Assembly (NCBI GenBank): GCA_902605035.1
Contig: CACLBB010000005.1
Span: 1-64,000, forward strand
Length of the DNA stretch: 64,000 bases
Direction: 5' to 3'
DNA from: an uncultured Pelagibacteraceae bacterium
GTDB lineage: Bacteria; Pseudomonadota; Alphaproteobacteria; Pelagibacterales; Pelagibacteraceae
The stretch's first letter is position 1; every line of letters starts with the position of its first letter. The notes beneath the pieces were generated by a model, which saw only the letters and a list, made by a program, of their open reading frames with translations, was not told the DNA's origin and did not search any database. Made by a program: the position numbers and the translations under genes. Below, one piece after another: positions 1 through 64,000 of this stretch.

Positions 1-417
1 AGAATGGGACGGCGCAAAAGTAAATTTAATGACCATGCATGCTGCAAAGGGTTTAGAATTTGATGTAGTTTTTTTACCAGGGTGGGAAGAAGGTTTGTTT
101 CCCCATCAAAAATCATTAGAGGAAAAAGGAGATTTTGCTTTAGAGGAAGAGAGAAGATTAGCTTACGTGGGAATCACTAGAGCCAAAAAAGAGGCTTATT
201 TATCTTTTGCTATGAAAAGAGCATATCATGGTGACTGGATGGACGCTTTACCATCTAGATTTATTAATGAAATACCAGATGATGGTGTTGAAAAAAATGA
301 ATTAGATATTGATAGGACGGTAGATGATTTTGAATTCAATCAAGATAATTCTATTGAATACGATGAAGGCTATAGAAGTCCTGGATGGAGTAGATATAAA
401 AAAAATAAAGTGCTAAA

Positions 418-430
<13 letters not shown>
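1..430 (+). CDS. UvrD/PcrA-family DNA helicase, 3' end only
   Basis: This is the C-terminal end of a superfamily 1 DNA helicase, cut by the left edge of the window. The frame is open from base 2, upstream of the ATG used in the ORF track, so base 29 is not the true start. The conserved motif [18 protein letters not shown], the following GLFPH and the VGITRAK segment are motifs V-VI of UvrD/PcrA/Rep helicases, which unwind DNA in excision repair and replication restart. The last 60 or so residues are an acidic, low-conservation tail. It overlaps the aminopeptidase gene downstream by 13 bases. UvrD is most likely, but Rep or another SF1 member cannot be excluded from the tail alone. Confidence 0.9.
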
Positions 431-4984
<4,554 letters not shown>

Positions 4985-5031
4985 AATCCAATTAATAGCA
5001 AATTAAGATAGAATGGTAAATTTTAATGATT

Positions 5032-5952
5032 CTAAGCGCCTACAGCTATTGAATTTTTATATGAGTTCTTAATTTGATTCTTATTGTTTTTATTGCTTTC
5101 AAAGCTCCAATTTGCTTTGTCTGAAAAAAATTTCACCAATAATTTGTTAGTTAAAGCATGGCCGCCTTGAGAAGTTTTTATATGACCAAAAATACGGTTA
5201 CCTGACAACATAATATCACCTAAGCAGTCTAAAATTTTATGATAAACAAATTCGTGTCTATTTCTTAATCCATCTTCATTTAAAATTTTATCACCTTGAA
5301 CTACTATTGCATTATCTAATGACCCGCCCTTAGCTAAACCTTTACTTTTGATATTATCTATATCCTCATACAAACAAAAAGTTCTAGAATTATATATATC
5401 TGTTAAACTATCATTACTTAATTTAAATTCTTTTCTTCTCGTTCTGATAAGTGGATTACTGTAAACTATTTCAAAATCAACTATCAAATCCTTATCTAGA
5501 GGCTCAATTGAAATAAATTTTTTACCTTCTTTTACCTCAACTTTCTTTAAAACTTTAATAAATTGTCTTTGTTCATTTTGTTCTATAACACCTACTGATC
5601 GTATAGCATCTACAAATTCAACTGCTGAACCATCCATTATAGGAACCTCAGGTGCATCTATTTCGACTAGAGCATTGTCTATTCCCTCTCCATAAAAGGC
5701 AGCCATTAAATGTTCTACAGTAGAAATAGTTGTTCCTTTTTTATTTTTTAATTTGGTACATAAAATAGGTTCAACAACATTTTTGAAATTTGCATTAATA
5801 ATATTACTAGAGTTTAAGTCAACCCTTTTAAAAATAATTCCAGAGTCTGGGTCGGCAGGTTTGATTGTCAAATTTGCATTAATACCATTATGAAGACCGA
5901 TTCCCTTTAACTCGATTACTTCTTTAATAGTTTTTTGTTTGGAATTTAACAT
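5032..5952 (-). CDS. lpxC: UDP-3-O-acyl-N-acetylglucosamine deacetylase LpxC
   Basis: LpxC is the zinc enzyme that commits UDP-GlcNAc derivatives to lipid A synthesis. All key residues are present and fall at the family numbering: His81 in TVEHLMAAFYGEG, His238 and Asp242 in YHKILDCLGD, and the catalytic His265 in GHIKTSQGGHALTN. MDGSA is also present. The 306-residue length is standard. Its presence shows that the organism makes lipid A and has a conventional outer membrane. It normally follows ftsZ in proteobacterial dcw clusters, but here it directly follows ftsA after 62 bases because ftsZ lies elsewhere in the cluster. Confidence 0.98.
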   Translation of the reverse strand: MLNSKQKTIKEVIELKGIGLHNGINANLTIKPADPDSGIIFKRVDLNSSNIINANFKNVVEPILCTKLKNKKGTTISTVEHLMAAFYGEGIDNALVEIDAPEVPIMDGSAVEFVDAIRSVGVIEQNEQRQFIKVLKKVEVKEGKKFISIEPLDKDLIVDFEIVYSNPLIRTRRKEFKLSNDSLTDIYNSRTFCLYEDIDNIKSKGLAKGGSLDNAIVVQGDKILNEDGLRNRHEFVYHKILDCLGDIMLSGNRIFGHIKTSQGGHALTNKLLVKFFSDKANWSFESNKNNKNQIKNSYKNSIAVGA

Positions 5953-6014
5953 CCAATTTTATACGAAATTCAATTAGTGAAATTAAAACAACAAATGTTT
6001 CCAAAAATAACAAA

Positions 6015-7217
6015 TCACTTTCCAAATATAGACCTAAAAAACCTAGTAATTAAACTGTTTTTTGTTTGGGTTATCGGTATTGCCTCTTTTTTCCATCCAT
6101 AAAATGATAAATTAGCTGCATTTGAAATTAATAAATCTGTATCAAAATTTCTTATAATATCAAAACTAGCATCAGATCTTTTCGAAAAATATGAAATGAA
6201 ATTCTTTTCAAAATTTTTTTGCACAAGTTTATCTTCAATTTCTAGATAAATTTTATAATTCTTCTTTTCAAAAGAATTTAAATTAACATTTAATTTAAAA
6301 ATTATATTTAAAATTTCGTCTATTCTTGCATCAACTATATCTTCCAAAAGTTTTCTTCTTATCTTTCTAAAATTATCTTTGATAAAATATTTTTTGTCTA
6401 GCAAATCATCTTCGTTATATCTGTTAATTGCAAAATATTTGTCAGATAAGATTTTTTCAAGGTTTTCTGTTTTTAAAGAACAGACTTTTGAAATATCATT
6501 TAAAATTATTTTTGAGCCAAAGCTAAAATCTTCCTTAAATTTAAAAGACGAGTTGTCAAATAAAACTATTTGAGAATTATTTTCGTTAATTTTTATTAAA
6601 AAAAAATTTTCTATTTCTTCATTTTGATTTATTAAATGTGTTCCCAGTATAAATTTTTTTATAAGAATTTTTTTTACATTTAAATTACTTTTTTTAAACA
6701 GATTATTTATATTTTTTAAATCGTTATTTTCAATTAAAATAAATGTAAGTTCATGGTTATAAAAATTACCAAATAAGCCTATTGGAAGATTCTCTGTTTG
6801 ATGACCATCTAAAACACTTTTAGAATTGAAAATATGCAATATAGTTTTATCTTTTTCATTTTCAAGAACTGTTGATTTTAAAGCGTTTAAAATATAAGTA
6901 ATATTTTCTTTAATTAATTGCGAGCCATTTAGTTTTTTAAAACCTGATAAATTAAGACATAAGTAATCAAAATTATCTAAAATAATTATTACTTCTTTAA
7001 ATATAAAATTTAACTTGTCCTCAATAATTTGAATATTTTTTTTTACAGTTTCTCTTGCATCTTGAATATTGATAATCTTATTTACATTGATACCAGTATT
7101 TGGAGTTACGATTTTTTCAATTATTTGTAAATCATTATTTTCGTTATATTTAGCAGCAAAAAAAATATAATTTGAAAAATTTATTTCTACAAAAAGAATT
7201 GGAGATTGAGTTTGCAT
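6015..7217 (-). CDS. ftsA: Highly divergent FtsA-like cell division protein
   Basis: The call rests on position (right after ftsQ and before lpxC), length (400, like FtsA) and a C-terminal amphipathic tail, SLITRFFRSIFGK (388-400), resembling the membrane-targeting sequence by which FtsA anchors FtsZ. The core is strongly diverged. Where FtsA has a phosphate-1 motif like DIGTSK there is EINFSNY (11-17). A DIGGGTTD-type motif appears replaced by KINENNSQ (209-216), and the glycine-rich adenosine motif near the C-terminus by LLISNAANLSF. ATP binding is therefore doubtful. Without its context I would not have recognised it confidently; a structure prediction would settle the actin-like fold. Confidence 0.7.
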   Translation of the reverse strand: MQTQSPILFVEINFSNYIFFAAKYNENNDLQIIEKIVTPNTGINVNKIINIQDARETVKKNIQIIEDKLNFIFKEVIIILDNFDYLCLNLSGFKKLNGSQLIKENITYILNALKSTVLENEKDKTILHIFNSKSVLDGHQTENLPIGLFGNFYNHELTFILIENNDLKNINNLFKKSNLNVKKILIKKFILGTHLINQNEEIENFFLIKINENNSQIVLFDNSSFKFKEDFSFGSKIILNDISKVCSLKTENLEKILSDKYFAINRYNEDDLLDKKYFIKDNFRKIRRKLLEDIVDARIDEILNIIFKLNVNLNSFEKKNYKIYLEIEDKLVQKNFEKNFISYFSKRSDASFDIIRNFDTDLLISNAANLSFYGWKKEAIPITQTKNSLITRFFRSIFGK

Positions 7218-7220
7218 AAA

Positions 7221-7880
7221 TTAATTTAAAATAAGTTGATCTTTAATTCTATAATCAAATAATTTATAGTTTTTAAAGTTAACATTACCTTCAGATAACA
7301 TAAAGTTTTTTAAACTTACTATATAATTTTCTGCCGGTAATTTAATAATTTTTTCATCTTTTAGAACTAAATCCCATCTATTTGATTCAAAAAAGTAAAA
7401 TGATTTTATTTTTTCAACTGGAAATTTAACTTGCATCAAATTTTTGTAAAATGAATAAAAATATTTTTTGCCTCCAAAAACTATCGGCAAGGTATTAAAA
7501 ACCTCTAATTTGGCAAATTGAATATAATTACCTTTATCAGATATATAATATTTTCTTTTTTTTATCTGTAAAATTGCAATCGGCTTTCTTTCTGTAATTA
7601 TTAATTTAAGAGTATATGGATAAATTTTTTTAATACTAAAACTCTCTATAAAATCTTCATCTTTCAAACTGTCTTCTATTTTTTTAAAATCAAGCAAAAA
7701 TAAGTTTTTGTTAAATAAATAGTTAAGTTTTTTTTTAACTCTCTCTGTTGGAATAACTGAGTTGTTCTCTATATAAATATTCTTAATGTTAAATTTTGAA
7801 CTTACATTAAAATCAAATTTTGGAGTGTAAGTAGTAAAAAGAATTAAAAATAAAATTAGACCTAAGACTGGTTTTTTCAT
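7221..7880 (-). CDS. ftsQ: Cell division protein FtsQ
   Basis: FtsQ is a bitopic inner-membrane divisome protein that links the cytoplasmic and periplasmic division machinery. It has an N-terminal membrane segment (PVLGLILFLILFTTY, residues 3-18) and then a periplasmic POTRA domain with the typical start FNIKNIYIENNSVIPTERV and the segment YPYTLKLIITERKPIAIL. The 219 residues are shorter than many homologues, mainly through a minimal cytoplasmic N-terminus. The ATG overlaps the ddl stop in an ATGA junction, and ftsA starts three bases after the FtsQ stop, so the three are probably translated together. Confidence 0.9.
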   Translation of the reverse strand: MKKPVLGLILFLILFTTYTPKFDFNVSSKFNIKNIYIENNSVIPTERVKKKLNYLFNKNLFLLDFKKIEDSLKDEDFIESFSIKKIYPYTLKLIITERKPIAILQIKKRKYYISDKGNYIQFAKLEVFNTLPIVFGGKKYFYSFYKNLMQVKFPVEKIKSFYFFESNRWDLVLKDEKIIKLPAENYIVSLKNFMLSEGNVNFKNYKLFDYRIKDQLILN

Positions 7881-8806
7881 CTATTTAGGCTAGCATCAAG
7901 CAATATTTTTTCTATCAAATTCTCAAAAGATATGCCTTTGTATTTAGCTATTTCTGGAACCAACGATAAGCTTGTCATACCCGGCTGAGTATTTGTCTCT
8001 AAAAGATAAAAATTATTATTATAAAACTTAAAATCCGACCTAGTAACGCCCTTACAATTCAAAACTTTATGAGCCTTTTTTGCAATTTGAAGAGCTTCTT
8101 TATATTTAGATTGTTTTAAATTAGCAGGCATAATATGTTTGGTATTTGCCTTCTTAGAATATTTAGCTTTATAGTCATAAAACTTTCTTTTTGGTTCAAG
8201 TTCAATTGCACCTAGCGGCATATCATTTAATATTGCTACTTGAATTTCTTGTCCGCCTATAAAAGGTTCAAAAATTAGTGTTTCATAAGATTTGAAAAGT
8301 GTTTTTGTTGATTTGAACAAATCAAGAATATTTTTGCATATCTTAACCCCTATACTTGAACCTTCATTTGTAGGCTTGACAACTATAGGAAATTTTATTT
8401 TTTGTCTTTTAATATTCATTTTGAGCTCCCTTTTTAAAGAGATAGTTTTATGTAGTGCAAAGTATTTTGGAGATTTAATTTTATTTTTTTTAAAAATTTC
8501 TTTTGAGGATAACTTATTCATCGCATTGTAAGAGCTTATAACCCCAGAGTGAGTATATGGTATTCTCAAGTATTCGAAATATGATTGTGCTACACCGTCT
8601 TCACCATCTTTGCCGTGTAGGGCATTGAAAATTATATCACACTTTTTTTTATTAATTAAATTTAGTGGTTTTTTTTTGGGGTCAAAAGTTGTCACATAAT
8701 AACCTTTTTTTTTTAAAGCTGTCATGCAGGCTTTACCCGTATCTAAGCTTACTTCTCTTTCACCTGATGTACCTCCGAGAACGACTAATACTCTTTTATT
8801 TTTCAT
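7877..8806 (-). CDS. ddl: D-alanine--D-alanine ligase
   Basis: This ATP-grasp enzyme joins two D-Ala into the dipeptide that MurF adds to the peptidoglycan precursor. Evidence: N-terminal LVVLGGTSGEREVSLDTG, NALHGKDGEDG, FPIVVKPTNEGSSIGV (ATP-grasp core), the metal-binding YLLETNTQPGMTSLSLVPE, and GVTRSDF. The track uses GTG at 8809; the adjacent ATG at 8806 gives a 309-residue protein starting MKNKRVLVV and is preferred. It overlaps murB by about 11 bases and ends in an ATGA overlap with ftsQ. It acts in the cytoplasm and works with the MurEF fusion encoded further upstream in the same series. Confidence 0.96.
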   Translation of the reverse strand: MKNKRVLVVLGGTSGEREVSLDTGKACMTALKKKGYYVTTFDPKKKPLNLINKKKCDIIFNALHGKDGEDGVAQSYFEYLRIPYTHSGVISSYNAMNKLSSKEIFKKNKIKSPKYFALHKTISLKRELKMNIKRQKIKFPIVVKPTNEGSSIGVKICKNILDLFKSTKTLFKSYETLIFEPFIGGQEIQVAILNDMPLGAIELEPKRKFYDYKAKYSKKANTKHIMPANLKQSKYKEALQIAKKAHKVLNCKGVTRSDFKFYNNNFYLLETNTQPGMTSLSLVPEIAKYKGISFENLIEKILLDASLNR

Positions 8807-9704
8807 CACCCATTATCTTTATTTCAAGTTCAAGATTAACTCCTGTTTTAAATAGAACTTCTTTTTTCACCTTATTAATTAATTTTTCAATATCAGAGGC
8901 TTTAGCGTTTCCATCATTAACAAAAAAATTGCAATGTTTATCAGAAATCTTTGCATCGCCTATTTTAAATTTTTCACACCCTGACTCCTTAATAAGTTCC
9001 CAAGCTTTTTTGCTGTTTGTATTCTTAAAAGTGCTTCCACCAGTTTTAATTTTACTTGGTTGAGCCTCCTTTTTTTTAAGTATCATTTCTTCTTGTTTTT
9101 TTTGTACTAATTGTTTTGAAGACCGATTTCCTTTTAAAATAGCAGATGTAATAATATAATTTTCAGAAATGTTTGTGCCTCTATAATAAAATTTTATTTC
9201 ATCTTTTTTTATCTCTTTTTCATTTCCTTTTTTGTCAACTACTTTAATAGATAATAATACTTTAGAGATTTCTGATCCGTAACAACCACTATTCATTATT
9301 ATTGATCCCCCTATTGAACCTGGTATGCAGGATAAAAATTCCAAACTACTTATTCCTTGGTTTTTTGCGAACTCTGAAATATTCCTATCTAAAGTAGCCG
9401 CACCTACCTCTAAGGTATCTTCTGAAGTTAATCTTATATTTGAAAATTTTGATCCTAATTTAATTACTATACCTCTTGCACCATGATCTCTGATTAAAGT
9501 ATTTGATCCAGCGCCTAATATATTTATTTTAAGACCAAATTCTTTAATTTCACTCAAAAAGCTCATCAATTGGTTTTTACTTTCAGGTCTAAAAAAAAAA
9601 TCAGCTGGACCGCCTAAATTAAACCAACTGTACTTAGACAAGTTTTCATTAACTGTTAAGTTTTTGCCAAATTTCTTTCGTAATGATTTGATATTTAAAT
9701 TCAT
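8796..9704 (-). CDS. murB: UDP-N-acetylenolpyruvoylglucosamine reductase MurB
   Basis: MurB is the FAD/NADPH enzyme that reduces enolpyruvyl-UDP-GlcNAc to UDP-MurNAc. FAD-binding motifs: NLGGPADFFFRP, ILGAGSNTLIRD and SSLEFLSCIPGSIGGSIIMN. The catalytic Ser segment is KTGGSTFKN. The track starts at 9731 (MDEGNKIKF...), inside murC. The internal ATG at 9704 (MNLNIKSLRKKFG) makes an exact ATGA overlap with the murC stop at 9701 and gives 302 residues, so I use it. This ATGA coupling matches the junctions at ddl-ftsQ and mraZ-ftsZ. Confidence 0.95.
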   Translation of the reverse strand: MNLNIKSLRKKFGKNLTVNENLSKYSWFNLGGPADFFFRPESKNQLMSFLSEIKEFGLKINILGAGSNTLIRDHGARGIVIKLGSKFSNIRLTSEDTLEVGAATLDRNISEFAKNQGISSLEFLSCIPGSIGGSIIMNSGCYGSEISKVLLSIKVVDKKGNEKEIKKDEIKFYYRGTNISENYIITSAILKGNRSSKQLVQKKQEEMILKKKEAQPSKIKTGGSTFKNTNSKKAWELIKESGCEKFKIGDAKISDKHCNFFVNDGNAKASDIEKLINKVKKEVLFKTGVNLELEIKIMGDEK

Positions 9705-11098
9705 AAACTTAATTTTATTTCCCTCATCCATTGGGAAATAGAACCTGCTCCCATTCCTATAATTATCTCGTTATTTATCAAATTTCTTTTAAAGAAATTT
9801 GATAAATTTTTTTTATTTTTTACTAACACGACTTGAGTTTTCGAGTTCTTGCTAATTAGTCTTGCGAAATTTAGCATGTTAAAATTTAAATTTTTCTTTT
9901 CACCTGCAGCATATATCGGAGTTATTAAAACTAAGTCTGATTCTTTGAATGACTTTGAAAAAGCTTCTTTAAGAGCTATAACTCTTGAATATCTGTGTGG
10001 CTCAAAAACAGTTATAATTTTTCTTTTATGATAAATATTCTTAAGACCCTCCAAAATTGAGGCTATTTCTGTTGGATGATGTGCATAGTCATCGAAAAAT
10101 TCATTTTTATTTTTAGTAAATATTTTCGTCATTCTTCTTTGGACTCCAGAAAAATTTCTTAAGGATTTTTTTATAATTTCAATTTTCACACCTAAGTTTA
10201 GACATACCGCTATAGCCGCAGCAGCATTAAGAATATTGTGTTTGCCAATTAATTTTAAGAAAATATTTTTTATTTTGGTATATCTATTATTAGTTTTTTT
10301 ATATTCTAAATCAAATGACGAATATCCTACTTTATATTTTGCGTTACTAATTCTATAATTTGATTTTTGGTCAAAACCATAAGTAAGTGTGTTTTTGTTT
10401 TTGATTTTATTTATTATTTTTTTAATATTTTTATTGTCAATGCAAATGAGAGATTTACCAATTGGAGGAGTTTTATTTATAAATTGAAGAAATGCATTTT
10501 CTAAATTCTTATAATTTTTATAGTAATCCAAATGTTCACGATCTATATTGGTAACTATTGAATAATTTATTGGTAGTTTTAAGAAACTACCGTCTGACTC
10601 GTCTGCTTCTAGAATTGCCCACTCTCCTTTACCTAATTTTGCATTATTTTTAAATGAATTAATTACTCCACCATTTATAATCGTAGGATCAAGTTTTTGA
10701 TCGAATAAAATTTTCGCTACCAAAGAAGTAGTGGTGGTTTTTCCATGAGATCCGGTAATTATAATATTTTTTTTTAGTGAAACTACATTGGCTAAAACTT
10801 CAGCTCTTGTATAAATTGGAATTTTCTTTTTTTTTGCATGCTGAATCTCTATATTTGAGTCTTTGACAGCCGATGATTTCACAATAATTGTCGCTTGCTT
10901 AATATTTTTTTTTGTATGTCCTATAAAAACCTTTATTCCAGCTTTCAAACAATTTGAAATACTTTTATTCTTATTATGATCACTTCCTTGGATTTTAAAA
11001 CCCATAGTTTTCATTACTTGTGCTAAACCACTCATTCCGATTCCACCAATTCCTATAAAGTGTATTATTTCTTTTTGTCCTATTCTAATATTTTTCAT
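9701..11098 (-). CDS. murC: UDP-N-acetylmuramate--L-alanine ligase MurC
   Basis: MurC is the first Mur ligase, adding L-Ala to UDP-MurNAc with ATP. The N-terminal Rossmann motif FIGIGGIGMSGLA (14-26) binds the nucleotide sugar. The ATP loop is ITGSHGKTTTT (114-124). The central domain has EADESDGSF and NIDREHLDYY, and FDDYAHHPTEI and FEPHRYSR follow towards the C-terminus. Length (465) is normal for MurC. It starts inside the last 14 bases of murG and runs into murB by four bases. MurC, MurD and the MurEF fusion in this window together complete the UDP-MurNAc-pentapeptide route. Confidence 0.97.
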   Translation of the reverse strand: MKNIRIGQKEIIHFIGIGGIGMSGLAQVMKTMGFKIQGSDHNKNKSISNCLKAGIKVFIGHTKKNIKQATIIVKSSAVKDSNIEIQHAKKKKIPIYTRAEVLANVVSLKKNIIITGSHGKTTTTSLVAKILFDQKLDPTIINGGVINSFKNNAKLGKGEWAILEADESDGSFLKLPINYSIVTNIDREHLDYYKNYKNLENAFLQFINKTPPIGKSLICIDNKNIKKIINKIKNKNTLTYGFDQKSNYRISNAKYKVGYSSFDLEYKKTNNRYTKIKNIFLKLIGKHNILNAAAAIAVCLNLGVKIEIIKKSLRNFSGVQRRMTKIFTKNKNEFFDDYAHHPTEIASILEGLKNIYHKRKIITVFEPHRYSRVIALKEAFSKSFKESDLVLITPIYAAGEKKNLNFNMLNFARLISKNSKTQVVLVKNKKNLSNFFKRNLINNEIIIGMGAGSISQWMREIKLSL

Positions 11099-12185
11099 TA
11101 ATTATTTCTGTAATATTTCTATCTATATTTTTATATACCGATTTATCAGAGTATTGTTTTTGTTTTTTTTGAATTTGATCCAATAATGATCTTTTGTCAT
11201 TAATTTTTCTAATTAGCTCAAATAATTTTATATTTAAATCTTTTTCTTTAATTAAGTAACTGTACCCTTTATTTTGATAGAAAATTGCATTTTTTAATTG
11301 ATGGTTATCGGCCGAAGAGGGTAAAGGAACAGAAATGAGAGGGATATTTACATTGAGAAGTTCTGCTAACATTGAAGATCCTGATCGAGTAATAGCCAAA
11401 TTAGCTTTTGAAAAGTAATCTAATATATTGTTACTGAAATAAAATATCTCATAGTCAATTTTTAACTTGTTGTAAAAAATATCCAAAGTTTTTTTTTGAT
11501 TAGGGAGACATTGTTGAAATATTTTTAAAGGGATATTGTTCTTAGTACATCTTTCAAAAATTTTTGGAAGAACTTCGGCAAAAACTTTTGCTGCTTGGCT
11601 GCCTCCCAAAACTAAAACAGATAATTTTTTTTCGTTTGAGTAATTTTGTTTTTTTTGAGAAAAATCAATGATTTCTTTTCTAATTATATTACCTATTTCG
11701 TAAACTTTTTTTTTATATTGAAGTGGTATTCCCTCAACTTCTTTATATGAAACTAAAACCTTTTTAGCATAAGGAGAAAGATATTTGTTAGCTTTACCAA
11801 TATGTAGATTATTCTCATAAATTATAAATGGAACCCCTACTAACTTGGCAGCCAAACAAACAGGAAAAGAAGCATACCCTCCCATGCCAAAAATTAAATT
11901 AGGTTTATATTTTAATAAAAATAATATTGATCTTAGAACTGAGTAAAAAATTATAGTCAGTGAAATAGGTAATTTAAAAATATTTTTGTTAAAAATAGTT
12001 GAAGAAGGTATCTTGATTATATTAAGTTTAGGAAAATTTTTTAAGTATTTCAAGCCTCTAGTGTCTGAGAATATTTTGACGTCTATATTCTTACTTATAA
12101 AGTGTTTAGCTAAACCATAAGCAGGAAATATGTGACCTCCTGTGCCGCCAGATGCTATTATAATTTTTTTTTTTATTTTATTCAT
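11085..12185 (-). CDS. murG: Undecaprenyldiphospho-muramoylpentapeptide GlcNAc transferase MurG
   Basis: This GT-B glycosyltransferase on the inner face of the inner membrane converts lipid I to lipid II. Signature motifs: IIASGGTGGHIFPAYGLA at the N-terminus, FGMGGYASFPV, VLVLGGSQAAKVF, and the donor-binding region ITRSGSSMLAELL followed by SVPLPSSADNHQ. Length (366) is typical. It overlaps ftsW by eight bases and murC by 14, in the canonical ftsW-murG-murC order. Confidence 0.97.
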   Translation of the reverse strand: MNKIKKKIIIASGGTGGHIFPAYGLAKHFISKNIDVKIFSDTRGLKYLKNFPKLNIIKIPSSTIFNKNIFKLPISLTIIFYSVLRSILFLLKYKPNLIFGMGGYASFPVCLAAKLVGVPFIIYENNLHIGKANKYLSPYAKKVLVSYKEVEGIPLQYKKKVYEIGNIIRKEIIDFSQKKQNYSNEKKLSVLVLGGSQAAKVFAEVLPKIFERCTKNNIPLKIFQQCLPNQKKTLDIFYNKLKIDYEIFYFSNNILDYFSKANLAITRSGSSMLAELLNVNIPLISVPLPSSADNHQLKNAIFYQNKGYSYLIKEKDLNIKLFELIRKINDKRSLLDQIQKKQKQYSDKSVYKNIDRNITEIINEKY

Positions 12186-13305
12186 CGGCTTCCAATTTTA
12201 ATTTTGTATAATTTAAAATTAACCCAGCTAAGATAGAGCTGCCAATGAGAGAAGATCCGCCGTAACTTAAAAATGGAAGTGTCATACCTGTAGTAGGAAG
12301 TAAACTTGTATTAACCCCAACATGTATAAACATCTGAAAGATAAGAAGTGAAGCTAATCCGCATAAAGAAAGTTTTAAAAATTCATCGCTTTTTACAACA
12401 CATATTTTTATAATTTTAAAAGCGATGTATAAAAAAACTGCTATAATTAAAATTGAAATAATTGAACCATACTCCTCCGATATGATAGCAATTATATAGT
12501 CAGTATGTGCTTCGGGTACATTATCTTTTAAAACACCTTCCCCCATACCTTGCCCTTTGAGACCACCTTGTTTTATAGCATCAAGAGCTTTAGACGACTG
12601 AAAATTATCTCCTTTGCTAGGATCTAAAAATGTAACTAAACGATTGATGATATATCCAAACTTATTAGGCATTAAAAATAAAATACCGCCAATAAAAGTT
12701 AAAAAAATTACAAAAAAACTAAAAATATAAATAAGGCTTACTCCAGAAACAAAAACTGTGGCAATCCAACTACCAATTAATAAAATCGACTGTCCAAGAT
12801 CTGGTTGGTCAATTAAAAGAATTACTACTGATAGTAAAATAAGAAAACTGAAGAAATATTTTATTTGAGAGTCTTGTAATTTATTTAAAGTTAATATTCT
12901 GGCTGTTATTAATATAAAAAAAGGTTTTAAAAGTTCTATGGGTTGTAGTCTAAATAATTTAAAATCTAACCATCTTTTAGCTCCTTTAACTTCTACACCG
13001 ATAATGGGAACTAAAATAAGTAATGCAAATAGTAGTATAGAAATCGGAACTACTAACTTTTTTAATAAAGAAGATTCAACCGCGGAAAATAGAAACATTA
13101 TAAAAAGTGCTAAAATAGTAAAAAATAAATGTTTCGAAAAAAAGAAATAATAGGCTTTATTAAGTCGTTCTCCTGCTAAGGATGATGTGGAGGAAAATGA
13201 AAAAAAAAGACCCAGAAAAAAAAGTAACAAAAATCCAAAGAAAATATTCTTATCAATATTTCTCCAGTAATCCTTAATATCGAATTCAAATAAACTTTTT
13301 GACAT
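12178..13305 (-). CDS. ftsW: Lipid II polymerase FtsW (SEDS family)
   Basis: FtsW is the septal SEDS glycosyltransferase that polymerises lipid II together with FtsI. The protein is 375 residues with about ten membrane helices. Recognisable motifs are VKGAKRWLDFKLFRLQPIELLKP (quoted region around residues 110-130), FVSGVS, the acidic LDPSKGDNFQSSKALDAIKQGG loop, EAHTDYIIAIISEEYG and TGMTLPFLSYGGSSL near the C-terminus. Neighbours (murD upstream, murG downstream) identify it as FtsW rather than RodA. It overlaps murD by 20 bases. Confidence 0.95.
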   Translation of the reverse strand: MSKSLFEFDIKDYWRNIDKNIFFGFLLLFFLGLFFSFSSTSSLAGERLNKAYYFFFSKHLFFTILALFIMFLFSAVESSLLKKLVVPISILLFALLILVPIIGVEVKGAKRWLDFKLFRLQPIELLKPFFILITARILTLNKLQDSQIKYFFSFLILLSVVILLIDQPDLGQSILLIGSWIATVFVSGVSLIYIFSFFVIFLTFIGGILFLMPNKFGYIINRLVTFLDPSKGDNFQSSKALDAIKQGGLKGQGMGEGVLKDNVPEAHTDYIIAIISEEYGSIISILIIAVFLYIAFKIIKICVVKSDEFLKLSLCGLASLLIFQMFIHVGVNTSLLPTTGMTLPFLSYGGSSLIGSSILAGLILNYTKLKLEADE

Positions 13306-14578
13306 ATTTTTTACTTAATCTTTTAAATTCGTCTCCTCTTTTTTCAAAATTTTCAAATTGGTCGAAAGACGCTGCTCCTGGACTCAGTAAAATTGTGTTT
13401 TTATCATTTTTTAACAACTTGATATCACTTAAAGCATTTTTAATAGCAAATTTTAAATTCTTGCTTATTTTAAATTTTATCTTCCCAATTAATTTTTTTT
13501 TAAAAAAATTAATATTTTTTCCGATTATATATGAGTAAACAATATTGCTTTTAATTTTGTTTAAATTGATTTTATCATTATCTTTTGGAAGTCCTCCAAC
13601 AATCCAAAATATATTTTTATTATTTTCCAACGCTAGCTTTGAAGCTCTCAAGCTTGTTGCTTTTGAGTCATTTACAAAGGTTATATTCCTTTTTTTTAAA
13701 AATGTTTCATATCTATGAGGAAGACCACGAAAAGAATTCATTGAGTCAATAAATATGTTTTTTTTAATTTTTAAAAGTTTTGCCAATTTATAAACAAATT
13801 TAATATTTTCTTCATTAGCTCTTGATTTTAAATAATCATTTTGAATTTTTATTTTTATTTTGTTGTATTCTTTTGAATTAATAATAAATAATTTTGATAA
13901 AAACCTATTTTTTTTAAATAACTCCTTTAAACTAATATCTATAAGTGCAAAATTGCTTTTATCTTGAAGTTGGAATATTTTTAATTTTGAAGAAACATAA
14001 TTAGCCATTGAGCCATGCCAATCTAAATGGTCTGTTGTTATATTTAACAAAATAGCATAGTTAGGTTTTACAAATTTTGAATATGAAAGTTGATAAGAAG
14101 AAGCCTCTATAACAACATAGACACCTTTGTTTAAATATAAATCCAAAACTGGAGTTCCTATATTCCCGCCTAATTTAACATCAAATTTTCCTTTTTTCAG
14201 TAAGTGATATATAATTTTGCAAGTTGTTGATTTTCCGTTAGTTCCAGTTACAACGATTGATTTAAGTTTTGGGTAAAACAAATATAACAAATCTAAATCA
14301 GTAATAATTTTCTTTTTATACTTCTTTAATTCTTGTTTATGCTTTGATTTATTAAGGTTTATTCCAGGACTCAATACAATGAAATCAGCTTTTCTTAAAT
14401 TGTTTTTCAAGCCCAAAAAATTTTTTATTTTATATTTATTCTTCAACTTTACTTTGTCATCCCAAACTTGAAAATTTTTTATTTTTTTTTTTAAAAAAAA
14501 TTTTACTACTGACTTTCCAGTTGAACCCAGTCCATAAACTAAAAATGATATTTTTTTAAAATTTAATTTTTTTAACAT
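13286..14578 (-). CDS. murD: UDP-N-acetylmuramoyl-L-alanine--D-glutamate ligase MurD
   Basis: MurD adds D-Glu to UDP-MurNAc-L-Ala. The ATP loop is VVTGTNGKSTT (109-119). The central domain shows GNIGTPVLDL, EASSYQLSY and NITTDHLDWHGSM. The C-terminal domain has FVNDSKATS, WIVGGLPKDND and LLSPGAASFDQFENFEKRG, the last being characteristic of MurD. The N-terminal uracil-binding segment LVYGLGSTGKS is present. The 430-residue chain is very Lys/Asn-rich, reflecting AT-biased codons. It follows mraY after three bases and overlaps ftsW. Confidence 0.97.
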   Translation of the reverse strand: MLKKLNFKKISFLVYGLGSTGKSVVKFFLKKKIKNFQVWDDKVKLKNKYKIKNFLGLKNNLRKADFIVLSPGINLNKSKHKQELKKYKKKIITDLDLLYLFYPKLKSIVVTGTNGKSTTCKIIYHLLKKGKFDVKLGGNIGTPVLDLYLNKGVYVVIEASSYQLSYSKFVKPNYAILLNITTDHLDWHGSMANYVSSKLKIFQLQDKSNFALIDISLKELFKKNRFLSKLFIINSKEYNKIKIKIQNDYLKSRANEENIKFVYKLAKLLKIKKNIFIDSMNSFRGLPHRYETFLKKRNITFVNDSKATSLRASKLALENNKNIFWIVGGLPKDNDKINLNKIKSNIVYSYIIGKNINFFKKKLIGKIKFKISKNLKFAIKNALSDIKLLKNDKNTILLSPGAASFDQFENFEKRGDEFKRLSKKYVKKFI

Positions 14579-14581
14579 CCA

Positions 14582-15667
14582 CTAACGTAATTTTAGGGTC
14601 GCTAGACCAACCAAGGCCAATATTATAGCAATAATCCAAAATCTAATTACGATTGTAGACTCAGCCCAACCTTTTTGCTCAAAATGATGGTGGATCGGTG
14701 CCATTTTAAAAATTCTTTTTCCAGTCAGTTTAAATGAGATAACTTGAATAATCACTGATACAGTCTCAAGAACAAACAGTCCTCCGATTATTGCTAAAAC
14801 AATCTCATGCTTAACAATTATAGCAACTGCAGCTAACGATCCTCCAAGCGATAAAGATCCTGTATCTCCCATAAATATTTTTGCTGGAGGAGCATTATAC
14901 CATAGAAAACCTAAACAAGATCCAACAATTGATCCGCAAAATATTGCTAACTCTCCCACTTCAGGAATGTATTGCAATTGAAGATATTCAGAAAAAATTG
15001 TATTACCAACTACATAGGATATTAAAGTAAAAGAAAGTGCTACTAACATAACCGGAACAGTAGCTAAACCATCCAGGCCATCGGTTAGATTAACCGCATT
15101 TGAAGATCCAATAATCACAAATATTCCAAAAGGAATAAAAAAAAGCCCCATTTGCCAAATTAGATTTTTAAAGAAAGGAAAATAAAGATTATACAAATAA
15201 TCGTGATTTGAAAAATTGATTAAAATAAATAAAGCTAGTGCACCAATTATTAATTGTCCTAGAAATTTTAATTTTCCATTAAGACCTCTAGAATTTTTTA
15301 ATTTTATTTTTAACAAATCATCTGTAAATCCAAGAATACTCAAACTTAAAGATACAAAAATTAACGTCCATATATATATGTTATTTAAATCTGCCCACAA
15401 CAAAGTACTAGTAAGCATACCTATAATAATTATAACTCCTCCCATGGTAGGAGTGCCAGATTTTTTTATAATGTGATCAATTGGTCCATCTTGTCTTATA
15501 GGTCCAGAAATCATATTCTCAGAAAAGATTTTTATTAATGGCCCCCCAATTATAAAAACAATTATTAAAGAGGTAACCACAGAAAGCCCTGTTCTAAAAG
15601 TAAGGTATTTAAATACATTCAAAAAAGAATAATGATCTATAAATGAAGTAAGTAAGTTAAATAACAT
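14582..15667 (-). CDS. mraY: Phospho-N-acetylmuramoyl-pentapeptide transferase MraY
   Basis: This polytopic inner-membrane enzyme transfers phospho-MurNAc-pentapeptide to undecaprenyl phosphate, making lipid I. Conserved pieces: KSGTPTMGGVIII near the N-terminus, LGFTDDLLKI (Asp pair at the active site), NLTDGLDGLATVP, FMGDTGSLSLGG and MAPIHHHFEQKGW, the His-rich MraY signature. About ten membrane helices and 361 residues match the family. It follows directly on the MurEF stop with no spacer and precedes murD by three bases. Confidence 0.98.
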   Translation of the reverse strand: MLFNLLTSFIDHYSFLNVFKYLTFRTGLSVVTSLIIVFIIGGPLIKIFSENMISGPIRQDGPIDHIIKKSGTPTMGGVIIIIGMLTSTLLWADLNNIYIWTLIFVSLSLSILGFTDDLLKIKLKNSRGLNGKLKFLGQLIIGALALFILINFSNHDYLYNLYFPFFKNLIWQMGLFFIPFGIFVIIGSSNAVNLTDGLDGLATVPVMLVALSFTLISYVVGNTIFSEYLQLQYIPEVGELAIFCGSIVGSCLGFLWYNAPPAKIFMGDTGSLSLGGSLAAVAIIVKHEIVLAIIGGLFVLETVSVIIQVISFKLTGKRIFKMAPIHHHFEQKGWAESTIVIRFWIIAIILALVGLATLKLR

Positions 15668-18448
15668 TTAAATTCCTTTTCTCATTGATTTGCTTATAAT
15701 ATTTAATCCAGTAGCGTTAGACCCTTTTATCATTAAATAATCATTATTACTGATTATATTTTTTAAAATTAGATCAACATCTTGATTGGACTGGAGAATA
15801 TTGCCACGCTTCTCTTTTCTTAAATATTTGTAAGTAAAAAGGCTTTTTTCTCCCTTAACAAATACTTTATCAATATCTGAATTGTTAATAAGTTTTGACA
15901 ATTCCTTATGATAAAATGCAGATTTTTTTCCAAGTTCAAGCATATCTCCTAATATTAAATATTTTTTAAATTTAATTTTTTTAATTGACGAAAGAGAATT
16001 TATAGCGTTTTTAACCGAGAGAGGATTTGCATTATAGCTTTCATCTATTAATTTAAATCTTTTATTATATCTTTTAGCCTCGTAAATCTTTCCTCTGCCT
16101 TCTGATGGTTGAAGTCTCTTAAAATTAATTATCATTTGATTTAAATCCAAATTGAGTTCATTTAAAACTGATAATGAAGCTAGAACATTATTGACGTTTG
16201 TATTTCCGACATTAATCCTAAATATTTTATTTTTTACTTGGACAATAATCTTTTTAATTTGATTATAATTCTCTATTTTTATTAAACGAATATCAGAGTC
16301 GAAAGCGGTTCCAAAAGAAACTACTTTTAATTTTTTTAATTTTGCTTTATTTCTTAAATAATTAAAGAATTTATCATCGCGATTTAAAATAAGTGTACCT
16401 TCTTTAGTAATATTTCTAATAATCTCACTTTTTGATTTAGCTATTCCTTTAATATTAGAAAAATTTTCGATGTGTGCTTCAGCTATATTAGTAATAATTG
16501 CAATATCAGGTTTAACTAATTTTGATAGCTTATCAATCTCACCTGCTTTACTCATGCCTATTTCAAAAACACCAAATTGATGATTTTGACTCAAATTAGA
16601 CAAAGATAAAGGTACTCCATAATGATTATTAAAAGATCTTGGAGAAGCATAAGTATTTCCACACTTACTGAGCAAAAAACTTAACATATTTTTTAATGAT
16701 GTTTTACCCGCACTTCCAGTGACAGCCAAAATTTTGGTATTACAATTTTTTCTTTTTAACTCAGCAAATTTATTAAGAAATAAATAGGTATTATCTACTT
16801 TTATTAATTTCTTTGTAAATCTTATATTCTTTTTTGAAGAAACAATATAACTTGCACCTTTTTTAAGAGCCTTTGAAATAAAGCTAGTGCCATCATTATT
16901 TTTTCCTTTGATTGTTAAAAATAAATTATTTTTCTTTAAATCTCTTGTGTCTATTGCAACTCCGCTAATTTTTTTAAACTTCCTGTTTTTTATTATTTTA
17001 TTTAGTATTGTGCAATTGAAATGAAAATTTTGTTTTTTTGAATTAAAATTTTGTTTTTTTACTTTTAAATTTTTAACTATTTGTTTATCAGAAACAGAAA
17101 AAATATTATCTCCATAATTTTGTATTGTCTCATGTCCTTTACCCATGATGATTATTGTTTCATTAGGTTTAGATTTTAAAATAGCTTTTCTAACTGCTTC
17201 AGATCGATTACCTATCTCAAAATAATTACTTCCTTTAAGATGTTTAATAATATCCTGTCTAATTTTTTTAGGATTTTCTTTTCTTGGATTATCATCTGTT
17301 ACGTAAATCTTTTTACAGAAATTTTTGGCAATCTTTGCCATGAGTGGTCTTTTTTTTAAATCTCTATTTCCACCACAACCAAATACTAAAGAAATACTAT
17401 TATTATAATGTTTTTTTACAGATTTAATCACTTCTCGCATAGCTTCGGGTGTATGAGCATAATCTATAAATACTCTTATATTGTTCGGATATTCTTTAAT
17501 TAATTCTAATCTTCCGTTAACATTTTTTAAACTCGAAAGAACTTTATTAATTTTTAATTCATTTAAACCGCATAACTCAGCTGCGAGTATTGCCATTGAT
17601 AAATTTTTAATTTGAAAGGATCCTACCAAAGGAATTTTAATTTTTTTTATCTGGTCCATTTTACTTGTGATGTCAATTAATTTAAGTTTTCTTTGTTTTG
17701 AAATTTTTTTTAATATCGGGAATTGTTTAATAAATTTATCAGTTATCACATAACTATTTTTTTTTAATAATTTTGAAAATAATATCAACTTTGAATTTAA
17801 ATAAGATTTCATTGTTTTATGATAGTCTAAGTGATCTTGGCTAAAATTAGTGAATACACCTGCCTTAAATTCAATACCGTTTAATCTTTTTTGTTCCAAT
17901 CCATGGCTCGACGCCTCTATAATAACATTATCAATATTTTTTTTTTTTAATTTTTCAAGATTTCTGTGTAGAGTAATTATATCAGGAGATGTGAGATTAG
18001 TTTGAAACAGATTTCCTTTGTGCTTTATGCCTAATGTGCCAATTGAAGCAACTGGAATATTGTTAGCATCTAAAATTTGGTAAAAAAAATCAGCTACTGA
18101 AGTTTTTCCGTTGGTCCCTGTTACTGCAAAAATATTTTTTGGTTTAACTTTATAAAAATTAGTCGTAATTTCAACTAAGTATCTTTTTACGTAATTTGTC
18201 TTAATTACATTTATTTTATTTTTGATTATACACCTCTTTGAACAAATAATAAGAATTGCTCCTTTTTTAATTGCTTGATGAATATAGTTTTCACCATTAG
18301 AATTATTTCCTTTAATTGCAAAGAAAATGAAACCTTTTTTTACTTCATTGCTGTTTAAAGCTAAGCCTTTAATTTTAAGCTTTTTTAGATTTTGTGGAGA
18401 TCGTTTAATTAGGTTTTTTAGCAACATTTGTGTTGTAAAATTCCTCAT
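15668..18448 (-). CDS. murEF: MurE-MurF bifunctional fusion (UDP-MurNAc-tripeptide synthetase / D-Ala-D-Ala adding enzyme)
   Basis: One 926-residue frame holds two complete Mur ligases. Residues 1 to about 463 are MurE: ATP loop AVTGTNGKTS (108-117), HLDYH, and VTDDNPRKENP with DNPR at 386-389, the signature for meso-diaminopimelate. Residues about 477-926 are MurF: SGVAIDTRDL, ATP loop AVTGSAGKTS (575-584), and LIDESYNANPLSV. The junction carries a tandem 7-residue duplication, KKQNFNS then KKQNF (464-475), from a 21-base direct repeat. murE and murF are normally adjacent separate genes; fusions are known in a few bacteria such as Bordetella. A second ATG at 18427 would shorten the N-terminus by seven residues. 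It overlaps ftsI by 22-44 bases depending on start. Confidence 0.96.
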   Translation of the reverse strand: MRNFTTQMLLKNLIKRSPQNLKKLKIKGLALNSNEVKKGFIFFAIKGNNSNGENYIHQAIKKGAILIICSKRCIIKNKINVIKTNYVKRYLVEITTNFYKVKPKNIFAVTGTNGKTSVADFFYQILDANNIPVASIGTLGIKHKGNLFQTNLTSPDIITLHRNLEKLKKKNIDNVIIEASSHGLEQKRLNGIEFKAGVFTNFSQDHLDYHKTMKSYLNSKLILFSKLLKKNSYVITDKFIKQFPILKKISKQRKLKLIDITSKMDQIKKIKIPLVGSFQIKNLSMAILAAELCGLNELKINKVLSSLKNVNGRLELIKEYPNNIRVFIDYAHTPEAMREVIKSVKKHYNNSISLVFGCGGNRDLKKRPLMAKIAKNFCKKIYVTDDNPRKENPKKIRQDIIKHLKGSNYFEIGNRSEAVRKAILKSKPNETIIIMGKGHETIQNYGDNIFSVSDKQIVKNLKVKKQNFNSKKQNFHFNCTILNKIIKNRKFKKISGVAIDTRDLKKNNLFLTIKGKNNDGTSFISKALKKGASYIVSSKKNIRFTKKLIKVDNTYLFLNKFAELKRKNCNTKILAVTGSAGKTSLKNMLSFLLSKCGNTYASPRSFNNHYGVPLSLSNLSQNHQFGVFEIGMSKAGEIDKLSKLVKPDIAIITNIAEAHIENFSNIKGIAKSKSEIIRNITKEGTLILNRDDKFFNYLRNKAKLKKLKVVSFGTAFDSDIRLIKIENYNQIKKIIVQVKNKIFRINVGNTNVNNVLASLSVLNELNLDLNQMIINFKRLQPSEGRGKIYEAKRYNKRFKLIDESYNANPLSVKNAINSLSSIKKIKFKKYLILGDMLELGKKSAFYHKELSKLINNSDIDKVFVKGEKSLFTYKYLRKEKRGNILQSNQDVDLILKNIISNNDYLMIKGSNATGLNIISKSMRKGI

Positions 18449-20132
18449 TATTTATGGCTAAAATAGGTCCAATTCTTTTTATAATTCTGCCAGCAGTATA
18501 AACAGAATTCCAACCAGCCTCATTTCTAGTGCCTTTGATCTTTATCCCTCTATAATTATAGATTAAATCATGCGCGACCTGAGGATTCTCTAACATTACA
18601 AGTAAAGCAAATTTTGGATTATAAGAGGGGAATACAGAAATGAAAGTATTTAAATTTTTGTTCTCATTTCCATACTTTTGTGAAGTCCCAGTTTTTCCTC
18701 CAACATCGTACCCGTAAATATCTGCTAAACTCGCTGTACCCTCTTTATCTGTCACGACTTTTCTTAGGATAGTATTGATTTTTTTACTAGTTTGTTCGGA
18801 AATTATCTTTTTTTCTTTTTTATATTTTTTTTTTATTACAATTGTTGGTTTTACGTAATTACCTCCATTGGCTAGTGCTGAGTAAGTAGCTGTTGCCTGT
18901 AAAGGAGTAACTGCAATTCCATGACCATAGGAAATAGTTTCTAGTTTACACTTATTCCAATTAAAACTTAATGGTGTACCAAGCTCTTCTAGTTCCAGTT
19001 CTGGCTTATTTAATAGTTTGGTTTTATTAATGAAGTCTATAAAATCTTGTTGTCCCACTTTTCTAGCTAACATTAAAGTACCGATATTAGAAGATCTAAT
19101 TAAGATATCCTCAACGGACAAATCTTTAGGAAATTTTTTTATATCGGAAATTTCATGAATAGAGCATTTTATTTTTCTAGGTATGTTCTCAATAATCGTT
19201 TCAGATTTAACTATGTTCTTCTCAAGAGCTAAAGCTATAGTAAAAGTTTTAAAAATTGAACCTAGCTCATAAACACCTTTTGTAATTTTATTTATATAGT
19301 TTTTATCTACAATCTTTTCTCTTTTATTTATGTCAAAATTAGGTAAAGAAACCAAAGATAATATTTCACCATTTTTTACGTTCATTAATAAAGCACCTCC
19401 ACCAGTTGCATTAAAAATATTTAAAGCGTTATTGAGTTCATTATCAACTATATGCTGAATATTTGTGTCTAAGGTTAATTTTAAAGGATCTTTTATTAAA
19501 TTATTTTCTTTAAGACTATTATCAAAATATTTTTCTACACCAGAAATTCCATAATTATCAAAATCTACTTGTCCTAAAATATGACTATATAGATTTGCAT
19601 GAGTGTATATTCTTGACTGGAAAGGTTCAAATATAATCCCTTTTTCACCAAGAGACCATAATTTCTCTTTATCTTTTTGATCTAATCTTTTTTTTAAATA
19701 AAAATATTTTCCTTTATTTAAATTTTTTTCAATATTTTCAATATTTAAATCAGGAAAATTTATTCTTATATTAATTAAAAAATTATTTTTGTTTTTTATT
19801 AAATTCGGATTAATTGCTGCATGAAAAGATTTTACGTTTCTAGATATTACTATACCATTTCTATCGACAATGTCTCTCCTCAAAAGTTTTTGGTTAAGAG
19901 AATTATTGTTTAACGAATAGTGATCCAAATCTTGAAGAGAAACAAAAACAATTTTGATAGAAAATATTGTAATTAAAGAAAAAAATAAAAAAAATAAAAG
20001 ATATATCCTGTCCTGTGAAATATTAGATTTCAAAACTTGTTTTTTTTTATTATTTGATTCTAAGTAATCTTCAAAATAAAAACTTTTTTGATTAAAATTA
20101 AAATCTTTATTTTTTTTGTGCTTTTTTTTCAT
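18405..20132 (-). CDS. ftsI: Septal peptidoglycan transpeptidase FtsI (PBP3)
   Basis: FtsI is the class B penicillin-binding protein that crosslinks septal wall made by FtsW. A Lys-rich cytoplasmic tail (1-40) precedes a single membrane anchor (about 43-63). The PBP dimerisation domain (RRDIVDRNG at about 85) and transpeptidase domain follow. The active-site triad motifs are all present: SIFK (Ser292, Lys295), SSN (347-349) and KTG (480-482, in GGKTGTSQKYG). The 575-residue length is normal. The start overlaps ftsL by 26 bases and the 3' end overlaps the MurEF start. Confidence 0.97.
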   Translation of the reverse strand: MKKKHKKNKDFNFNQKSFYFEDYLESNNKKKQVLKSNISQDRIYLLFFLFFSLITIFSIKIVFVSLQDLDHYSLNNNSLNQKLLRRDIVDRNGIVISRNVKSFHAAINPNLIKNKNNFLINIRINFPDLNIENIEKNLNKGKYFYLKKRLDQKDKEKLWSLGEKGIIFEPFQSRIYTHANLYSHILGQVDFDNYGISGVEKYFDNSLKENNLIKDPLKLTLDTNIQHIVDNELNNALNIFNATGGGALLMNVKNGEILSLVSLPNFDINKREKIVDKNYINKITKGVYELGSIFKTFTIALALEKNIVKSETIIENIPRKIKCSIHEISDIKKFPKDLSVEDILIRSSNIGTLMLARKVGQQDFIDFINKTKLLNKPELELEELGTPLSFNWNKCKLETISYGHGIAVTPLQATATYSALANGGNYVKPTIVIKKKYKKEKKIISEQTSKKINTILRKVVTDKEGTASLADIYGYDVGGKTGTSQKYGNENKNLNTFISVFPSYNPKFALLVMLENPQVAHDLIYNYRGIKIKGTRNEAGWNSVYTAGRIIKRIGPILAINNEEFYNTNVAKKPN

Positions 20133-20445
20133 TATTTCTCTTAAGTATTGTTATTTTTTTTTGAGATTCTAAAAAACTTTTATAGCTAAAGTATATTCTT
20201 GAAAAATCCATTGGTTGATAATCTACTATGGATAGTTTTTTCATTTTTTGGGATAAACTTTTAGGTGAAGAAAGGTAAAAATAATCTAATTCTGTCTCTT
20301 TCAAATCCTTTTCAATTAATGAAATTTTCTTTTGTATCTTATAAATATCTTTTTCGATTGATCTAGTCTCAGTTTTAATAATTGAAGTAAAACCTAATAA
20401 AAAAGAAAATATACAAATTGATAGAATAACTTTAATTTTAGGCAT
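20107..20445 (-). CDS. ftsL: FtsL-like divisome protein
   Basis: This is a small bitopic protein of 112 residues. It has an N-terminal membrane segment (IKVILSICIFSFLLGFTSII, residues 4-23), a probable coiled coil of charged heptads (TRSIEKDIYKIQKKISLIEKDL) and a segment LSSPKSLSQKMKKLSIVDYQP that resembles the region after the coiled coil in alphaproteobacterial FtsL. Sequence conservation of FtsL is low, so the call leans on topology and on its place between rsmH and ftsI. It overlaps rsmH by eight bases and ftsI by 26. In other bacteria FtsL works with FtsB and FtsQ; no ftsB is in this window. Confidence 0.82.
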   Translation of the reverse strand: MPKIKVILSICIFSFLLGFTSIIKTETRSIEKDIYKIQKKISLIEKDLKETELDYFYLSSPKSLSQKMKKLSIVDYQPMDFSRIYFSYKSFLESQKKITILKRNNEKKAQKK

Positions 20446-21451
20446 GAGTGCTCTCCAAATCTAAATACTTTTTAAATTTTGTTTCCATTTTACCAGGGTA
20501 TACAAATTTATTTCTACTTCTGATAGCAAATCTAAGTTTTGCTGACCTAGAGGAAGGGTTGTTTATAATTTCAATGTTGGAAGGTTTAAACACTTTGTTT
20601 CTATATTTTTCAAAAAGGTTAGTGCTCTCTATTTCATTTTCAGGAAAATATCTTGATGGTTTGGATCGATTAGATGAAAAATTGTTAAAAAAATATTTTA
20701 CAATTTTATCTTCTATGGAATGAAAGCTTATAACTAAGATTTTGCCACCTGGTTTTAAAATTTTAGTAGCAGTTATTATGCCTTTTAAAAGTTCAGTAAT
20801 TTCTTTATTTACATATATTCGTAAAGCTTGAAATGTCTTAGTGCTTGGATTGATTTTGCTGGAATAACTTTTTTTCTTACTTCTTTTTATTATTTCTGCC
20901 AATTGATCTGCTTGGGTAATCTTTTTAATTGATCGTGATTTAATTATGTTTCTTGCAATTTTTGACGCATCTTTTTCTTCTCCAAGAATTTTTATTATAA
21001 ACTTAAGTTTTTTCTCACTGTAATTGTTTATTACTTCTTCTGCAGATAGATTTGTTAAACCCATTGACATATCTAGAGCATCTTTAGATTTAAAAGAAAA
21101 GCCTCTTTTTAAATCATTTAATTGAATTGAAGATAATCCTAAATCAAATAAAATTACATCTGCTTGCTGTTTGTTTAAAATGCTCTCAATTGTACTAAAT
21201 TTTTTTTGAAAGAAAGAAAATCTATTTGGGTATTTTTTTTCTAATTCCTTGGCGATGTCATAAATAAATTTATCCCGATCTAATGCTATAACTTTTGTAT
21301 CAGAAAATTCTAAAAGTTTTCTAGAGACCCCTCCTCCTCCGAAGGTGCAATCTATAAAAACACCACCCTTTTCTGGAGAACAAATCTTTATTACTTCATC
21401 CAACATCACCGAAAAATGTTGAAATTTCGGTGTGTTTGTTGGAATAACCAT
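20438..21451 (-). CDS. rsmH: 16S rRNA m4C1402 methyltransferase RsmH (MraW)
   Basis: RsmH is the SAM-dependent enzyme that N4-methylates C1402 in the decoding centre of 16S rRNA. N-terminal HFSVMLDEVI leads into the SAM site FIDCTFGGGGVSRKLLE, then IALDRDKF, LFDLGLSSIQLND, RGFSFKSKDALDMSM, TFQALRIYVNKE and LVISFHSIEDKIVK. All are RsmH hallmarks. Length 337. Normally it is the gene directly after mraZ; here ftsZ is inserted between them and rsmH starts 18 bases after the ftsZ stop. Confidence 0.97.
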   Translation of the reverse strand: MVIPTNTPKFQHFSVMLDEVIKICSPEKGGVFIDCTFGGGGVSRKLLEFSDTKVIALDRDKFIYDIAKELEKKYPNRFSFFQKKFSTIESILNKQQADVILFDLGLSSIQLNDLKRGFSFKSKDALDMSMGLTNLSAEEVINNYSEKKLKFIIKILGEEKDASKIARNIIKSRSIKKITQADQLAEIIKRSKKKSYSSKINPSTKTFQALRIYVNKEITELLKGIITATKILKPGGKILVISFHSIEDKIVKYFFNNFSSNRSKPSRYFPENEIESTNLFEKYRNKVFKPSNIEIINNPSSRSAKLRFAIRSRNKFVYPGKMETKFKKYLDLESTHA

Positions 21452-21469
21452 AATATATATGAGCTATCA

Positions 21470-22966
21470 TTAAAATTTTTGTTTTCTTAAAAATGCAGGT
21501 ATTTCAAAATCTTCTTCTTCATTAGAATCATTTTCAAAAAGTTTGTCAGAATTAAGCTCCCTCTCTTCATCTAAAACCTGCTCTCTTTCTAAGTGCTCAT
21601 CATCAGAAAATAATTTTGGAGTATGCTCTTGATCAGAATCTACAAAATCATTATCAGAGTTAGAAATGTTAATTTCATCGGGAGAAGTTGTATTGTCATT
21701 GCTTTCCAGATATGAGGTGCTTTCTATTGAAACCCCATTAGGTATTGCTTCTTCTTCTATACTTTGAGGGGGTTCATTTCTAATTTCTGGATTATTAGGT
21801 TCTAGTTTATTAATTGAAGACTTTAAACCCTCTTCATTAATTTCGTATTTCTCATCTAATTTCAAAGCAGTTGCTCCATCAATTGATCCTATGGCATCAT
21901 TTTCTACATTGTTGCTCTGTGAAAATAGGCCTTCAGAATAACCTTGATTTCTATTTTGTATTCTAGAAACCATATTTAAAACAGTGCTAGTCTCTGTTTT
22001 ATGACCATCTAAGGCAGTAGCAACTATTGATACTCGCATTTTACCTTCCATGTTTTCATCCTTAATTGCCCCAAATATTACATCTGCTTCGGGATCTACC
22101 TCAGCTCTTACTTTTTGGGCAGTTTGATCTACCTCGAACAAAGTTAAATCTTTTCCACCAGTAATGTTTATTAGCAATCCTTTGGCACCTTTTAACGAAT
22201 ATTCGTCTATCAATGGATTGTTTAATGCCATTTCAGTAGCAGCCATAGCTCTATTCTCACCTTCAGCCTCTCCAGTTCCCATCATTGCTTTTCCCATTGA
22301 GCTCATAACTGTTTCAACATCAGCAAAGTCTAAATTTATCATGCCTGGCCTTACCATTAAATCAGTGACACTTTGAACCCCCTGTTTTAAAACATTATTA
22401 GAAAGTGTGAATGACTCTTCAAACGTTGTTGTCTCGTTTGCAATTTTAAAAAGATTTTGATTAGGAACAACTATTGTTGTATCTAAATGTTTTTTAAGTG
22501 CTTCTAGACCTTCTACAGCTCTTCTCATTCTTTTTGGGCCTTCATAAGAGAAAGGTAATGTCGTTACACCTACTGTCAAAATATTTAATTCTTTTGCAGC
22601 TTTAGCAATTACATGTGAAGCCCCTGTACCAGTTCCTCCGCCCATTCCAGCTGCAATAAAAACCATGTTACTTCCTTGCATATAATTTACTATTTCGCTA
22701 ATAGACTCATCTGCAGCTGCCTGTCCGATATTATGTTTTGCTCCAGCTCCTAACCCCTTAGTCAAATTCATGCCTATTTGAATTTTTGCGTGGGCTTTAC
22801 TCATTTTTAAATCTTGAGCATCAGTATTTACTGCAACAAATTCTACTCCTTCCATTCCAGCTTCGATCATTGCGTTAATAGCATTGCCTCCTGCACCCCC
22901 AACTCCTAAAACTAAAATTCTAGGTTTTAATTCTTTAAGTTCTCCTCCTCCAATATTTATACTCAT
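21470..22966 (-). CDS. ftsZ: Cell division GTPase FtsZ
   Basis: FtsZ is the tubulin-like protein that forms the Z ring. GTP-site motifs: VGGAGGNAINAMIEAG, GMGGGTGTGAS (tubulin signature) and the catalytic T7 loop INLDFADVETVM. A variable acidic linker of roughly 150 residues ends in the conserved partner-binding peptide EDFEIPAFLRKQKF. The track start (22996) lies inside mraZ. The ATG at 22966 is used because it forms an ATGA overlap with the mraZ stop and has a strong GGGGAGG ribosome-binding sequence about seven bases upstream, giving 498 residues. Its place between mraZ and rsmH, rather than after ftsA, is unusual. Confidence 0.98.
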   Translation of the reverse strand: MSINIGGGELKELKPRILVLGVGGAGGNAINAMIEAGMEGVEFVAVNTDAQDLKMSKAHAKIQIGMNLTKGLGAGAKHNIGQAAADESISEIVNYMQGSNMVFIAAGMGGGTGTGASHVIAKAAKELNILTVGVTTLPFSYEGPKRMRRAVEGLEALKKHLDTTIVVPNQNLFKIANETTTFEESFTLSNNVLKQGVQSVTDLMVRPGMINLDFADVETVMSSMGKAMMGTGEAEGENRAMAATEMALNNPLIDEYSLKGAKGLLINITGGKDLTLFEVDQTAQKVRAEVDPEADVIFGAIKDENMEGKMRVSIVATALDGHKTETSTVLNMVSRIQNRNQGYSEGLFSQSNNVENDAIGSIDGATALKLDEKYEINEEGLKSSINKLEPNNPEIRNEPPQSIEEEAIPNGVSIESTSYLESNDNTTSPDEINISNSDNDFVDSDQEHTPKLFSDDEHLEREQVLDEERELNSDKLFENDSNEEEDFEIPAFLRKQKF

Positions 22967-23427
22967 TTTGCCTCCCCTTTTTGTTTGGTTTCCCATTTAA
23001 GATTTGATCTATTTTGATAAGCCTTTTTTCTTGCTACAACCTTAAATTTTTCAAATATTTTTGGCTCCCATATTTGAAAAGTTTTTCCTAGCCCTACAAA
23101 TAAAACATTATTCTTAATGTTAGCGTGCTTAAGTAATTTTTCTGTAAATGACACCCTGCCTTCAGTATCAAACTGAAGATTTACACTTTCTGATAATATT
23201 GAAGTTGCAAAATAATCTCTTTTTTCTTCAAATGGATTTAGTGAATCTATGGTGCTTGATAGTTTTTCAATTCTATCTTGCGAGCATGCTTCTAAAGCAG
23301 AGTGGTTAAATGAAGGATAGCTAATAAAGCCGTTATAACCCAAAGAACTTAAGTGTGATCTAAAAGTTGCTGGCACCGACACCCTCCCTTTTTTGTCTAA
23401 CTTGTTTTCGTAACTTGATAAAAACAT
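22963..23427 (-). CDS. mraZ: Transcriptional regulator MraZ
   Basis: MraZ is a DNA-binding protein with two AbrB-like domains that represses the dcw operon in the bacteria studied. Motifs: SYENKLDKKGRVSVPATFRSHL (domain 1, quoted as residues 4-25), RDYFATSILSESVNLQFDTEGR (start of domain 2) and NNVLFVGLGKTFQIWEP. The track begins with a TTG at 23445; the ATG at 23427 (MFLSSYENK) matches the family start and has GAGG about 12 bases upstream, giving 154 residues. Upstream lies a sigma70-like promoter overlapped by three TGGGN repeats, the expected autoregulatory site. It heads the whole co-directional dcw series. Confidence 0.95.
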   Translation of the reverse strand: MFLSSYENKLDKKGRVSVPATFRSHLSSLGYNGFISYPSFNHSALEACSQDRIEKLSSTIDSLNPFEEKRDYFATSILSESVNLQFDTEGRVSFTEKLLKHANIKNNVLFVGLGKTFQIWEPKIFEKFKVVARKKAYQNRSNLKWETKQKGEAK

Positions 23428-23469
23428 TACTTTTTTTAACCTCAAATATTTTCAAATCACCCTCCATTA

Positions 23470-23494
23470 TGGGATTATTTGGGATCGTATGGGT
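23470..23494. promoter_or_regulatory. MraZ-type operator: three TGGGN direct repeats with 5-bp spacers
   Basis: On the + strand TGGG occurs at 23470, 23480 and 23490, giving TGGGA-N5-TGGGA-N5-TGGGT with an exact 10-bp period. This is the pattern described for E. coli MraZ, which binds TGGGN repeats separated by five bases in the mra promoter. The repeats are interlaced with the -10 element (23484-23489) and the predicted transcription start, so binding would block RNA polymerase. That this MraZ binds here is inferred. Confidence 0.75.
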
Positions 23495-23512
23495 TTTAAT
23501 TTAATTAGTCAA
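23484..23512 (-). promoter_or_regulatory. Promoter of mraZ / dcw series
   Basis: Read on the minus strand: -35 TTGACT (23512-23507), 17-base spacer, -10 TACGAT (23489-23484). Predicted start is near 23477, leaving a leader of about 50 bases before the mraZ ATG. The hexamers and spacing fit sigma70 consensus, and the overlap with the TGGGN repeats supports a regulated promoter. Confidence 0.65.
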
Positions 23513-23567
23513 TACAATAGTTTTTTTGAGCACTAGCACAAAAAGGGAACATTACTTAGGGATATAT

Positions 23568-23922
23568 GTCAGATAGTCTGTAAGCCGGGTTCTGTCATTT
23601 AAGAGATCATTTCTCTAGGCTTAAATTCACATCTAAGCTCAAGCGGTTAACCCAGAAGACTAACTAAAGACTGTTTTTAGCAATTATTGCAGTGTCTTCT
23701 CTATTTAACCTTGCTCCCAGTGGGGTTTGCCGTGCGTTTTTTGTTGCCAAAAAACCGGTGAGCTCTTACCTCGCCGTTTCACCCTTGCCTTGATAAGGCG
23801 GTTTATTTTCTGTGGCACTATCCCTGAAGTCACCTTCGCCAGCCATTAACTGGCACTGTGTCTTTATGGAGCCCGGACTTTCCTCCATTAGCAAACTAAT
23901 GGCGATCATCCAACTATCTGAC
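23568..23922 (-). ncRNA. rnpB: RNase P RNA (class A)
   Basis: This is the catalytic RNA of RNase P, which removes 5' leaders from tRNA precursors. On the minus strand the universally conserved GAGGAAAGTCCGGGCTCC block is near the 5' end, GGGTGAAACGGCGAGGTAAG follows in the middle, and the 3' end carries AACCCGGCTTACAGACTATCTG. The ends pair as helix P1: 23913-23922 (5' strand) with 23568-23577 (3' strand), ten perfect pairs, which sets the boundaries within a few bases. The length of about 355 is normal. It lies between the amidase gene and mraZ and is transcribed towards mraZ, a neighbourhood found in other alphaproteobacteria. It has its own promoter. Confidence 0.97.
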
Positions 23923-23928
23923 AAGTGA

Positions 23929-23957
23929 TATTTATTGATTTAGTGATTAAAAATCAA
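23929..23957 (-). promoter_or_regulatory. Promoter of rnpB
   Basis: Minus strand: -35 TTGATT (23957-23952), 17-base spacer, -10 TAAATA (23934-23929). The G at 23922, seven bases beyond the -10, is exactly the first base of helix P1, which supports both calls. The promoter occupies nearly the whole gap between the amidase stop and the RNA. Confidence 0.65.
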
Positions 23958-23964
23958 GCAAAAT

Positions 23965-24687
23965 TTATTTATTTTTACTCAATAAATGGCTAATTTTTAG
24001 GCATTCTGGATCAATCAACCCGTTAACTTTATTTTGCCTGAATCTACTTTGAAAAGCTTTAATGATGATTTTATCAGACTTGGCGGTTCTATCTAAATTG
24101 AAATACCTGTAACCAAATTTAAACAAATTATTGAAAAAAAAATTACGGCTCTTTTTTGCATCAAATGTACTGTAATTAATTTGTTTTTTTTTAAGTGCGT
24201 ACCAAATTCCTAAATTTTTCTGTTTTAGCTGAGACCATGGAAATTTCTCTCCAGGATCTATTTTTCTTAGAGGAGCTATATCTGAATGTCCGAGTATAAA
24301 TTTATTTTTGATTTTATATTTTTTTTTTAATCTAAGGCAAAGTTGAATTAAAGTTTTAATTTGTTTTGGAGGAAATTTTTGATAGCCAAATTTGTGCCCT
24401 TTATTTACAAGCTCAATCCCAATTGAACTTTCATTTAAATTTTTTGTTTTTTTCCATTGCGATTTTCCCGCATGCCAGGCCACTTTATTGTCACTAATCA
24501 TTTGGTAAATCTTACCCTCACGTCCGATTAAGTAATGGCAACTCACTTTATATTTTTTTGCAGTTAATCTCTTGATTGATGCACGTATAGATTGCATTCC
24601 TGTATAATGAATTATCAGATGCTTGATTTTTTTCGTATTTCTTACTTTTCTTGAACAACTTTTTGATTTTAAGGCTATATATTTCAT
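23965..24687 (-). CDS. N-acetylmuramoyl-L-alanine amidase, AmpD/AmiD type (Amidase_2)
   Basis: This zinc amidase cleaves the MurNAc-L-Ala bond in wall turnover or recycling. Predicted zinc ligands are His27 (LIIHYTG), His134 and Asp144 (GHSDIAPLRKIDPG), with catalytic Glu92 (SIGIELVN). The ten-residue His-Asp spacing matches AmpD. The C-terminal FQSRFRQNKVNGLIDPECL looks like a small peptidoglycan-binding domain, which favours an AmiD-like enzyme over the shorter AmpD. The track's TTG start at 24720 would add 11 hydrophobic residues; the ATG at 24687 gives 240 residues. Location (cytoplasm or periplasm) is therefore open: the longer form MSIFCILISKIM is too short for a confident signal. Confidence 0.85.
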   Translation of the reverse strand: MKYIALKSKSCSRKVRNTKKIKHLIIHYTGMQSIRASIKRLTAKKYKVSCHYLIGREGKIYQMISDNKVAWHAGKSQWKKTKNLNESSIGIELVNKGHKFGYQKFPPKQIKTLIQLCLRLKKKYKIKNKFILGHSDIAPLRKIDPGEKFPWSQLKQKNLGIWYALKKKQINYSTFDAKKSRNFFFNNLFKFGYRYFNLDRTAKSDKIIIKAFQSRFRQNKVNGLIDPECLKISHLLSKNK

Positions 24688-24794
24688 TATTTTTGATATT
24701 AGGATGCAAAATATAGACAAAATTAAGGTTAAAATCTCTTAAAATAAACAATGTATTATGTGCAAAATCTTAAATATTTATATATATAGCGAAC

Positions 24795-25544
24795 ATGGGA
24801 TTTAAAAAATTACAATTAATAATTTGTTCAGTTTTATTGGCATTAACTGTTGGTGCTCAAGCTGAAACAAACACAGACAAGGAATGTTTCGAAAAGATCA
24901 GTAGAGGAGTTTTTCAATTTAATCAGGGATTCGATAAAGCAATTTTAAAACCAGTAGCGAAAGCTTATAATAAACTTCCTGATCCTGTAAGAAAGGGTAC
25001 AAGTAATTTTACCTCTAATATCGCAACTTTATTATCTATTCCTAATCATCTTCTTCAAGGCGAAGTGAGACTAGCGGGCCATGCAACAGGAAGTTTTTTA
25101 GTAAATACAACTATTGGAGTTTTGGGTTTAGGAAATCCCGCTGCACTAATGGGACTAGAAAATCAAAAAGAGGATTTAGGTCAAACATTAGGCTCTTACG
25201 GAGTTAAAGGTGGATGTTATTTCGTTTTACCAATTTTAGGTCCTACTACTGTAAGGGATACGGTTGGAATGATAGTTGATACTAGCTATCTTGATCCTTT
25301 TGCTAGAATAACTTGGCATGAAAAGGAAATTAAAAACATTTCAGGCACTAAAATTGATTACGTTGGTGTTAAAGCTGCGGACGTAGTCGATTTCAGAGGA
25401 AATAATATGACAAACTTTGATAGTTTAGAGAAAAACTCGATTGATTTATACGCAGCTACAAAAAGTTTATACTTACAAAATAGAAAAAATAAAATTAATA
25501 ACTCCAGTGAGAGTGAAGATGACTGGGGAAATTTAGACAACTGA
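24795..25544 (+). CDS. mlaA: MlaA-family outer membrane lipid-asymmetry protein (VacJ)
   Basis: MlaA removes phospholipids from the outer leaflet of the outer membrane and passes them to periplasmic MlaC. Family motifs are clear: FNQGFDKAILKPVAKAYNKLP, NFTSNIATLLSIPNHLLQG, FLVNTTIGVLGLGNPA and EDLGQTLGSYGVKGGCYFVLPILGPTTVRDT. The N-terminus is a signal peptide ending in VGAQA (cleavage about residue 23) without a lipobox, whereas E. coli MlaA is a lipoprotein. 249 residues. mlaC follows after 13 bases; the ABC components MlaFEDB are not in this window. Confidence 0.93.
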   Translation: MGFKKLQLIICSVLLALTVGAQAETNTDKECFEKISRGVFQFNQGFDKAILKPVAKAYNKLPDPVRKGTSNFTSNIATLLSIPNHLLQGEVRLAGHATGSFLVNTTIGVLGLGNPAALMGLENQKEDLGQTLGSYGVKGGCYFVLPILGPTTVRDTVGMIVDTSYLDPFARITWHEKEIKNISGTKIDYVGVKAADVVDFRGNNMTNFDSLEKNSIDLYAATKSLYLQNRKNKINNSSESEDDWGNLDN

Positions 25545-25557
25545 GACTAGCTTAAAA

Positions 25558-26157
25558 ATGAAAAAGTTAAGTCTCATTTTATTTTCTATAATCTTAATCT
25601 TCAAAAGTGCTCATGCTACCAATTATAGCACAGATCCTGAGCTATTTGTGTCTGAGTTAGTTAATGACGCGATAAGTAAGTTATCTGACAAAAATTTAAA
25701 TGAGCAAGAAAAAGCAATTTTTATTGAAAAAGTTGCCTTAGAAAATGTAGATATAAACGCTTTAGGTTTATATACTCTTGGAGAATTAAGAAAAACGGCT
25801 AAAAAAAGTTCTTTAGATAAATACCAAAAAGTTTTCGAAAAATATTTTTTAAAAAGTTTAACCTCTAGATTAACTGACTACTCCTCAAATAAATTTGAAG
25901 TGATAAGTGCTGAGAAAAAAAGTTCAAATTATACTATAGTCAAATCTAGAATAGCACAAAGTGATAATCAGCCAGAAATTAAAATAGACTGGAGAATTTA
26001 TACCAAAAATCAAGATAAACCACTTATAAGAGACCTTATCGTAGAGGGACTGAGTTTAGCAAGAACTCAAAAAGAAGAATTCGCCTCTATTTTAAATTCT
26101 AATGATAATGATATTAATATTTTAATCAGTAAACTTGAAGAATTTGTAACTAATTAA
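25558..26157 (+). CDS. mlaC: MlaC-family periplasmic phospholipid-binding protein (Ttg2D)
   Basis: MlaC shuttles phospholipid between MlaA at the outer membrane and the inner-membrane Mla complex. A signal peptide (MKKLSLILFSIILIFKSAHA) is followed by the helical Ttg2/Tol_Tol_Ttg2 fold. Recognisable segments are LGLYTLGELRKTAKKSSLDKYQKVFEKYF, and IKIDWRIYTKNQDKPLIRDLIVEGLSLARTQKEEFASIL, where the WRIY and DLIVEG.S motifs are diagnostic. 199 residues is normal. It forms a two-gene unit with mlaA and ends five bases from the tRNA 3' end, which faces it from the other strand. Confidence 0.9.
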   Translation: MKKLSLILFSIILIFKSAHATNYSTDPELFVSELVNDAISKLSDKNLNEQEKAIFIEKVALENVDINALGLYTLGELRKTAKKSSLDKYQKVFEKYFLKSLTSRLTDYSSNKFEVISAEKKSSNYTIVKSRIAQSDNQPEIKIDWRIYTKNQDKPLIRDLIVEGLSLARTQKEEFASILNSNDNDINILISKLEEFVTN

Positions 26158-26162
26158 TATTT

Positions 26163-26239
26163 TGGTGGGCCCGCCAGGACTCGAACCTGGGACCAATACA
26201 TTATGAGTGTACTGCTCTAACCAACTGAGCTACAGGCCC
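26163..26239 (-). tRNA. tRNA with CAT anticodon (probably tRNA-Ile2, k2CAU; elongator Met possible)
   Basis: Read on the minus strand, a 77-base cloverleaf: acceptor GGGCCTG pairs with CGGGCCC (one G-U pair), D arm GCTCAGTTGGTTAGAGC, anticodon stem GTACA/TGTAT around loop CTCATAA (anticodon CAT), T arm CCAGGTTCGAGTCCTGG, and an encoded CCA end at 26163-26165. It lacks the initiator-type 1-72 mismatch. The GGGCC acceptor differs from the GGCG-type elongator tRNA-Met I associate with alphaproteobacteria, so Ile2, which is lysidine-modified by TilS, is favoured; a tRNAscan/TFAM run would decide. Confidence 0.95.
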
Positions 26240-26254
26240 TTTTAGATAACTGAA

Positions 26255-26283
26255 TATTTATAGTGATTTTAGCTTTTGATCAA
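26255..26283 (-). promoter_or_regulatory. Promoter of the CAT tRNA
   Basis: Minus strand: -35 TTGATC (26283-26278), 17-base spacer, -10 TAAATA (26260-26255), about 16 bases before the mature 5' end, leaving a short leader for RNase P. The hexamers and spacing are almost the same as those of the rnpB promoter. Confidence 0.6.
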
Positions 26284-26366
26284 GTTAAACTCAACTATAC
26301 ATGTAAGAATAAATCAAAATTATGAATTAATCTTGCTTAATTTTATTATTAAAGTAACTAAATTTT

Positions 26367-27131
26367 ATGAATGCTAATTTTTCAAATAGGGGTTTCACAG
26401 AAATTATTCCGATTCAATTTAAAGACGAGTTAAAAAATTTACAATCAAAAATATACGGTCTTACAAAGAACCTTTTGGAAGAACATGATGATAAAATTAA
26501 TATTGCAGAGAAGATTAAGTTAAGATTTAAAAAAAAACCCTCAAACGAAATTTGGTCGAACCTTATGGAAGAGATAAATATATCTGAAGAATTGAAAACT
26601 TTAATTAATAGTAAATCAATAAAAGATACGTTTAAAATGATCTTTGACAACCCTATACCATTTGAAATAAGTACTTTTCGAGCAAGGTTTCCTGAGCAAA
26701 AAAGAGTAATGTATAATTGGCACCAAGATGAAGGAACTTGGTATTTAAGTAAAAAAAAAGAACATTTGAACAAGTTTCCAGTTACACTTTGGTTGTCTTT
26801 AAATGGCGCTAGTAAAGAAGAGTCCATCCAACTAGTGAAATATTCTCATACTCAAAAATTATTTAATCACAATTTTGTGAAAGGACAAGGTTTTTTCAAT
26901 ATAGATCAAAATGATACCATTAAAGAAAAAGATATTTTTACAGTAGAAACTAAAGCTTCTGAATGTGTCATATTTCATCCGTTGACTATTCATAGATCTG
27001 TGCCAACAAAAAAACTAAATTTGAGACCGAGATATACTATAGATATAAGATATTACGATGAAAATTTTAAAAAAGATTTTAAGGTAGATTGGAAATTTTC
27101 AATAAAAAAAGTTTTGAAAAGAATATCCTAA
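26367..27131 (+). CDS. 2OG-Fe(II) dioxygenase, phytanoyl-CoA hydroxylase-like (PhyH)
   Basis: This is a putative non-haem iron oxygenase of 254 residues. The facial triad is visible as His119-x-Asp121 (NWHQDEGTW) and His209 (FHPLTIHRSVPT), with Arg222 (RPRYTIDIRYYD) suited to bind 2-oxoglutarate. This order and spacing fit the PhyH superfamily, members of which hydroxylate lipids, small metabolites or sugars. No signal peptide is seen, so it is probably cytoplasmic. The stop and the ATG of the next gene, a methyltransferase, share one base (TAATG), so the two are probably coupled. The substrate is unknown; neighbours suggest a surface glycan or small-molecule modification set. Confidence 0.75.
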   Translation: MNANFSNRGFTEIIPIQFKDELKNLQSKIYGLTKNLLEEHDDKINIAEKIKLRFKKKPSNEIWSNLMEEINISEELKTLINSKSIKDTFKMIFDNPIPFEISTFRARFPEQKRVMYNWHQDEGTWYLSKKKEHLNKFPVTLWLSLNGASKEESIQLVKYSHTQKLFNHNFVKGQGFFNIDQNDTIKEKDIFTVETKASECVIFHPLTIHRSVPTKKLNLRPRYTIDIRYYDENFKKDFKVDWKFSIKKVLKRIS

Positions 27132-27961
27132 TGACTTTTAAAAATGAGAAGGTTCTAGATTTTTATGAAAAGCTTCCTTTTAATATTTATGGTGATCTTA
27201 AATCAGCTGAAGAACAAATAAAGAAATTCGATCCTTTAGTAATCTATCCCGAACTAAAAAAAATATTTAAAAAGTTTGAGAGAATAAAAATTATTGATTT
27301 TGGCTGTGGTGGAGGTTGGCTAGTCAATTCTATTAGTTACCATCACAGAAATAAAGCTCAGGTAACTGGAGTTGATTTTAATCCTGTAGTAATTGACTAT
27401 GCTAATAAATTAAAAAAAAAACTTAATCTTAATTCAAAATTTTATTCCTCTGATCTTTTTACTTTTCAAAGCAATATTAAATATGATCTGATTATTTCAT
27501 TGGGTGTGCTTCATCATACAAATAATTGTCATGAAGCTATCAAGCACATTTGCAAAAGTGCTTGTAAAAATTCTTTTTTGTTTCTTGGATTGTATCACAA
27601 ATATGGAAGAGAGCCTTTTTTAAATCATTTTCGTGATATGAAAGACAAGTCTGAAGATTTTAAATTCAATGAATATAAAAAATTACATAAAAATATTAAT
27701 GACGAGAAAAAACTTTACTCATGGTTTCGTGATCAAGTATTGCACCCACATGAAACCCAACATTCTTTTGAAGAAATTTCAAAAGTTTTGATTAAAGAGA
27801 GATTTAGTATTTTATCTTGCAGCATAAATAGATTTAATAAGATACAAAATTTGGAGGAAGTTTTTTCTATAGAAAAAGAACAATATCAATACTCTCTTAA
27901 TAAAATTAAAAATTGTGAATATTTTCCAGGTTTTTTTATAACAATTGCAAAAAAAGAATAG
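27131..27961 (+). CDS. Class I SAM-dependent methyltransferase
   Basis: This is a Rossmann-fold methyltransferase. Motif I is IIDFGCGGGWLV (about 54-65), the acidic ribose-binding residue lies in VTGVDFNPVVIDYA, and IISLGVLHHTNNCHEAI is the motif IV/post-II region typical of UbiE-like enzymes. The track starts at 27089 inside the dioxygenase; the ATG at 27131 (MTFKNEKVLDFYEK) is preferred because it makes a TAATG junction with the preceding stop, giving 276 residues. The C-terminal half (YHKYGREPFLNHFRDM ... VLHPHETQHSFEEI) resembles uncharacterised methyltransferases of surface-polysaccharide or natural-product clusters. Substrate not determinable here. Confidence 0.82.
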   Translation: MTFKNEKVLDFYEKLPFNIYGDLKSAEEQIKKFDPLVIYPELKKIFKKFERIKIIDFGCGGGWLVNSISYHHRNKAQVTGVDFNPVVIDYANKLKKKLNLNSKFYSSDLFTFQSNIKYDLIISLGVLHHTNNCHEAIKHICKSACKNSFLFLGLYHKYGREPFLNHFRDMKDKSEDFKFNEYKKLHKNINDEKKLYSWFRDQVLHPHETQHSFEEISKVLIKERFSILSCSINRFNKIQNLEEVFSIEKEQYQYSLNKIKNCEYFPGFFITIAKKE

Positions 27962-27989
27962 TTTGCATATAGTTATCTAGAGGATCAAA

Positions 27990-28118
27990 ATGGAAGAAAA
28001 TAAAAAAAAAAGTTTTATAGGTAAAATAATTGATTTTATAGCAAAGATATTTTCTATAAAACAAAAGAAAGAAAAAAAGAAAGAATCAAGAACTGAAGAT
28101 ATTTATCCAATGTGGTAA
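27990..28118 (+). CDS. Small 42-residue protein with amphipathic helix and YPMW C-terminus
   Basis: This reading frame is too short for the track. ATG at 27990 has AGAGG about seven bases upstream, and the stop is at 28116-28118, six bases before the SGNH hydrolase ATG. The product is a basic N-terminus, an amphipathic helix (SFIGKIIDFIAKIFSI, residues 8-23), a Lys/Glu-rich hinge (KQKKEKKKE) and an end TEDIYPMW. I do not recognise the family. Good ribosome-binding spacing and the tight fit between two genes support translation. The short aromatic C-terminal motif recalls DltX-type small partners of membrane acyltransferases, but that is analogy only. Confidence 0.6.
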   Translation: MEENKKKSFIGKIIDFIAKIFSIKQKKEKKKESRTEDIYPMW

Positions 28119-28124
28119 AAATTA

Positions 28125-29336
28125 ATGATTCGAAAATATATTGATTTCTCCAAAAACCCCATTAATGCACTCGTTCAAATATTAATAGTTTTTTTTTTTA
28201 TTCCTTTTTTTTCAACATTTTTCACAAATAGTATCTCAAGTAAAATAATATATTTTTTTTCTACGTTATTGATTTCTATAATCATTGCAGAATTTTTATT
28301 TCTTTTTCTTTATAGGTTGTTTACTGGAACTAACTATCAAATAATTGAAAAAGTAAACTTTAAAAAGTTAATGAACAAACCGCATCCTTACTTGCCATTT
28401 ATATATAAAAAAAACTTTGAAGGAGGTCGGGCAGAGCAGACTAATTACCCTTTGCATCCTGAATTTAAATCATTGCCTCTTACGACTAATAATTTAGGTT
28501 ATTTCAATGGTGAAAATGGAAATAGAGATATTTTGATACCCAAACCAAAAAACTTAGTAAGAATTAATTGTTTAGGTGCATCAACTACTGGCAATTATCT
28601 CCATGTGGATAATAAAGTTTATTCATACCCATTAGAGTTAGAAAAAATTTTAAGAAAAAAAACTACAAAAGAATTAGAAGTAAATAATTGTGCCCAAGGT
28701 GGATATAATACTGCAGATAGTTTAGTACGTTTTATCTTAAAAGATGTTGATACTGATCCTGACTATCTAATTATTTATCATGCGGTGAATGATATAAGAT
28801 CTTATCTTACTCCAGGATTTTCCTCTGACTACTCACATAGCAGGAAGAATTTGGGGGAGGTTTACTGGAAATTTCTTTTAGGTTCTAAAATACCAAATAT
28901 ACCAATTAAGTTTATCAATTACTTAAAAAATAAATTTTTATTTCCTTCTAGCGAGCAATATTCTTTGCTTGAAGTCATCAAAAAAGGACAAATAGATTTA
29001 AAGTTAGATTATTCTGAGGGACTGAAAACCTATAAAAGAAATATTCAACATATTATTGATATAAGTGTAAGTAATAAAATTAAGGTAGTTCTTTGTACAT
29101 TCTGTATGTATCTATATCCAAAAATTAAAGAAGACCCTTTGCAAAATATTTACCAAAAAATTGTTATTAAGGAGAACGAAATTTTAAAAAATCTTGCAAA
29201 TAAAAATAAATTAGAATTAGTCGATACAGCATCACTTATAGAGAAGAAAGATTCAAACTTTGTCGATGCAGTTCATTTTACGCCAAAAGGAATGCAGTTA
29301 CTGGCCCAACACATTGCAGATAAGATTAACATTTAA
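28125..29336 (+). CDS. Membrane-anchored SGNH/GDSL-family hydrolase
   Basis: This 403-residue protein has two hydrophobic segments at the N-terminus (about 15-35 and 40-62) and an SGNH domain: block I LGASTTGNY (Ser152 nucleophile in GAST rather than GDS), block III YHAVNDIRSY (Asn) and block V VDAVHFTPKGMQ (Asp/His, about 380-384). SGNH enzymes are serine esterases or O-acyltransferases, and membrane-tethered ones often de-acetylate or acetylate surface polysaccharides. Its neighbours, the 42-residue protein upstream and a convergent acyltransferase-3 11 bases downstream, fit such a role. It could equally be a lipid esterase. Confidence 0.8.
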   Translation: MIRKYIDFSKNPINALVQILIVFFFIPFFSTFFTNSISSKIIYFFSTLLISIIIAEFLFLFLYRLFTGTNYQIIEKVNFKKLMNKPHPYLPFIYKKNFEGGRAEQTNYPLHPEFKSLPLTTNNLGYFNGENGNRDILIPKPKNLVRINCLGASTTGNYLHVDNKVYSYPLELEKILRKKTTKELEVNNCAQGGYNTADSLVRFILKDVDTDPDYLIIYHAVNDIRSYLTPGFSSDYSHSRKNLGEVYWKFLLGSKIPNIPIKFINYLKNKFLFPSSEQYSLLEVIKKGQIDLKLDYSEGLKTYKRNIQHIIDISVSNKIKVVLCTFCMYLYPKIKEDPLQNIYQKIVIKENEILKNLANKNKLELVDTASLIEKKDSNFVDAVHFTPKGMQLLAQHIADKINI

Positions 29337-29347
29337 TTTGATTTAGA

Positions 29348-30412
29348 TTATTTTTTTAATAAAAAATTAATTCTTATATATTTCTTTAATTTTTTTTCGA
29401 TAAAATGATAGGAAATTAAAGAAATTATTATAATAGTAGTAATATAAGATATAAAAAAATATTCACTAAGAAAAATTTGAGTGTCATTTCTAAAATAAGA
29501 AATAAAAATTAAGCTTAGAGGTAGATGAATTAAATAACTAGAGTAAGTAAGGTTTCCTATTGATGAACAAAAATTTAAAAACTTTTTATTTGTAATGACT
29601 AAAAAATTTTCAATAGACAAAATTAACATCAATATACCTGGGCAAAAAAAGAATATCTTAAAATTATTCATAAAAGCAAAAATCAAGAATAAAGCTGACA
29701 AGAATAAAATGGTATATTCTTTATTATATTTATATAACATGAAAACTATCATGCCTGTGACAAATAATCTTATGCAACTGATTAGATCGTTGTGTTGATC
29801 ACTTTCCATAAAACCTAACTTGCTAATTATGACAAGAAAAAAATAAAATAAAAACAATTCTTTTAAACCAAGATTTTTTAATTTTGATACAGTTATAAAA
29901 AAAATAGTGTAAGCGATTATTTCTAAAGATACGCTCCATATAGGTAAATTAAAGCTAACATTTTGTTCAAATCCCCAGGCTGATATGAAAAAAAGATTCA
30001 AAAAGAAATGATATAAATCGTTATATTTAAATAAATCTAACTCATTAGAAAAATTTAAATCAGTCAATTGAATTATTAAAACAACTACTAAAGTAATGAA
30101 GTGAAGTGGGTAAAGACGAGAAAATCTATTTATAAAAAATACTTTCCAGTTATATTTTTTTATACTATCAAAATAGACATAAGAAATGATAAAACCAGAA
30201 ATTGTCCAAAAAATATGTACACCATAATCTCCGTGAACATAAATGAAATTTAAAATTTTGCCAAAAGGTAAAGTCTCAATATTTTGTTGAGAAATTTTTA
30301 ATAAATTAAAATTGTTAGACCTAAAGAAAAAAAACTCATAATGATAAATAATTACAGCAAAACTTGAAATAAATCTTAATGGTTCTATTAAATAAATTTT
30401 TTTTAATATCAT
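29348..30412 (-). CDS. Acyltransferase-3 family integral membrane protein (OafA/YrhL-like)
   Basis: This is a 354-residue protein with about ten membrane helices. The AT3 family signature is present: PLRFISSFAVIIYHYEFFF at the N-terminus (conserved Arg and His) and YGVHIFWTISGFIISYVYF (the F.xSGF motif). NRFSRLYPLHFITLVVV and SYLIHLPLSL are also typical. AT3 proteins move acyl groups, usually acetyl, onto extracytoplasmic glycans. It lacks the C-terminal SGNH domain that some OafB-type members carry, but a separate SGNH gene faces it 11 bases away, so the pair may split the same job. Low GC and very hydrophobic. Confidence 0.88.
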   Translation of the reverse strand: MILKKIYLIEPLRFISSFAVIIYHYEFFFFRSNNFNLLKISQQNIETLPFGKILNFIYVHGDYGVHIFWTISGFIISYVYFDSIKKYNWKVFFINRFSRLYPLHFITLVVVLIIQLTDLNFSNELDLFKYNDLYHFFLNLFFISAWGFEQNVSFNLPIWSVSLEIIAYTIFFITVSKLKNLGLKELFLFYFFLVIISKLGFMESDQHNDLISCIRLFVTGMIVFMLYKYNKEYTILFLSALFLIFAFMNNFKIFFFCPGILMLILSIENFLVITNKKFLNFCSSIGNLTYSSYLIHLPLSLIFISYFRNDTQIFLSEYFFISYITTIIIISLISYHFIEKKLKKYIRINFLLKK

Positions 30413-30480
30413 TTAAATCTTTTTTTATTCACGAAAGAGATACTTAATTTAAAATTAATAATATTTAATAATTTAGTCTT

Positions 30481-32343
30481 TTATTTTTCTAAAAAACTTT
30501 TCAATTGTTTTGATCTGCTTGGGTGCTTTAGTTTTCTAAGAGCTTTAGCTTCTATTTGTCTTATTCTTTCTCGTGTCACTGAGAATTGGAGACCAACTTC
30601 TTCTAGAGTATGATCTGTGTTCATTCCAATACCAAATCTCATTCTTAAAACCCTTTCTTCTCTTGGTGTTAACGAGGCCAAAATTTTTGTTGTAGACTCA
30701 CTTAAATTTGACTGAATTGCTGTATCTAAGGGCTGCAATGCATTTTTATCTTCTATAAAATCTCCTAGGCTACTATCTTCTTCGTCGCCAACTGGTGTTT
30801 CAAGTGACACTGGCTCTTTTGCTATTTTTAAAACTTTTCGAACTTTCTCTAACGGCATGGCAAGTTTTTTAGCTAACTCTTCTGGAGTTGGCTCTCTCCC
30901 AAATTCACTCATTATCTGTCTTTGTGTTCTAACAATTTTGTTAATAGTTTCTATCATATGAACTGGAATTCTTATGGTTCTAGCTTGGTCTGCAATAGAT
31001 CTTGTTATTGCTTGTCTGATCCACCAAGTTGCATAAGTTGAAAATTTGTAACCTCTTCTGTATTCAAATTTGTCTACAGCCTTCATCAAACCTATGTTTC
31101 CCTCTTGAATAAGATCTAAAAATTGTAAACCTCTATTAGTGTATTTTTTAGCAATAGAAATTACTAATCTTAGATTGGCTTCAACCATTTCCTTTTTGGC
31201 TATTCGAGACTCTCTTTCTCCTTTTTGAATTCTACTAACTAATTTTTTAAATTCTCCAACAGAAAGACCAATTTTCTGACTGAATTCTACAAGTCTTTCT
31301 CTTATTTCAGAAAAATCTTTTTTAAATTTTTTGAAAAACGATTTCCAAACAGGGTTTTCCTTCAGAAAAGACTCAAATTTTGGATTTATTTCGTTTCCTA
31401 TATAATATTTTAAAAATTCCTCTCTAGAAATTTTATTATCCATTGCTAATCTTAATAAAACTCCTTCTAGCGATACTATTTTCTTATTTTCTTTGTAGTG
31501 AGCTTGAACTAATTCTTCCACTACATGAGGAGCTAATTGCAAATTTTTGAAATTATCTACTAAAACTAATTGAATCTTTTTAAAATTTTTATTTTTTGAA
31601 ACAGATAACTCTTTTGCTGCCAATAAACAATCTAGTTTTTCTTTTTGATATTTTTGAAGTTTTGAATAGTTCTTATTTAATGAGTCTAATATTGTAATTA
31701 TTTTAGGTTTAATTTCTTCTTCCATCTTTGCCAAAGAAACATTAAATTCATCATCTTCGGTATTAGTATCTTCTTCTTTCTTTTCTTCCTCTTTATTATT
31801 TTTATCTTCTTTGCTTTTTAATTTCTTGTTTAATTTTAATTCATCGTTATCTTCTGATGTTTCAAAATCTTCATACGTTGAATCGATATCTATGATATCT
31901 CTTACTAAAAGTTGTTGGTTTTCGATCTGATTTTTCCACTCAAATATCTTTTTTCCTACTAAAGGACTTTGCGTTAAAGCGTTTATCATAACATCTTTTC
32001 CTGCTTCAATTCTTTTTGCTATTGCAATTTCACCTTCTCTAGATAATAATTCTACTCCGCCCATCTCCCTTAAATACATTCTTATTGGGTCATCGCTTTT
32101 ATCTGAAGATTTTTCCTCGGTTGTATTTTGTGATTCTTTCTTTTTATTGGACTGATATTGTGATTTTTTTTCAACTAAAGTAATTTTTTCGTCTACGAGA
32201 ACAATTAATGCTTTCTCAATATTTTCTGGGGTTCCATTTCTTTTGCCTAAGGACTTGCCTAGTTCTTCATATGTAATAAAACCTCTATGTTTGCCTTTGT
32301 CTAGAAGTCTTTCAAATGATTTTGTAATTAGTTTTTCTGCCAT
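30481..32343 (-). CDS. rpoD: Primary sigma factor RpoD (sigma70)
   Basis: This is the housekeeping sigma factor. Region 1.1 ([14 protein letters not shown]), region 1.2 ([29 protein letters not shown]), an acidic non-conserved insert (about 165-205, rich in Lys/Glu/Asp), region 2 ([33 protein letters not shown]), region 3 and region 4 with helix-turn-helix [20 protein letters not shown] are all present. 620 residues is within the range for proteobacteria. It lies downstream of yqeY and dnaG on the same strand, the alphaproteobacterial version of the macromolecular synthesis operon. Promoters proposed in this window are of the type it would read. Confidence 0.98.
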
Positions 32344-32402
32344 TTTAGTAAGTGTTTGATAGTGGAATATATAGTGTCTGGTTAAGGAAAATCTATCTTT
32401 TT

Positions 32403-34193
32403 TTATTCCCTATTTAACTGACTTTTAAGCTTTATTAACTCTGAAAAGGAGTTTTCATCAAGGTTATTTATTAATTTTTTTTCTAGAGATTCTATTTTTT
32501 GTAAGCTGCTTAGTTCTCTTAATTCTGATATTAACTCGTTTAATAGCTCAAGGATTTCTTCTTCATTTTTATCTTTAAGAATGATTTGTATACTTGAATT
32601 CTCATTTATTTCATCAATAAGCTTCTTAAAATTATCACTAATTTTTGCCTTAATTGTATCTTGGCTGTTTCCTTCTAACAATAAAGATAATATCAATTTT
32701 TTTAAACTTTCATTATTTTCTGATAAAAACGATACTTCCGAGATCTCTTCAACAATTTTTGACGCTATATTAAGGTAATTTAGCATAATAAATAATATTG
32801 AAAATTCAGTGATTTGTATTTTGGAAAAATGACTTTTTTTTTCGTGTAAATTTTTTGTTTCATTTAAAACTTCGTAATTTTGTTTATTATAGTTTTTATA
32901 ATTTTTAAAAGTTTTCCTAGTATTCTGAATAGGGGTTAATTTTTTAATTTTATCTAAAAAATCTTCTATAACGTACTTTTTCAAAGTTTCATCTCTTATC
33001 AAATAACACATTTTTTTTATCTCTTTTTCAAATTTAGAAACTTCAAAAGGATTGTTTCTATTTACTTTTTTTAGATAATGGTCCCAAATATAATTCTGAA
33101 TTATTTTTTTTTCTTTTAAAAAAGAATTAAATATATCTTTGCCGTATTTATTTATGTAATCGTCTGGGTCTTGATCATTAGGTAAAACTGAAAAAAATAT
33201 TTTATTTTCCTCGTTGATGAAAGGGAAAAGTCTTTCTGCAATTCGCAGAGCAGCTTCTTGACCGCTTTGATCCCCATCTAAGCAAATTATTGGATTGGAA
33301 AAAAACTTCCAAATTAAATTAATTTGCCTTTCAGTAAGTGCTGTTCCAGAATTTGAAATTACATTTTTAATTCCTCGAGAGTAGATACTTACTACATCCA
33401 TATACCCCTCAACAATTATAACTTCATTACTTTCAGATCTAGCAGATTTAGCTTTATCTAAATTAAAAATCGTACTACCTTTTTTATAAAATTCTGTCTC
33501 AGGAGAGTTGATGTATTTTGCAAGTTTCGACTCTTTCTTAATTATTCTTCCACCAAAAGCAATTGTGTCTCCAGAAATATTGTTAACTGGAAAAATAATC
33601 CTAGAATTAAATCTATCTATAAATTTACCACTTTTGTCATGTTTGTAATATAACCCTGTAAGATTAATTTCTTCTTCTGTATAGTTCTTTAAAAGTTGTT
33701 GGTGAAAATTATTTTTCCATGGAACAAAACCTAATTTAAACTCTTCGATATTTTCTTTATTTAAATTTCTTTTATTAAGATAAATTAAAGCATCTCTATT
33801 ATCTAAATCAAATAATTGAGTATGAAAAAAATCCGAGTAATCTTTTAAAATATTTTTGTAAACTTGAAATCTTAAATCTTTTTTTTTATCAAAACTTGAA
33901 AATCTATATGGTTGCATTCCAGCTTCAGCTGCTAATATTTTCACAGCTTCTCCAAATCCAATGGATCTTGTTTTCATCAAGAAATCAAAAATATTTCCGT
34001 GTTCGCCGCTACTGAAACAGTGATAAAATTCCTTTTCATCACTAACAGTAAATGAGGGGCTTTTTTCATTCTTAAATGGAGAAAGTCCGATAAATTCTTT
34101 TCCCCTTTTTTTTAATTTAACTGTCTTCCCCACTATTTGAGAGACTTTCAATCTTAGTTTAATCTCATTTAAATATTCTTTGGGATATTTCAT
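32403..34193 (-). CDS. dnaG: DNA primase DnaG
   Basis: DnaG makes RNA primers at the replication fork. The N-terminal domain aligns with the CHC2 zinc-binding domain ([32 protein letters not shown]). The usual Cys-Pro-Phe-His and Cys-x-x-Cys ligands read Ser38, Lys41, Cys59, Ser62, so three of four are lost. The TOPRIM core is intact: [13 protein letters not shown] (metal-binding Glu) and [12 protein letters not shown] (DGD). The catalytic segment FGGRIIKKE is also present. The C-terminal helicase-binding domain is diverged and Asn/Glu/Lys-rich. 596 residues is normal. The gene follows yqeY with one base between and precedes rpoD. Confidence 0.95.
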
Positions 34194-34194
34194 C

Positions 34195-34650
34195 TTATTT
34201 TAACAAACCTTTTATAATTAAACTTACTTTGGAAAAATCTAACGACTCAGCGTGTTTAGATTTGAGCACACCCATTACTTTTCCCATATCTTTCATCGAC
34301 GAAGCACCTTCCGCTTTAATTACGTCCACACATATCTTTTTAGTTTCTTCTTCACTGAGCTGTTTGGGCAAAAACGCACCTATCACCTCTATTTCTTTTA
34401 TTTCATTTTCCAAAAGTTCGTTTCTTCCTGCCTTTTTATAGACTTCACAGGACTCGTTCCTTTGTTTGATCATTTTTTTTAAGATTGCAATAATATCTTG
34501 ATCTTTGACTTCTTTTTGACTTTTTGAACGCCCAGCTATTTCAGCGTCTTTAATCGCAGATACTACAAGCCTTAAGGTTGGATATGTGTTTTTATCCTTA
34601 GCCTTTAGAGCCCCGTTGAGTTTTTCTTCTATTTGTTTTTTTAGAGACAT
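34195..34650 (-). CDS. yqeY: GatB/YqeY domain protein
   Basis: This is a 151-residue protein with the YqeY fold: LKKQIEEKLNGALKAKDKNTYPTLRLVVSAIKDAEIAGR, QDIIAILKKMIKQRNESCEVYKKAGR, and GAFLPKQLSEEETKKICVDVIK followed by KDMGKVMGVLKSKHAE, the region shared with the tRNA-binding tail of GatB. Its function is unsettled; a role linked to tRNA-dependent amidation or tRNA binding is inferred from the GatB similarity. It heads the yqeY-dnaG-rpoD series, as in other alphaproteobacteria, and is divergent from carA across 124 bases. Confidence 0.9.
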   Translation of the reverse strand: MSLKKQIEEKLNGALKAKDKNTYPTLRLVVSAIKDAEIAGRSKSQKEVKDQDIIAILKKMIKQRNESCEVYKKAGRNELLENEIKEIEVIGAFLPKQLSEEETKKICVDVIKAEGASSMKDMGKVMGVLKSKHAESLDFSKVSLIIKGLLK

Positions 34651-34703
34651 AATTAATTATTTTATTTTAATCACAATTCTTATCTAAAATAAAAAGAACT
34701 TTC

Positions 34704-34732
34704 TTGACGATTATATTTCTATTTCATATGTT
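34704..34732 (+). promoter_or_regulatory. Putative promoter of carAB
   Basis: -35 TTGACG (34704-34709), 17-base spacer, -10 TATGTT (34727-34732), with transcription expected near 34739. The gap 34651-34774 also has to hold the opposite promoter for yqeY-dnaG-rpoD, which I could not place. I saw no obvious pyrimidine-responsive leader or attenuator. Confidence 0.45.
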
Positions 34733-34774
34733 TCGCAAAATCATGTTTATAAGTTTTTTACTTTAACTTATGAG

Positions 34775-35983
34775 TTGTATTTGAAGAAAGTTGCTCAAAA
34801 TATAAACTCAAATAAAAATCTTAAAAAGATCGATTCCAACGCTATTCTAGTTCTTCAAAACGGTCTATTCTTTAAAGGTGTAGGTTTGGGCTTCCAAGGT
34901 ATAGCTACTGGAGAAGTTTGCTTCAACACATCTATAACTGGCTACCAAGAAATTATCTCGGATCCTTCTTACGCTGAACAAATTATCAATTTTACTTTTC
35001 CTCATATCGGAAACGTAGGGTCAAATAAAGAAGATCTTGAGTCTGATAAAGTTTGGACGAGAGGGGTGATAATTAATACTGAAATTACTGATCCATCTAA
35101 TTACAGATCTTTAAAGCATTTAGATCAATGGCTCAAACATAATAAAATAATAGGAATTACAGGAATAGACACAAGAAATTTAACAAATTTTATAAGAGAT
35201 AAAGGGGCGCCCAAAGGCACTATATCTTTTTTAAAGAGTGGTAAGTTTAATATAAAAAGACTCCTTAAAACCACGCAGAAATGGAGCGGCATAAAAAATT
35301 TAGATTTAGCAAAAAAAGTTACAACAAAAAAAAATTATGTTTGGAAAAATTTTAAAACATGGAAAAAAGGAGAAGGTTTTTCGAAGAATAAAAAAAATTC
35401 TTTACATGTTGTAGCAATTGATTATGGAATAAAAAAAAATATTTTAAGGTACTTCTCTGACTTTAATTGTAAAGTTACAATAGTTTCTTGTAAAACAAGT
35501 GCAGAAAATATTTTAAACTTAAAACCTAATGGTATTTTTTTGTCAAATGGTCCTGGGGATCCAGCCGCTACTGGAAAATATGCCATTCCAATTATTAGAA
35601 GATTTATAAAAGATAATTTGCCAGTTTTTGGAATTTGTTTGGGCCATCAATTACTTGGCTTAGCTTTAGGTGCAAAAACAAAAAAAATGAATTTAGGTCA
35701 TAGAGGTGCTAACCATCCTGTTAAAAATTTAGTAAAAGGCAATGTTGAGATTACAAGTCAAAATCATGGATTTGAAATAGTTAAGGAAAATCTACCGAAA
35801 AATATACAAGTTACTCACCAATCTCTTTTTGATAATAGCATTGAGGGAATTAAACTAAAATCTAAACCAGTTTTTTCTGTTCAATATCATCCAGAGTCTA
35901 ACCCTGGACCACAAGATAGTGTTTATTTATTTGAAGAATTTATAAAATGTATGAAAAAATATGCCAAAAAGAAAAGATATTAA
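34775..35983 (+). CDS. carA: Carbamoyl-phosphate synthase small (glutaminase) subunit
   Basis: CarA hydrolyses glutamine and channels ammonia to CarB for arginine and pyrimidine synthesis. N-terminal motif [16 protein letters not shown], then [26 protein letters not shown]. The class I amidotransferase domain has SNGPGDP, the nucleophile Cys288 in [15 protein letters not shown], and the His372/Glu374 pair in QYHPES. 402 residues. The start is a TTG at 34775. There is no ATG or GTG in frame between it and the upstream in-frame stop at 34685-34687, and the conserved core begins only about 20 residues later. No clear ribosome-binding site precedes it. It overlaps carB by 23 bases. Confidence 0.95.
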
Positions 35984-38900
35984 AAAAATTTTAGTCGTTG
36001 GAGCTGGTCCAATTATTATTGGTCAAGCCTGTGAGTTTGATTATTCAGGCACGCAAGCATGTAAAGCTTTGAGAGATGAGGGATATAAAGTAATTCTAAT
36101 TAATTCGAACCCAGCAACAATTATGACTGATCCAGATGTTGCTAATAAAACCTACATTGAGCCAATTACATTAACAGTCTTAGAAAAAATATTAATCAAA
36201 GAAAAACCTGATGCTATCCTTCCAACAATGGGTGGTCAGACTGCTTTAAATTTAGCAATGGAAGCTGAAAAAAAAGGAATTTTAAGAAAATATAAGATCG
36301 AACTTATTGGTGCCAATTCGAGAGCTATTTCTAATGCAGAAGATAGAAAAAAGTTTAGAAAAAATATGATTGAAATTGGTTTAGATTTACCTAAATCAAA
36401 AATTGTTAATAATTTTAACCAATCTGCAAAAGTTTTGAAACAAATAGGTCTTCCAGCGATAATTAGGCCAGCTTTTACGCTTGGAGGTCTTGGTGGGGGA
36501 ATTGCCAAAAACAAAAAGGACTTTCTAAAAATTATTAAAAACGGACTTCAAGAGTCCCCTGTAAACCAAGTTTTAGTCGAGGAATGCCTGGAAGGCTGGA
36601 AGGAATTTGAAATGGAAGTTGTAAGAGATAAAAAAGATAACTGTATAATCATATGCTCTATTGAAAATGTTGACCCAATGGGAATTCACACTGGGGACTC
36701 GGTTACTATCGCACCAGCCCTAACTCTTACAGATAAAGAATATCAAGTAATGAGAAACGCATCTATTGCTTGCTTAAGAAAGATAGGAGTAGAAACTGGA
36801 GGATCAAATGTGCAATTCGCAATAAATCCTAAAAACGGAAGAATGGTTATTATAGAAATGAACCCTAGAGTTTCTAGATCCTCTGCATTAGCTTCAAAGG
36901 CCACAGGATTTCCAATTGCCAAAGTCGCAGCGAAGCTTGCTGTAGGTTATACTTTAGATGAATTAAAAAATGAGATTACAAAGGTTACTCCTGCCTCATT
37001 TGAGCCAACTATTGATTATGTAGTAACTAAAATTCCAAGATTTACTTTTGAAAAATTTTCTAAATCAGCAGCAATTTTAGGAACATCGATGAAATCAGTA
37101 GGTGAAGCAATGGCAATAGGTAGAAATTTTAAAGAGTCCTTGCAAAAAGCATTAGTTTCTCTTGAAACTGGATTTTCAGGGATCGATCAGATTTTTAATT
37201 TAAAAAAAAAGCAAATTGAGAAAAAACTAAAAGATAATATACCTAACAAGATTTTACTTATTGGTGAAGCTATAAGAAAAAAAATTAATATAGAAAAAAT
37301 ACAAAAGCTTTCAAAAATTGATCCGTGGTTCTTAAATCAAATAAAAGATATTATAGATAATGAAAATGAGATAAAAAAAAATGGATTACCCAAAACATAT
37401 AACAAATTTAATTATATTAAGTCTATTGGATTTTCAGATAAAAAATTATCAGAACTAACTAATATTTCTGAAAATATTGTGAGAAAAAAAAGAACAGCCT
37501 TAAAAATTTTACCTGTATACAAAAAAGTTGACACATGTGCATCTGAATTTAAATCGTTTACACCATATATGTATTCTACTTATCAAAGAAACTTTTCAAT
37601 GAACACTGAGTGTGAGGCAGAGCCATCTAGTAGAAAAAAAATTATTATTCTTGGTGGCGGTCCTAACAGAATTGGTCAAGGTATTGAGTTTGATTATTGT
37701 TGTTGTCAGGCTAGTTTTGCTTTGAAAAAAGCAGGATTTGAAACAATAATGGTAAATTGTAATCCTGAAACTGTTTCAACAGATTATGATACTAGTGATA
37801 GATTATATTTTGAACCACTAATAGAAGAATTCGTTTTTAACATTATTAAAAAAGAGAAAACGAAAGGGAATTTAATTGGTGTTATAACTCAGTTTGGAGG
37901 ACAAACTCCAATTAAATTAGCTAAATTCTTGCATGAGAATAAACTTCCAATATTAGGCACCCAATACACTTCAATAGATCTTGCTGAAGACAGAGATAGG
38001 TTTAGAAATCTTTTAAATAAATTAAAATTAAAACAAGCTGAAAGTGGTATAGCAAAAACTTTTCCTCAGGCTTTAAAGATAGCTGACAAAATTGGTTTAC
38101 CATTAATGGTAAGACCATCATATGTATTGGGCGGAAGAGCTATGGAAATTGTTCACGAAAAAAAACAACTTAAAAATTTTGTTCTAGAAGCATTTAAAGC
38201 TGCAGAAAAAAATCCAATTTTAATGGATAAATTTATTGATAATGCAATGGAGGTTGATGTAGATGCTTTATCTGATGGTAAGCAAGTTTTTGTAGCTGGT
38301 ATTATGCAGCACATTGAGGAAGCTGGAATTCACTCTGGTGACTCCGCATGTAGTTTGCCACCAGTTTCCATTAAACCTTTTTTAATAAAAGAAATTGAGA
38401 ATCAAACAAAGAAGCTAGCGCTTGCTCTTAAAGTAAAAGGTTTTATGAATGTCCAATTTGCAATTAAAAATGATAAAATTTTTGTAATAGAGGTCAACCC
38501 TAGAGCTAGTAGAACTGTCCCATTTGTATCTAAAGCAAAAAATCTTCCCTTAGCTAAAATTGCATCAAGAGTGATGGCGGGAGAAAAATTAAGTAAGTTT
38601 AATTTAAATAGTAAAACTAAAAAAATGTTTGCTGTGAAAGAAGCTGTTTTTCCTTTTAATAAATTTCCAAATAGTGATCTTTTACTCGGACCAGAAATGA
38701 AATCTACTGGAGAAGTTATGGGCTTTGATGAAAACTTTGGAATGGCTTTTGCTAAAAGTCAAATAGCAGCCTCTAATTCTCTTCCTACTAAAGGGTTGGC
38801 ATTTATATCTTTAAAAAATAGTCATAAAATTGAAGGAGTGGCTTTAGCAAAACAATTATCTAAAATGAATTTTAAACTTTGTGGTACTGGTGGGACAGCA

Positions 38901-39185
38901 GATTATATAAATAAGCACGGAATTAAGTGTAAAAAAATTAATAAAGTTAATCAGGGATCTCCTCACATTGTTGATGTGTTAAATGCCAAAAAAATTGCTT
39001 TAGTAATCAATACTGGTGGTGGTAATAGTGAAAAACAACTAAACGATGCTTTAGCATTAAGAAGAGCTACATTAGCAAATAAAGTTCCTTATTGTACAAA
39101 TATGTCAACTGCTTATGTTTGTTTGGAAGGTATTAAATCTCTTAAGTCAAAAAAATTAACTGTTACTTCGCTTCAAGAAATTTAA
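35961..39185 (+). CDS. carB: Carbamoyl-phosphate synthase large subunit
   Basis: CarB uses bicarbonate, ammonia from CarA and two ATP to make carbamoyl phosphate. It has two homologous ATP-grasp halves: the first begins [20 protein letters not shown] and includes [12 protein letters not shown] and [20 protein letters not shown], and the second begins [20 protein letters not shown] and includes [14 protein letters not shown] and [20 protein letters not shown]-terminal allosteric MGS-like domain ([12 protein letters not shown] ... VINTGGG) follows. 1074 residues, full length. It is convergent with the autotransporter gene six bases away. Confidence 0.98.
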
Positions 39186-39191
39186 AAAAAA

Positions 39192-41522
39192 TTAAAATTT
39201 TTTATTATAAGTAAATGAAAGCAAAGAAGAATTCATATCATTCTGCTCATTCTGCGTAGTAAATATATTAAAAATCAATTGGCTGTTTTTAGCATTATTT
39301 AAAGAGGTGTATCCTAGCCCTGCTGTTAAAAACTTGTCTTTTTTTCTATCCTCTATCATTGCATATCCATCACCAGTATCGACTATAGTCGCTCTTGAAT
39401 CCGAGCCATCCAATTTATTTTCTTCGCTACCAAATAGAGAAAAATTGAACTGTCTTGATTCCAATTCAGATGAGGAAAATTCTCTATCCAAGTTGAAACC
39501 CAGTTCAGGTTTAATTTGTAAAAGATTATCAGTTTGAATATCTAAAGCTAAATCACCTCCACTTTCTTTGATATCATCTTGAATTAAGTAAGATGTATTC
39601 ATAGAAGCAGACGGATTTACTATCCAGCCTCCAAGATTAATATTTTTTGAAATACCAAATGTCATATCAAACCCTATATCTGTGGTATCAGCTTTTAATG
39701 TTTGTGTACTGCCCTCTGTAACATTTCTTGTTAAATTATTTGCTGCAATAAATGATCCAAAACTTAATGAAGTCCCAAAATTTTCATATTCTTTATTTGT
39801 AAAAAAATTAGTGTGTAAAGTGTGAGTATTACTTAAACCCATACCATCATCATAATCTAAACCACTTGTTGAAAAACCGACTCCCCAGCCTGTTTGTAAA
39901 TCATCTATTATAGCTTGATTTCCAAAAATAATTCCTGCTGTATTATTCTCAAAACCAACATCATCCCCTATTTTATCTTGATTTGATATTCCTCCAAAAG
40001 TCCTTAAATAAAAAGAGCTTTCGGGTGTTCCAATAGTTAATAAATCTCTATTTTTATAAATTGCCGCTATATCACCTAATGTAAAGTCATTCGTTAACGT
40101 AACATTATTTAAAACTTCTGGGTTATAATAATTTTGGATATCACCATTAGTTAGGTTTGCAAAATTATTCTTAACCATATTGCCAAAACTCGGTGCGCTT
40201 ATTGCACCTGTCATAGCTCTCTTAAAATTATTGTTACTTTTTATACCTTGCCCTAAAGATTTTTGAATAGTTACCCCTTTTATTTGTTTCATGGCTTTTT
40301 CTAAAGCAGTATCAGATAAATTATCTAAATTAGTTGTAAGTGTAGATTTTTTGCCATCTGTATTAAAGCTTTCTAATAAAGTTGCAATTGACGAGAGCTT
40401 AGCTTTTTTTATTCTTACTTTGTAACCTGTTCTAGCATTAGTTATTTCCATGTCCCACGTTCCAGAGCTATCTTCTGATAAAGTCCATTTATAAGAACTA
40501 AACGTTCCAGTTTTTGCAGAAAGTCTGGCTTCTGCTAAAGATTGCAAAACTCCACTATATGTTCCTAATCCTACAGTAGATCCAGATTTTATTCCAAATG
40601 ACATTGTGCCTGTTTCTGTTCCATTGAAAGTAATTTTACCAAAATCGGATGCTGAATTTACTATAATATTGTAATTAGTTGGAACTGCACCATCATAAAT
40701 AAGTGCATCATTACCGCCTTGGTCATTTTCCAAAGTTGTAATAGTTCCGTTATTATCAATATCAGCTCCGCTTGTTACTGTTATAGTTCCAGTGTTTGTA
40801 ATAGTTTGGACTGTTCCACTAGCAACAATAATGGCATTATCACCTGCCTCTATAGTTCCGGAATTTGTAATTGTAGTACTAGTAGATCCTCTCCTATTAA
40901 TCGCACCAGTTCCTAAAGCTGAAATTGTGCCTGCATTAGTTAAAGTGGCGTTTGCTGTTTGAGATAATAAGTGAATAGTATTATCACAGCCACTACCATT
41001 ACACGATATCGTAGCTCCCGCTTTGTTTTCGATATCAACATTATTAATGGTTGTATATATAGCTTCCTGCTTTCCTCCTCTTATTAATCCTCCGTTATTG
41101 TTAATTACCGTAAGAGTGAAATCTCCACTTTCGCCTTCATGCTTTATCGCACCACCTTTATTGCTATGTGTATATACGTCACCATTATTTGTAAAATGCA
41201 TGTCGCCGGTTGAAGCATGTATTGCTCTATCTTTACTTGTAGATCTTATGGTTCCGTTATTTACAAAGCCTGCAACATTATGGTCAATTCCAACAGGTCG
41301 AGAACCAGCGCCTGTCCAACGTACCTCTACTCCACTATTAATTACTAGACTTGTAATATCACCTGTTGATGCATAGCCTGACGTACAGTTTCCAGTAATT
41401 GTTACATCTCCAGAACCACCATAGGTCCCTTCACAACCCGCAAAAGAATAATTATTTTTAAATATTAAAAAAATTAAACTTAATAAAAATAATAAAAATG
41501 TCCCCTTAATGTTTCTCAACAT
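39192..41522 (-). CDS. Autotransporter (type V secretion) outer membrane protein
   Basis: This is a 776-residue protein with a signal peptide (about 1-28, ending NYSFAG), then a passenger built of short repeats of the form (I/V)-x-N-x-G-T-I: NNGTIRST, TNNGDVYTH, LTNAGTISAL, ITNSGTIEAG, ITNTGTITV, DNNGTITTL. This is typical of right-handed beta-helix passengers. A linker with ALEKAMKQIKGV follows, and the last roughly 290 residues form an autotransporter beta-barrel ending in Phe (SFTYNKKF), the BAM recognition end. Two Cys pairs lie in the passenger. A GGAG ribosome site lies seven bases before the ATG. The function (adhesion or surface coat) is unknown. The gene appears richer in GC than its neighbours, which may reflect selection on its Gly/Thr/Ser-rich product or transfer. 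Confidence 0.85.
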   Translation of the reverse strand: MLRNIKGTFLLFLLSLIFLIFKNNYSFAGCEGTYGGSGDVTITGNCTSGYASTGDITSLVINSGVEVRWTGAGSRPVGIDHNVAGFVNNGTIRSTSKDRAIHASTGDMHFTNNGDVYTHSNKGGAIKHEGESGDFTLTVINNNGGLIRGGKQEAIYTTINNVDIENKAGATISCNGSGCDNTIHLLSQTANATLTNAGTISALGTGAINRRGSTSTTITNSGTIEAGDNAIIVASGTVQTITNTGTITVTSGADIDNNGTITTLENDQGGNDALIYDGAVPTNYNIIVNSASDFGKITFNGTETGTMSFGIKSGSTVGLGTYSGVLQSLAEARLSAKTGTFSSYKWTLSEDSSGTWDMEITNARTGYKVRIKKAKLSSIATLLESFNTDGKKSTLTTNLDNLSDTALEKAMKQIKGVTIQKSLGQGIKSNNNFKRAMTGAISAPSFGNMVKNNFANLTNGDIQNYYNPEVLNNVTLTNDFTLGDIAAIYKNRDLLTIGTPESSFYLRTFGGISNQDKIGDDVGFENNTAGIIFGNQAIIDDLQTGWGVGFSTSGLDYDDGMGLSNTHTLHTNFFTNKEYENFGTSLSFGSFIAANNLTRNVTEGSTQTLKADTTDIGFDMTFGISKNINLGGWIVNPSASMNTSYLIQDDIKESGGDLALDIQTDNLLQIKPELGFNLDREFSSSELESRQFNFSLFGSEENKLDGSDSRATIVDTGDGYAMIEDRKKDKFLTAGLGYTSLNNAKNSQLIFNIFTTQNEQNDMNSSLLSFTYNKKF

Positions 41523-41653
41523 TTCTTAACTCCAAAATTTTTTTTTATTTACTCGATATATCTTTTTAACAAGTGACCGCTTTGGGTCAAGCAACCTGAG
41601 GTTTAAATTGTTTGTTATGCTTTTTATGTATATCTATTGAGTAAACGTTTAAT

Positions 41654-42316
41654 TTACTTAACTTTCCAATCAGTCTCAAATGTAACATAGTTGATCTGAA
41701 TACATCTACGTTCTTTTTTAATCTCTTTTTTTTCCATACCATGCCAAGAATCAGGTCCGCTAGTGAAAAAATATCCGTAGTTGTGCTTATATGGAACGGT
41801 TTTAACTTTTGTAAGTTTTTTATCATAAAAGTCAGTACCTAAATTTTCAGATTCATTATGAAGATTGATAAAAACTATTGATGACATAAGTTTTTCTTTA
41901 ATATCACAATGAGGTTTGAGCCAAAAACCCTCTCTATCACAAATAACTTCTAATCGTACGAATGAATTACTAAGATCTTTTCCAATTAAACTACCTATCT
42001 TTTTATAAACTTTAGGAGATCTAAGCTCATCAATAAAATTTGTAAGATGGGGAAATTGATTTTCGTTTTCTTTTGTAACATAACATCTTATTTTTTTAGC
42101 TTTTCCTCCGTCTTTTATACCTGAACGGAATGCGCCGTCTCCTCCATCTAGCGCTCTCGTGCCATCATAATTTAAATTTTCTTTTTTAGGATCAACAATG
42201 TTTGCATTACTGATTTCTTTAATAGCTTCGATAGTTAAAGGTTGATTGATCTCAAAGTGTTTAAAAGGATCATTAAAGGATTTTGTTCTGTTTTCAAGAG
42301 ATTTAAATAATTCCAT
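41654..42316 (-). CDS. 2OG-Fe(II) oxygenase superfamily protein
   Basis: This 220-residue protein has the oxygenase triad: His136-x-Asp138 in KPHCDIKEK and His192 in DSWHGMEKK, with Arg203/204 in ERRCIQINYV for 2-oxoglutarate. The surrounding RLEVICDREGFWL and LGTDFYD fit the double-stranded beta-helix of prolyl-hydroxylase-like enzymes, some of which act in glycan or nucleotide-sugar pathways. It overlaps the ELM1-family gene by 14 bases, so the two are probably co-translated and may act in one pathway. No signal peptide. The substrate is unknown. The track's 79-residue frame at 41587-41826 is a shadow of this gene. Confidence 0.75.
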   Translation of the reverse strand: MELFKSLENRTKSFNDPFKHFEINQPLTIEAIKEISNANIVDPKKENLNYDGTRALDGGDGAFRSGIKDGGKAKKIRCYVTKENENQFPHLTNFIDELRSPKVYKKIGSLIGKDLSNSFVRLEVICDREGFWLKPHCDIKEKLMSSIVFINLHNESENLGTDFYDKKLTKVKTVPYKHNYGYFFTSGPDSWHGMEKKEIKKERRCIQINYVTFETDWKVK

Positions 42317-43253
42317 TTGATTTCATTTTTTCTTTAATTATTGGTGCAATCCTATTTACTTCATCTAACTTATCATAACTCCAGTTGTCAATACTATCAT
42401 TTAACTCCTTTGCAATTCCCAGTTCTTTAAATTGAGAATAAAAACTTTTGAATCTACTAATGCTTTTAATAGGTTTCATCATAGCCATATAAACTGGCTT
42501 TCCTGTAACTGCTGCTTCGGAGATCATTGAAGTAGAGTCACATGTTACAATAATGAAATCTGCTATTGCCAGAGAGCTTAGATAAGCTTTTTTATCAATA
42601 TTTTTAACCACATGATGATTAATGCTAAATGTATTATATGCTTTTTTTATTACTCTCTCAGGAGTTCTATAAGAAGGTATAACAATAATTTTAAATTTAT
42701 CTGGCGTAAATAAAGTTTTAATTTTGTTAAAAATAAAATGAATTTGCTCATCTGAATAGTTGTAATATTTATTTGGACCGCCTATTACAAATGTTACAAT
42801 TTGTTTTTTTCCTTTTTCAATTTGAAGATATTTCGAATTATTGGTGATTTCTTTTTTTGTCAAGTAATGAATAGAGCCTTTAGTTGTTAAAACATTTTCT
42901 CCTTTAATGCTATCATGATCTGGACTTATAATAAGATCGAAATGTTGAAATGAAACTTTTGGATCTTGAATATGAATATTAAAAATTTGACGACCAAGTC
43001 TTTTCTTTAAAGCGATCGAGGGAATAACGCTTTTTCTTCCACAAGAAATTATTATCTTGCTATCGCAAACAAATTTTTCTGTTAATAAGTTTTCTGAAAT
43101 TGGTGTTAACTTTGGTGGAATTAAATTCCAGAAAGGTTTCAACTTAATTTTCTGATGTTTAAAGTTAAATTTGAGTGCTTTTGCTAAGCCTTCTACCTGG
43201 CTTACCATCCCGTGCATACCTTGTGTCAAAAGAAGTGCTTTTAATTCCAACAT
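42303..43253 (-). CDS. ELM1 / mitochondrial fission protein-like family (DUF1022)
   Basis: A 316-residue protein of the family named after plant ELM1 and widespread in alphaproteobacteria. Family features: LLTQGMHGMVSQVEGLAKAL at the N-terminus, NLIPPKLTP, IISCGRKSVIPSIALKKR, FNIHIQDPKVSFQHFDLIISPDHD, FVIGGPNKYYNYSD and FIIVTCDSTSMISEA with GKPVYM. The fold of these segments looks like a GT-B-type glycosyltransferase, which is an inference. The bacterial role is not established. It is divergent from trxB across only 24 bases and is followed by the overlapping 2OG oxygenase. Confidence 0.85.
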   Translation of the reverse strand: MLELKALLLTQGMHGMVSQVEGLAKALKFNFKHQKIKLKPFWNLIPPKLTPISENLLTEKFVCDSKIIISCGRKSVIPSIALKKRLGRQIFNIHIQDPKVSFQHFDLIISPDHDSIKGENVLTTKGSIHYLTKKEITNNSKYLQIEKGKKQIVTFVIGGPNKYYNYSDEQIHFIFNKIKTLFTPDKFKIIVIPSYRTPERVIKKAYNTFSINHHVVKNIDKKAYLSSLAIADFIIVTCDSTSMISEAAVTGKPVYMAMMKPIKSISRFKSFYSQFKELGIAKELNDSIDNWSYDKLDEVNRIAPIIKEKMKSNGII

Positions 43254-43277
43254 TAGTTACTATATAAACCTATCATA

Positions 43278-44228
43278 ATGAATAATAAATCTACTAAACA
43301 CACAAAAGTGTTGATACTTGGATCAGGCCCAGCAGGATATACAGCTGCTATTTATGCTGCTAGAGCGATGTTAAAGCCAATTTTAGTTCATGGTTCAGTT
43401 CCGGGTGGACAATTAACCACTACAACTGATGTAGAAAATTATCCTGGTTATGCAAAAGTAGTACAAGGACCTTGGTTGATGGAAGAAATGAAGGGTCAGG
43501 CTGAAGCGGTTGGTACAGAAATGATACAGGACCATATTAAAAAAGTAGATTTTTCTAAGAAACCTTTTCAGGCTATAGGAGATAGTGGGCAAGTTTATAC
43601 AGCCGATGCTTTTATCATTTCAACCGGCGCGCAAGCCAGATGGTTGAATTTAAAATCAGAACAAGAATTTAGAGGATTTGGTGTTTCTGCATGTGCTACT
43701 TGTGATGGTTTCTTTTTTAAAGATAAAGAAGTGGCAGTTGTTGGAGGTGGGAATGCAGCTGTTGAAGAAGCGATGTTCTTAACAAAATTTGCTTCAAAAG
43801 TTTATTTAATACATAGAAGAAATGAACTAAGAGCAGAGAAAATGCTGCAATCAAAACTTAAGTCAAATAAAAAAATTGAAATTATCTGGGATAGCGTTGT
43901 TGAAGATGTTTTAGGAGATAAGGAACCTAAAGTTGTTAAAAGTTTAAAAATTAAAAATCTTAAAAATCAAAAATTTACAGAATTAAAAGTAAATGGACTA
44001 TTCATAGCTATAGGACATGACCCAGCTACATCTTTATTTAAAGATCAATTAAAAATGGATAAAGAGGGATACTTAATCACTAAACCGGATTCTACTGAGA
44101 CAAATATACCAGGTGTTTTCGCTGCAGGTGATGTAAAAGATAAAATATTTAGGCAAGCAGTTACTGCTGCTGGTATGGGATGCATGTCGGCCCTTGAAGC
44201 AGAAAAATTTTTGTCAGACTCTAATTAA
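43278..44228 (+). CDS. trxB: Thioredoxin-disulfide reductase
   Basis: This FAD/NADPH flavoenzyme reduces thioredoxin. FAD site LILGSGPAGYTAAIYAARA (12-30), redox-active disulfide CATC (Cys139, Cys142), NADPH site VAVVGGGNAAVEEA (about 153-166), and C-terminal FAD motif GVFAAGDVKD. 316 residues is standard. It is convergent with aspC, overlapping by eight bases. Confidence 0.97.
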   Translation: MNNKSTKHTKVLILGSGPAGYTAAIYAARAMLKPILVHGSVPGGQLTTTTDVENYPGYAKVVQGPWLMEEMKGQAEAVGTEMIQDHIKKVDFSKKPFQAIGDSGQVYTADAFIISTGAQARWLNLKSEQEFRGFGVSACATCDGFFFKDKEVAVVGGGNAAVEEAMFLTKFASKVYLIHRRNELRAEKMLQSKLKSNKKIEIIWDSVVEDVLGDKEPKVVKSLKIKNLKNQKFTELKVNGLFIAIGHDPATSLFKDQLKMDKEGYLITKPDSTETNIPGVFAAGDVKDKIFRQAVTAAGMGCMSALEAEKFLSDSN

Positions 44229-45408
44229 GGTTTTCACAAAATTTTTTAATTCTACTCATTGCTTTTTTTAAGTTTTCGATTGAAGTTGCATAAGATATTC
44301 TAAAATATCCATTTAAGCCAAAAGCAGAGCCTTGAACAACGGCTACTTGAGATTTTTCTAAAAGTTTTTCAACAAAATCTTTATCTGTTTTAATTTTAGT
44401 TTTATTTCCAAGTAATTTTTTACAATTTGGGAAAACATAAAAAGCTCCCTCGGGTCTTAAACAGCTAATACCGTTAATATCATTTAAACTATCAACAACA
44501 AAATCTCTTCTTTTTTTAAATGAATTAGCTCTTGGTTTAATAAATTTCTGCGTTCCATTTAGCGCCTCAACAGCAGCTGCTTGACTAATAGATGTCGGAT
44601 TGCTAGTGGATTGTGACTGAATTTTAGCCATAGCTTTAATTATTTCTTTGGGACCAGCTGCATAACCTATTCTCCATCCTGTCATGGAATATGATTTGCT
44701 AACACCGTTCATAGTTAGTGTTCTATCTTTTAAGTTTTTAATTTGAGCAATCGTAAAAAATTTAAAATTATCATAAGTTATATGTTCATAAATATCATCA
44801 CTCAAAATATAAATTTTCTTATGCTTAGATAATATTTTTGCTAGTGCTACTATTTCTGCTTTAGTATAAGCTGTGCCAGTAGGATTTGATGGAGAATTCA
44901 GAATAATCCATTTTGTTTTTTTTGAAATAGCTTTTTTTAATTTACCAGGAGTTAATTTAAAATGATCTCTTTCATCACATTTAACTATTTTTGGTTTTCC
45001 TCCAGCTAAGAGAATTATATCAGGATATGAAACCCAGTATGGAGCTGGAATAATTACTTCGTCCCCTCTATTAATTGTAGCCATAAATGCGTTATACAAA
45101 ACTTGCTTACCTCCTGTACCAACAGAAATTTCAGATAGATCATAGTTAAGATTATTTTCTCTCTTAAATTTTTTTTGGACAGCTTTTTTGAGAGCGGGTG
45201 TGCCATCTACAGCGGTGTATTTAGTATCTCCTTTTTTAATTGCCTTGATAGCTGCATGTTTAATGTTATTAGGAGTGTCAAAATCAGGTTCTCCAGCCCC
45301 CAACCCGATAACATCCTTACCGGCAGCCCTCATTTCTCTTGCTTTTGAGGTTACAGCCATTGTAGGTGACGGTTTTATACGTTTTAAACTGTTGGAAACT
45401 ATGCTCAT
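44221..45408 (-). CDS. aspC: Class I aminotransferase, aspartate aminotransferase type (AspC/AatA)
   Basis: This PLP enzyme makes aspartate from oxaloacetate and glutamate; some alphaproteobacterial members also use prephenate. Motifs: GLGAGEPDFDTP, AVDGTPALKKAV, NSPSNPTGTAY (Asn binding PLP), SDDIYEHITYDN, and the PLP lysine Lys238 in MNGVSKSYSMTGWRIGYAAG; the substrate Arg lies in GYFRISYATS near the C-terminus. 395 residues, the class Ib subfamily. It is divergent from uvrB across 41 bases. Confidence 0.92.
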   Translation of the reverse strand: MSIVSNSLKRIKPSPTMAVTSKAREMRAAGKDVIGLGAGEPDFDTPNNIKHAAIKAIKKGDTKYTAVDGTPALKKAVQKKFKRENNLNYDLSEISVGTGGKQVLYNAFMATINRGDEVIIPAPYWVSYPDIILLAGGKPKIVKCDERDHFKLTPGKLKKAISKKTKWIILNSPSNPTGTAYTKAEIVALAKILSKHKKIYILSDDIYEHITYDNFKFFTIAQIKNLKDRTLTMNGVSKSYSMTGWRIGYAAGPKEIIKAMAKIQSQSTSNPTSISQAAAVEALNGTQKFIKPRANSFKKRRDFVVDSLNDINGISCLRPEGAFYVFPNCKKLLGNKTKIKTDKDFVEKLLEKSQVAVVQGSAFGLNGYFRISYATSIENLKKAMSRIKKFCENLN

Positions 45409-45449
45409 TGAAATTTATAATAATCTTTTTAAATTATTATTAACACAAA

Positions 45450-47621
45450 ATGCAAAATACTTATCAAGAAAAAACAGCTAATTTAGAGGTTAATAACTCC
45501 AGCAAAAAAAACAAGCTTGAGGGAGGTATAAAATTTAAAATCAAAAGTAATTTTCAACCTAGTGGCGACCAACCTGAGGCTATTAAGAAATTACTTAAAA
45601 ATCTTAAAGGCGAGAAACACGAGCAAGTTCTGTTAGGGGTAACTGGGTCAGGAAAAACTTTTACAATGGCGAAAGTAATAGAGAAATCCAATCGACCTGC
45701 TTTGATTTTAGCTCCAAACAAAACTTTAGCTGCGCAGCTCTATGGTGAGTTTAAAAGTTTTTTTCCTGATAACGCAGTAGAATATTTTGTTTCCTATTAT
45801 GACTATTACACACCAGAAGCTTATGTGCCTAGATCAGATACCTATATTGAAAAAGAAGCTTCAATAAATGAACAGATAGATAGAATGAGACATTCCGCTA
45901 CTAGATCATTATTAGAGAGAGATGACGTTATAATAGTAGCGAGTGTTTCTTGTATTTATGGTCTAGGTTCAGTAGAGGCGTATTCTAAAATGACAATCAC
46001 CCTTAAAAAAAACTACGATTATGATAGAGATGAATTAATAAGAGCTTTTATAAATTTACAATATAAAAGAAATGATCAAAATTTTTTTAGAGGTACTTTT
46101 AGAGTTAGAGGTGAAAATTTAGAGTTGTTTCCTTCTCATCTAGAAGATAGAGCGTGGAGAATAAGTTTCAACTTTAATAAGCTAGAAAGAATTGAGGAAT
46201 TTGATCCATTAACTGGAAACAAAACTAATGAATATTCGATTATTAAAATTTATGCTAATAGTCACTATATTACGCCTAGGCCTACAATTGACCAAGCAAT
46301 TAAACAAATTAAATCTGAATTAGCAGAGACATTAAAAAAACATCGAGCTGATAATAAGTTGTTAGAAGAGCAAAGATTGAGAGAAAGAACTAAATTTGAT
46401 TTAGAGATGATAGAAGCAACAGGTACATGCGCTGGTATTGAAAATTATTCTCGATTTTTATCAGGAAGAAAACCTGGCGAACCTCCTCCCACATTGTTTG
46501 AATATTTTCCTGATAATGCAATTATTTTTGTAGATGAAAGTCACGTCACTGTTCCTCAACTAAATGGTATGTATAAAGGTGACCATACTAGAAAAAAAAC
46601 GTTAGCAGAATATGGATTTCGTCTTCCATCTTGTATGGATAATAGACCGCTAAAATTTGAAGAATGGGATTTAATGAGAACTCAAACAGTTTTTGTTTCT
46701 GCTACACCAGGTCCGTGGGAATTAAAACAAACAAAAAATGAATATATTGATCAAATCATAAGACCAACAGGTTTAATAGATCCTCCTGTAGAAATAAGAC
46801 CCGCAAAAACTCAGGTAGACGATTTGATGAATGAAGCTTTAGAAGTTGTAAAAAGAGGATATAGAGTATTAGCGACAACTCTTACCAAAAAGATGGCTGA
46901 AGATTTAACCGAGTATCTTCATGAAAATGGATTAAAAGTAAGATACATGCACTCTGATATTGATACCTTAGAGAGAATTGAAATTATTAGAGACTTAAGA
47001 ATGGGAGTGTTTGATATTTTAGTTGGAATCAACTTGTTAAGAGAAGGTTTGGATATTCCAGAGTGTGCTTTAGTAGCAATATTAGACGCTGATAAGGAAG
47101 GCTTTTTGAGATCCGAAACTTCTTTAATCCAAACTATAGGTAGAGCAGCAAGAAACGTAGATGGAAAAGTAATCCTTTATGCAGACAAAACAACAAAAAG
47201 TATTAAAAGTGCAATTAAAGAAACAGATAGGAGAAGAAACAAACAATTACAATATAATAAAAAAAATAAGATTACTGCTGAAACAATTAAAAAAGATATT
47301 AATGATATACTGGAGTCTGTTTATGAAAAAGATTACATAAAAATTTCTGAAGGTGCAAATGTTGGTGGAAATTTAAAGAAACATTTAAAAGCGCTTAACA
47401 GGAAAATGAAAGAAGCAGCGTCAAACCTTGAGTTTGAAGAAGCTGCAAAAATCAGAGATGAAATGAGAAAGTTAGAGGCCAGCGAGTTAGAGATAACATT
47501 AAATCCTAAAATAAGTCAGTACAAATTAAAAAATAAAGTGTACCCTAAAGGCAGATCAACTATGGGGATGCCAGGAACAAAGCCAAGAAAATCAATTAAA
47601 AAATGGAAACCAAAAAAATAA
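45450..47621 (+). CDS. uvrB: Excinuclease ABC subunit B
   Basis: UvrB is the damage-verifying helicase-like core of nucleotide excision repair. P-loop GVTGSGKT (63-70), beta-hairpin region [30 protein letters not shown] (DEAD-like box), [21 protein letters not shown] and QTIGRAARN (helicase motifs), and a C-terminal UVR domain [24 protein letters not shown] that contacts UvrC. 723 residues, with about 30 extra residues before the usual start [17 protein letters not shown]; a later start is possible but no internal ATG lies in that stretch. It overlaps the SDR gene by 19 bases. Confidence 0.98.
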
Positions 47622-48358
47622 TAATTACAGGTGGTGCAAATCGAATAGGAAGATCTATTGCTTTGAAACTAGCAGGCTATGGATCTCGAATAGTGATTCA
47701 TTATTTTAAATCTTTTATTGCTGCTAAAAAACTTAAGCTAGAATTAGAAAATTTAGGGTCAAATGTTTATCTTATAAAAGCAGACTTAAATAACTTAAAA
47801 CAAACTCAAAAAATAATTTCAATTGCAAATAAAAAAATGAAGGGTTTAAATTGCTTGATTAACAATGCATCGGTATTCGAAAATGATAATTTAATAAATT
47901 TTTCTGAGAAAAGTTTTTTAAAACACTTGAATATAAATCTAAAAGCTCCGTCGATTTTAATTCAAAACTTCGCGAAAGTTTATAAAGGCAATAATGGAAA
48001 CATTGTAAATATTATTGATCAAAGAGTTGAAAAACTAACCCCTTACTTTTTTTCTTATACTTTGAGTAAATCAAATCTTGTTACATTAACAAAAATCTCT
48101 GCGATGAAACTTGCTCCCAATGTTAGAGTAAATGGTGTTTCACCTGGTCCAACATTAAAAAATAAACGCCAGTCTGAAAGTCATTTTAAAAAGCAATGGA
48201 AATCAACTATTTTAGGAAAAAAAGTAGAAACTAAAAATGTCAGCTCTGCGGTAAAGTTTTTAATTAATAATGATAATATTACAGGAGAAATAATTAATGT
48301 TGATAGTGGTCAACGGTTAGCATGGAAAACCCCAGATATAATTAATATAAAAGAATGA
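47603..48358 (+). CDS. Short-chain dehydrogenase, pteridine reductase-like (FolM/PTR1 type)
   Basis: This 251-residue Rossmann SDR has cofactor loop [10 protein letters not shown] (9-18) and the NNAS motif (87-90). The catalytic residues read Asp139 (NIIDQ), Tyr152 and Lys156 (SYTLSK). An Asp in place of the usual Ser, 13 residues before Tyr, is the arrangement of trypanosomatid PTR1 and E. coli FolM, which reduce pterins or dihydrofolate. folB follows with an ATGA overlap, which supports a pterin/folate role. It may substitute for a missing dihydrofolate reductase or make a reduced pterin cofactor; neither is shown here. Confidence 0.82.
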
Positions 48359-48741
48359 AAATACTTAAATTTAAAAATAAACAAAAATTCAAATATAACA
48401 AAAAAATACTAATTAAAGATTTGATTTTATTTATATCCGTTGGCATTCATCAGTTTGAAAAATTAAAAAAACAAAGAGTAAATTTCAATTTAGAGATAAC
48501 AACAGACCCAAACATTAAACCTGAAATAAAAACTATAGTTAATTATGAAAATATTATTAATGATATAAAAGAATTGACCGAAAAGAAACATTTTGAATTG
48601 CTAGAAAATCTATCAGAGTCGATATTTGATGAAATTTTTAAAAATAAAAAAATAAAAAAAATAAAACTTAAAATTGAAAAATTGGATATTATGAAAGAAA
48701 CAAAATCCGTAGGTATAGAGGTTATCAAAACAAAAATATAA
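48355..48741 (+). CDS. folB: Dihydroneopterin aldolase FolB
   Basis: FolB cleaves 7,8-dihydroneopterin to 6-hydroxymethyl-dihydropterin in folate synthesis. The 128-residue protein shows the FolB/FolX T-fold pattern: [65 protein letters not shown], and [23 protein letters not shown]. It is very Lys/Ile-rich. The gene overlaps the SDR stop (ATGA) and shares one base with the uvrC ATG (TAATG). Confidence 0.88.
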
Positions 48742-50576
48742 TGGACAGCTTAGAACAAGGAAAAAAAATAATTAAAGATAAGATACCTTTAATCGATAAA
48801 AATCCTGGTGTGTATAAAATGATAAGCGCTTCTGGGGAAATTCTTTATATTGGAAAGGCTAAAAATATACCTAATAGGCTAAAAAGTTATGTTACTGAGT
48901 CTAATCTTCCAATACGAACAGAGAGAATGTTGTCTCTAACACATAATCTTGAAACCACTACGACTAGTAATGAGAGTGAAGCATTACTTTTAGAAGCAAA
49001 TTTAATTAAGAAGTACAAACCAAGATATAATATTCTTTTAAGAGATGATAAGTCTTTTCCATACATTTATATTGGTAACAAAGATCAGTGGCCCCAATTA
49101 ACGAAGCTCAGAGGAAAAAAATCTAAATCTGGTTACTACTTTGGACCATTTGCCTCTATTGGATCAGCAAATTGGACTATTAAAATATTGCAAAAAATTT
49201 TTCAATTAAGAGTTTGTGACGATACTGTTTTCAAAAACAGAGTGAGGCCTTGTATACTTTATCAAATTAAAAGATGTTCCGGCCCTTGCGTTGGACATAT
49301 CACTGAGAAAGATTACATTTCAACAGTTAATGATGCTATTGATTTCATTTCAGGTAAATCAAGAAGAATTCAAAAAAATTTATCTAGAGAAATGGAGCTG
49401 GCTAGTAAAAAAATGGACTATGAAAAAGCTGCAGTTGCAAGAGATAGAATCAAAGCTTTAACACAAATACAGACTTCTCAGAAAATAAATCAAACTAATT
49501 TAAATGAAGCAGATGTGATCAGTATTTTTAAAGAAACAGGTAAAACATGTATTCAAGTATTTTTTTTTAGATCTAAGCAAAACTGGGGTAATCAGGCCTT
49601 TTATCCCAAGCATGATCCAGATGATACTGTAAATGACATTCTTTCTTCTTTCATGTCGCAATTTTATGAAAATAAAACCGTGCCAAGTCTGATAATTACA
49701 AATTTTGAAGTAAGCGAAAGATTGCTTTTAGAAAAAACATTTTCAAATAAGGAAAATAAACAAATTATAGTAAAAAAAGCCAAATTAAAAAATGAAGTTT
49801 CTATTTCAAAACTTGCGGAAAAAAATGCAAAACAAGCTCTCACTCAAAAACTTATTCAGTCTGACACAAACAATAATTTAATTGATAGCTTAACCGCAAA
49901 ATTTAAACTTAACGTTAATATTGATCTAATCGAAGTTTACGATAACAGCCATATCCAAGGTGCGGATGCAATAGGAGCTCTTATTTGTTTTGGAAATGAG
50001 GGATTCATAAAAAAAAGATATAGAAAATTTAATATTAAAGATGATAAAATTAAGGGAGATGATTATGGAATGATGAAAGAGGTTTTGTTTAGAAGATTTT
50101 CTAAAGCTATCAAAGAAAAATCTGGATCACTTTCTTTACCTGATCTAATAATTATTGATGGTGGTAAAGGACAATACTCTGTTTCTAAAGAAATTTTAAA
50201 TGAGCTTGGATTACATGACTTGCCTATTTTAGCCGTCGCAAAAGGAAAAAAAAGAAACGCAGGGGAGGAAAAAGTTTATCACAAAAATAAAGAATTTACT
50301 TTTAGTAAAAATGACCCCTTGCTATTTTTAATTCAAAGATTAAGAGATGAGGCACACAGATTTGCTATAAGCACACATAGAGCGAAAAGAAAGAAAAACT
50401 TAAAAAAATCGTTATTAGATCAAATACAAGGAATAGGTCGCCAAAGGAAAAGAGCATTGCTAAATCATTTTGGGTCTGCAAGAGCAGTAGAATCTGCTAG
50501 CTTAGATGATCTGAAATCTGTTGAGGGAATTGAAGACAATATCGCTAATAAAATATATAATTATTTCCACGAATAA
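48741..50576 (+). CDS. uvrC: Excinuclease ABC subunit C
   Basis: UvrC makes the dual incisions of nucleotide excision repair. N-terminal GIY-YIG nuclease ([21 protein letters not shown]), a Cys-containing segment ([31 protein letters not shown], quoted by position about 155-185), UVR domain ([19 protein letters not shown]), RNase H-like nuclease ([30 protein letters not shown]) and C-terminal helix-hairpin-helix pair ([26 protein letters not shown]). 611 residues. uvrC-pgsA adjacency, seen here with a five-base gap, is widespread in proteobacteria. Confidence 0.98.
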
Positions 50577-50581
50577 ATTTT

Positions 50582-51166
50582 ATGTTTTTAAAAATTCCAA
50601 ATATTTTAACCATTGGGCGAATAATCATAGTTCCTATTTTTGTCTTAAGTTTTTTTATCCCAGGTTTTTTTGGTGATTTAATACCTTTTTTTTTATTTGT
50701 TTTAGCTAGTTTTACAGATTTTTTAGATGGTCTTTTGGCAAGATTATTTAAAGAGGAGTCGAAATTAGGAGAACTATTAGATCCTATAGCAGATAAAATT
50801 CTAGTGGCAGCTGCGCTAATTTTATTAGTGATGAATGGCACTATTAAAAACTATGAAGTGATTGCTGCAATAATTATTTTAACTAGAGAAATTTTAATCT
50901 CAGGTTTAAGAGAATTTTTAGCAGCAGGAAGAGTAAAAATGCCAGTTACGAGTTTATCTAAACTAAAAACATTTATACAAATGCTGTCTATTGCAATTTT
51001 ACTCACTGGAGAAAGCGGAAACAAAATAATAAATTTTCAAGATTATAATGCTCAAACTATTGGCATTATTCTTCTTTGGTTTTCTTCATTTCTAACATTA
51101 TATACTGGTTACGATTATATGAGAAAAGGAATAGATCATGCAATTAGTGAAGATAAAAAAGATTAA
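50582..51166 (+). CDS. pgsA: CDP-diacylglycerol--glycerol-3-phosphate 3-phosphatidyltransferase PgsA
   Basis: PgsA makes phosphatidylglycerol phosphate in the inner membrane. The N-terminus has IPNILTIGRIIIVPIF, and the CDP-alcohol phosphatidyltransferase signature appears as FTDFLDGLLARLFKEESKLGELLDPIADK (the DG..AR..G..D..D pattern). 194 residues with about five membrane helices. It follows uvrC and is convergent with ilvE, the stops overlapping by four bases. Confidence 0.95.
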   Translation: MFLKIPNILTIGRIIIVPIFVLSFFIPGFFGDLIPFFLFVLASFTDFLDGLLARLFKEESKLGELLDPIADKILVAAALILLVMNGTIKNYEVIAAIIILTREILISGLREFLAAGRVKMPVTSLSKLKTFIQMLSIAILLTGESGNKIINFQDYNAQTIGIILLWFSSFLTLYTGYDYMRKGIDHAISEDKKD

Positions 51167-52050
51167 GCTGCCGATTTTTTTCTAACTAAGTTTTGGTAAG
51201 CATTTGATAATACAGATATCGTATTACACACTTTAAAGCTATATTCATTTATTTGAGAAACTGGAGTAACCTCTGCTGCAGTTCCAGTTAAAAAACATCC
51301 CTCAAAAGTTTTCATTTCCTCAGGCTTAATTTTTCTTTCAACTACCTTAATGCCTTTAGCATTAGCAATTTTGATAACTTCTCTTCTTGTAATTCCATCT
51401 AAGAACGAGTCAGGTACAGGAGTATGTAGTTCTCCAGATTTATCTTTAAAGAAAACGTTTGCGCCTGTTGCTTCTGCAATATTCCCTTCATGATCTAGCA
51501 TTAGAGAGTCAGTGAAACCTTGGGCCTCGGCCTCGTGCTTTGACAAAGTGCAGATCATATATAAACCAGCAGCTTTTGTATCCCAAGGAATTGAATTTGG
51601 ATTGGGTCTTCTCCAAGATGAAATATTTAATTTAATTCCTTTTAATTTTAATTTTGGATCAAAATACGATCCCCATTCCCATGTAGCGATAGCAACGTGA
51701 ATTTTATTTTTTTGTGCTGAAATAGCCATCATCTCACTTCCTCTCCAGATTACAGGCCTTACATATCCATTTTTTACTTTTTGTATGTTTATTATGCTTT
51801 TACTTGCATCATTTATTTCTTTTTGCGAATAAGGAACTTTGATACCCATTCTTTTAGCAGAATAAAATAATCTTTCTGTATGTTCCTCTAGTCTAAAAAT
51901 TTCACCATCATAAACTCTTTCGCCTTCAAATACACAGCTCGCATAATGCAGTCCATGATTCAAAATGTGTATATTTGCACTGCCCCATTCAACAGTATTC
52001 CCGTTAAACCAAATTTTTCCAGCTCTTTTATCGTATGGTATGCTTTCCAT
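51163..52050 (-). CDS. ilvE: Branched-chain amino acid aminotransferase
   Basis: This fold type IV PLP enzyme performs the last step of Val/Ile/Leu synthesis. Motifs: HGLHYASCVFEGERVYDG, RPVIWRGSEM, the PLP lysine Lys159 in PWDTKAAGLYM, EAQGFTDSLMLDHEGNIAEATGANVFF and LDGITRREVI, then FLTGTAAEVTPV. 295 residues is normal. It is divergent from the MarR-RR-kinase set, a neighbourhood I associate with alphaproteobacterial petP/petR. Its promoter spacer contains an inverted repeat. Confidence 0.95.
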   Translation of the reverse strand: MESIPYDKRAGKIWFNGNTVEWGSANIHILNHGLHYASCVFEGERVYDGEIFRLEEHTERLFYSAKRMGIKVPYSQKEINDASKSIINIQKVKNGYVRPVIWRGSEMMAISAQKNKIHVAIATWEWGSYFDPKLKLKGIKLNISSWRRPNPNSIPWDTKAAGLYMICTLSKHEAEAQGFTDSLMLDHEGNIAEATGANVFFKDKSGELHTPVPDSFLDGITRREVIKIANAKGIKVVERKIKPEEMKTFEGCFLTGTAAEVTPVSQINEYSFKVCNTISVLSNAYQNLVRKKSAA

Positions 52051-52084
52051 TAAGAAGTAAATATATAGATTTTTTTAATACAAA

Positions 52085-52113
52085 AAAGTATATTTCTTAT
52101 AAGGATAAGTCAA
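52085..52113 (-). promoter_or_regulatory. Putative ilvE promoter with inverted repeat in the spacer
   Basis: Minus strand: -35 TTGACT (52113-52108), 17-base spacer, -10 TACTTT (52090-52085). Between them lies CTTATAAGGATAAG (52096-52109), an inverted repeat with five-base arms. A dimeric regulator binding here would block the promoter, and the divergent MarR gene is the obvious candidate. This is inference from layout only. Confidence 0.4.
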
Positions 52114-52127
52114 TATAACTTACCATT

Positions 52128-52568
52128 ATGAAAGATTTACTTTATCTAAAAGATGAACAAATTAAAGATTTTATTCAACTTTTATTCTATGCATACCGAG
52201 AAACTTTTTCTGATCCAAAAAAAGTACTGTCAAAAAAGTTTTTTGGGCCTGCTCATTTAAGATCTTTAAATTTAATTGAAAGACATCCGGGAATAAGTTT
52301 AGGGGAATTAATGTTTAAATTAAAGGTTACTAAACAAAGTTTGAATAGAGTTCTAAGAGATTTAATTAAATCTAAAATGATTAAACAAGTTAAAGATGAA
52401 AACGATACGAGAAAGAAAAACTTATTTTTAAATAAAGAGGGTAAGATTTTCTTTGATGCCGTTTACAACTCACAGAAAAAAAGAATTTTTAATGCATTAA
52501 AAAATTCTAATTCTGACTCTGTGATAAAATTTAAGGAAGTTCTTAAAAAAATTGTTGATGGAAAATAG
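52128..52568 (+). CDS. MarR-family transcriptional regulator (PetP-like)
   Basis: This is a 146-residue winged-helix protein. The DNA-binding part reads HPGISLGELMFKLKVTKQSLNRVLRDLIKSKMIKQV with wing ENDTRKKNLFLNKEG, typical of MarR. It overlaps the response regulator by 11 bases (ATG at 52558). A MarR-type gene followed by an OmpR-type regulator is the arrangement of petP-petR in Rhodobacter, where PetR controls the cytochrome bc1 genes; the bc1 genes lie about 8 kb away here. Orthology is inferred from arrangement. Confidence 0.85.
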   Translation: MKDLLYLKDEQIKDFIQLLFYAYRETFSDPKKVLSKKFFGPAHLRSLNLIERHPGISLGELMFKLKVTKQSLNRVLRDLIKSKMIKQVKDENDTRKKNLFLNKEGKIFFDAVYNSQKKRIFNALKNSNSDSVIKFKEVLKKIVDGK

Positions 52569-53235
52569 TAAAAAACATATTTTGATAGTGGATGATGATA
52601 ATAGAATTAGAGATCTTTTGAAGGAATACCTTAATGATAATAATTATATAGTTTCAACTTCTAAAAATGCTAAAAGCGCTAAAGAAAAAATTAATCAATT
52701 TAAATTTGATTTAATTGTTTTAGATGTAATGATGCCTGGCCAAGATGGATACGATTTAACTAAAGAAATAAAAAAAAGTCTTAAGACTCCAATAATCCTA
52801 CTCACAGCGAAAGGAGAGGTTGAAAACAGAATAAAAGGACTAGAGATAGGTGCAGATGATTACATAAGTAAACCCTTTGAGCCCAAAGAGCTTTTGCTTC
52901 GTATAAAAAATGTTACAAATAAAGAAAATAAAGTTGATCTTAATATAAAACATTTTGTTGGAAATGCTGAAATAGACTTAAACAAAATGAATATAGTGCT
53001 AGATAAAAAAAATAAAAAAATAAATTTATCTGAAAAAAAAGTTTTAATTGAAATGTTAGCAAATCCAGGAAAAACTTATTCTAGAGATGAAATCGGTAAA
53101 ATATCTGGTATCAGTCAAGAAAGATCAATTGATGTTATGATAACTCGACTAAGACAAAAAATCGAAAATCATCCTAAAAATCCAAAGTATCTACAAACAA
53201 TAAGGGGGTCTGGCTATGTTCTCTGGATTGAATAA
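52558..53235 (+). CDS. OmpR-family response regulator (PetR-like)
   Basis: Receiver domain with acidic pocket (VDDD, 11-14), phosphorylation site Asp56 (LIVLDVMMPGQDGYD), Thr83 in LLTAK and Lys105 in YISKPF. A C-terminal winged-helix DNA-binding domain follows (LSEKKVLIEMLANPGKTYSRDEI, and RSIDVMITRLRQKIE). The track start uses a TTG at 52552; the ATG at 52558 gives 225 residues. It overlaps the histidine kinase gene by 20 bases, so the partner kinase is almost certainly the next gene. Confidence 0.93.
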   Translation: MENSKKHILIVDDDNRIRDLLKEYLNDNNYIVSTSKNAKSAKEKINQFKFDLIVLDVMMPGQDGYDLTKEIKKSLKTPIILLTAKGEVENRIKGLEIGADDYISKPFEPKELLLRIKNVTNKENKVDLNIKHFVGNAEIDLNKMNIVLDKKNKKINLSEKKVLIEMLANPGKTYSRDEIGKISGISQERSIDVMITRLRQKIENHPKNPKYLQTIRGSGYVLWIE

Positions 53236-54535
53236 ATTTTTAAAAATTATATTGCCAAAGAGGCTCTTTTATAGAGCTTTAATAATAGTTGCAGCACCTA
53301 CAATAATTTTACAATTGATTATAACTATTGTTTTTTATGATAGTATTTGGATAAAAGCTAATAAAAATATAACTCGTTCATTAATTTCTCAATTAAAGAC
53401 AATTCAAGATGTGTATCAAAATAATAGAGATAATTACGATTTTTTTACAGATAGTTATAAAAATAATTTTAATTTTGAAATTGATATTAATGATAATCCT
53501 TTTCCATTATCTACAGGGGAAAGAAAATTTAGCCCTATGGATAGGTCTTTAAGACGAGAGTTAAAATCAACTTTTGGTAATAACAATTATTGGTTTAATA
53601 CTTCTAAATTCAAAAATGCAGTCGAAATAAAAATAAGATTAGAAAATAAAGAAGTAATAGAGTTTTTAATTCCAAAAGAGATGATTTCCCCTTCATCGGT
53701 AAGACTGTTTGTTTTATGGACGACTTTACCTTCAGTGGTATTAATTTTGATTGCCCTTGTATTTCTTAAAAACCAAACAAGACCATTAGTCAGGCTAGCA
53801 AAAGCAGCAGAAAGATTTGGTAAAGGTGACTATGTAAATAATTTTAGACCTTCGGGCGCCTCAGAAATTAGAAAGGCTGCATATGAATTTGATAGAATGG
53901 CAAAAAGAATTAATCGTCATCTAAATCAAAGATCAGAAATGTTATCTGGAATAAGTCATGATTTGAGAACTCCTCTTACTAGACTTAAGCTCCAGCTCGC
54001 TATGATTGAGCAAAAAAATATCTCAGAGAATATGTCGAAAGATATCGATGAAATGGAAAATATGTTAAATGATTACCTACAGTTTGCGAAGACACAATCT
54101 CAAGAAGAAACATCAAAAATTAATTTGCCAAAATTATTTAGTGAAATTAAAGAAGATCTGAAAAATGAAAATTTACATATATTAAATTTAGAAGAGATAA
54201 TTTTAAAAGGAAGGAAATCTGCATTAAAAAGATGTTTTGAAAATGTAATTCAGAATGGTTTGATTTATGGAAAAAAAGTATATGTAAATCTGCAGAAAGG
54301 TTCAAACCGAGTTGCTATTATGTTTGAAGATGATGGACCAGGTATACCAGAAGAACAACATAAAAATGTTTTTAAACCATTTTTTAGGCTAGACAAAAGT
54401 AGAAGCCTTAATAAGTCTGGAGTTGGTTTGGGCTTAGCTATAGTAGAAGATATAATAAATTCACATGGTGGCAATATTCAATTAGGTAAAAGCAAATACG
54501 ACGGTCTGCAAGTTAAGATTTCTTTACCTTTTTAG
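53216..54535 (+). CDS. Sensor histidine kinase, EnvZ type
   Basis: A 439-residue membrane kinase. Membrane helices at about 21-41 and 162-184 flank a periplasmic domain of about 120 residues. A HAMP domain (about 185-237) follows, then the H box GISHDLRTPLTRLK with His248, N box (FENVIQNGLIYG), G1 (EDDGPGIPEE), F box and G2 (GVGLGLAIV). It is the likely partner of the overlapping response regulator. The periplasmic domain matches no signal class I can name. The 3' end overlaps the convergent ubiK-like gene by 23 bases. Confidence 0.93.
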   Translation: MFSGLNKFLKIILPKRLFYRALIIVAAPTIILQLIITIVFYDSIWIKANKNITRSLISQLKTIQDVYQNNRDNYDFFTDSYKNNFNFEIDINDNPFPLSTGERKFSPMDRSLRRELKSTFGNNNYWFNTSKFKNAVEIKIRLENKEVIEFLIPKEMISPSSVRLFVLWTTLPSVVLILIALVFLKNQTRPLVRLAKAAERFGKGDYVNNFRPSGASEIRKAAYEFDRMAKRINRHLNQRSEMLSGISHDLRTPLTRLKLQLAMIEQKNISENMSKDIDEMENMLNDYLQFAKTQSQEETSKINLPKLFSEIKEDLKNENLHILNLEEIILKGRKSALKRCFENVIQNGLIYGKKVYVNLQKGSNRVAIMFEDDGPGIPEEQHKNVFKPFFRLDKSRSLNKSGVGLGLAIVEDIINSHGGNIQLGKSKYDGLQVKISLPF

Positions 54536-54758
54536 AATTTTTTTTTTTTAATAATTTTTTTATAGCCAGGTCTTGTTTGTTAATTCTCTTTTTCAATATC
54601 TCAAACTCTTCTCTTGAAACGAGTTGAAGTTTTCCTACTAACTTATCCCGTCCAAATTTCAAATCCGTAGATATTTCTTTTTTTATATCTTTTGAAGTTA
54701 AAATCCCGTTTTCAATTAAACCGGAGATAGTCTTCAAAAACTTTTCAGAATTACTCAT
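54513..54758 (-). CDS. ubiK: UbiK-family accessory factor (BMFP/YqiC)
   Basis: An 81-residue protein, predicted mostly helical with a C-terminal coiled coil: VSREEFEILKKRINKQDLAIKKLLKK, followed by a Lys-rich tail. This VSREEFE...R......L..L pattern is the signature of the BMFP family, whose E. coli member UbiK assists aerobic ubiquinone synthesis. The adjacent divergent lgt, 51 bases away, is a common alphaproteobacterial neighbour. The ubiquinone role is taken from the E. coli homologue and fits an organism with a bc1 complex. Confidence 0.8.
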   Translation of the reverse strand: MSNSEKFLKTISGLIENGILTSKDIKKEISTDLKFGRDKLVGKLQLVSREEFEILKKRINKQDLAIKKLLKKKNSKKVKKS

Positions 54759-54809
54759 AATTTATCTTATTTGATAGAAAAATTAATTTCAAATATGATA
54801 TAAGAACAC

Positions 54810-55595
54810 ATGTACACCCATAATTTAGACCCGGTTTTATTTAGTTTTGGGTTTTTGGATATTAGATGGTATTCACTTGCTTATATATTCGGAATTTTGA
54901 TTGGATGGTGGCTAGGTAAGAAAATTATCTCAAAAAAAATAGACGAAATAAATTTTAAATTTGATCTAAGAGAATTTGATGATTTAATTACCTACTTAAT
55001 AATCTCAATAATAATTGGTGGAAGATTTGGTTATGCGCTGTTTTATAATCCTAGCTACTATATTTTAAACCCATTTGAAATTTTCAAAGTATGGGAAGGA
55101 GGTATGTCGTTCCATGGAGCTTTGATTGGTATTATCATTGGAACTTTTTTATTTTCTTCAAAAAAAAAGGTTCCTACATTTTTCTTATTAGATATAATTG
55201 CTTGCGTTGCGCCTATAGGTATTTTTTTTGGTCGCATAGCAAACTTCATTAACTCTGAGTTAGTAGGAAAAGTAACAAATGTTCCTTGGAGTATTATATT
55301 TCCTAGTGTTGATAATTTTTATAGACATCCATCTCAATTATATGAAGCGTTATTAGAAGGATTTATTTTATTTATAATTTTAAATTTAATCATGTTTAAA
55401 AAAAAATATAAAATTGGACAATGTTCATATATTTTTTTAATACTATATGGCACGTTTCGAATTATTTCCGAAATTTTCAGAGAGCCTGACTCTCAATTAG
55501 GATATCTTTTCGATACTTTAAGTATGGGATCGTTCTTGAGTATATTAATGGTTTTGTCAGGCTTGATAATTTTTTTTAAAAAGAATGAAAACTAA
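54810..55595 (+). CDS. lgt: Prolipoprotein diacylglyceryl transferase Lgt
   Basis: Lgt is the inner-membrane enzyme that attaches diacylglycerol to the lipobox Cys of prolipoproteins such as BamD in this window. It has about seven membrane helices. Key motifs: DIRWYSLAYIFGILIGWWLG, GGRFGYALFYNP, GGMSFHGALIGIIIGT, the Lgt signature GRIANFINSELVGKVT, and HPSQLYEALLEG. 261 residues. The next gene starts 11 bases before the lgt stop. Confidence 0.96.
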   Translation: MYTHNLDPVLFSFGFLDIRWYSLAYIFGILIGWWLGKKIISKKIDEINFKFDLREFDDLITYLIISIIIGGRFGYALFYNPSYYILNPFEIFKVWEGGMSFHGALIGIIIGTFLFSSKKKVPTFFLLDIIACVAPIGIFFGRIANFINSELVGKVTNVPWSIIFPSVDNFYRHPSQLYEALLEGFILFIILNLIMFKKKYKIGQCSYIFLILYGTFRIISEIFREPDSQLGYLFDTLSMGSFLSILMVLSGLIIFFKKNEN

Positions 55596-56661
55596 TTTAA
55601 AAAAATTCAACTTACGACTTAACAAAGAGATTCCAGTTGATGAATTTTTTGATAAGATTTTATACCAACCTTACTCGGGATATTATGCTAATAAATTGCC
55701 TTTTGGTAGAAAAGGGGATTTTATTACAGCCCCCACCATTTCTAATTTATTTTCTGAAATAGTTGCAATTTGGTTCGTGTCTACTTGGGAAAAATTAGGA
55801 AAACCCAAACACTTCAATTTAGTCGAGCTTGGTCCAGGAGATGGAAGCTTAACTAACGTAATTATTCAAACTTTTAAAAAATTTCCAGAGTTAAATAAGG
55901 CAACAAAGATATTTCTTTATGAGAAAAGTAAATTTTTAAAAAAAATACAAAAAAACAAAATTAAAAACAATAAAGTAAAATGGATAAACAACTTCGATAT
56001 TATAAAAAAAGGTCCCATTATTTTTTTTGGAAACGAATTTTTTGATGCTATTCCAATTAAACAATTTATAAAAAAAAATCATAAATATAAAGAAAAGTGT
56101 TATTTAATTGATGATAAAGTTTTAAAAGAAAAATACCGAATAGCTTCAAATGAAGATATTTCTAAAATAAAAACATTTAAAGTGTTAAGTAAATCAAAAT
56201 TTATTGAATTTCCAAAATTAGGTTTAATTGAATTAGACAAAATTATCAAAAAAATTTTAACTCTTTCTGGTGGTATTTTGCTTATTGATTACGGGTATGT
56301 AAATGAAATTAAAGAAAATACTATTCAAGCTGTAATGAAAAATAAAAAGATGAAAATGGACAAATTAATAAAAAATCTTGGGAAAGTAGACATTACATCT
56401 CTTGTTAATTTCAGTCTCTTGAATGAATATTTTTCCAAAAAAAATTTAAAAGTAAAAAATATAGTTTCTCAAAAGTTTTTTCTTGAAAAAATGGGAATAA
56501 TTGAAAGGGTTAAAATACTTGAAAAAAGAATGAATGTTAAAGAAAAAAATTACATGTCTCAAACTCTTACTAGACTTCTAGATGAAAAATTTATGGGAAA
56601 ATTATTTAAAGTAATCTTTGCTTTTAAAAGTAAGAGAGAAAACTTTTTAGGATTTAATTAA
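55585..56661 (+). CDS. MidA/NDUFAF7-family SAM-dependent methyltransferase
   Basis: A 358-residue protein of the COG1565 family. Motifs: YQPYSGYYANKLPFGRKGDFITAP at the N-terminus, FNLVELGPGDGSLTNVI (SAM site), and FFGNEFFDAIPIKQF. Eukaryotic NDUFAF7/MidA methylates an Arg of a complex I subunit during assembly; a similar protein-methylating role in bacteria is plausible but unproven. It sits between lgt and pgeF, a conserved alphaproteobacterial trio, with an 11-base overlap before and a one-base TAATG overlap after. Confidence 0.88.
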   Translation: MKTNLKKFNLRLNKEIPVDEFFDKILYQPYSGYYANKLPFGRKGDFITAPTISNLFSEIVAIWFVSTWEKLGKPKHFNLVELGPGDGSLTNVIIQTFKKFPELNKATKIFLYEKSKFLKKIQKNKIKNNKVKWINNFDIIKKGPIIFFGNEFFDAIPIKQFIKKNHKYKEKCYLIDDKVLKEKYRIASNEDISKIKTFKVLSKSKFIEFPKLGLIELDKIIKKILTLSGGILLIDYGYVNEIKENTIQAVMKNKKMKMDKLIKNLGKVDITSLVNFSLLNEYFSKKNLKVKNIVSQKFFLEKMGIIERVKILEKRMNVKEKNYMSQTLTRLLDEKFMGKLFKVIFAFKSKRENFLGFN

Positions 56662-57422
56662 TGTTTTATTCAAAGAAATTAAAAAAATTTAAGACATTAA
56701 AACACTGTTTTTTTTCAAAGAATACTGGTTTTTCGAAAGGAATTTATAAAAGTTTAAATTGCGGCAGGGGTTCAAAGGACAAAAAAAAAAATGTTTATAG
56801 AAATTTATCTTTAGTATCACAAAAAATGAATGTCGATAAAAATAAACTTTTATTAATGCATCAGACGCATAGCAACAAGGTAATACTTATTAATTCAAAA
56901 AATAGAAATTTAAAAAGATTTGTTTCGGATGCAATTATTACAAAATTGAGGGGATATGCCTTAGGAGTTGTAACTGCGGATTGTGTTCCAATTCTTCTTT
57001 ATGACTTAAGGAGTCAAATGATAGCTTGTATACACGCGGGCTGGAAAGGAGCTTTTTCAGGAATAATTGAGAATACAATAAAAAAATTTAAAAGTAGCAA
57101 TCAAATTTATGCTTCGATAGGACCTTGTATTGGAAAAAAGAGTTATGAAGTAGATCTTAAATTTTATAAAAAATTTATAATGAAATCTAAAAATAACTCT
57201 GTCTATTTTCAAAGTAAAAACAAGAAAAAAAAATTATTTGATTTAAGAAGATATGTTCAAGATAAATTGATTAAATATAACATAAATATCGATCACGTGC
57301 GTTATGATACCTTTAAAGAAAAAAGTAAGTTCTTTAGTTATAGAAGATCAATGTTATCGGGAGAAAATGATTATGGTAGATGTATTTCTGTTATTAGTTT
57401 GACAAAGTTTAGCCAAAATTAA
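56661..57422 (+). CDS. pgeF: Peptidoglycan editing factor PgeF (YfiH/laccase-domain)
   Basis: This is a 253-residue Cu/Zn-binding protein. Motifs: NCGRGSKD, LLMHQTHSNKVI (His), VVTADCVPILLYD (Cys), IHAGWKGAFSGI (His) and SIGPCIGKKSYEVD. In E. coli YfiH removes precursors in which L-Ser was wrongly added in place of L-Ala by MurC; related proteins have purine-nucleoside activities. Editing of MurC errors would link it to the dcw genes in this window. It shares one base with the preceding stop and is followed by 124 non-coding bases before prs. Confidence 0.93.
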   Translation: MFYSKKLKKFKTLKHCFFSKNTGFSKGIYKSLNCGRGSKDKKKNVYRNLSLVSQKMNVDKNKLLLMHQTHSNKVILINSKNRNLKRFVSDAIITKLRGYALGVVTADCVPILLYDLRSQMIACIHAGWKGAFSGIIENTIKKFKSSNQIYASIGPCIGKKSYEVDLKFYKKFIMKSKNNSVYFQSKNKKKKLFDLRRYVQDKLIKYNINIDHVRYDTFKEKSKFFSYRRSMLSGENDYGRCISVISLTKFSQN

Positions 57423-57506
57423 TCACTATATTTTAAATTGTTAAAGCTCTTTAACTAAAAATCTTCAACAACCGTAAAAATGATAAAAACAAAATTCTAA
57501 TTTGGT

Positions 57507-57535
57507 TTGAAAACATTAAGAAATAATTGTATAAG
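57507..57535 (+). promoter_or_regulatory. Putative promoter of prs
   Basis: -35 TTGAAA (57507-57512), 17-base spacer, -10 TATAAG (57530-57535). It would start transcription near 57542, only about five bases before the prs ATG, implying a nearly leaderless message. Upstream at 57440-57455 is GTTAAAG-CT-CTTTAAC, a seven-base-arm inverted repeat that may end the lgt-midA-pgeF transcript or serve as an operator. Nothing else is seen in the 124-base gap. Confidence 0.5.
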
Positions 57536-57546
57536 TAATTACCTTC

Positions 57547-58479
57547 ATGAAAATTTTATCTGGAACTAGCAATTTAAAACTTAGTAAAGATATTTCAAAA
57601 AAATTAAAACTTAAATTAGTTAATAGTAACATTAAAAGATTTGCAGATGGTGAAATCTATGTAGAGATAAACGAAAATATTAGAGGAAATAGTGTTTTCG
57701 TAATTCAATCTACTTCAAATCCTGCCAATGATAATTTAATGGAACTTCTTCTGGTTATAGACGCTTTAAAAAGATCATCTGCTAAAAATGTGACAGCGGT
57801 AATTCCCTATTTTGGATACGCAAGACAAGACAGAAAAGTTGCACCAAGAACATCAATCTCTGCAAAAGTTGTAGCTAATCTTATTACCAATGCCGGGGCA
57901 AGTAGAGTTGTAACAGTAGACTTGCATGCTGGACAAATTCAAGGATTTTTTGATATGCCAGTTGACAACTTGTTTACAACACCTCTTTTTGCTAAATATA
58001 TAAAAAGAAAATTTAATAATAAAAAGTTAATATGTGTATCTCCTGATGTAGGAGGCGTTCAAAGAACTAGGGGTTTGGCCACGAGAATAAAAGCTGATCT
58101 TGCAATTATAGATAAAAGAAGACCTTCTCCTGGTAAATCCCAGGTAATGAACATTATTGGAAATGTTAAAAACAAAACTTGTATAATTGTTGATGACATA
58201 ATTGATAGCGGCGGAACAATAGTTAACGCTGTGGATGCACTTAAAAGAAGTGGTGCTAATGAGGTTTATGTTTTTATTACTCATGCAGTTTTAAGTGGAG
58301 ATGCTGTTAAAAAAATTAAAAATTCTAAAATAAAAAAACTCATAATAACTGATACAATTGATAATTCCCAAAAAATTAAAAATAACAACAAAATAGAGGT
58401 CTTATCTATCTCTTCTTTAATGTCAGAAGCGATAAAAAGAATAGCTAATTCAAATTCTGTATCAGATTTATTTAATTAA
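57547..58479 (+). CDS. prs: Ribose-phosphate pyrophosphokinase
   Basis: This enzyme makes PRPP, the precursor for purines, pyrimidines, His, Trp and NAD. Motifs: FADGEIYVEINENIRGNSVFVIQST, PYFGYARQDRKVAPRTSISAK, the metal-binding VDLHAGQIQGFFDMPVDNL, and the PRPP loop CIIVDDIIDSGGT. 310 residues. In alphaproteobacteria prs commonly precedes rplY-pth-ychF, as here. Confidence 0.97.
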   Translation: MKILSGTSNLKLSKDISKKLKLKLVNSNIKRFADGEIYVEINENIRGNSVFVIQSTSNPANDNLMELLLVIDALKRSSAKNVTAVIPYFGYARQDRKVAPRTSISAKVVANLITNAGASRVVTVDLHAGQIQGFFDMPVDNLFTTPLFAKYIKRKFNNKKLICVSPDVGGVQRTRGLATRIKADLAIIDKRRPSPGKSQVMNIIGNVKNKTCIIVDDIIDSGGTIVNAVDALKRSGANEVYVFITHAVLSGDAVKKIKNSKIKKLIITDTIDNSQKIKNNNKIEVLSISSLMSEAIKRIANSNSVSDLFN

Positions 58480-58532
58480 CACTTGTTTTATTAAATAACT
58501 TGAGTTATATAGCTTTTCCAATAAAAAATTAA

Positions 58533-59303
58533 ATGAGCAACTTAAAAGCAATAAAAAGAGACAGCGCTTCTTCTGGTTCGACTAATAGGTTGAGAGAGAA
58601 AGGATTAATTCCAGCAATTTTATACGGTGGAAAAAACCCTAATCAGAAAATTTCTATAGATAAAAAAGATATATCAAATATAATTAACTCAGAAACTTTT
58701 TTATCTAAAGTATTGGAAATAGATATAGAGGGGAAAAAAGAAAAAGTTTTACCAAGAGATGTAGCTTATCACGTGTTGTCAGAAGAACCTATTCATATAG
58801 ATTTTATGAGAGTAGTTTCTGGAAAAAAAATAGTTTTAGAAATTCCTGTTAAGTTTATTAATCATCCAGACTCTCCAGGATTAAAAAGAGGCGGAGTTCT
58901 CAATATAGTTAGAAGAAAAGTAGAATTAAGGTGTCCTGCAGAAAATATTCCAGATGATATTACCATAGACCTCACTGGGACAGATATAGGAACTAGTATT
59001 AAGATTTCGTCAGTAAAACTTTCAGATAATGTTGTGCCTACAATTATTGATAGAGATTTTGTAATCGCTACAGTAGCAGCTCCAACAATTATAAAAGAAC
59101 CAGAAAAACCAGCTGAGGAGACAGCTGAGGGGGCAGAAGGAGAAACACCTGCTGAAGGCGCAGAAGTAGCTTCTAAAGATGGAGATCCAGCAAAAAAAGA
59201 TGACAAAGGAAAAGAAGCAGCAGCTGGAGATAAAAAAGGTGCAGGAGATAAAAAACTCGAAGAAAAAAAAGCTCCTGAAAAAAAACCAGCTGAAAAGAAA
59301 TAA
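58533..59303 (+). CDS. rplY: Ribosomal protein bL25 (Ctc/TL5 form) with low-complexity tail
   Basis: bL25 binds 5S rRNA. The N-terminal L25 domain (RLREKGLIPAILYGGK, FLSKVLEIDIEGKKE, EPIHIDFMRV) and the C-terminal TL5 beta domain (VPVKFINHPDSPGLKRGG-like segment, RRKVELRCPAENIPDDITIDLTG) are followed by a tail of about 65 residues made almost only of Ala, Glu, Lys, Gly, Asp and Pro (AEETAEGAEGETPAEGAEVA, then repeated KK/DK/AA units). Tails are common in alphaproteobacterial bL25 but this one is long, and its GC-rich codons stand out from the surrounding AT-rich sequence. 256 residues in all. pth starts five bases after the stop. Confidence 0.95.
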   Translation: MSNLKAIKRDSASSGSTNRLREKGLIPAILYGGKNPNQKISIDKKDISNIINSETFLSKVLEIDIEGKKEKVLPRDVAYHVLSEEPIHIDFMRVVSGKKIVLEIPVKFINHPDSPGLKRGGVLNIVRRKVELRCPAENIPDDITIDLTGTDIGTSIKISSVKLSDNVVPTIIDRDFVIATVAAPTIIKEPEKPAEETAEGAEGETPAEGAEVASKDGDPAKKDDKGKEAAAGDKKGAGDKKLEEKKAPEKKPAEKK

Positions 59304-59308
59304 ATTAT

Positions 59309-59881
59309 ATGCTTTTACTTGTTGGATTAGGAAATCCAGGTTCTAATTACACTAATACTAGACACAACATCGGCTTTAAAATCATCGATGCAATTAATTC
59401 TCATTTTAAACTATCCAAACAAAAACCAAAATTTAAGGGATTGCTCACAACTGGAAATATAGAGTCGAAGAAAATTTATGCCATCAAGCCACTCACATTT
59501 ATGAATAATTCTGGAACGGCAATAAAAGAATTAATAGATTATTTTAAAATTGATGCCAAAGATGTATTTGTTTTCCATGATGATTTAGATATAGATTTTG
59601 GGAAAATTAAAGCAAAATTCGGAGGAGGCAGTGCTGGACATAATGGGATAGACTCAATTGATAAATTTATAGGGAAAGATTATTCGAGAGTTCGAATTGG
59701 AATTGGTCATCCTAAACAAAAAAAAAGTGTTAATAACCATGTTCTAGAAGATTTTAAGGAAGACGAGGAAGAGAAAATTAAAGAGATAACTGATAATATT
59801 GTAAAATTAATACCTACACTTATAGAAAAAAAAATAGATTTATTTTCAAGTAAAGTAAATCAAAACCTTAATGGGATTTAA
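59309..59881 (+). CDS. pth: Peptidyl-tRNA hydrolase
   Basis: Pth frees tRNA from prematurely released peptidyl-tRNA. GLGNPGSNYTNTRHNIGF contains catalytic His19; further conserved positions are KPLTFMNNSGTA (Asn), VFHDDLDIDFGKIKAKFGGGSAGHNGI (Asp and Asn) and DYSRVRIGIGHP. 190 residues, standard. The ychF ATG lies 11 bases before its stop. Confidence 0.97.
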   Translation: MLLLVGLGNPGSNYTNTRHNIGFKIIDAINSHFKLSKQKPKFKGLLTTGNIESKKIYAIKPLTFMNNSGTAIKELIDYFKIDAKDVFVFHDDLDIDFGKIKAKFGGGSAGHNGIDSIDKFIGKDYSRVRIGIGHPKQKKSVNNHVLEDFKEDEEEKIKEITDNIVKLIPTLIEKKIDLFSSKVNQNLNGI

Positions 59882-60941
59882 ATGTGGTATTGTTGGACTT
59901 CCTAATGTTGGTAAGTCTACGCTGTTTAATGCTTTAACGGCCTCTAAAAATGCCGAAGCTGCAAATTTTCCCTTTTGCACAATAGATCCAAATATTGGGA
60001 TAGTAGATGTAGTTGACAAAAGATTAGATCAGCTATCAGAGTTATCTAAATCAAAGAAAAAAATTTATACAAATATTACATTTGTTGATATCGCAGGTTT
60101 GGTAAAAGGTGCCTCTAAAGGAGAGGGTTTAGGAAACAAATTTTTATCACATATTAGAGAAGTCGATGCGATAATACATTTGGTAAGATGTTTTGAGTCT
60201 GAAAAAATAACTCATGTGAATTCAGAAATTAATCCATTGAACGATCTAGATACAATTAACACTGAAATTAAATTATCAGATATCGATACGATACAAAAAA
60301 AACTTGAAAAAAGTAAAAAAAAACTACTTAAAAATACCGAAATAGAAATATTAGAAAGAAATCTTGATCAATTAAATCAAGGAAATGAAGTAGTTGTAGA
60401 AAATGAAATCGAGAAAAAATTTCTCTCAACTATAGGCTTACTGAGTATTAAACCTAAAATAATAGTTTGCAATATTGATGAAAGAAACTTAACTAAAGGA
60501 AACAAATTTACAGAAAATGTCAAATCTAAATACCTTAATGATAAAATTGTAATAATATGTGCTGATATCGAAGATCAGATTATGGGTTTAAACAAAGATG
60601 AAAGAGAAATATTTATGAAAGAAGTAGGTCTTAAAAAAACTGGACTAAACCAATTAATAAAAGAAGGTTATGATCTTTTAGGTTTGGATACTTTTTTTAC
60701 CTCAGGCCCTGAAGAAAGTAGAGCCTGGACTATAAAAAAAAATACTTTGGCTCCAGACGCAGCAGGTGTAATACATTCTGATTTTGAAAAAAATTTTATA
60801 CGAGCTGAAGCAGTCTCATGTGAAGATTTTATAAGATACGGAAGTGCTGAAAAATGTAAAGAGAACGGAAAATTAAGAATTGAAGGTAAAGATTATGTAG
60901 TTAAAGATGGTGATGTTCTATATTTCAGAGTCAATTCTTGA
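59871..60941 (+). CDS. ychF: Redox-regulated ATPase YchF (OLA1 family)
   Basis: An Obg-superfamily P-loop protein that prefers ATP and associates with ribosomes. P-loop GLPNVGKS (9-16), switch region ANFPFCTIDPNIGIV, FVDIAGLVKGASKGEGLGNKFL (G3), a non-canonical G4 (KIIVCNID instead of NKxD, the basis for ATP preference), and the C-terminal TGS domain with RAWTIKKNTLAPDAAGVIHSDFEK. 356 residues. pth-ychF is one of the most conserved proteobacterial gene pairs. Its 3' end overlaps the convergent cytochrome c1 gene by 24 bases. Confidence 0.96.
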   Translation: MGFKCGIVGLPNVGKSTLFNALTASKNAEAANFPFCTIDPNIGIVDVVDKRLDQLSELSKSKKKIYTNITFVDIAGLVKGASKGEGLGNKFLSHIREVDAIIHLVRCFESEKITHVNSEINPLNDLDTINTEIKLSDIDTIQKKLEKSKKKLLKNTEIEILERNLDQLNQGNEVVVENEIEKKFLSTIGLLSIKPKIIVCNIDERNLTKGNKFTENVKSKYLNDKIVIICADIEDQIMGLNKDEREIFMKEVGLKKTGLNQLIKEGYDLLGLDTFFTSGPEESRAWTIKKNTLAPDAAGVIHSDFEKNFIRAEAVSCEDFIRYGSAEKCKENGKLRIEGKDYVVKDGDVLYFRVNS

Positions 60942-61700
60942 CCAAATCTTTTTCATGCTTAAATAAACTAGTACAGTAAGAAGTATTAAATAAATTATTA
61001 CTTTTATCCCAGTTCTATGTCTTTCCTCTAGCTCAGGCTCTGCTGCCCAAGATAAAAAAGTAGTAACGTCTTTCGCCATTTGATCGACACTAGCTTCTGT
61101 GCCATCTGAATATTCTACAATGCCATCTAATAGTGGAGCCGACATTTTAATCTTATTGCCGATCATATACTTGTTATAATAAACACCATCATCAAGTTGC
61201 ATTCCTGCTGGAGGCTCTTCATATCCAACCAATACTGAATAAATGTAATTCGATCCCCCTGGTCGAGCTTTGACTAAGACGGACATATCTGGAGGGTAAG
61301 CACCTCCATTAGCAGCTATAGAAGCGTTTACATTCGGGTAAGGACTTTTAAATTTATCTGATGGTCTTCCTGGCCTAGTAAACATTTCTCCTTGACTGTC
61401 AGGACCATCCTCTATTTCTACACTTGCGGCAATTGCTTTTACCTCTTCTAATGAAAATTCAGGCCCTCCAGGTTCACCTAAATTTCTATAGCTTAAATAT
61501 TGCATTGAATGACACGATGAACATACTTCTTTATAAACTTGAAATCCTCTTTGAAGAGATGCTCTATCAAACTTGCCTGTTAAACCTTTGAAGCTCCAAT
61601 TTACTTTAATAGGATCGGTTTGCTCTGCTGTGTTTACTATATTAGGAAAAATTATTATTAAAAAAACACTAAATATTTTTGCTAGATTAAATTTTTCCAT
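60918..61700 (-). CDS. petC: Cytochrome c1 of the bc1 complex
   Basis: This haem c subunit passes electrons from the Rieske protein to soluble cytochrome c. Signal segment ([20 protein letters not shown]), haem site CSSCH (Cys60, Cys63, His64), distal Met ligand in [13 protein letters not shown], and a C-terminal membrane anchor ([16 protein letters not shown]). The track start is a GTG at 61733 inside petB; the ATG at 61700 gives 260 residues beginning right before the signal peptide and overlaps petB by 14 bases. Confidence 0.95.
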
Positions 61701-62949
61701 TATCTTTTTTCGCAAGAGACAGTTCGGCTCCACCGCCTAATACTGGTTCTGAAATACTCATAGGTATAGGTTCGGTTTTTTCAAATAAGCCTACGAGCGG
61801 CATAACTACTATAAAATGTAAGAAATAATATATTGTACCTACTCTAGCTAGAACTAAATATATTCCTTCAGCTGGCATTGCTCCAACATAACCAAGCATT
61901 AAAACATCTATCACAAATATCCAATAAAACTGTCTATAAATAGGTCTAAACACTGCTGATCTAACTTTTGATGTGTCTAGCCAAGGTAAAACAAATAAAA
62001 TAAAAATTGCTCCAAACATTAATATCACGCCTCCTAGTTTGTCTGGAACAGATCTTAAAATTGCGTAAAAAGGTAAAAGGTACCACTCTGGAACTATATG
62101 TGCAGGTGTTACCAGCGGATTAGCAGGAATATAATTATCAGAGTGACCTAAAACATTTGGTGTAAAAAATACGAACCCTGCAAACACAATCATGAACAAA
62201 AGTAATGCAAAGGCATCTTTAATAGTAATATAGGGATGAAAAGGTACAGTGTCTTTTGAAGGTTTTTTGATATCTATTCCAACGGGGTTATTGTTTCCTG
62301 GAACATGCAGTGCCCAAATATGTAATACAACTAATCCAAGAATTAAAAAAGGTATTAGGTAATGTAGACTAAAAAATCTAGTTAAAGTTGGGTTGTCTAC
62401 AGAATACGCCCCCCATAACCAAGTTGTTATACTATCTCCGACCAAAGGGATAGCGCTGAATAAATTAGTAATAACTGTAGCTCCCCAAAAACTCATTTGT
62501 CCCCAAGGTAGTACGTAACCCATAAAGGCTGCAGCCATCATTAGTAGATAAATCATTAAACCTATAATCCATATTACTTCTCTCGGAGATTTATAAGAAC
62601 CGTAAAAGAGTGATCTGAAAATATGAATATATACTGCTAAAAAAAACATTGAAGCACCGTTACTATGAATATACCGTATTAACCATCCGTAATTAACATC
62701 ACGCATAATATGTTCCACACTTGCAAATGCTAGATCTGCATGAGCAACATAATGCATAGCTAAAACAATGCCTGTGATAATCTGTGTTAATAAACAAAAA
62801 GTAAGTATTCCTCCAAAAGTCCACCAGTAATTTAAATTCTTGGGAGTTGGGTAATCAGTTAAGTGTGCGCCTAAAGTTAATAGCGGTAAGCGATCATTTA
62901 ACCATTTTCCAGCTTTAGACTTTGGCTTATATTCTTCATGTCCACTCAT
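61687..62949 (-). CDS. petB: Cytochrome b of the bc1 complex
   Basis: This is the integral subunit with the Qo and Qi quinone sites and two b haems. Eight-helix cytochrome b pattern; haem His pairs are seen in [30 protein letters not shown] and [27 protein letters not shown], and the Qo-site PEWY motif in [14 protein letters not shown]. 420 residues, with all helices in one polypeptide as in proteobacteria (not split as in b6f). It follows petA after six bases. Confidence 0.97.
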
Positions 62950-62955
62950 ATTGTT

Positions 62956-63477
62956 TTATCCAATTTTAATTGTGTTGTTATCTACAAATTCAAATTTAGG
63001 TATTTCCATATTTTTTGGAGCAGGTCCCTTTCTTATTCTGCCTGAAAGGTCATAGTGAGAACCATGACACGGACAAAACCAACCTTTATAGTCTCCTTTG
63101 TCTTTTAACGGAACACACCCTAAATGGGTACAAACTCCTAACATTACTAACCATTCATCTTTTCCTTCTTTTACTCTTTCTTCATCCTTTTGAGGATCAG
63201 GCAAATCGTCCATGCTTACAGCTCTAGCCTCGGCTATTTCGTCTTGAGTTCTTCTTTTTAGAAAAACTGGTTTTCCTCTCCAGAGAACAGTTATAGATTT
63301 ACCTGGTTCAACCTGACTTATATCTACTTCAGTGGTGGCTAAAGCTTGCTGAGCTTTATCAGGATTCATTTGATCTATAAGAGGCCAAACTACCGCTCCT
63401 AAACCTACTGCGCCAACTGTATAGCTCGCGGTAAATAAAAAGTCTCTTCGTTTTACGTTTTTTTCTTCTTTGCTCAT
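62956..63477 (-). CDS. petA: Ubiquinol-cytochrome c reductase Rieske iron-sulfur protein
   Basis: This 2Fe-2S subunit takes electrons from ubiquinol at the Qo site. A Tat-type N-terminus with twin Arg (KRRDFLFTASYTVGAVGLGAVVW) also serves as membrane anchor. Cluster ligands are Cys116/His118 (VCTHLGC) and Cys135/His138 (CPCHGSH), with the Cys121-Cys137 disulfide pair. 173 residues. First gene of petA-petB-petC; divergent from trmL across 98 bases, where I saw no convincing promoter. Confidence 0.97.
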   Translation of the reverse strand: MSKEEKNVKRRDFLFTASYTVGAVGLGAVVWPLIDQMNPDKAQQALATTEVDISQVEPGKSITVLWRGKPVFLKRRTQDEIAEARAVSMDDLPDPQKDEERVKEGKDEWLVMLGVCTHLGCVPLKDKGDYKGWFCPCHGSHYDLSGRIRKGPAPKNMEIPKFEFVDNNTIKIG

Positions 63478-63575
63478 TTATGTATGTGTTTATAATGTAA
63501 TTATTAAATAAGACTAAATAATTCTATTTTCTAGGGTCAGAATGACACATAAATATAGTAAATTAGGGCTAAATA

Positions 63576-64000
63576 ATGCACATAGCACTATATAAACCGG
63601 ACATACCTCAAAACACTGCAGCTATAATTAGATTGAGCGCGTGTTTGAATTTTAAAGTCCATATTATTGAACCTTGTGGCTTTAATTTAAGTGACCCAAG
63701 ATTTAAAAGAGTGGTAATGGATTATATTGGTTTAAGTAAAATCCTTAAATACGAAGACTATGATATATTTGTTAAAAAGAACAAAAAATCAAGAATAATT
63801 CTCATGACAACTAAAGCAAAAAAATCTTATTTAAATTTCAGATTTAAAAAACAAGATATCTTATTATTTGGAAGGGAAAGCGCTGGAGTTCCTGAAGACT
63901 TACACAATACAATAAGAAATAAACTTAAAATTCCATTACATAAAAAAGCAAGGTCTCTTAACGTAGCTATGAGTGTTGCTATTGCTATTTCTGAGGCATT
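63576..64000 (+). CDS. trmL: tRNA (cytidine/uridine-34-2'-O)-methyltransferase TrmL, 3' end cut by window
   Basis: A SPOUT-family methyltransferase for the wobble base of tRNA-Leu, absent from the ORF track because the frame runs off the right edge. It starts at ATG 63576 and reads MHIALYKPDIPQNTAAIIRL, then HIIEPCGFNLSDPRFKR, DYIGLSK, the SAM-knot motif LLFGRESAGVPEDLH and IPLHKKARSLNVAMSVAIA. These match the E. coli TrmL layout closely. About 141 residues are present; only a short C-terminal piece should be missing. Confidence 0.94.
   Translation, partial: MHIALYKPDIPQNTAAIIRLSACLNFKVHIIEPCGFNLSDPRFKRVVMDYIGLSKILKYEDYDIFVKKNKKSRIILMTTKAKKSYLNFRFKKQDILLFGRESAGVPEDLHNTIRNKLKIPLHKKARSLNVAMSVAIAISEA

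What the first reader, a model, noticed from the sequence alone, without database searches (positions are those of the whole stretch)
27990..28118. Untracked 42-residue protein with amphipathic helix and DIYPMW end, in front of a membrane SGNH hydrolase
It is well supported by ribosome-site spacing and tight packing and is absent from the ORF track. Its layout, a short membrane-binding helix, charged hinge and conserved-looking aromatic C-terminus with a Tyr, resembles in principle small partners of acyl-transfer systems such as DltX. Together with the SGNH protein and the facing acyltransferase-3 it could form an undescribed surface O-acylation module with a separate small subunit.
Basis: partly seen in the sequence, partly recalled or inferred. 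Interest (0 to 1): 0.6.

Follow-up and report, generated by a model that had tools for sequence, protein, structure and literature searches.

The report
Hidden YP-tailed microprotein partner of SGNH enzymes
The overlooked 42-residue protein is a real gene and one of a widespread, unannotated family of tiny lysine-rich proteins that end in a nearly fixed tail (…IYPLW) and sit beside SGNH esterase-type enzymes in many bacteria, probably as an obligatory working partner of the enzyme on the inside of the cell membrane.

Summary
The ORF is real. Against its closest relative, dN is 0.05 and dS above 2, lower dN than its SGNH neighbour, and the last 31 residues are nearly all unchanged. Microproteins with the same build (TM or amphipathic helix, K/R cluster, C-terminal DIYP[LMF][WYF]) occur across Pelagibacteraceae and several other phyla. 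In a scan of about 85,000 species genomes, 19 of 68 motif hits had this build; 17 of the 19 abut an SGNH gene. An HMM test on the DNA held gave 12/19 against 0/49 for the other hits.

In a motif-blind test, five SGNH homologues found by SGNH similarity alone (Agrobacterium, Pantoea, Streptomyces, Photobacterium, Acinetobacter) all had a downstream short basic ORF ending S[IT]YP[LM][RF]. Some look like gvgA-gvgB pairs; in P. fluorescens both genes are required, and gvgB's function is unknown.

The tail resembles the acyl-shuttle motif FxYxxF of DltX/PatA, but charges place tail and SGNH in the cytoplasm. No peptide-bearing Pelagibacteraceae genome examined has an MBOAT, and the window's AT3 is missing from the closest relative. 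A surface O-acylation module is therefore not supported. Best reading: cytoplasm-facing SGNH partner whose tail docks on the enzyme. Docking and tyrosine chemistry are unproven; AlphaFold was inconclusive.

The parts
27990..28118 (+). microprotein gene, 42 aa, partner of the SGNH enzyme
   Evidence: open frame; dN 0.052 / dS 2.45 against G065; homologues beside SGNH genes
28008..28061 (+). amphipathic helix (about residues 7-24), predicted inner-leaflet membrane binding
   Evidence: hydrophobic moment 0.80 with no TM-level hydrophobicity; modelled as a helix
28062..28097 (+). K/R-rich linker (QKKEKKKESRTE)
   Evidence: sequence; a K/R cluster stands in this place in the family members listed
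28098..28115 (+). C-terminal tail DIYPMW, family consensus [DS]-I-Y-P-[LMF]-[WFYR]-COOH
   Evidence: 35 distinct tails, Tyr and Pro in all; strict pattern search
28125..29336 (+). SGNH/GDSL enzyme, 403 aa, two N-terminal hydrophobic helices then catalytic domain, predicted to face the cytoplasm
   Evidence: Lipase_GDSL_2 44.7 bits against cut-off 32.9; catalytic blocks conserved; SGNH fold matches incl. PatB
27131..27961 (+). SAM methyltransferase upstream; same trio in G065 and G081, not general to the family, role uncertain
   Evidence: Pfam; neighbourhoods L020, L021

Best explanation
The ORF encodes one of a widespread family of YP-tailed microproteins that are dedicated partners of SGNH enzymes working at the cytoplasmic face of the membrane. 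An N-terminal amphipathic or transmembrane helix holds the microprotein at the inner leaflet; a K/R-rich linker lets the C-terminal peptide [DS]IYP[LM]x-COOH reach and dock on the SGNH, most likely at or near its active site. By analogy with the acyl-Tyr hexapeptide of PatA/DltX, the invariant Tyr most likely carries or positions the group (acyl, or in some operons carbamoyl) that the SGNH enzyme handles. Shown here: the gene, its conservation, its linkage to SGNH genes, tail invariance and the charge pattern. Supported but indirect: cytoplasmic location; need for the partner (gvgA and gvgB are each required in P. fluorescens, and gvg-like loci read here carry this tail). Inferred only: docking on the SGNH, Tyr chemistry and the substrate (glycan precursor in SAR11, amino-acid-like metabolites in gvg-like loci).
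For: Purifying selection. In the 68-hit genome scan, 17 of 19 microprotein-type hits abut an SGNH gene, one more has an SGNH about 2 kb away, one is solitary; HMM test on the DNA held 12/19 v 0/49, P = 7e-9. Motif-blind test: 5 of 5 plasmid-record SGNH homologues have a downstream basic ORF ending S[IT]YP[LM][RF]. The partners fall in at least five SGNH lineages without pairwise BLAST similarity, yet share the tail; catalytic GxS, ND and DxxH conserved. TM peptides have positive charge after the TM and little before it; single-TM SGNHs the same; many SGNHs have no TM or signal. Anchors are complementary: TM peptide with TM-less SGNH 12 against 2, amphipathic peptide with TM SGNH 11 against 3, P = 0.002, with swaps inside both main lineages (L085, L025). 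The tail also occurs fused to the C-terminus of LIC12162-family transferases near SGNH genes, twice. Tail geometry matches DUF5989 FIYTLF-COOH in carbamoyltransferase-SxtJ-SGNH operons and PatA FIYANF, whose acetyl-Tyr is used by the SGNH PatB (PMC12148441). gvgA (esterase) and Lys-rich gvgB are both required for FVG (PMC8067088).
Against: AlphaFold of peptide-SGNH read-throughs did not place the tail (pLDDT about 30-45), though the tail end was tied to the next protein and the alignments were shallow. No acyl-donor enzyme is conserved beside the pair, so a shuttle has no obvious loader in most SAR11 loci. Several SGNH loci found by SGNH search have no tail nearby, and one peptide (L072) stands alone. 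Some genome-scan hits are MAG contigs that may be misbinned (e.g. L096).
Confidence: 0.5

Rival explanations
1. Pure tether or scaffold: the tail docks on the SGNH (or on a partner such as the LIC12162 transferase) only to hold the enzyme at the membrane; the Tyr is a binding residue without chemistry.
For: Anchor complementarity between peptide and SGNH; exchange of the peptide for a C-terminal tail on LIC12162 transferases; no conserved acyl donor nearby.
Against: SGNHs with their own TM helices still keep the peptide, so anchoring alone does not explain it. Tyr is in every tail while the last residue varies (W/F/Y/R); the resemblance to acyl-Tyr hexapeptides would be coincidence.
Confidence: 0.3
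2. The microprotein is a carrier or scaffold substrate (in the manner of LysW-type carriers): the substrate is built on the peptide's C-terminal carboxylate or a side chain and the SGNH releases or modifies it.
For: Tail fixed exactly at the C-terminus with a free carboxylate; gvg-like clusters are thought to make amino-acid-type metabolites and need gvgB.
Against: The last residue varies (W/F/Y/R); no peptide ligase is conserved nearby; the tail also occurs on large transferases; SAR11 loci are glycan-type loci.
Confidence: 0.1
3. One reading: a DltX-like subunit shuttling acyl groups across the membrane between the AT3 (or an MBOAT) and an outward-facing SGNH.
For: C-terminal xIYxx-aromatic tail resembling FxYxxF; adjacent SGNH and facing AT3 gene.
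Against: AT3 absent in G065 and present in only 3 of 16 peptide-bearing genomes; no MBOAT in 16 of 16; charges place tail and SGNH inside the cell.
Confidence: 0.04
4. Unrelated small peptide (leader peptide, toxin-antitoxin part, or chance ORF) that happens to lie before the SGNH gene.
For: Small size, high lysine content, AT-rich genome.
Against: Purifying selection at the protein level; linkage to SGNH across phyla in either gene order; tail fused to large enzymes.
Confidence: 0.03

Closest known systems
GvgB of the FVG (4-formylaminooxyvinylglycine) cluster, Pseudomonas fluorescens WH6
   Same: Very short (28 aa), about 30% lysine, listed directly after an SGNH-type esterase gene (gvgA), missing from NCBI annotation, required for production (PMC8067088, PMC5725424, PMC8064604); gvg-like loci read here (Acinetobacter, Pantoea, Streptomyces, A. 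vitis) carry an S[IT]YP[LM][RF] tail in this place
   Different: The window's peptide is longer and ends in W; its locus has no carbamoyltransferase or heme-oxygenase-like gene beside it. The WH6 GvgB sequence itself was not read here
DltX (teichoic acid D-alanylation)
   Same: Membrane microprotein with a C-terminal Tyr hexapeptide, working with an SGNH protein
   Different: DltX has FxYxxF, an extracellular C-terminus and an MBOAT partner; here D/S at position 1, invariant Pro after Tyr, predicted cytoplasmic tail, no MBOAT
PatA-PatB and other MBOAT-SGNH acyltransferases
   Same: C-terminal hexapeptide FIYANF, whose acetyl-Tyr is used by the SGNH PatB; PatB is among the fold matches
   Different: There the hexapeptide is fused to the MBOAT and works in the periplasm
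DUF5989 (PF19451), small protein in carbamoyltransferase-SxtJ-SGNH operons
   Same: About 50-aa microprotein before an SGNH gene, ends FIYTLF-COOH with the same Tyr-to-end spacing; carbamoyltransferase and SxtJ also occur with the YP tail in L103
   Different: Charges predict a periplasmic tail; no detectable sequence similarity; Phe and Thr in place of Asp/Ser and Pro

Membership tests
SGNH/GDSL hydrolase superfamily (the neighbour at 28125-29336) | Profile match and catalytic blocks Ser, Gly, Asn, Asp-x-x-His | tested here: met
   PF13472 44.7 bits, cut-off 32.9; GxS and H in all 26 aligned sequences, N 92%, D 96%; fold matches to SGNH structures
DltX | C-terminal FxYxxF | tested here: not met
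   DIYPMW: Tyr and final aromatic in register, first Phe replaced by Asp; 35 tails have D or S there
DltX | C-terminus outside the cytoplasm | tested here: not met
   Positive charge follows the TM in every TM-type member listed; prediction only
DltX | MBOAT partner (DltB) | tested here: not met
   PF03062 absent from all 16 peptide-bearing Pelagibacteraceae genomes
DltX | Encoded with an SGNH protein | tested here: met
DltX | Acylation of the Tyr | not testable with these tools
   needs biochemistry
DUF5989 | Match to PF19451 | tested here: not met
   no match of the microproteins scanned
GvgB-like YP-tail microproteins | Short Lys/Arg-rich protein next to an SGNH gene | tested here: met
   window: 11 Lys in 42 residues, 6 bases before the SGNH
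GvgB-like YP-tail microproteins | C-terminal [DS][IT]YP[LMF]x | tested here: met
   DIYPMW; gvg-like loci SIYPLR, STYPLR, SIYPMF
GvgB-like YP-tail microproteins | Sequence relation to WH6 GvgB itself | not tested
   sequence not in the collections reached; inferred from gvg-like loci
AT3-SGNH or MBOAT-SGNH surface O-acylation system | Conserved acyl-transporting membrane enzyme with the SGNH | tested here: not met

The most novel reading that the evidence does not exclude
A widespread, unannotated family of microproteins supplies a C-terminal acyl- or carbamoyl-tyrosine arm ([DS]IYP[LM]x) to cytoplasm-facing SGNH enzymes, forming a transferase system separate from MBOAT/AT3 systems that unites SAR11 surface-glycan loci with gvg-type natural-product clusters.
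Probability: 0.27. Interest if true: 0.85.

Novelty: new variant of a known kind. Interest (0 to 1): 0.66.

Why it matters
A gene family found here in several phyla is missed by annotation because most of its members are only 26-51 residues long. It pairs with SGNH enzymes that are annotated only as hydrolases and suggests that many of them need a partner peptide to work. It gives a testable role to gvgB, a gene shown to be required but without known function, and extends the idea of the C-terminal tyrosine arm, known from cell-envelope acylation, to the cytoplasm. The 2025 PatAB paper states that MBOAT/SGNH pathways other than Dlt lack a DltX-like microprotein (PMC12148441); tyrosine-tailed microproteins next to SGNH genes turn out to occur in two other settings (YP tail and DUF5989).

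Tried and rejected
AT3 and MBOAT partnership: rejected by relatives. Looser motif [DE][FILMV]YP[FILMV]x: the variants examined were chance sites, mostly without an ORF; only D-I-Y-P forms ended convincing short ORFs there. Phage records and viral contigs: no relatives of the SGNHs. Plasmid searches with the window's own SGNH and with L152: no match; with L091 one hit (Gemmatirosa) without a YP tail. PDB by sequence: none. No held paper mentions DIYPLW or DUF5989.

Full report
1. The observation. The frame at 27990-28118 encodes a 42-residue protein between a methyltransferase and an SGNH gene. Against the closest relative (G065) it has 90% amino-acid identity with mostly synonymous codon changes (dN 0.052, dS 2.45, the latter saturated), stronger constraint than on the SGNH (0.110/2.02) or methyltransferase (0.114/1.94). 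All amino-acid differences lie in the first 13 residues; the rest, tail included, is identical. The ribosome-binding-site argument is weak because G065 lacks the site.

2. A family. A protein search of the genus found short ORFs ending DIYPMW, DIYPLW, DIYPFW and DIYPLY in six other genomes, each beside an SGNH gene in different surroundings. A strict DNA pattern for D-I-Y-P-x-(aromatic)-stop hit 9 of 169 genus genomes, and its reversed control none. Family and class searches added more, including two alphaproteobacteria outside the Pelagibacteraceae. A scan of one genome for each of about 85,000 species gave 68 hits; 19 end an ORF (18 short, one of 592 aa) with a K/R cluster before the tail. 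Besides SAR11 they come from Azospirillum and from MAGs or single cells labelled Anaerolineales, Deltaproteobacteria, Thiotrichaceae, Nitrospinaceae, Vicinamibacterales, Omnitrophota and Flammeovirgaceae (the last may be misbinned SAR11 DNA, its SGNH being about 50% identical to the window's).

3. Linkage to SGNH enzymes. Of the 19, 17 abut an SGNH gene, one (L110) has an SGNH about 2 kb away in the same island, one (L141) is solitary. By HMM on the DNA held, 12/19 against 0/49 of the other pattern hits, P = 7e-9; extra DNA and Pfam completed the count, and L122 and L158 rest on weak profile scores plus SGNH motifs. Neighbouring genes otherwise differ. A motif-blind test is the strongest: tblastn with the L103 SGNH against plasmid records gave five hits, and all five have a short basic ORF just downstream ending SIYPLR, STYPLR or SIYPMF; the background in 1.4 Mb of fetched DNA is very low. 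Over 35 distinct tails Tyr and Pro never vary, and Tyr is always followed by exactly three residues (one of the 35 is a doubtful 18-residue ORF). Most of these were found by a pattern that fixed D-I-Y-P; the five plasmid tails were not, and they show that position 1 can be S.

4. The enzymes. All 26 aligned partners keep the catalytic GxS and His. They fall in at least five groups without pairwise BLAST similarity. The window's SGNH passes the Pfam cut-off, and its model matches SGNH esterases and PatB.

5. Topology. In TM-type microproteins, positive charge follows the TM and little precedes it; single-TM SGNHs show the same; the other partners have either two N-terminal helices, which put both ends on one side, or no TM or signal. 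By the positive-inside rule, tail and catalytic domain lie in the cytoplasm. This is a prediction. Anchors are complementary (12/2 against 3/11, P = 0.002); relatedness inflates this, but swaps occur within both main lineages (L085 and L025). Since SGNHs with their own TM keep the peptide, the tail must do more than anchor.

6. Fusions. The tail occurs at the C-terminus of two LIC12162-family transferases near SGNH genes: DIYPLW in L071, and DIYSLW in L175, found by SGNH search rather than by motif (the L175 protein was assigned to the family by eye).

7. Against the surface-acylation module. In G065 the SGNH abuts rpoD and the AT3 is absent. Among 16 peptide-bearing Pelagibacteraceae genomes (two at 98-99% completeness), none has an MBOAT and three have an AT3.

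8. Known relatives. PatA and DltX use a C-terminal FxYxxF whose Tyr carries the acyl group to an SGNH protein (PMC12148441). DUF5989 proteins in carbamoyltransferase-SxtJ-SGNH operons end FIYTLF-COOH. The tail xIYPLx shares Tyr position and end spacing with these but lies, by prediction, on the other side of the membrane. The plasmid loci match the description of gvg-like clusters (carbamoyltransferase, esterase, small ORF; Acinetobacter, Pantoea and Streptomyces are named, PMC8064604). In P. fluorescens WH6, gvgA (lipase/esterase) and gvgB (28 aa, Lys-rich) are each required, gvgB's function is unclear, and its annotation was removed from NCBI records (PMC8067088, PMC5725424, PMC8064604). The gvgB link is inferred from position and composition; its sequence was not read.

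9. Mechanism. Most likely the tail docks on the SGNH, and the Tyr carries or positions the group the enzyme handles. I put SGNH partnership at about 0.9, docking at about 0.6, Tyr as carrier at about 0.3. AlphaFold read-through models did not place the tail, which is inconclusive because the tail end was not free. Missing pieces: a loader for the Tyr, the substrate, and why some SGNH loci lack a tail.

Noticed in passing
L176-L180 (DUF5989 loci): DUF5989 microproteins end FIYTLF-COOH, an exact FxYxxF acyl-shuttle motif, in operons with carbamoyltransferase, SxtJ and SGNH genes; no held paper names DUF5989. They look like DltX-like tyrosine arms in a carbamoylation setting.
   Followed up: partly
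L071:4314-6092 and L175:3231-4136: LIC12162-type transferases with the tail (DIYPLW, DIYSLW) at their own C-terminus, near SGNH genes.
   Followed up: partly
L023, L070, L125, L174: SGNH genes, with or without the microprotein, sit beside thyX- and mrp-like genes in several SAR11 genomes, as if this were an insertion hot spot.
   Followed up: no
L103:1344-1577, L081:8025-8240, L209:6608-6754: Small SxtJ-like membrane proteins next to carbamoyltransferases in YP-tail loci; the L209 one could correspond to GvgG.
   Followed up: partly
L164, L165, L168, L174: SGNH homologues without any YP tail nearby; G016 and G163 carry a microprotein elsewhere, which may serve them in trans.
   Followed up: partly
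L211 (NZ_CP104448.1): A 4.09-Mb record filed as an Acinetobacter baumannii plasmid, apparently a chromosome, holding a gvg-like locus with an unannotated YP-tail ORF.
   Followed up: no
window 29348-30412 (-): AT3 acyltransferase present in the window's genome but missing from the same place in the closest relative: a gain or loss next to rpoD.
   Followed up: partly
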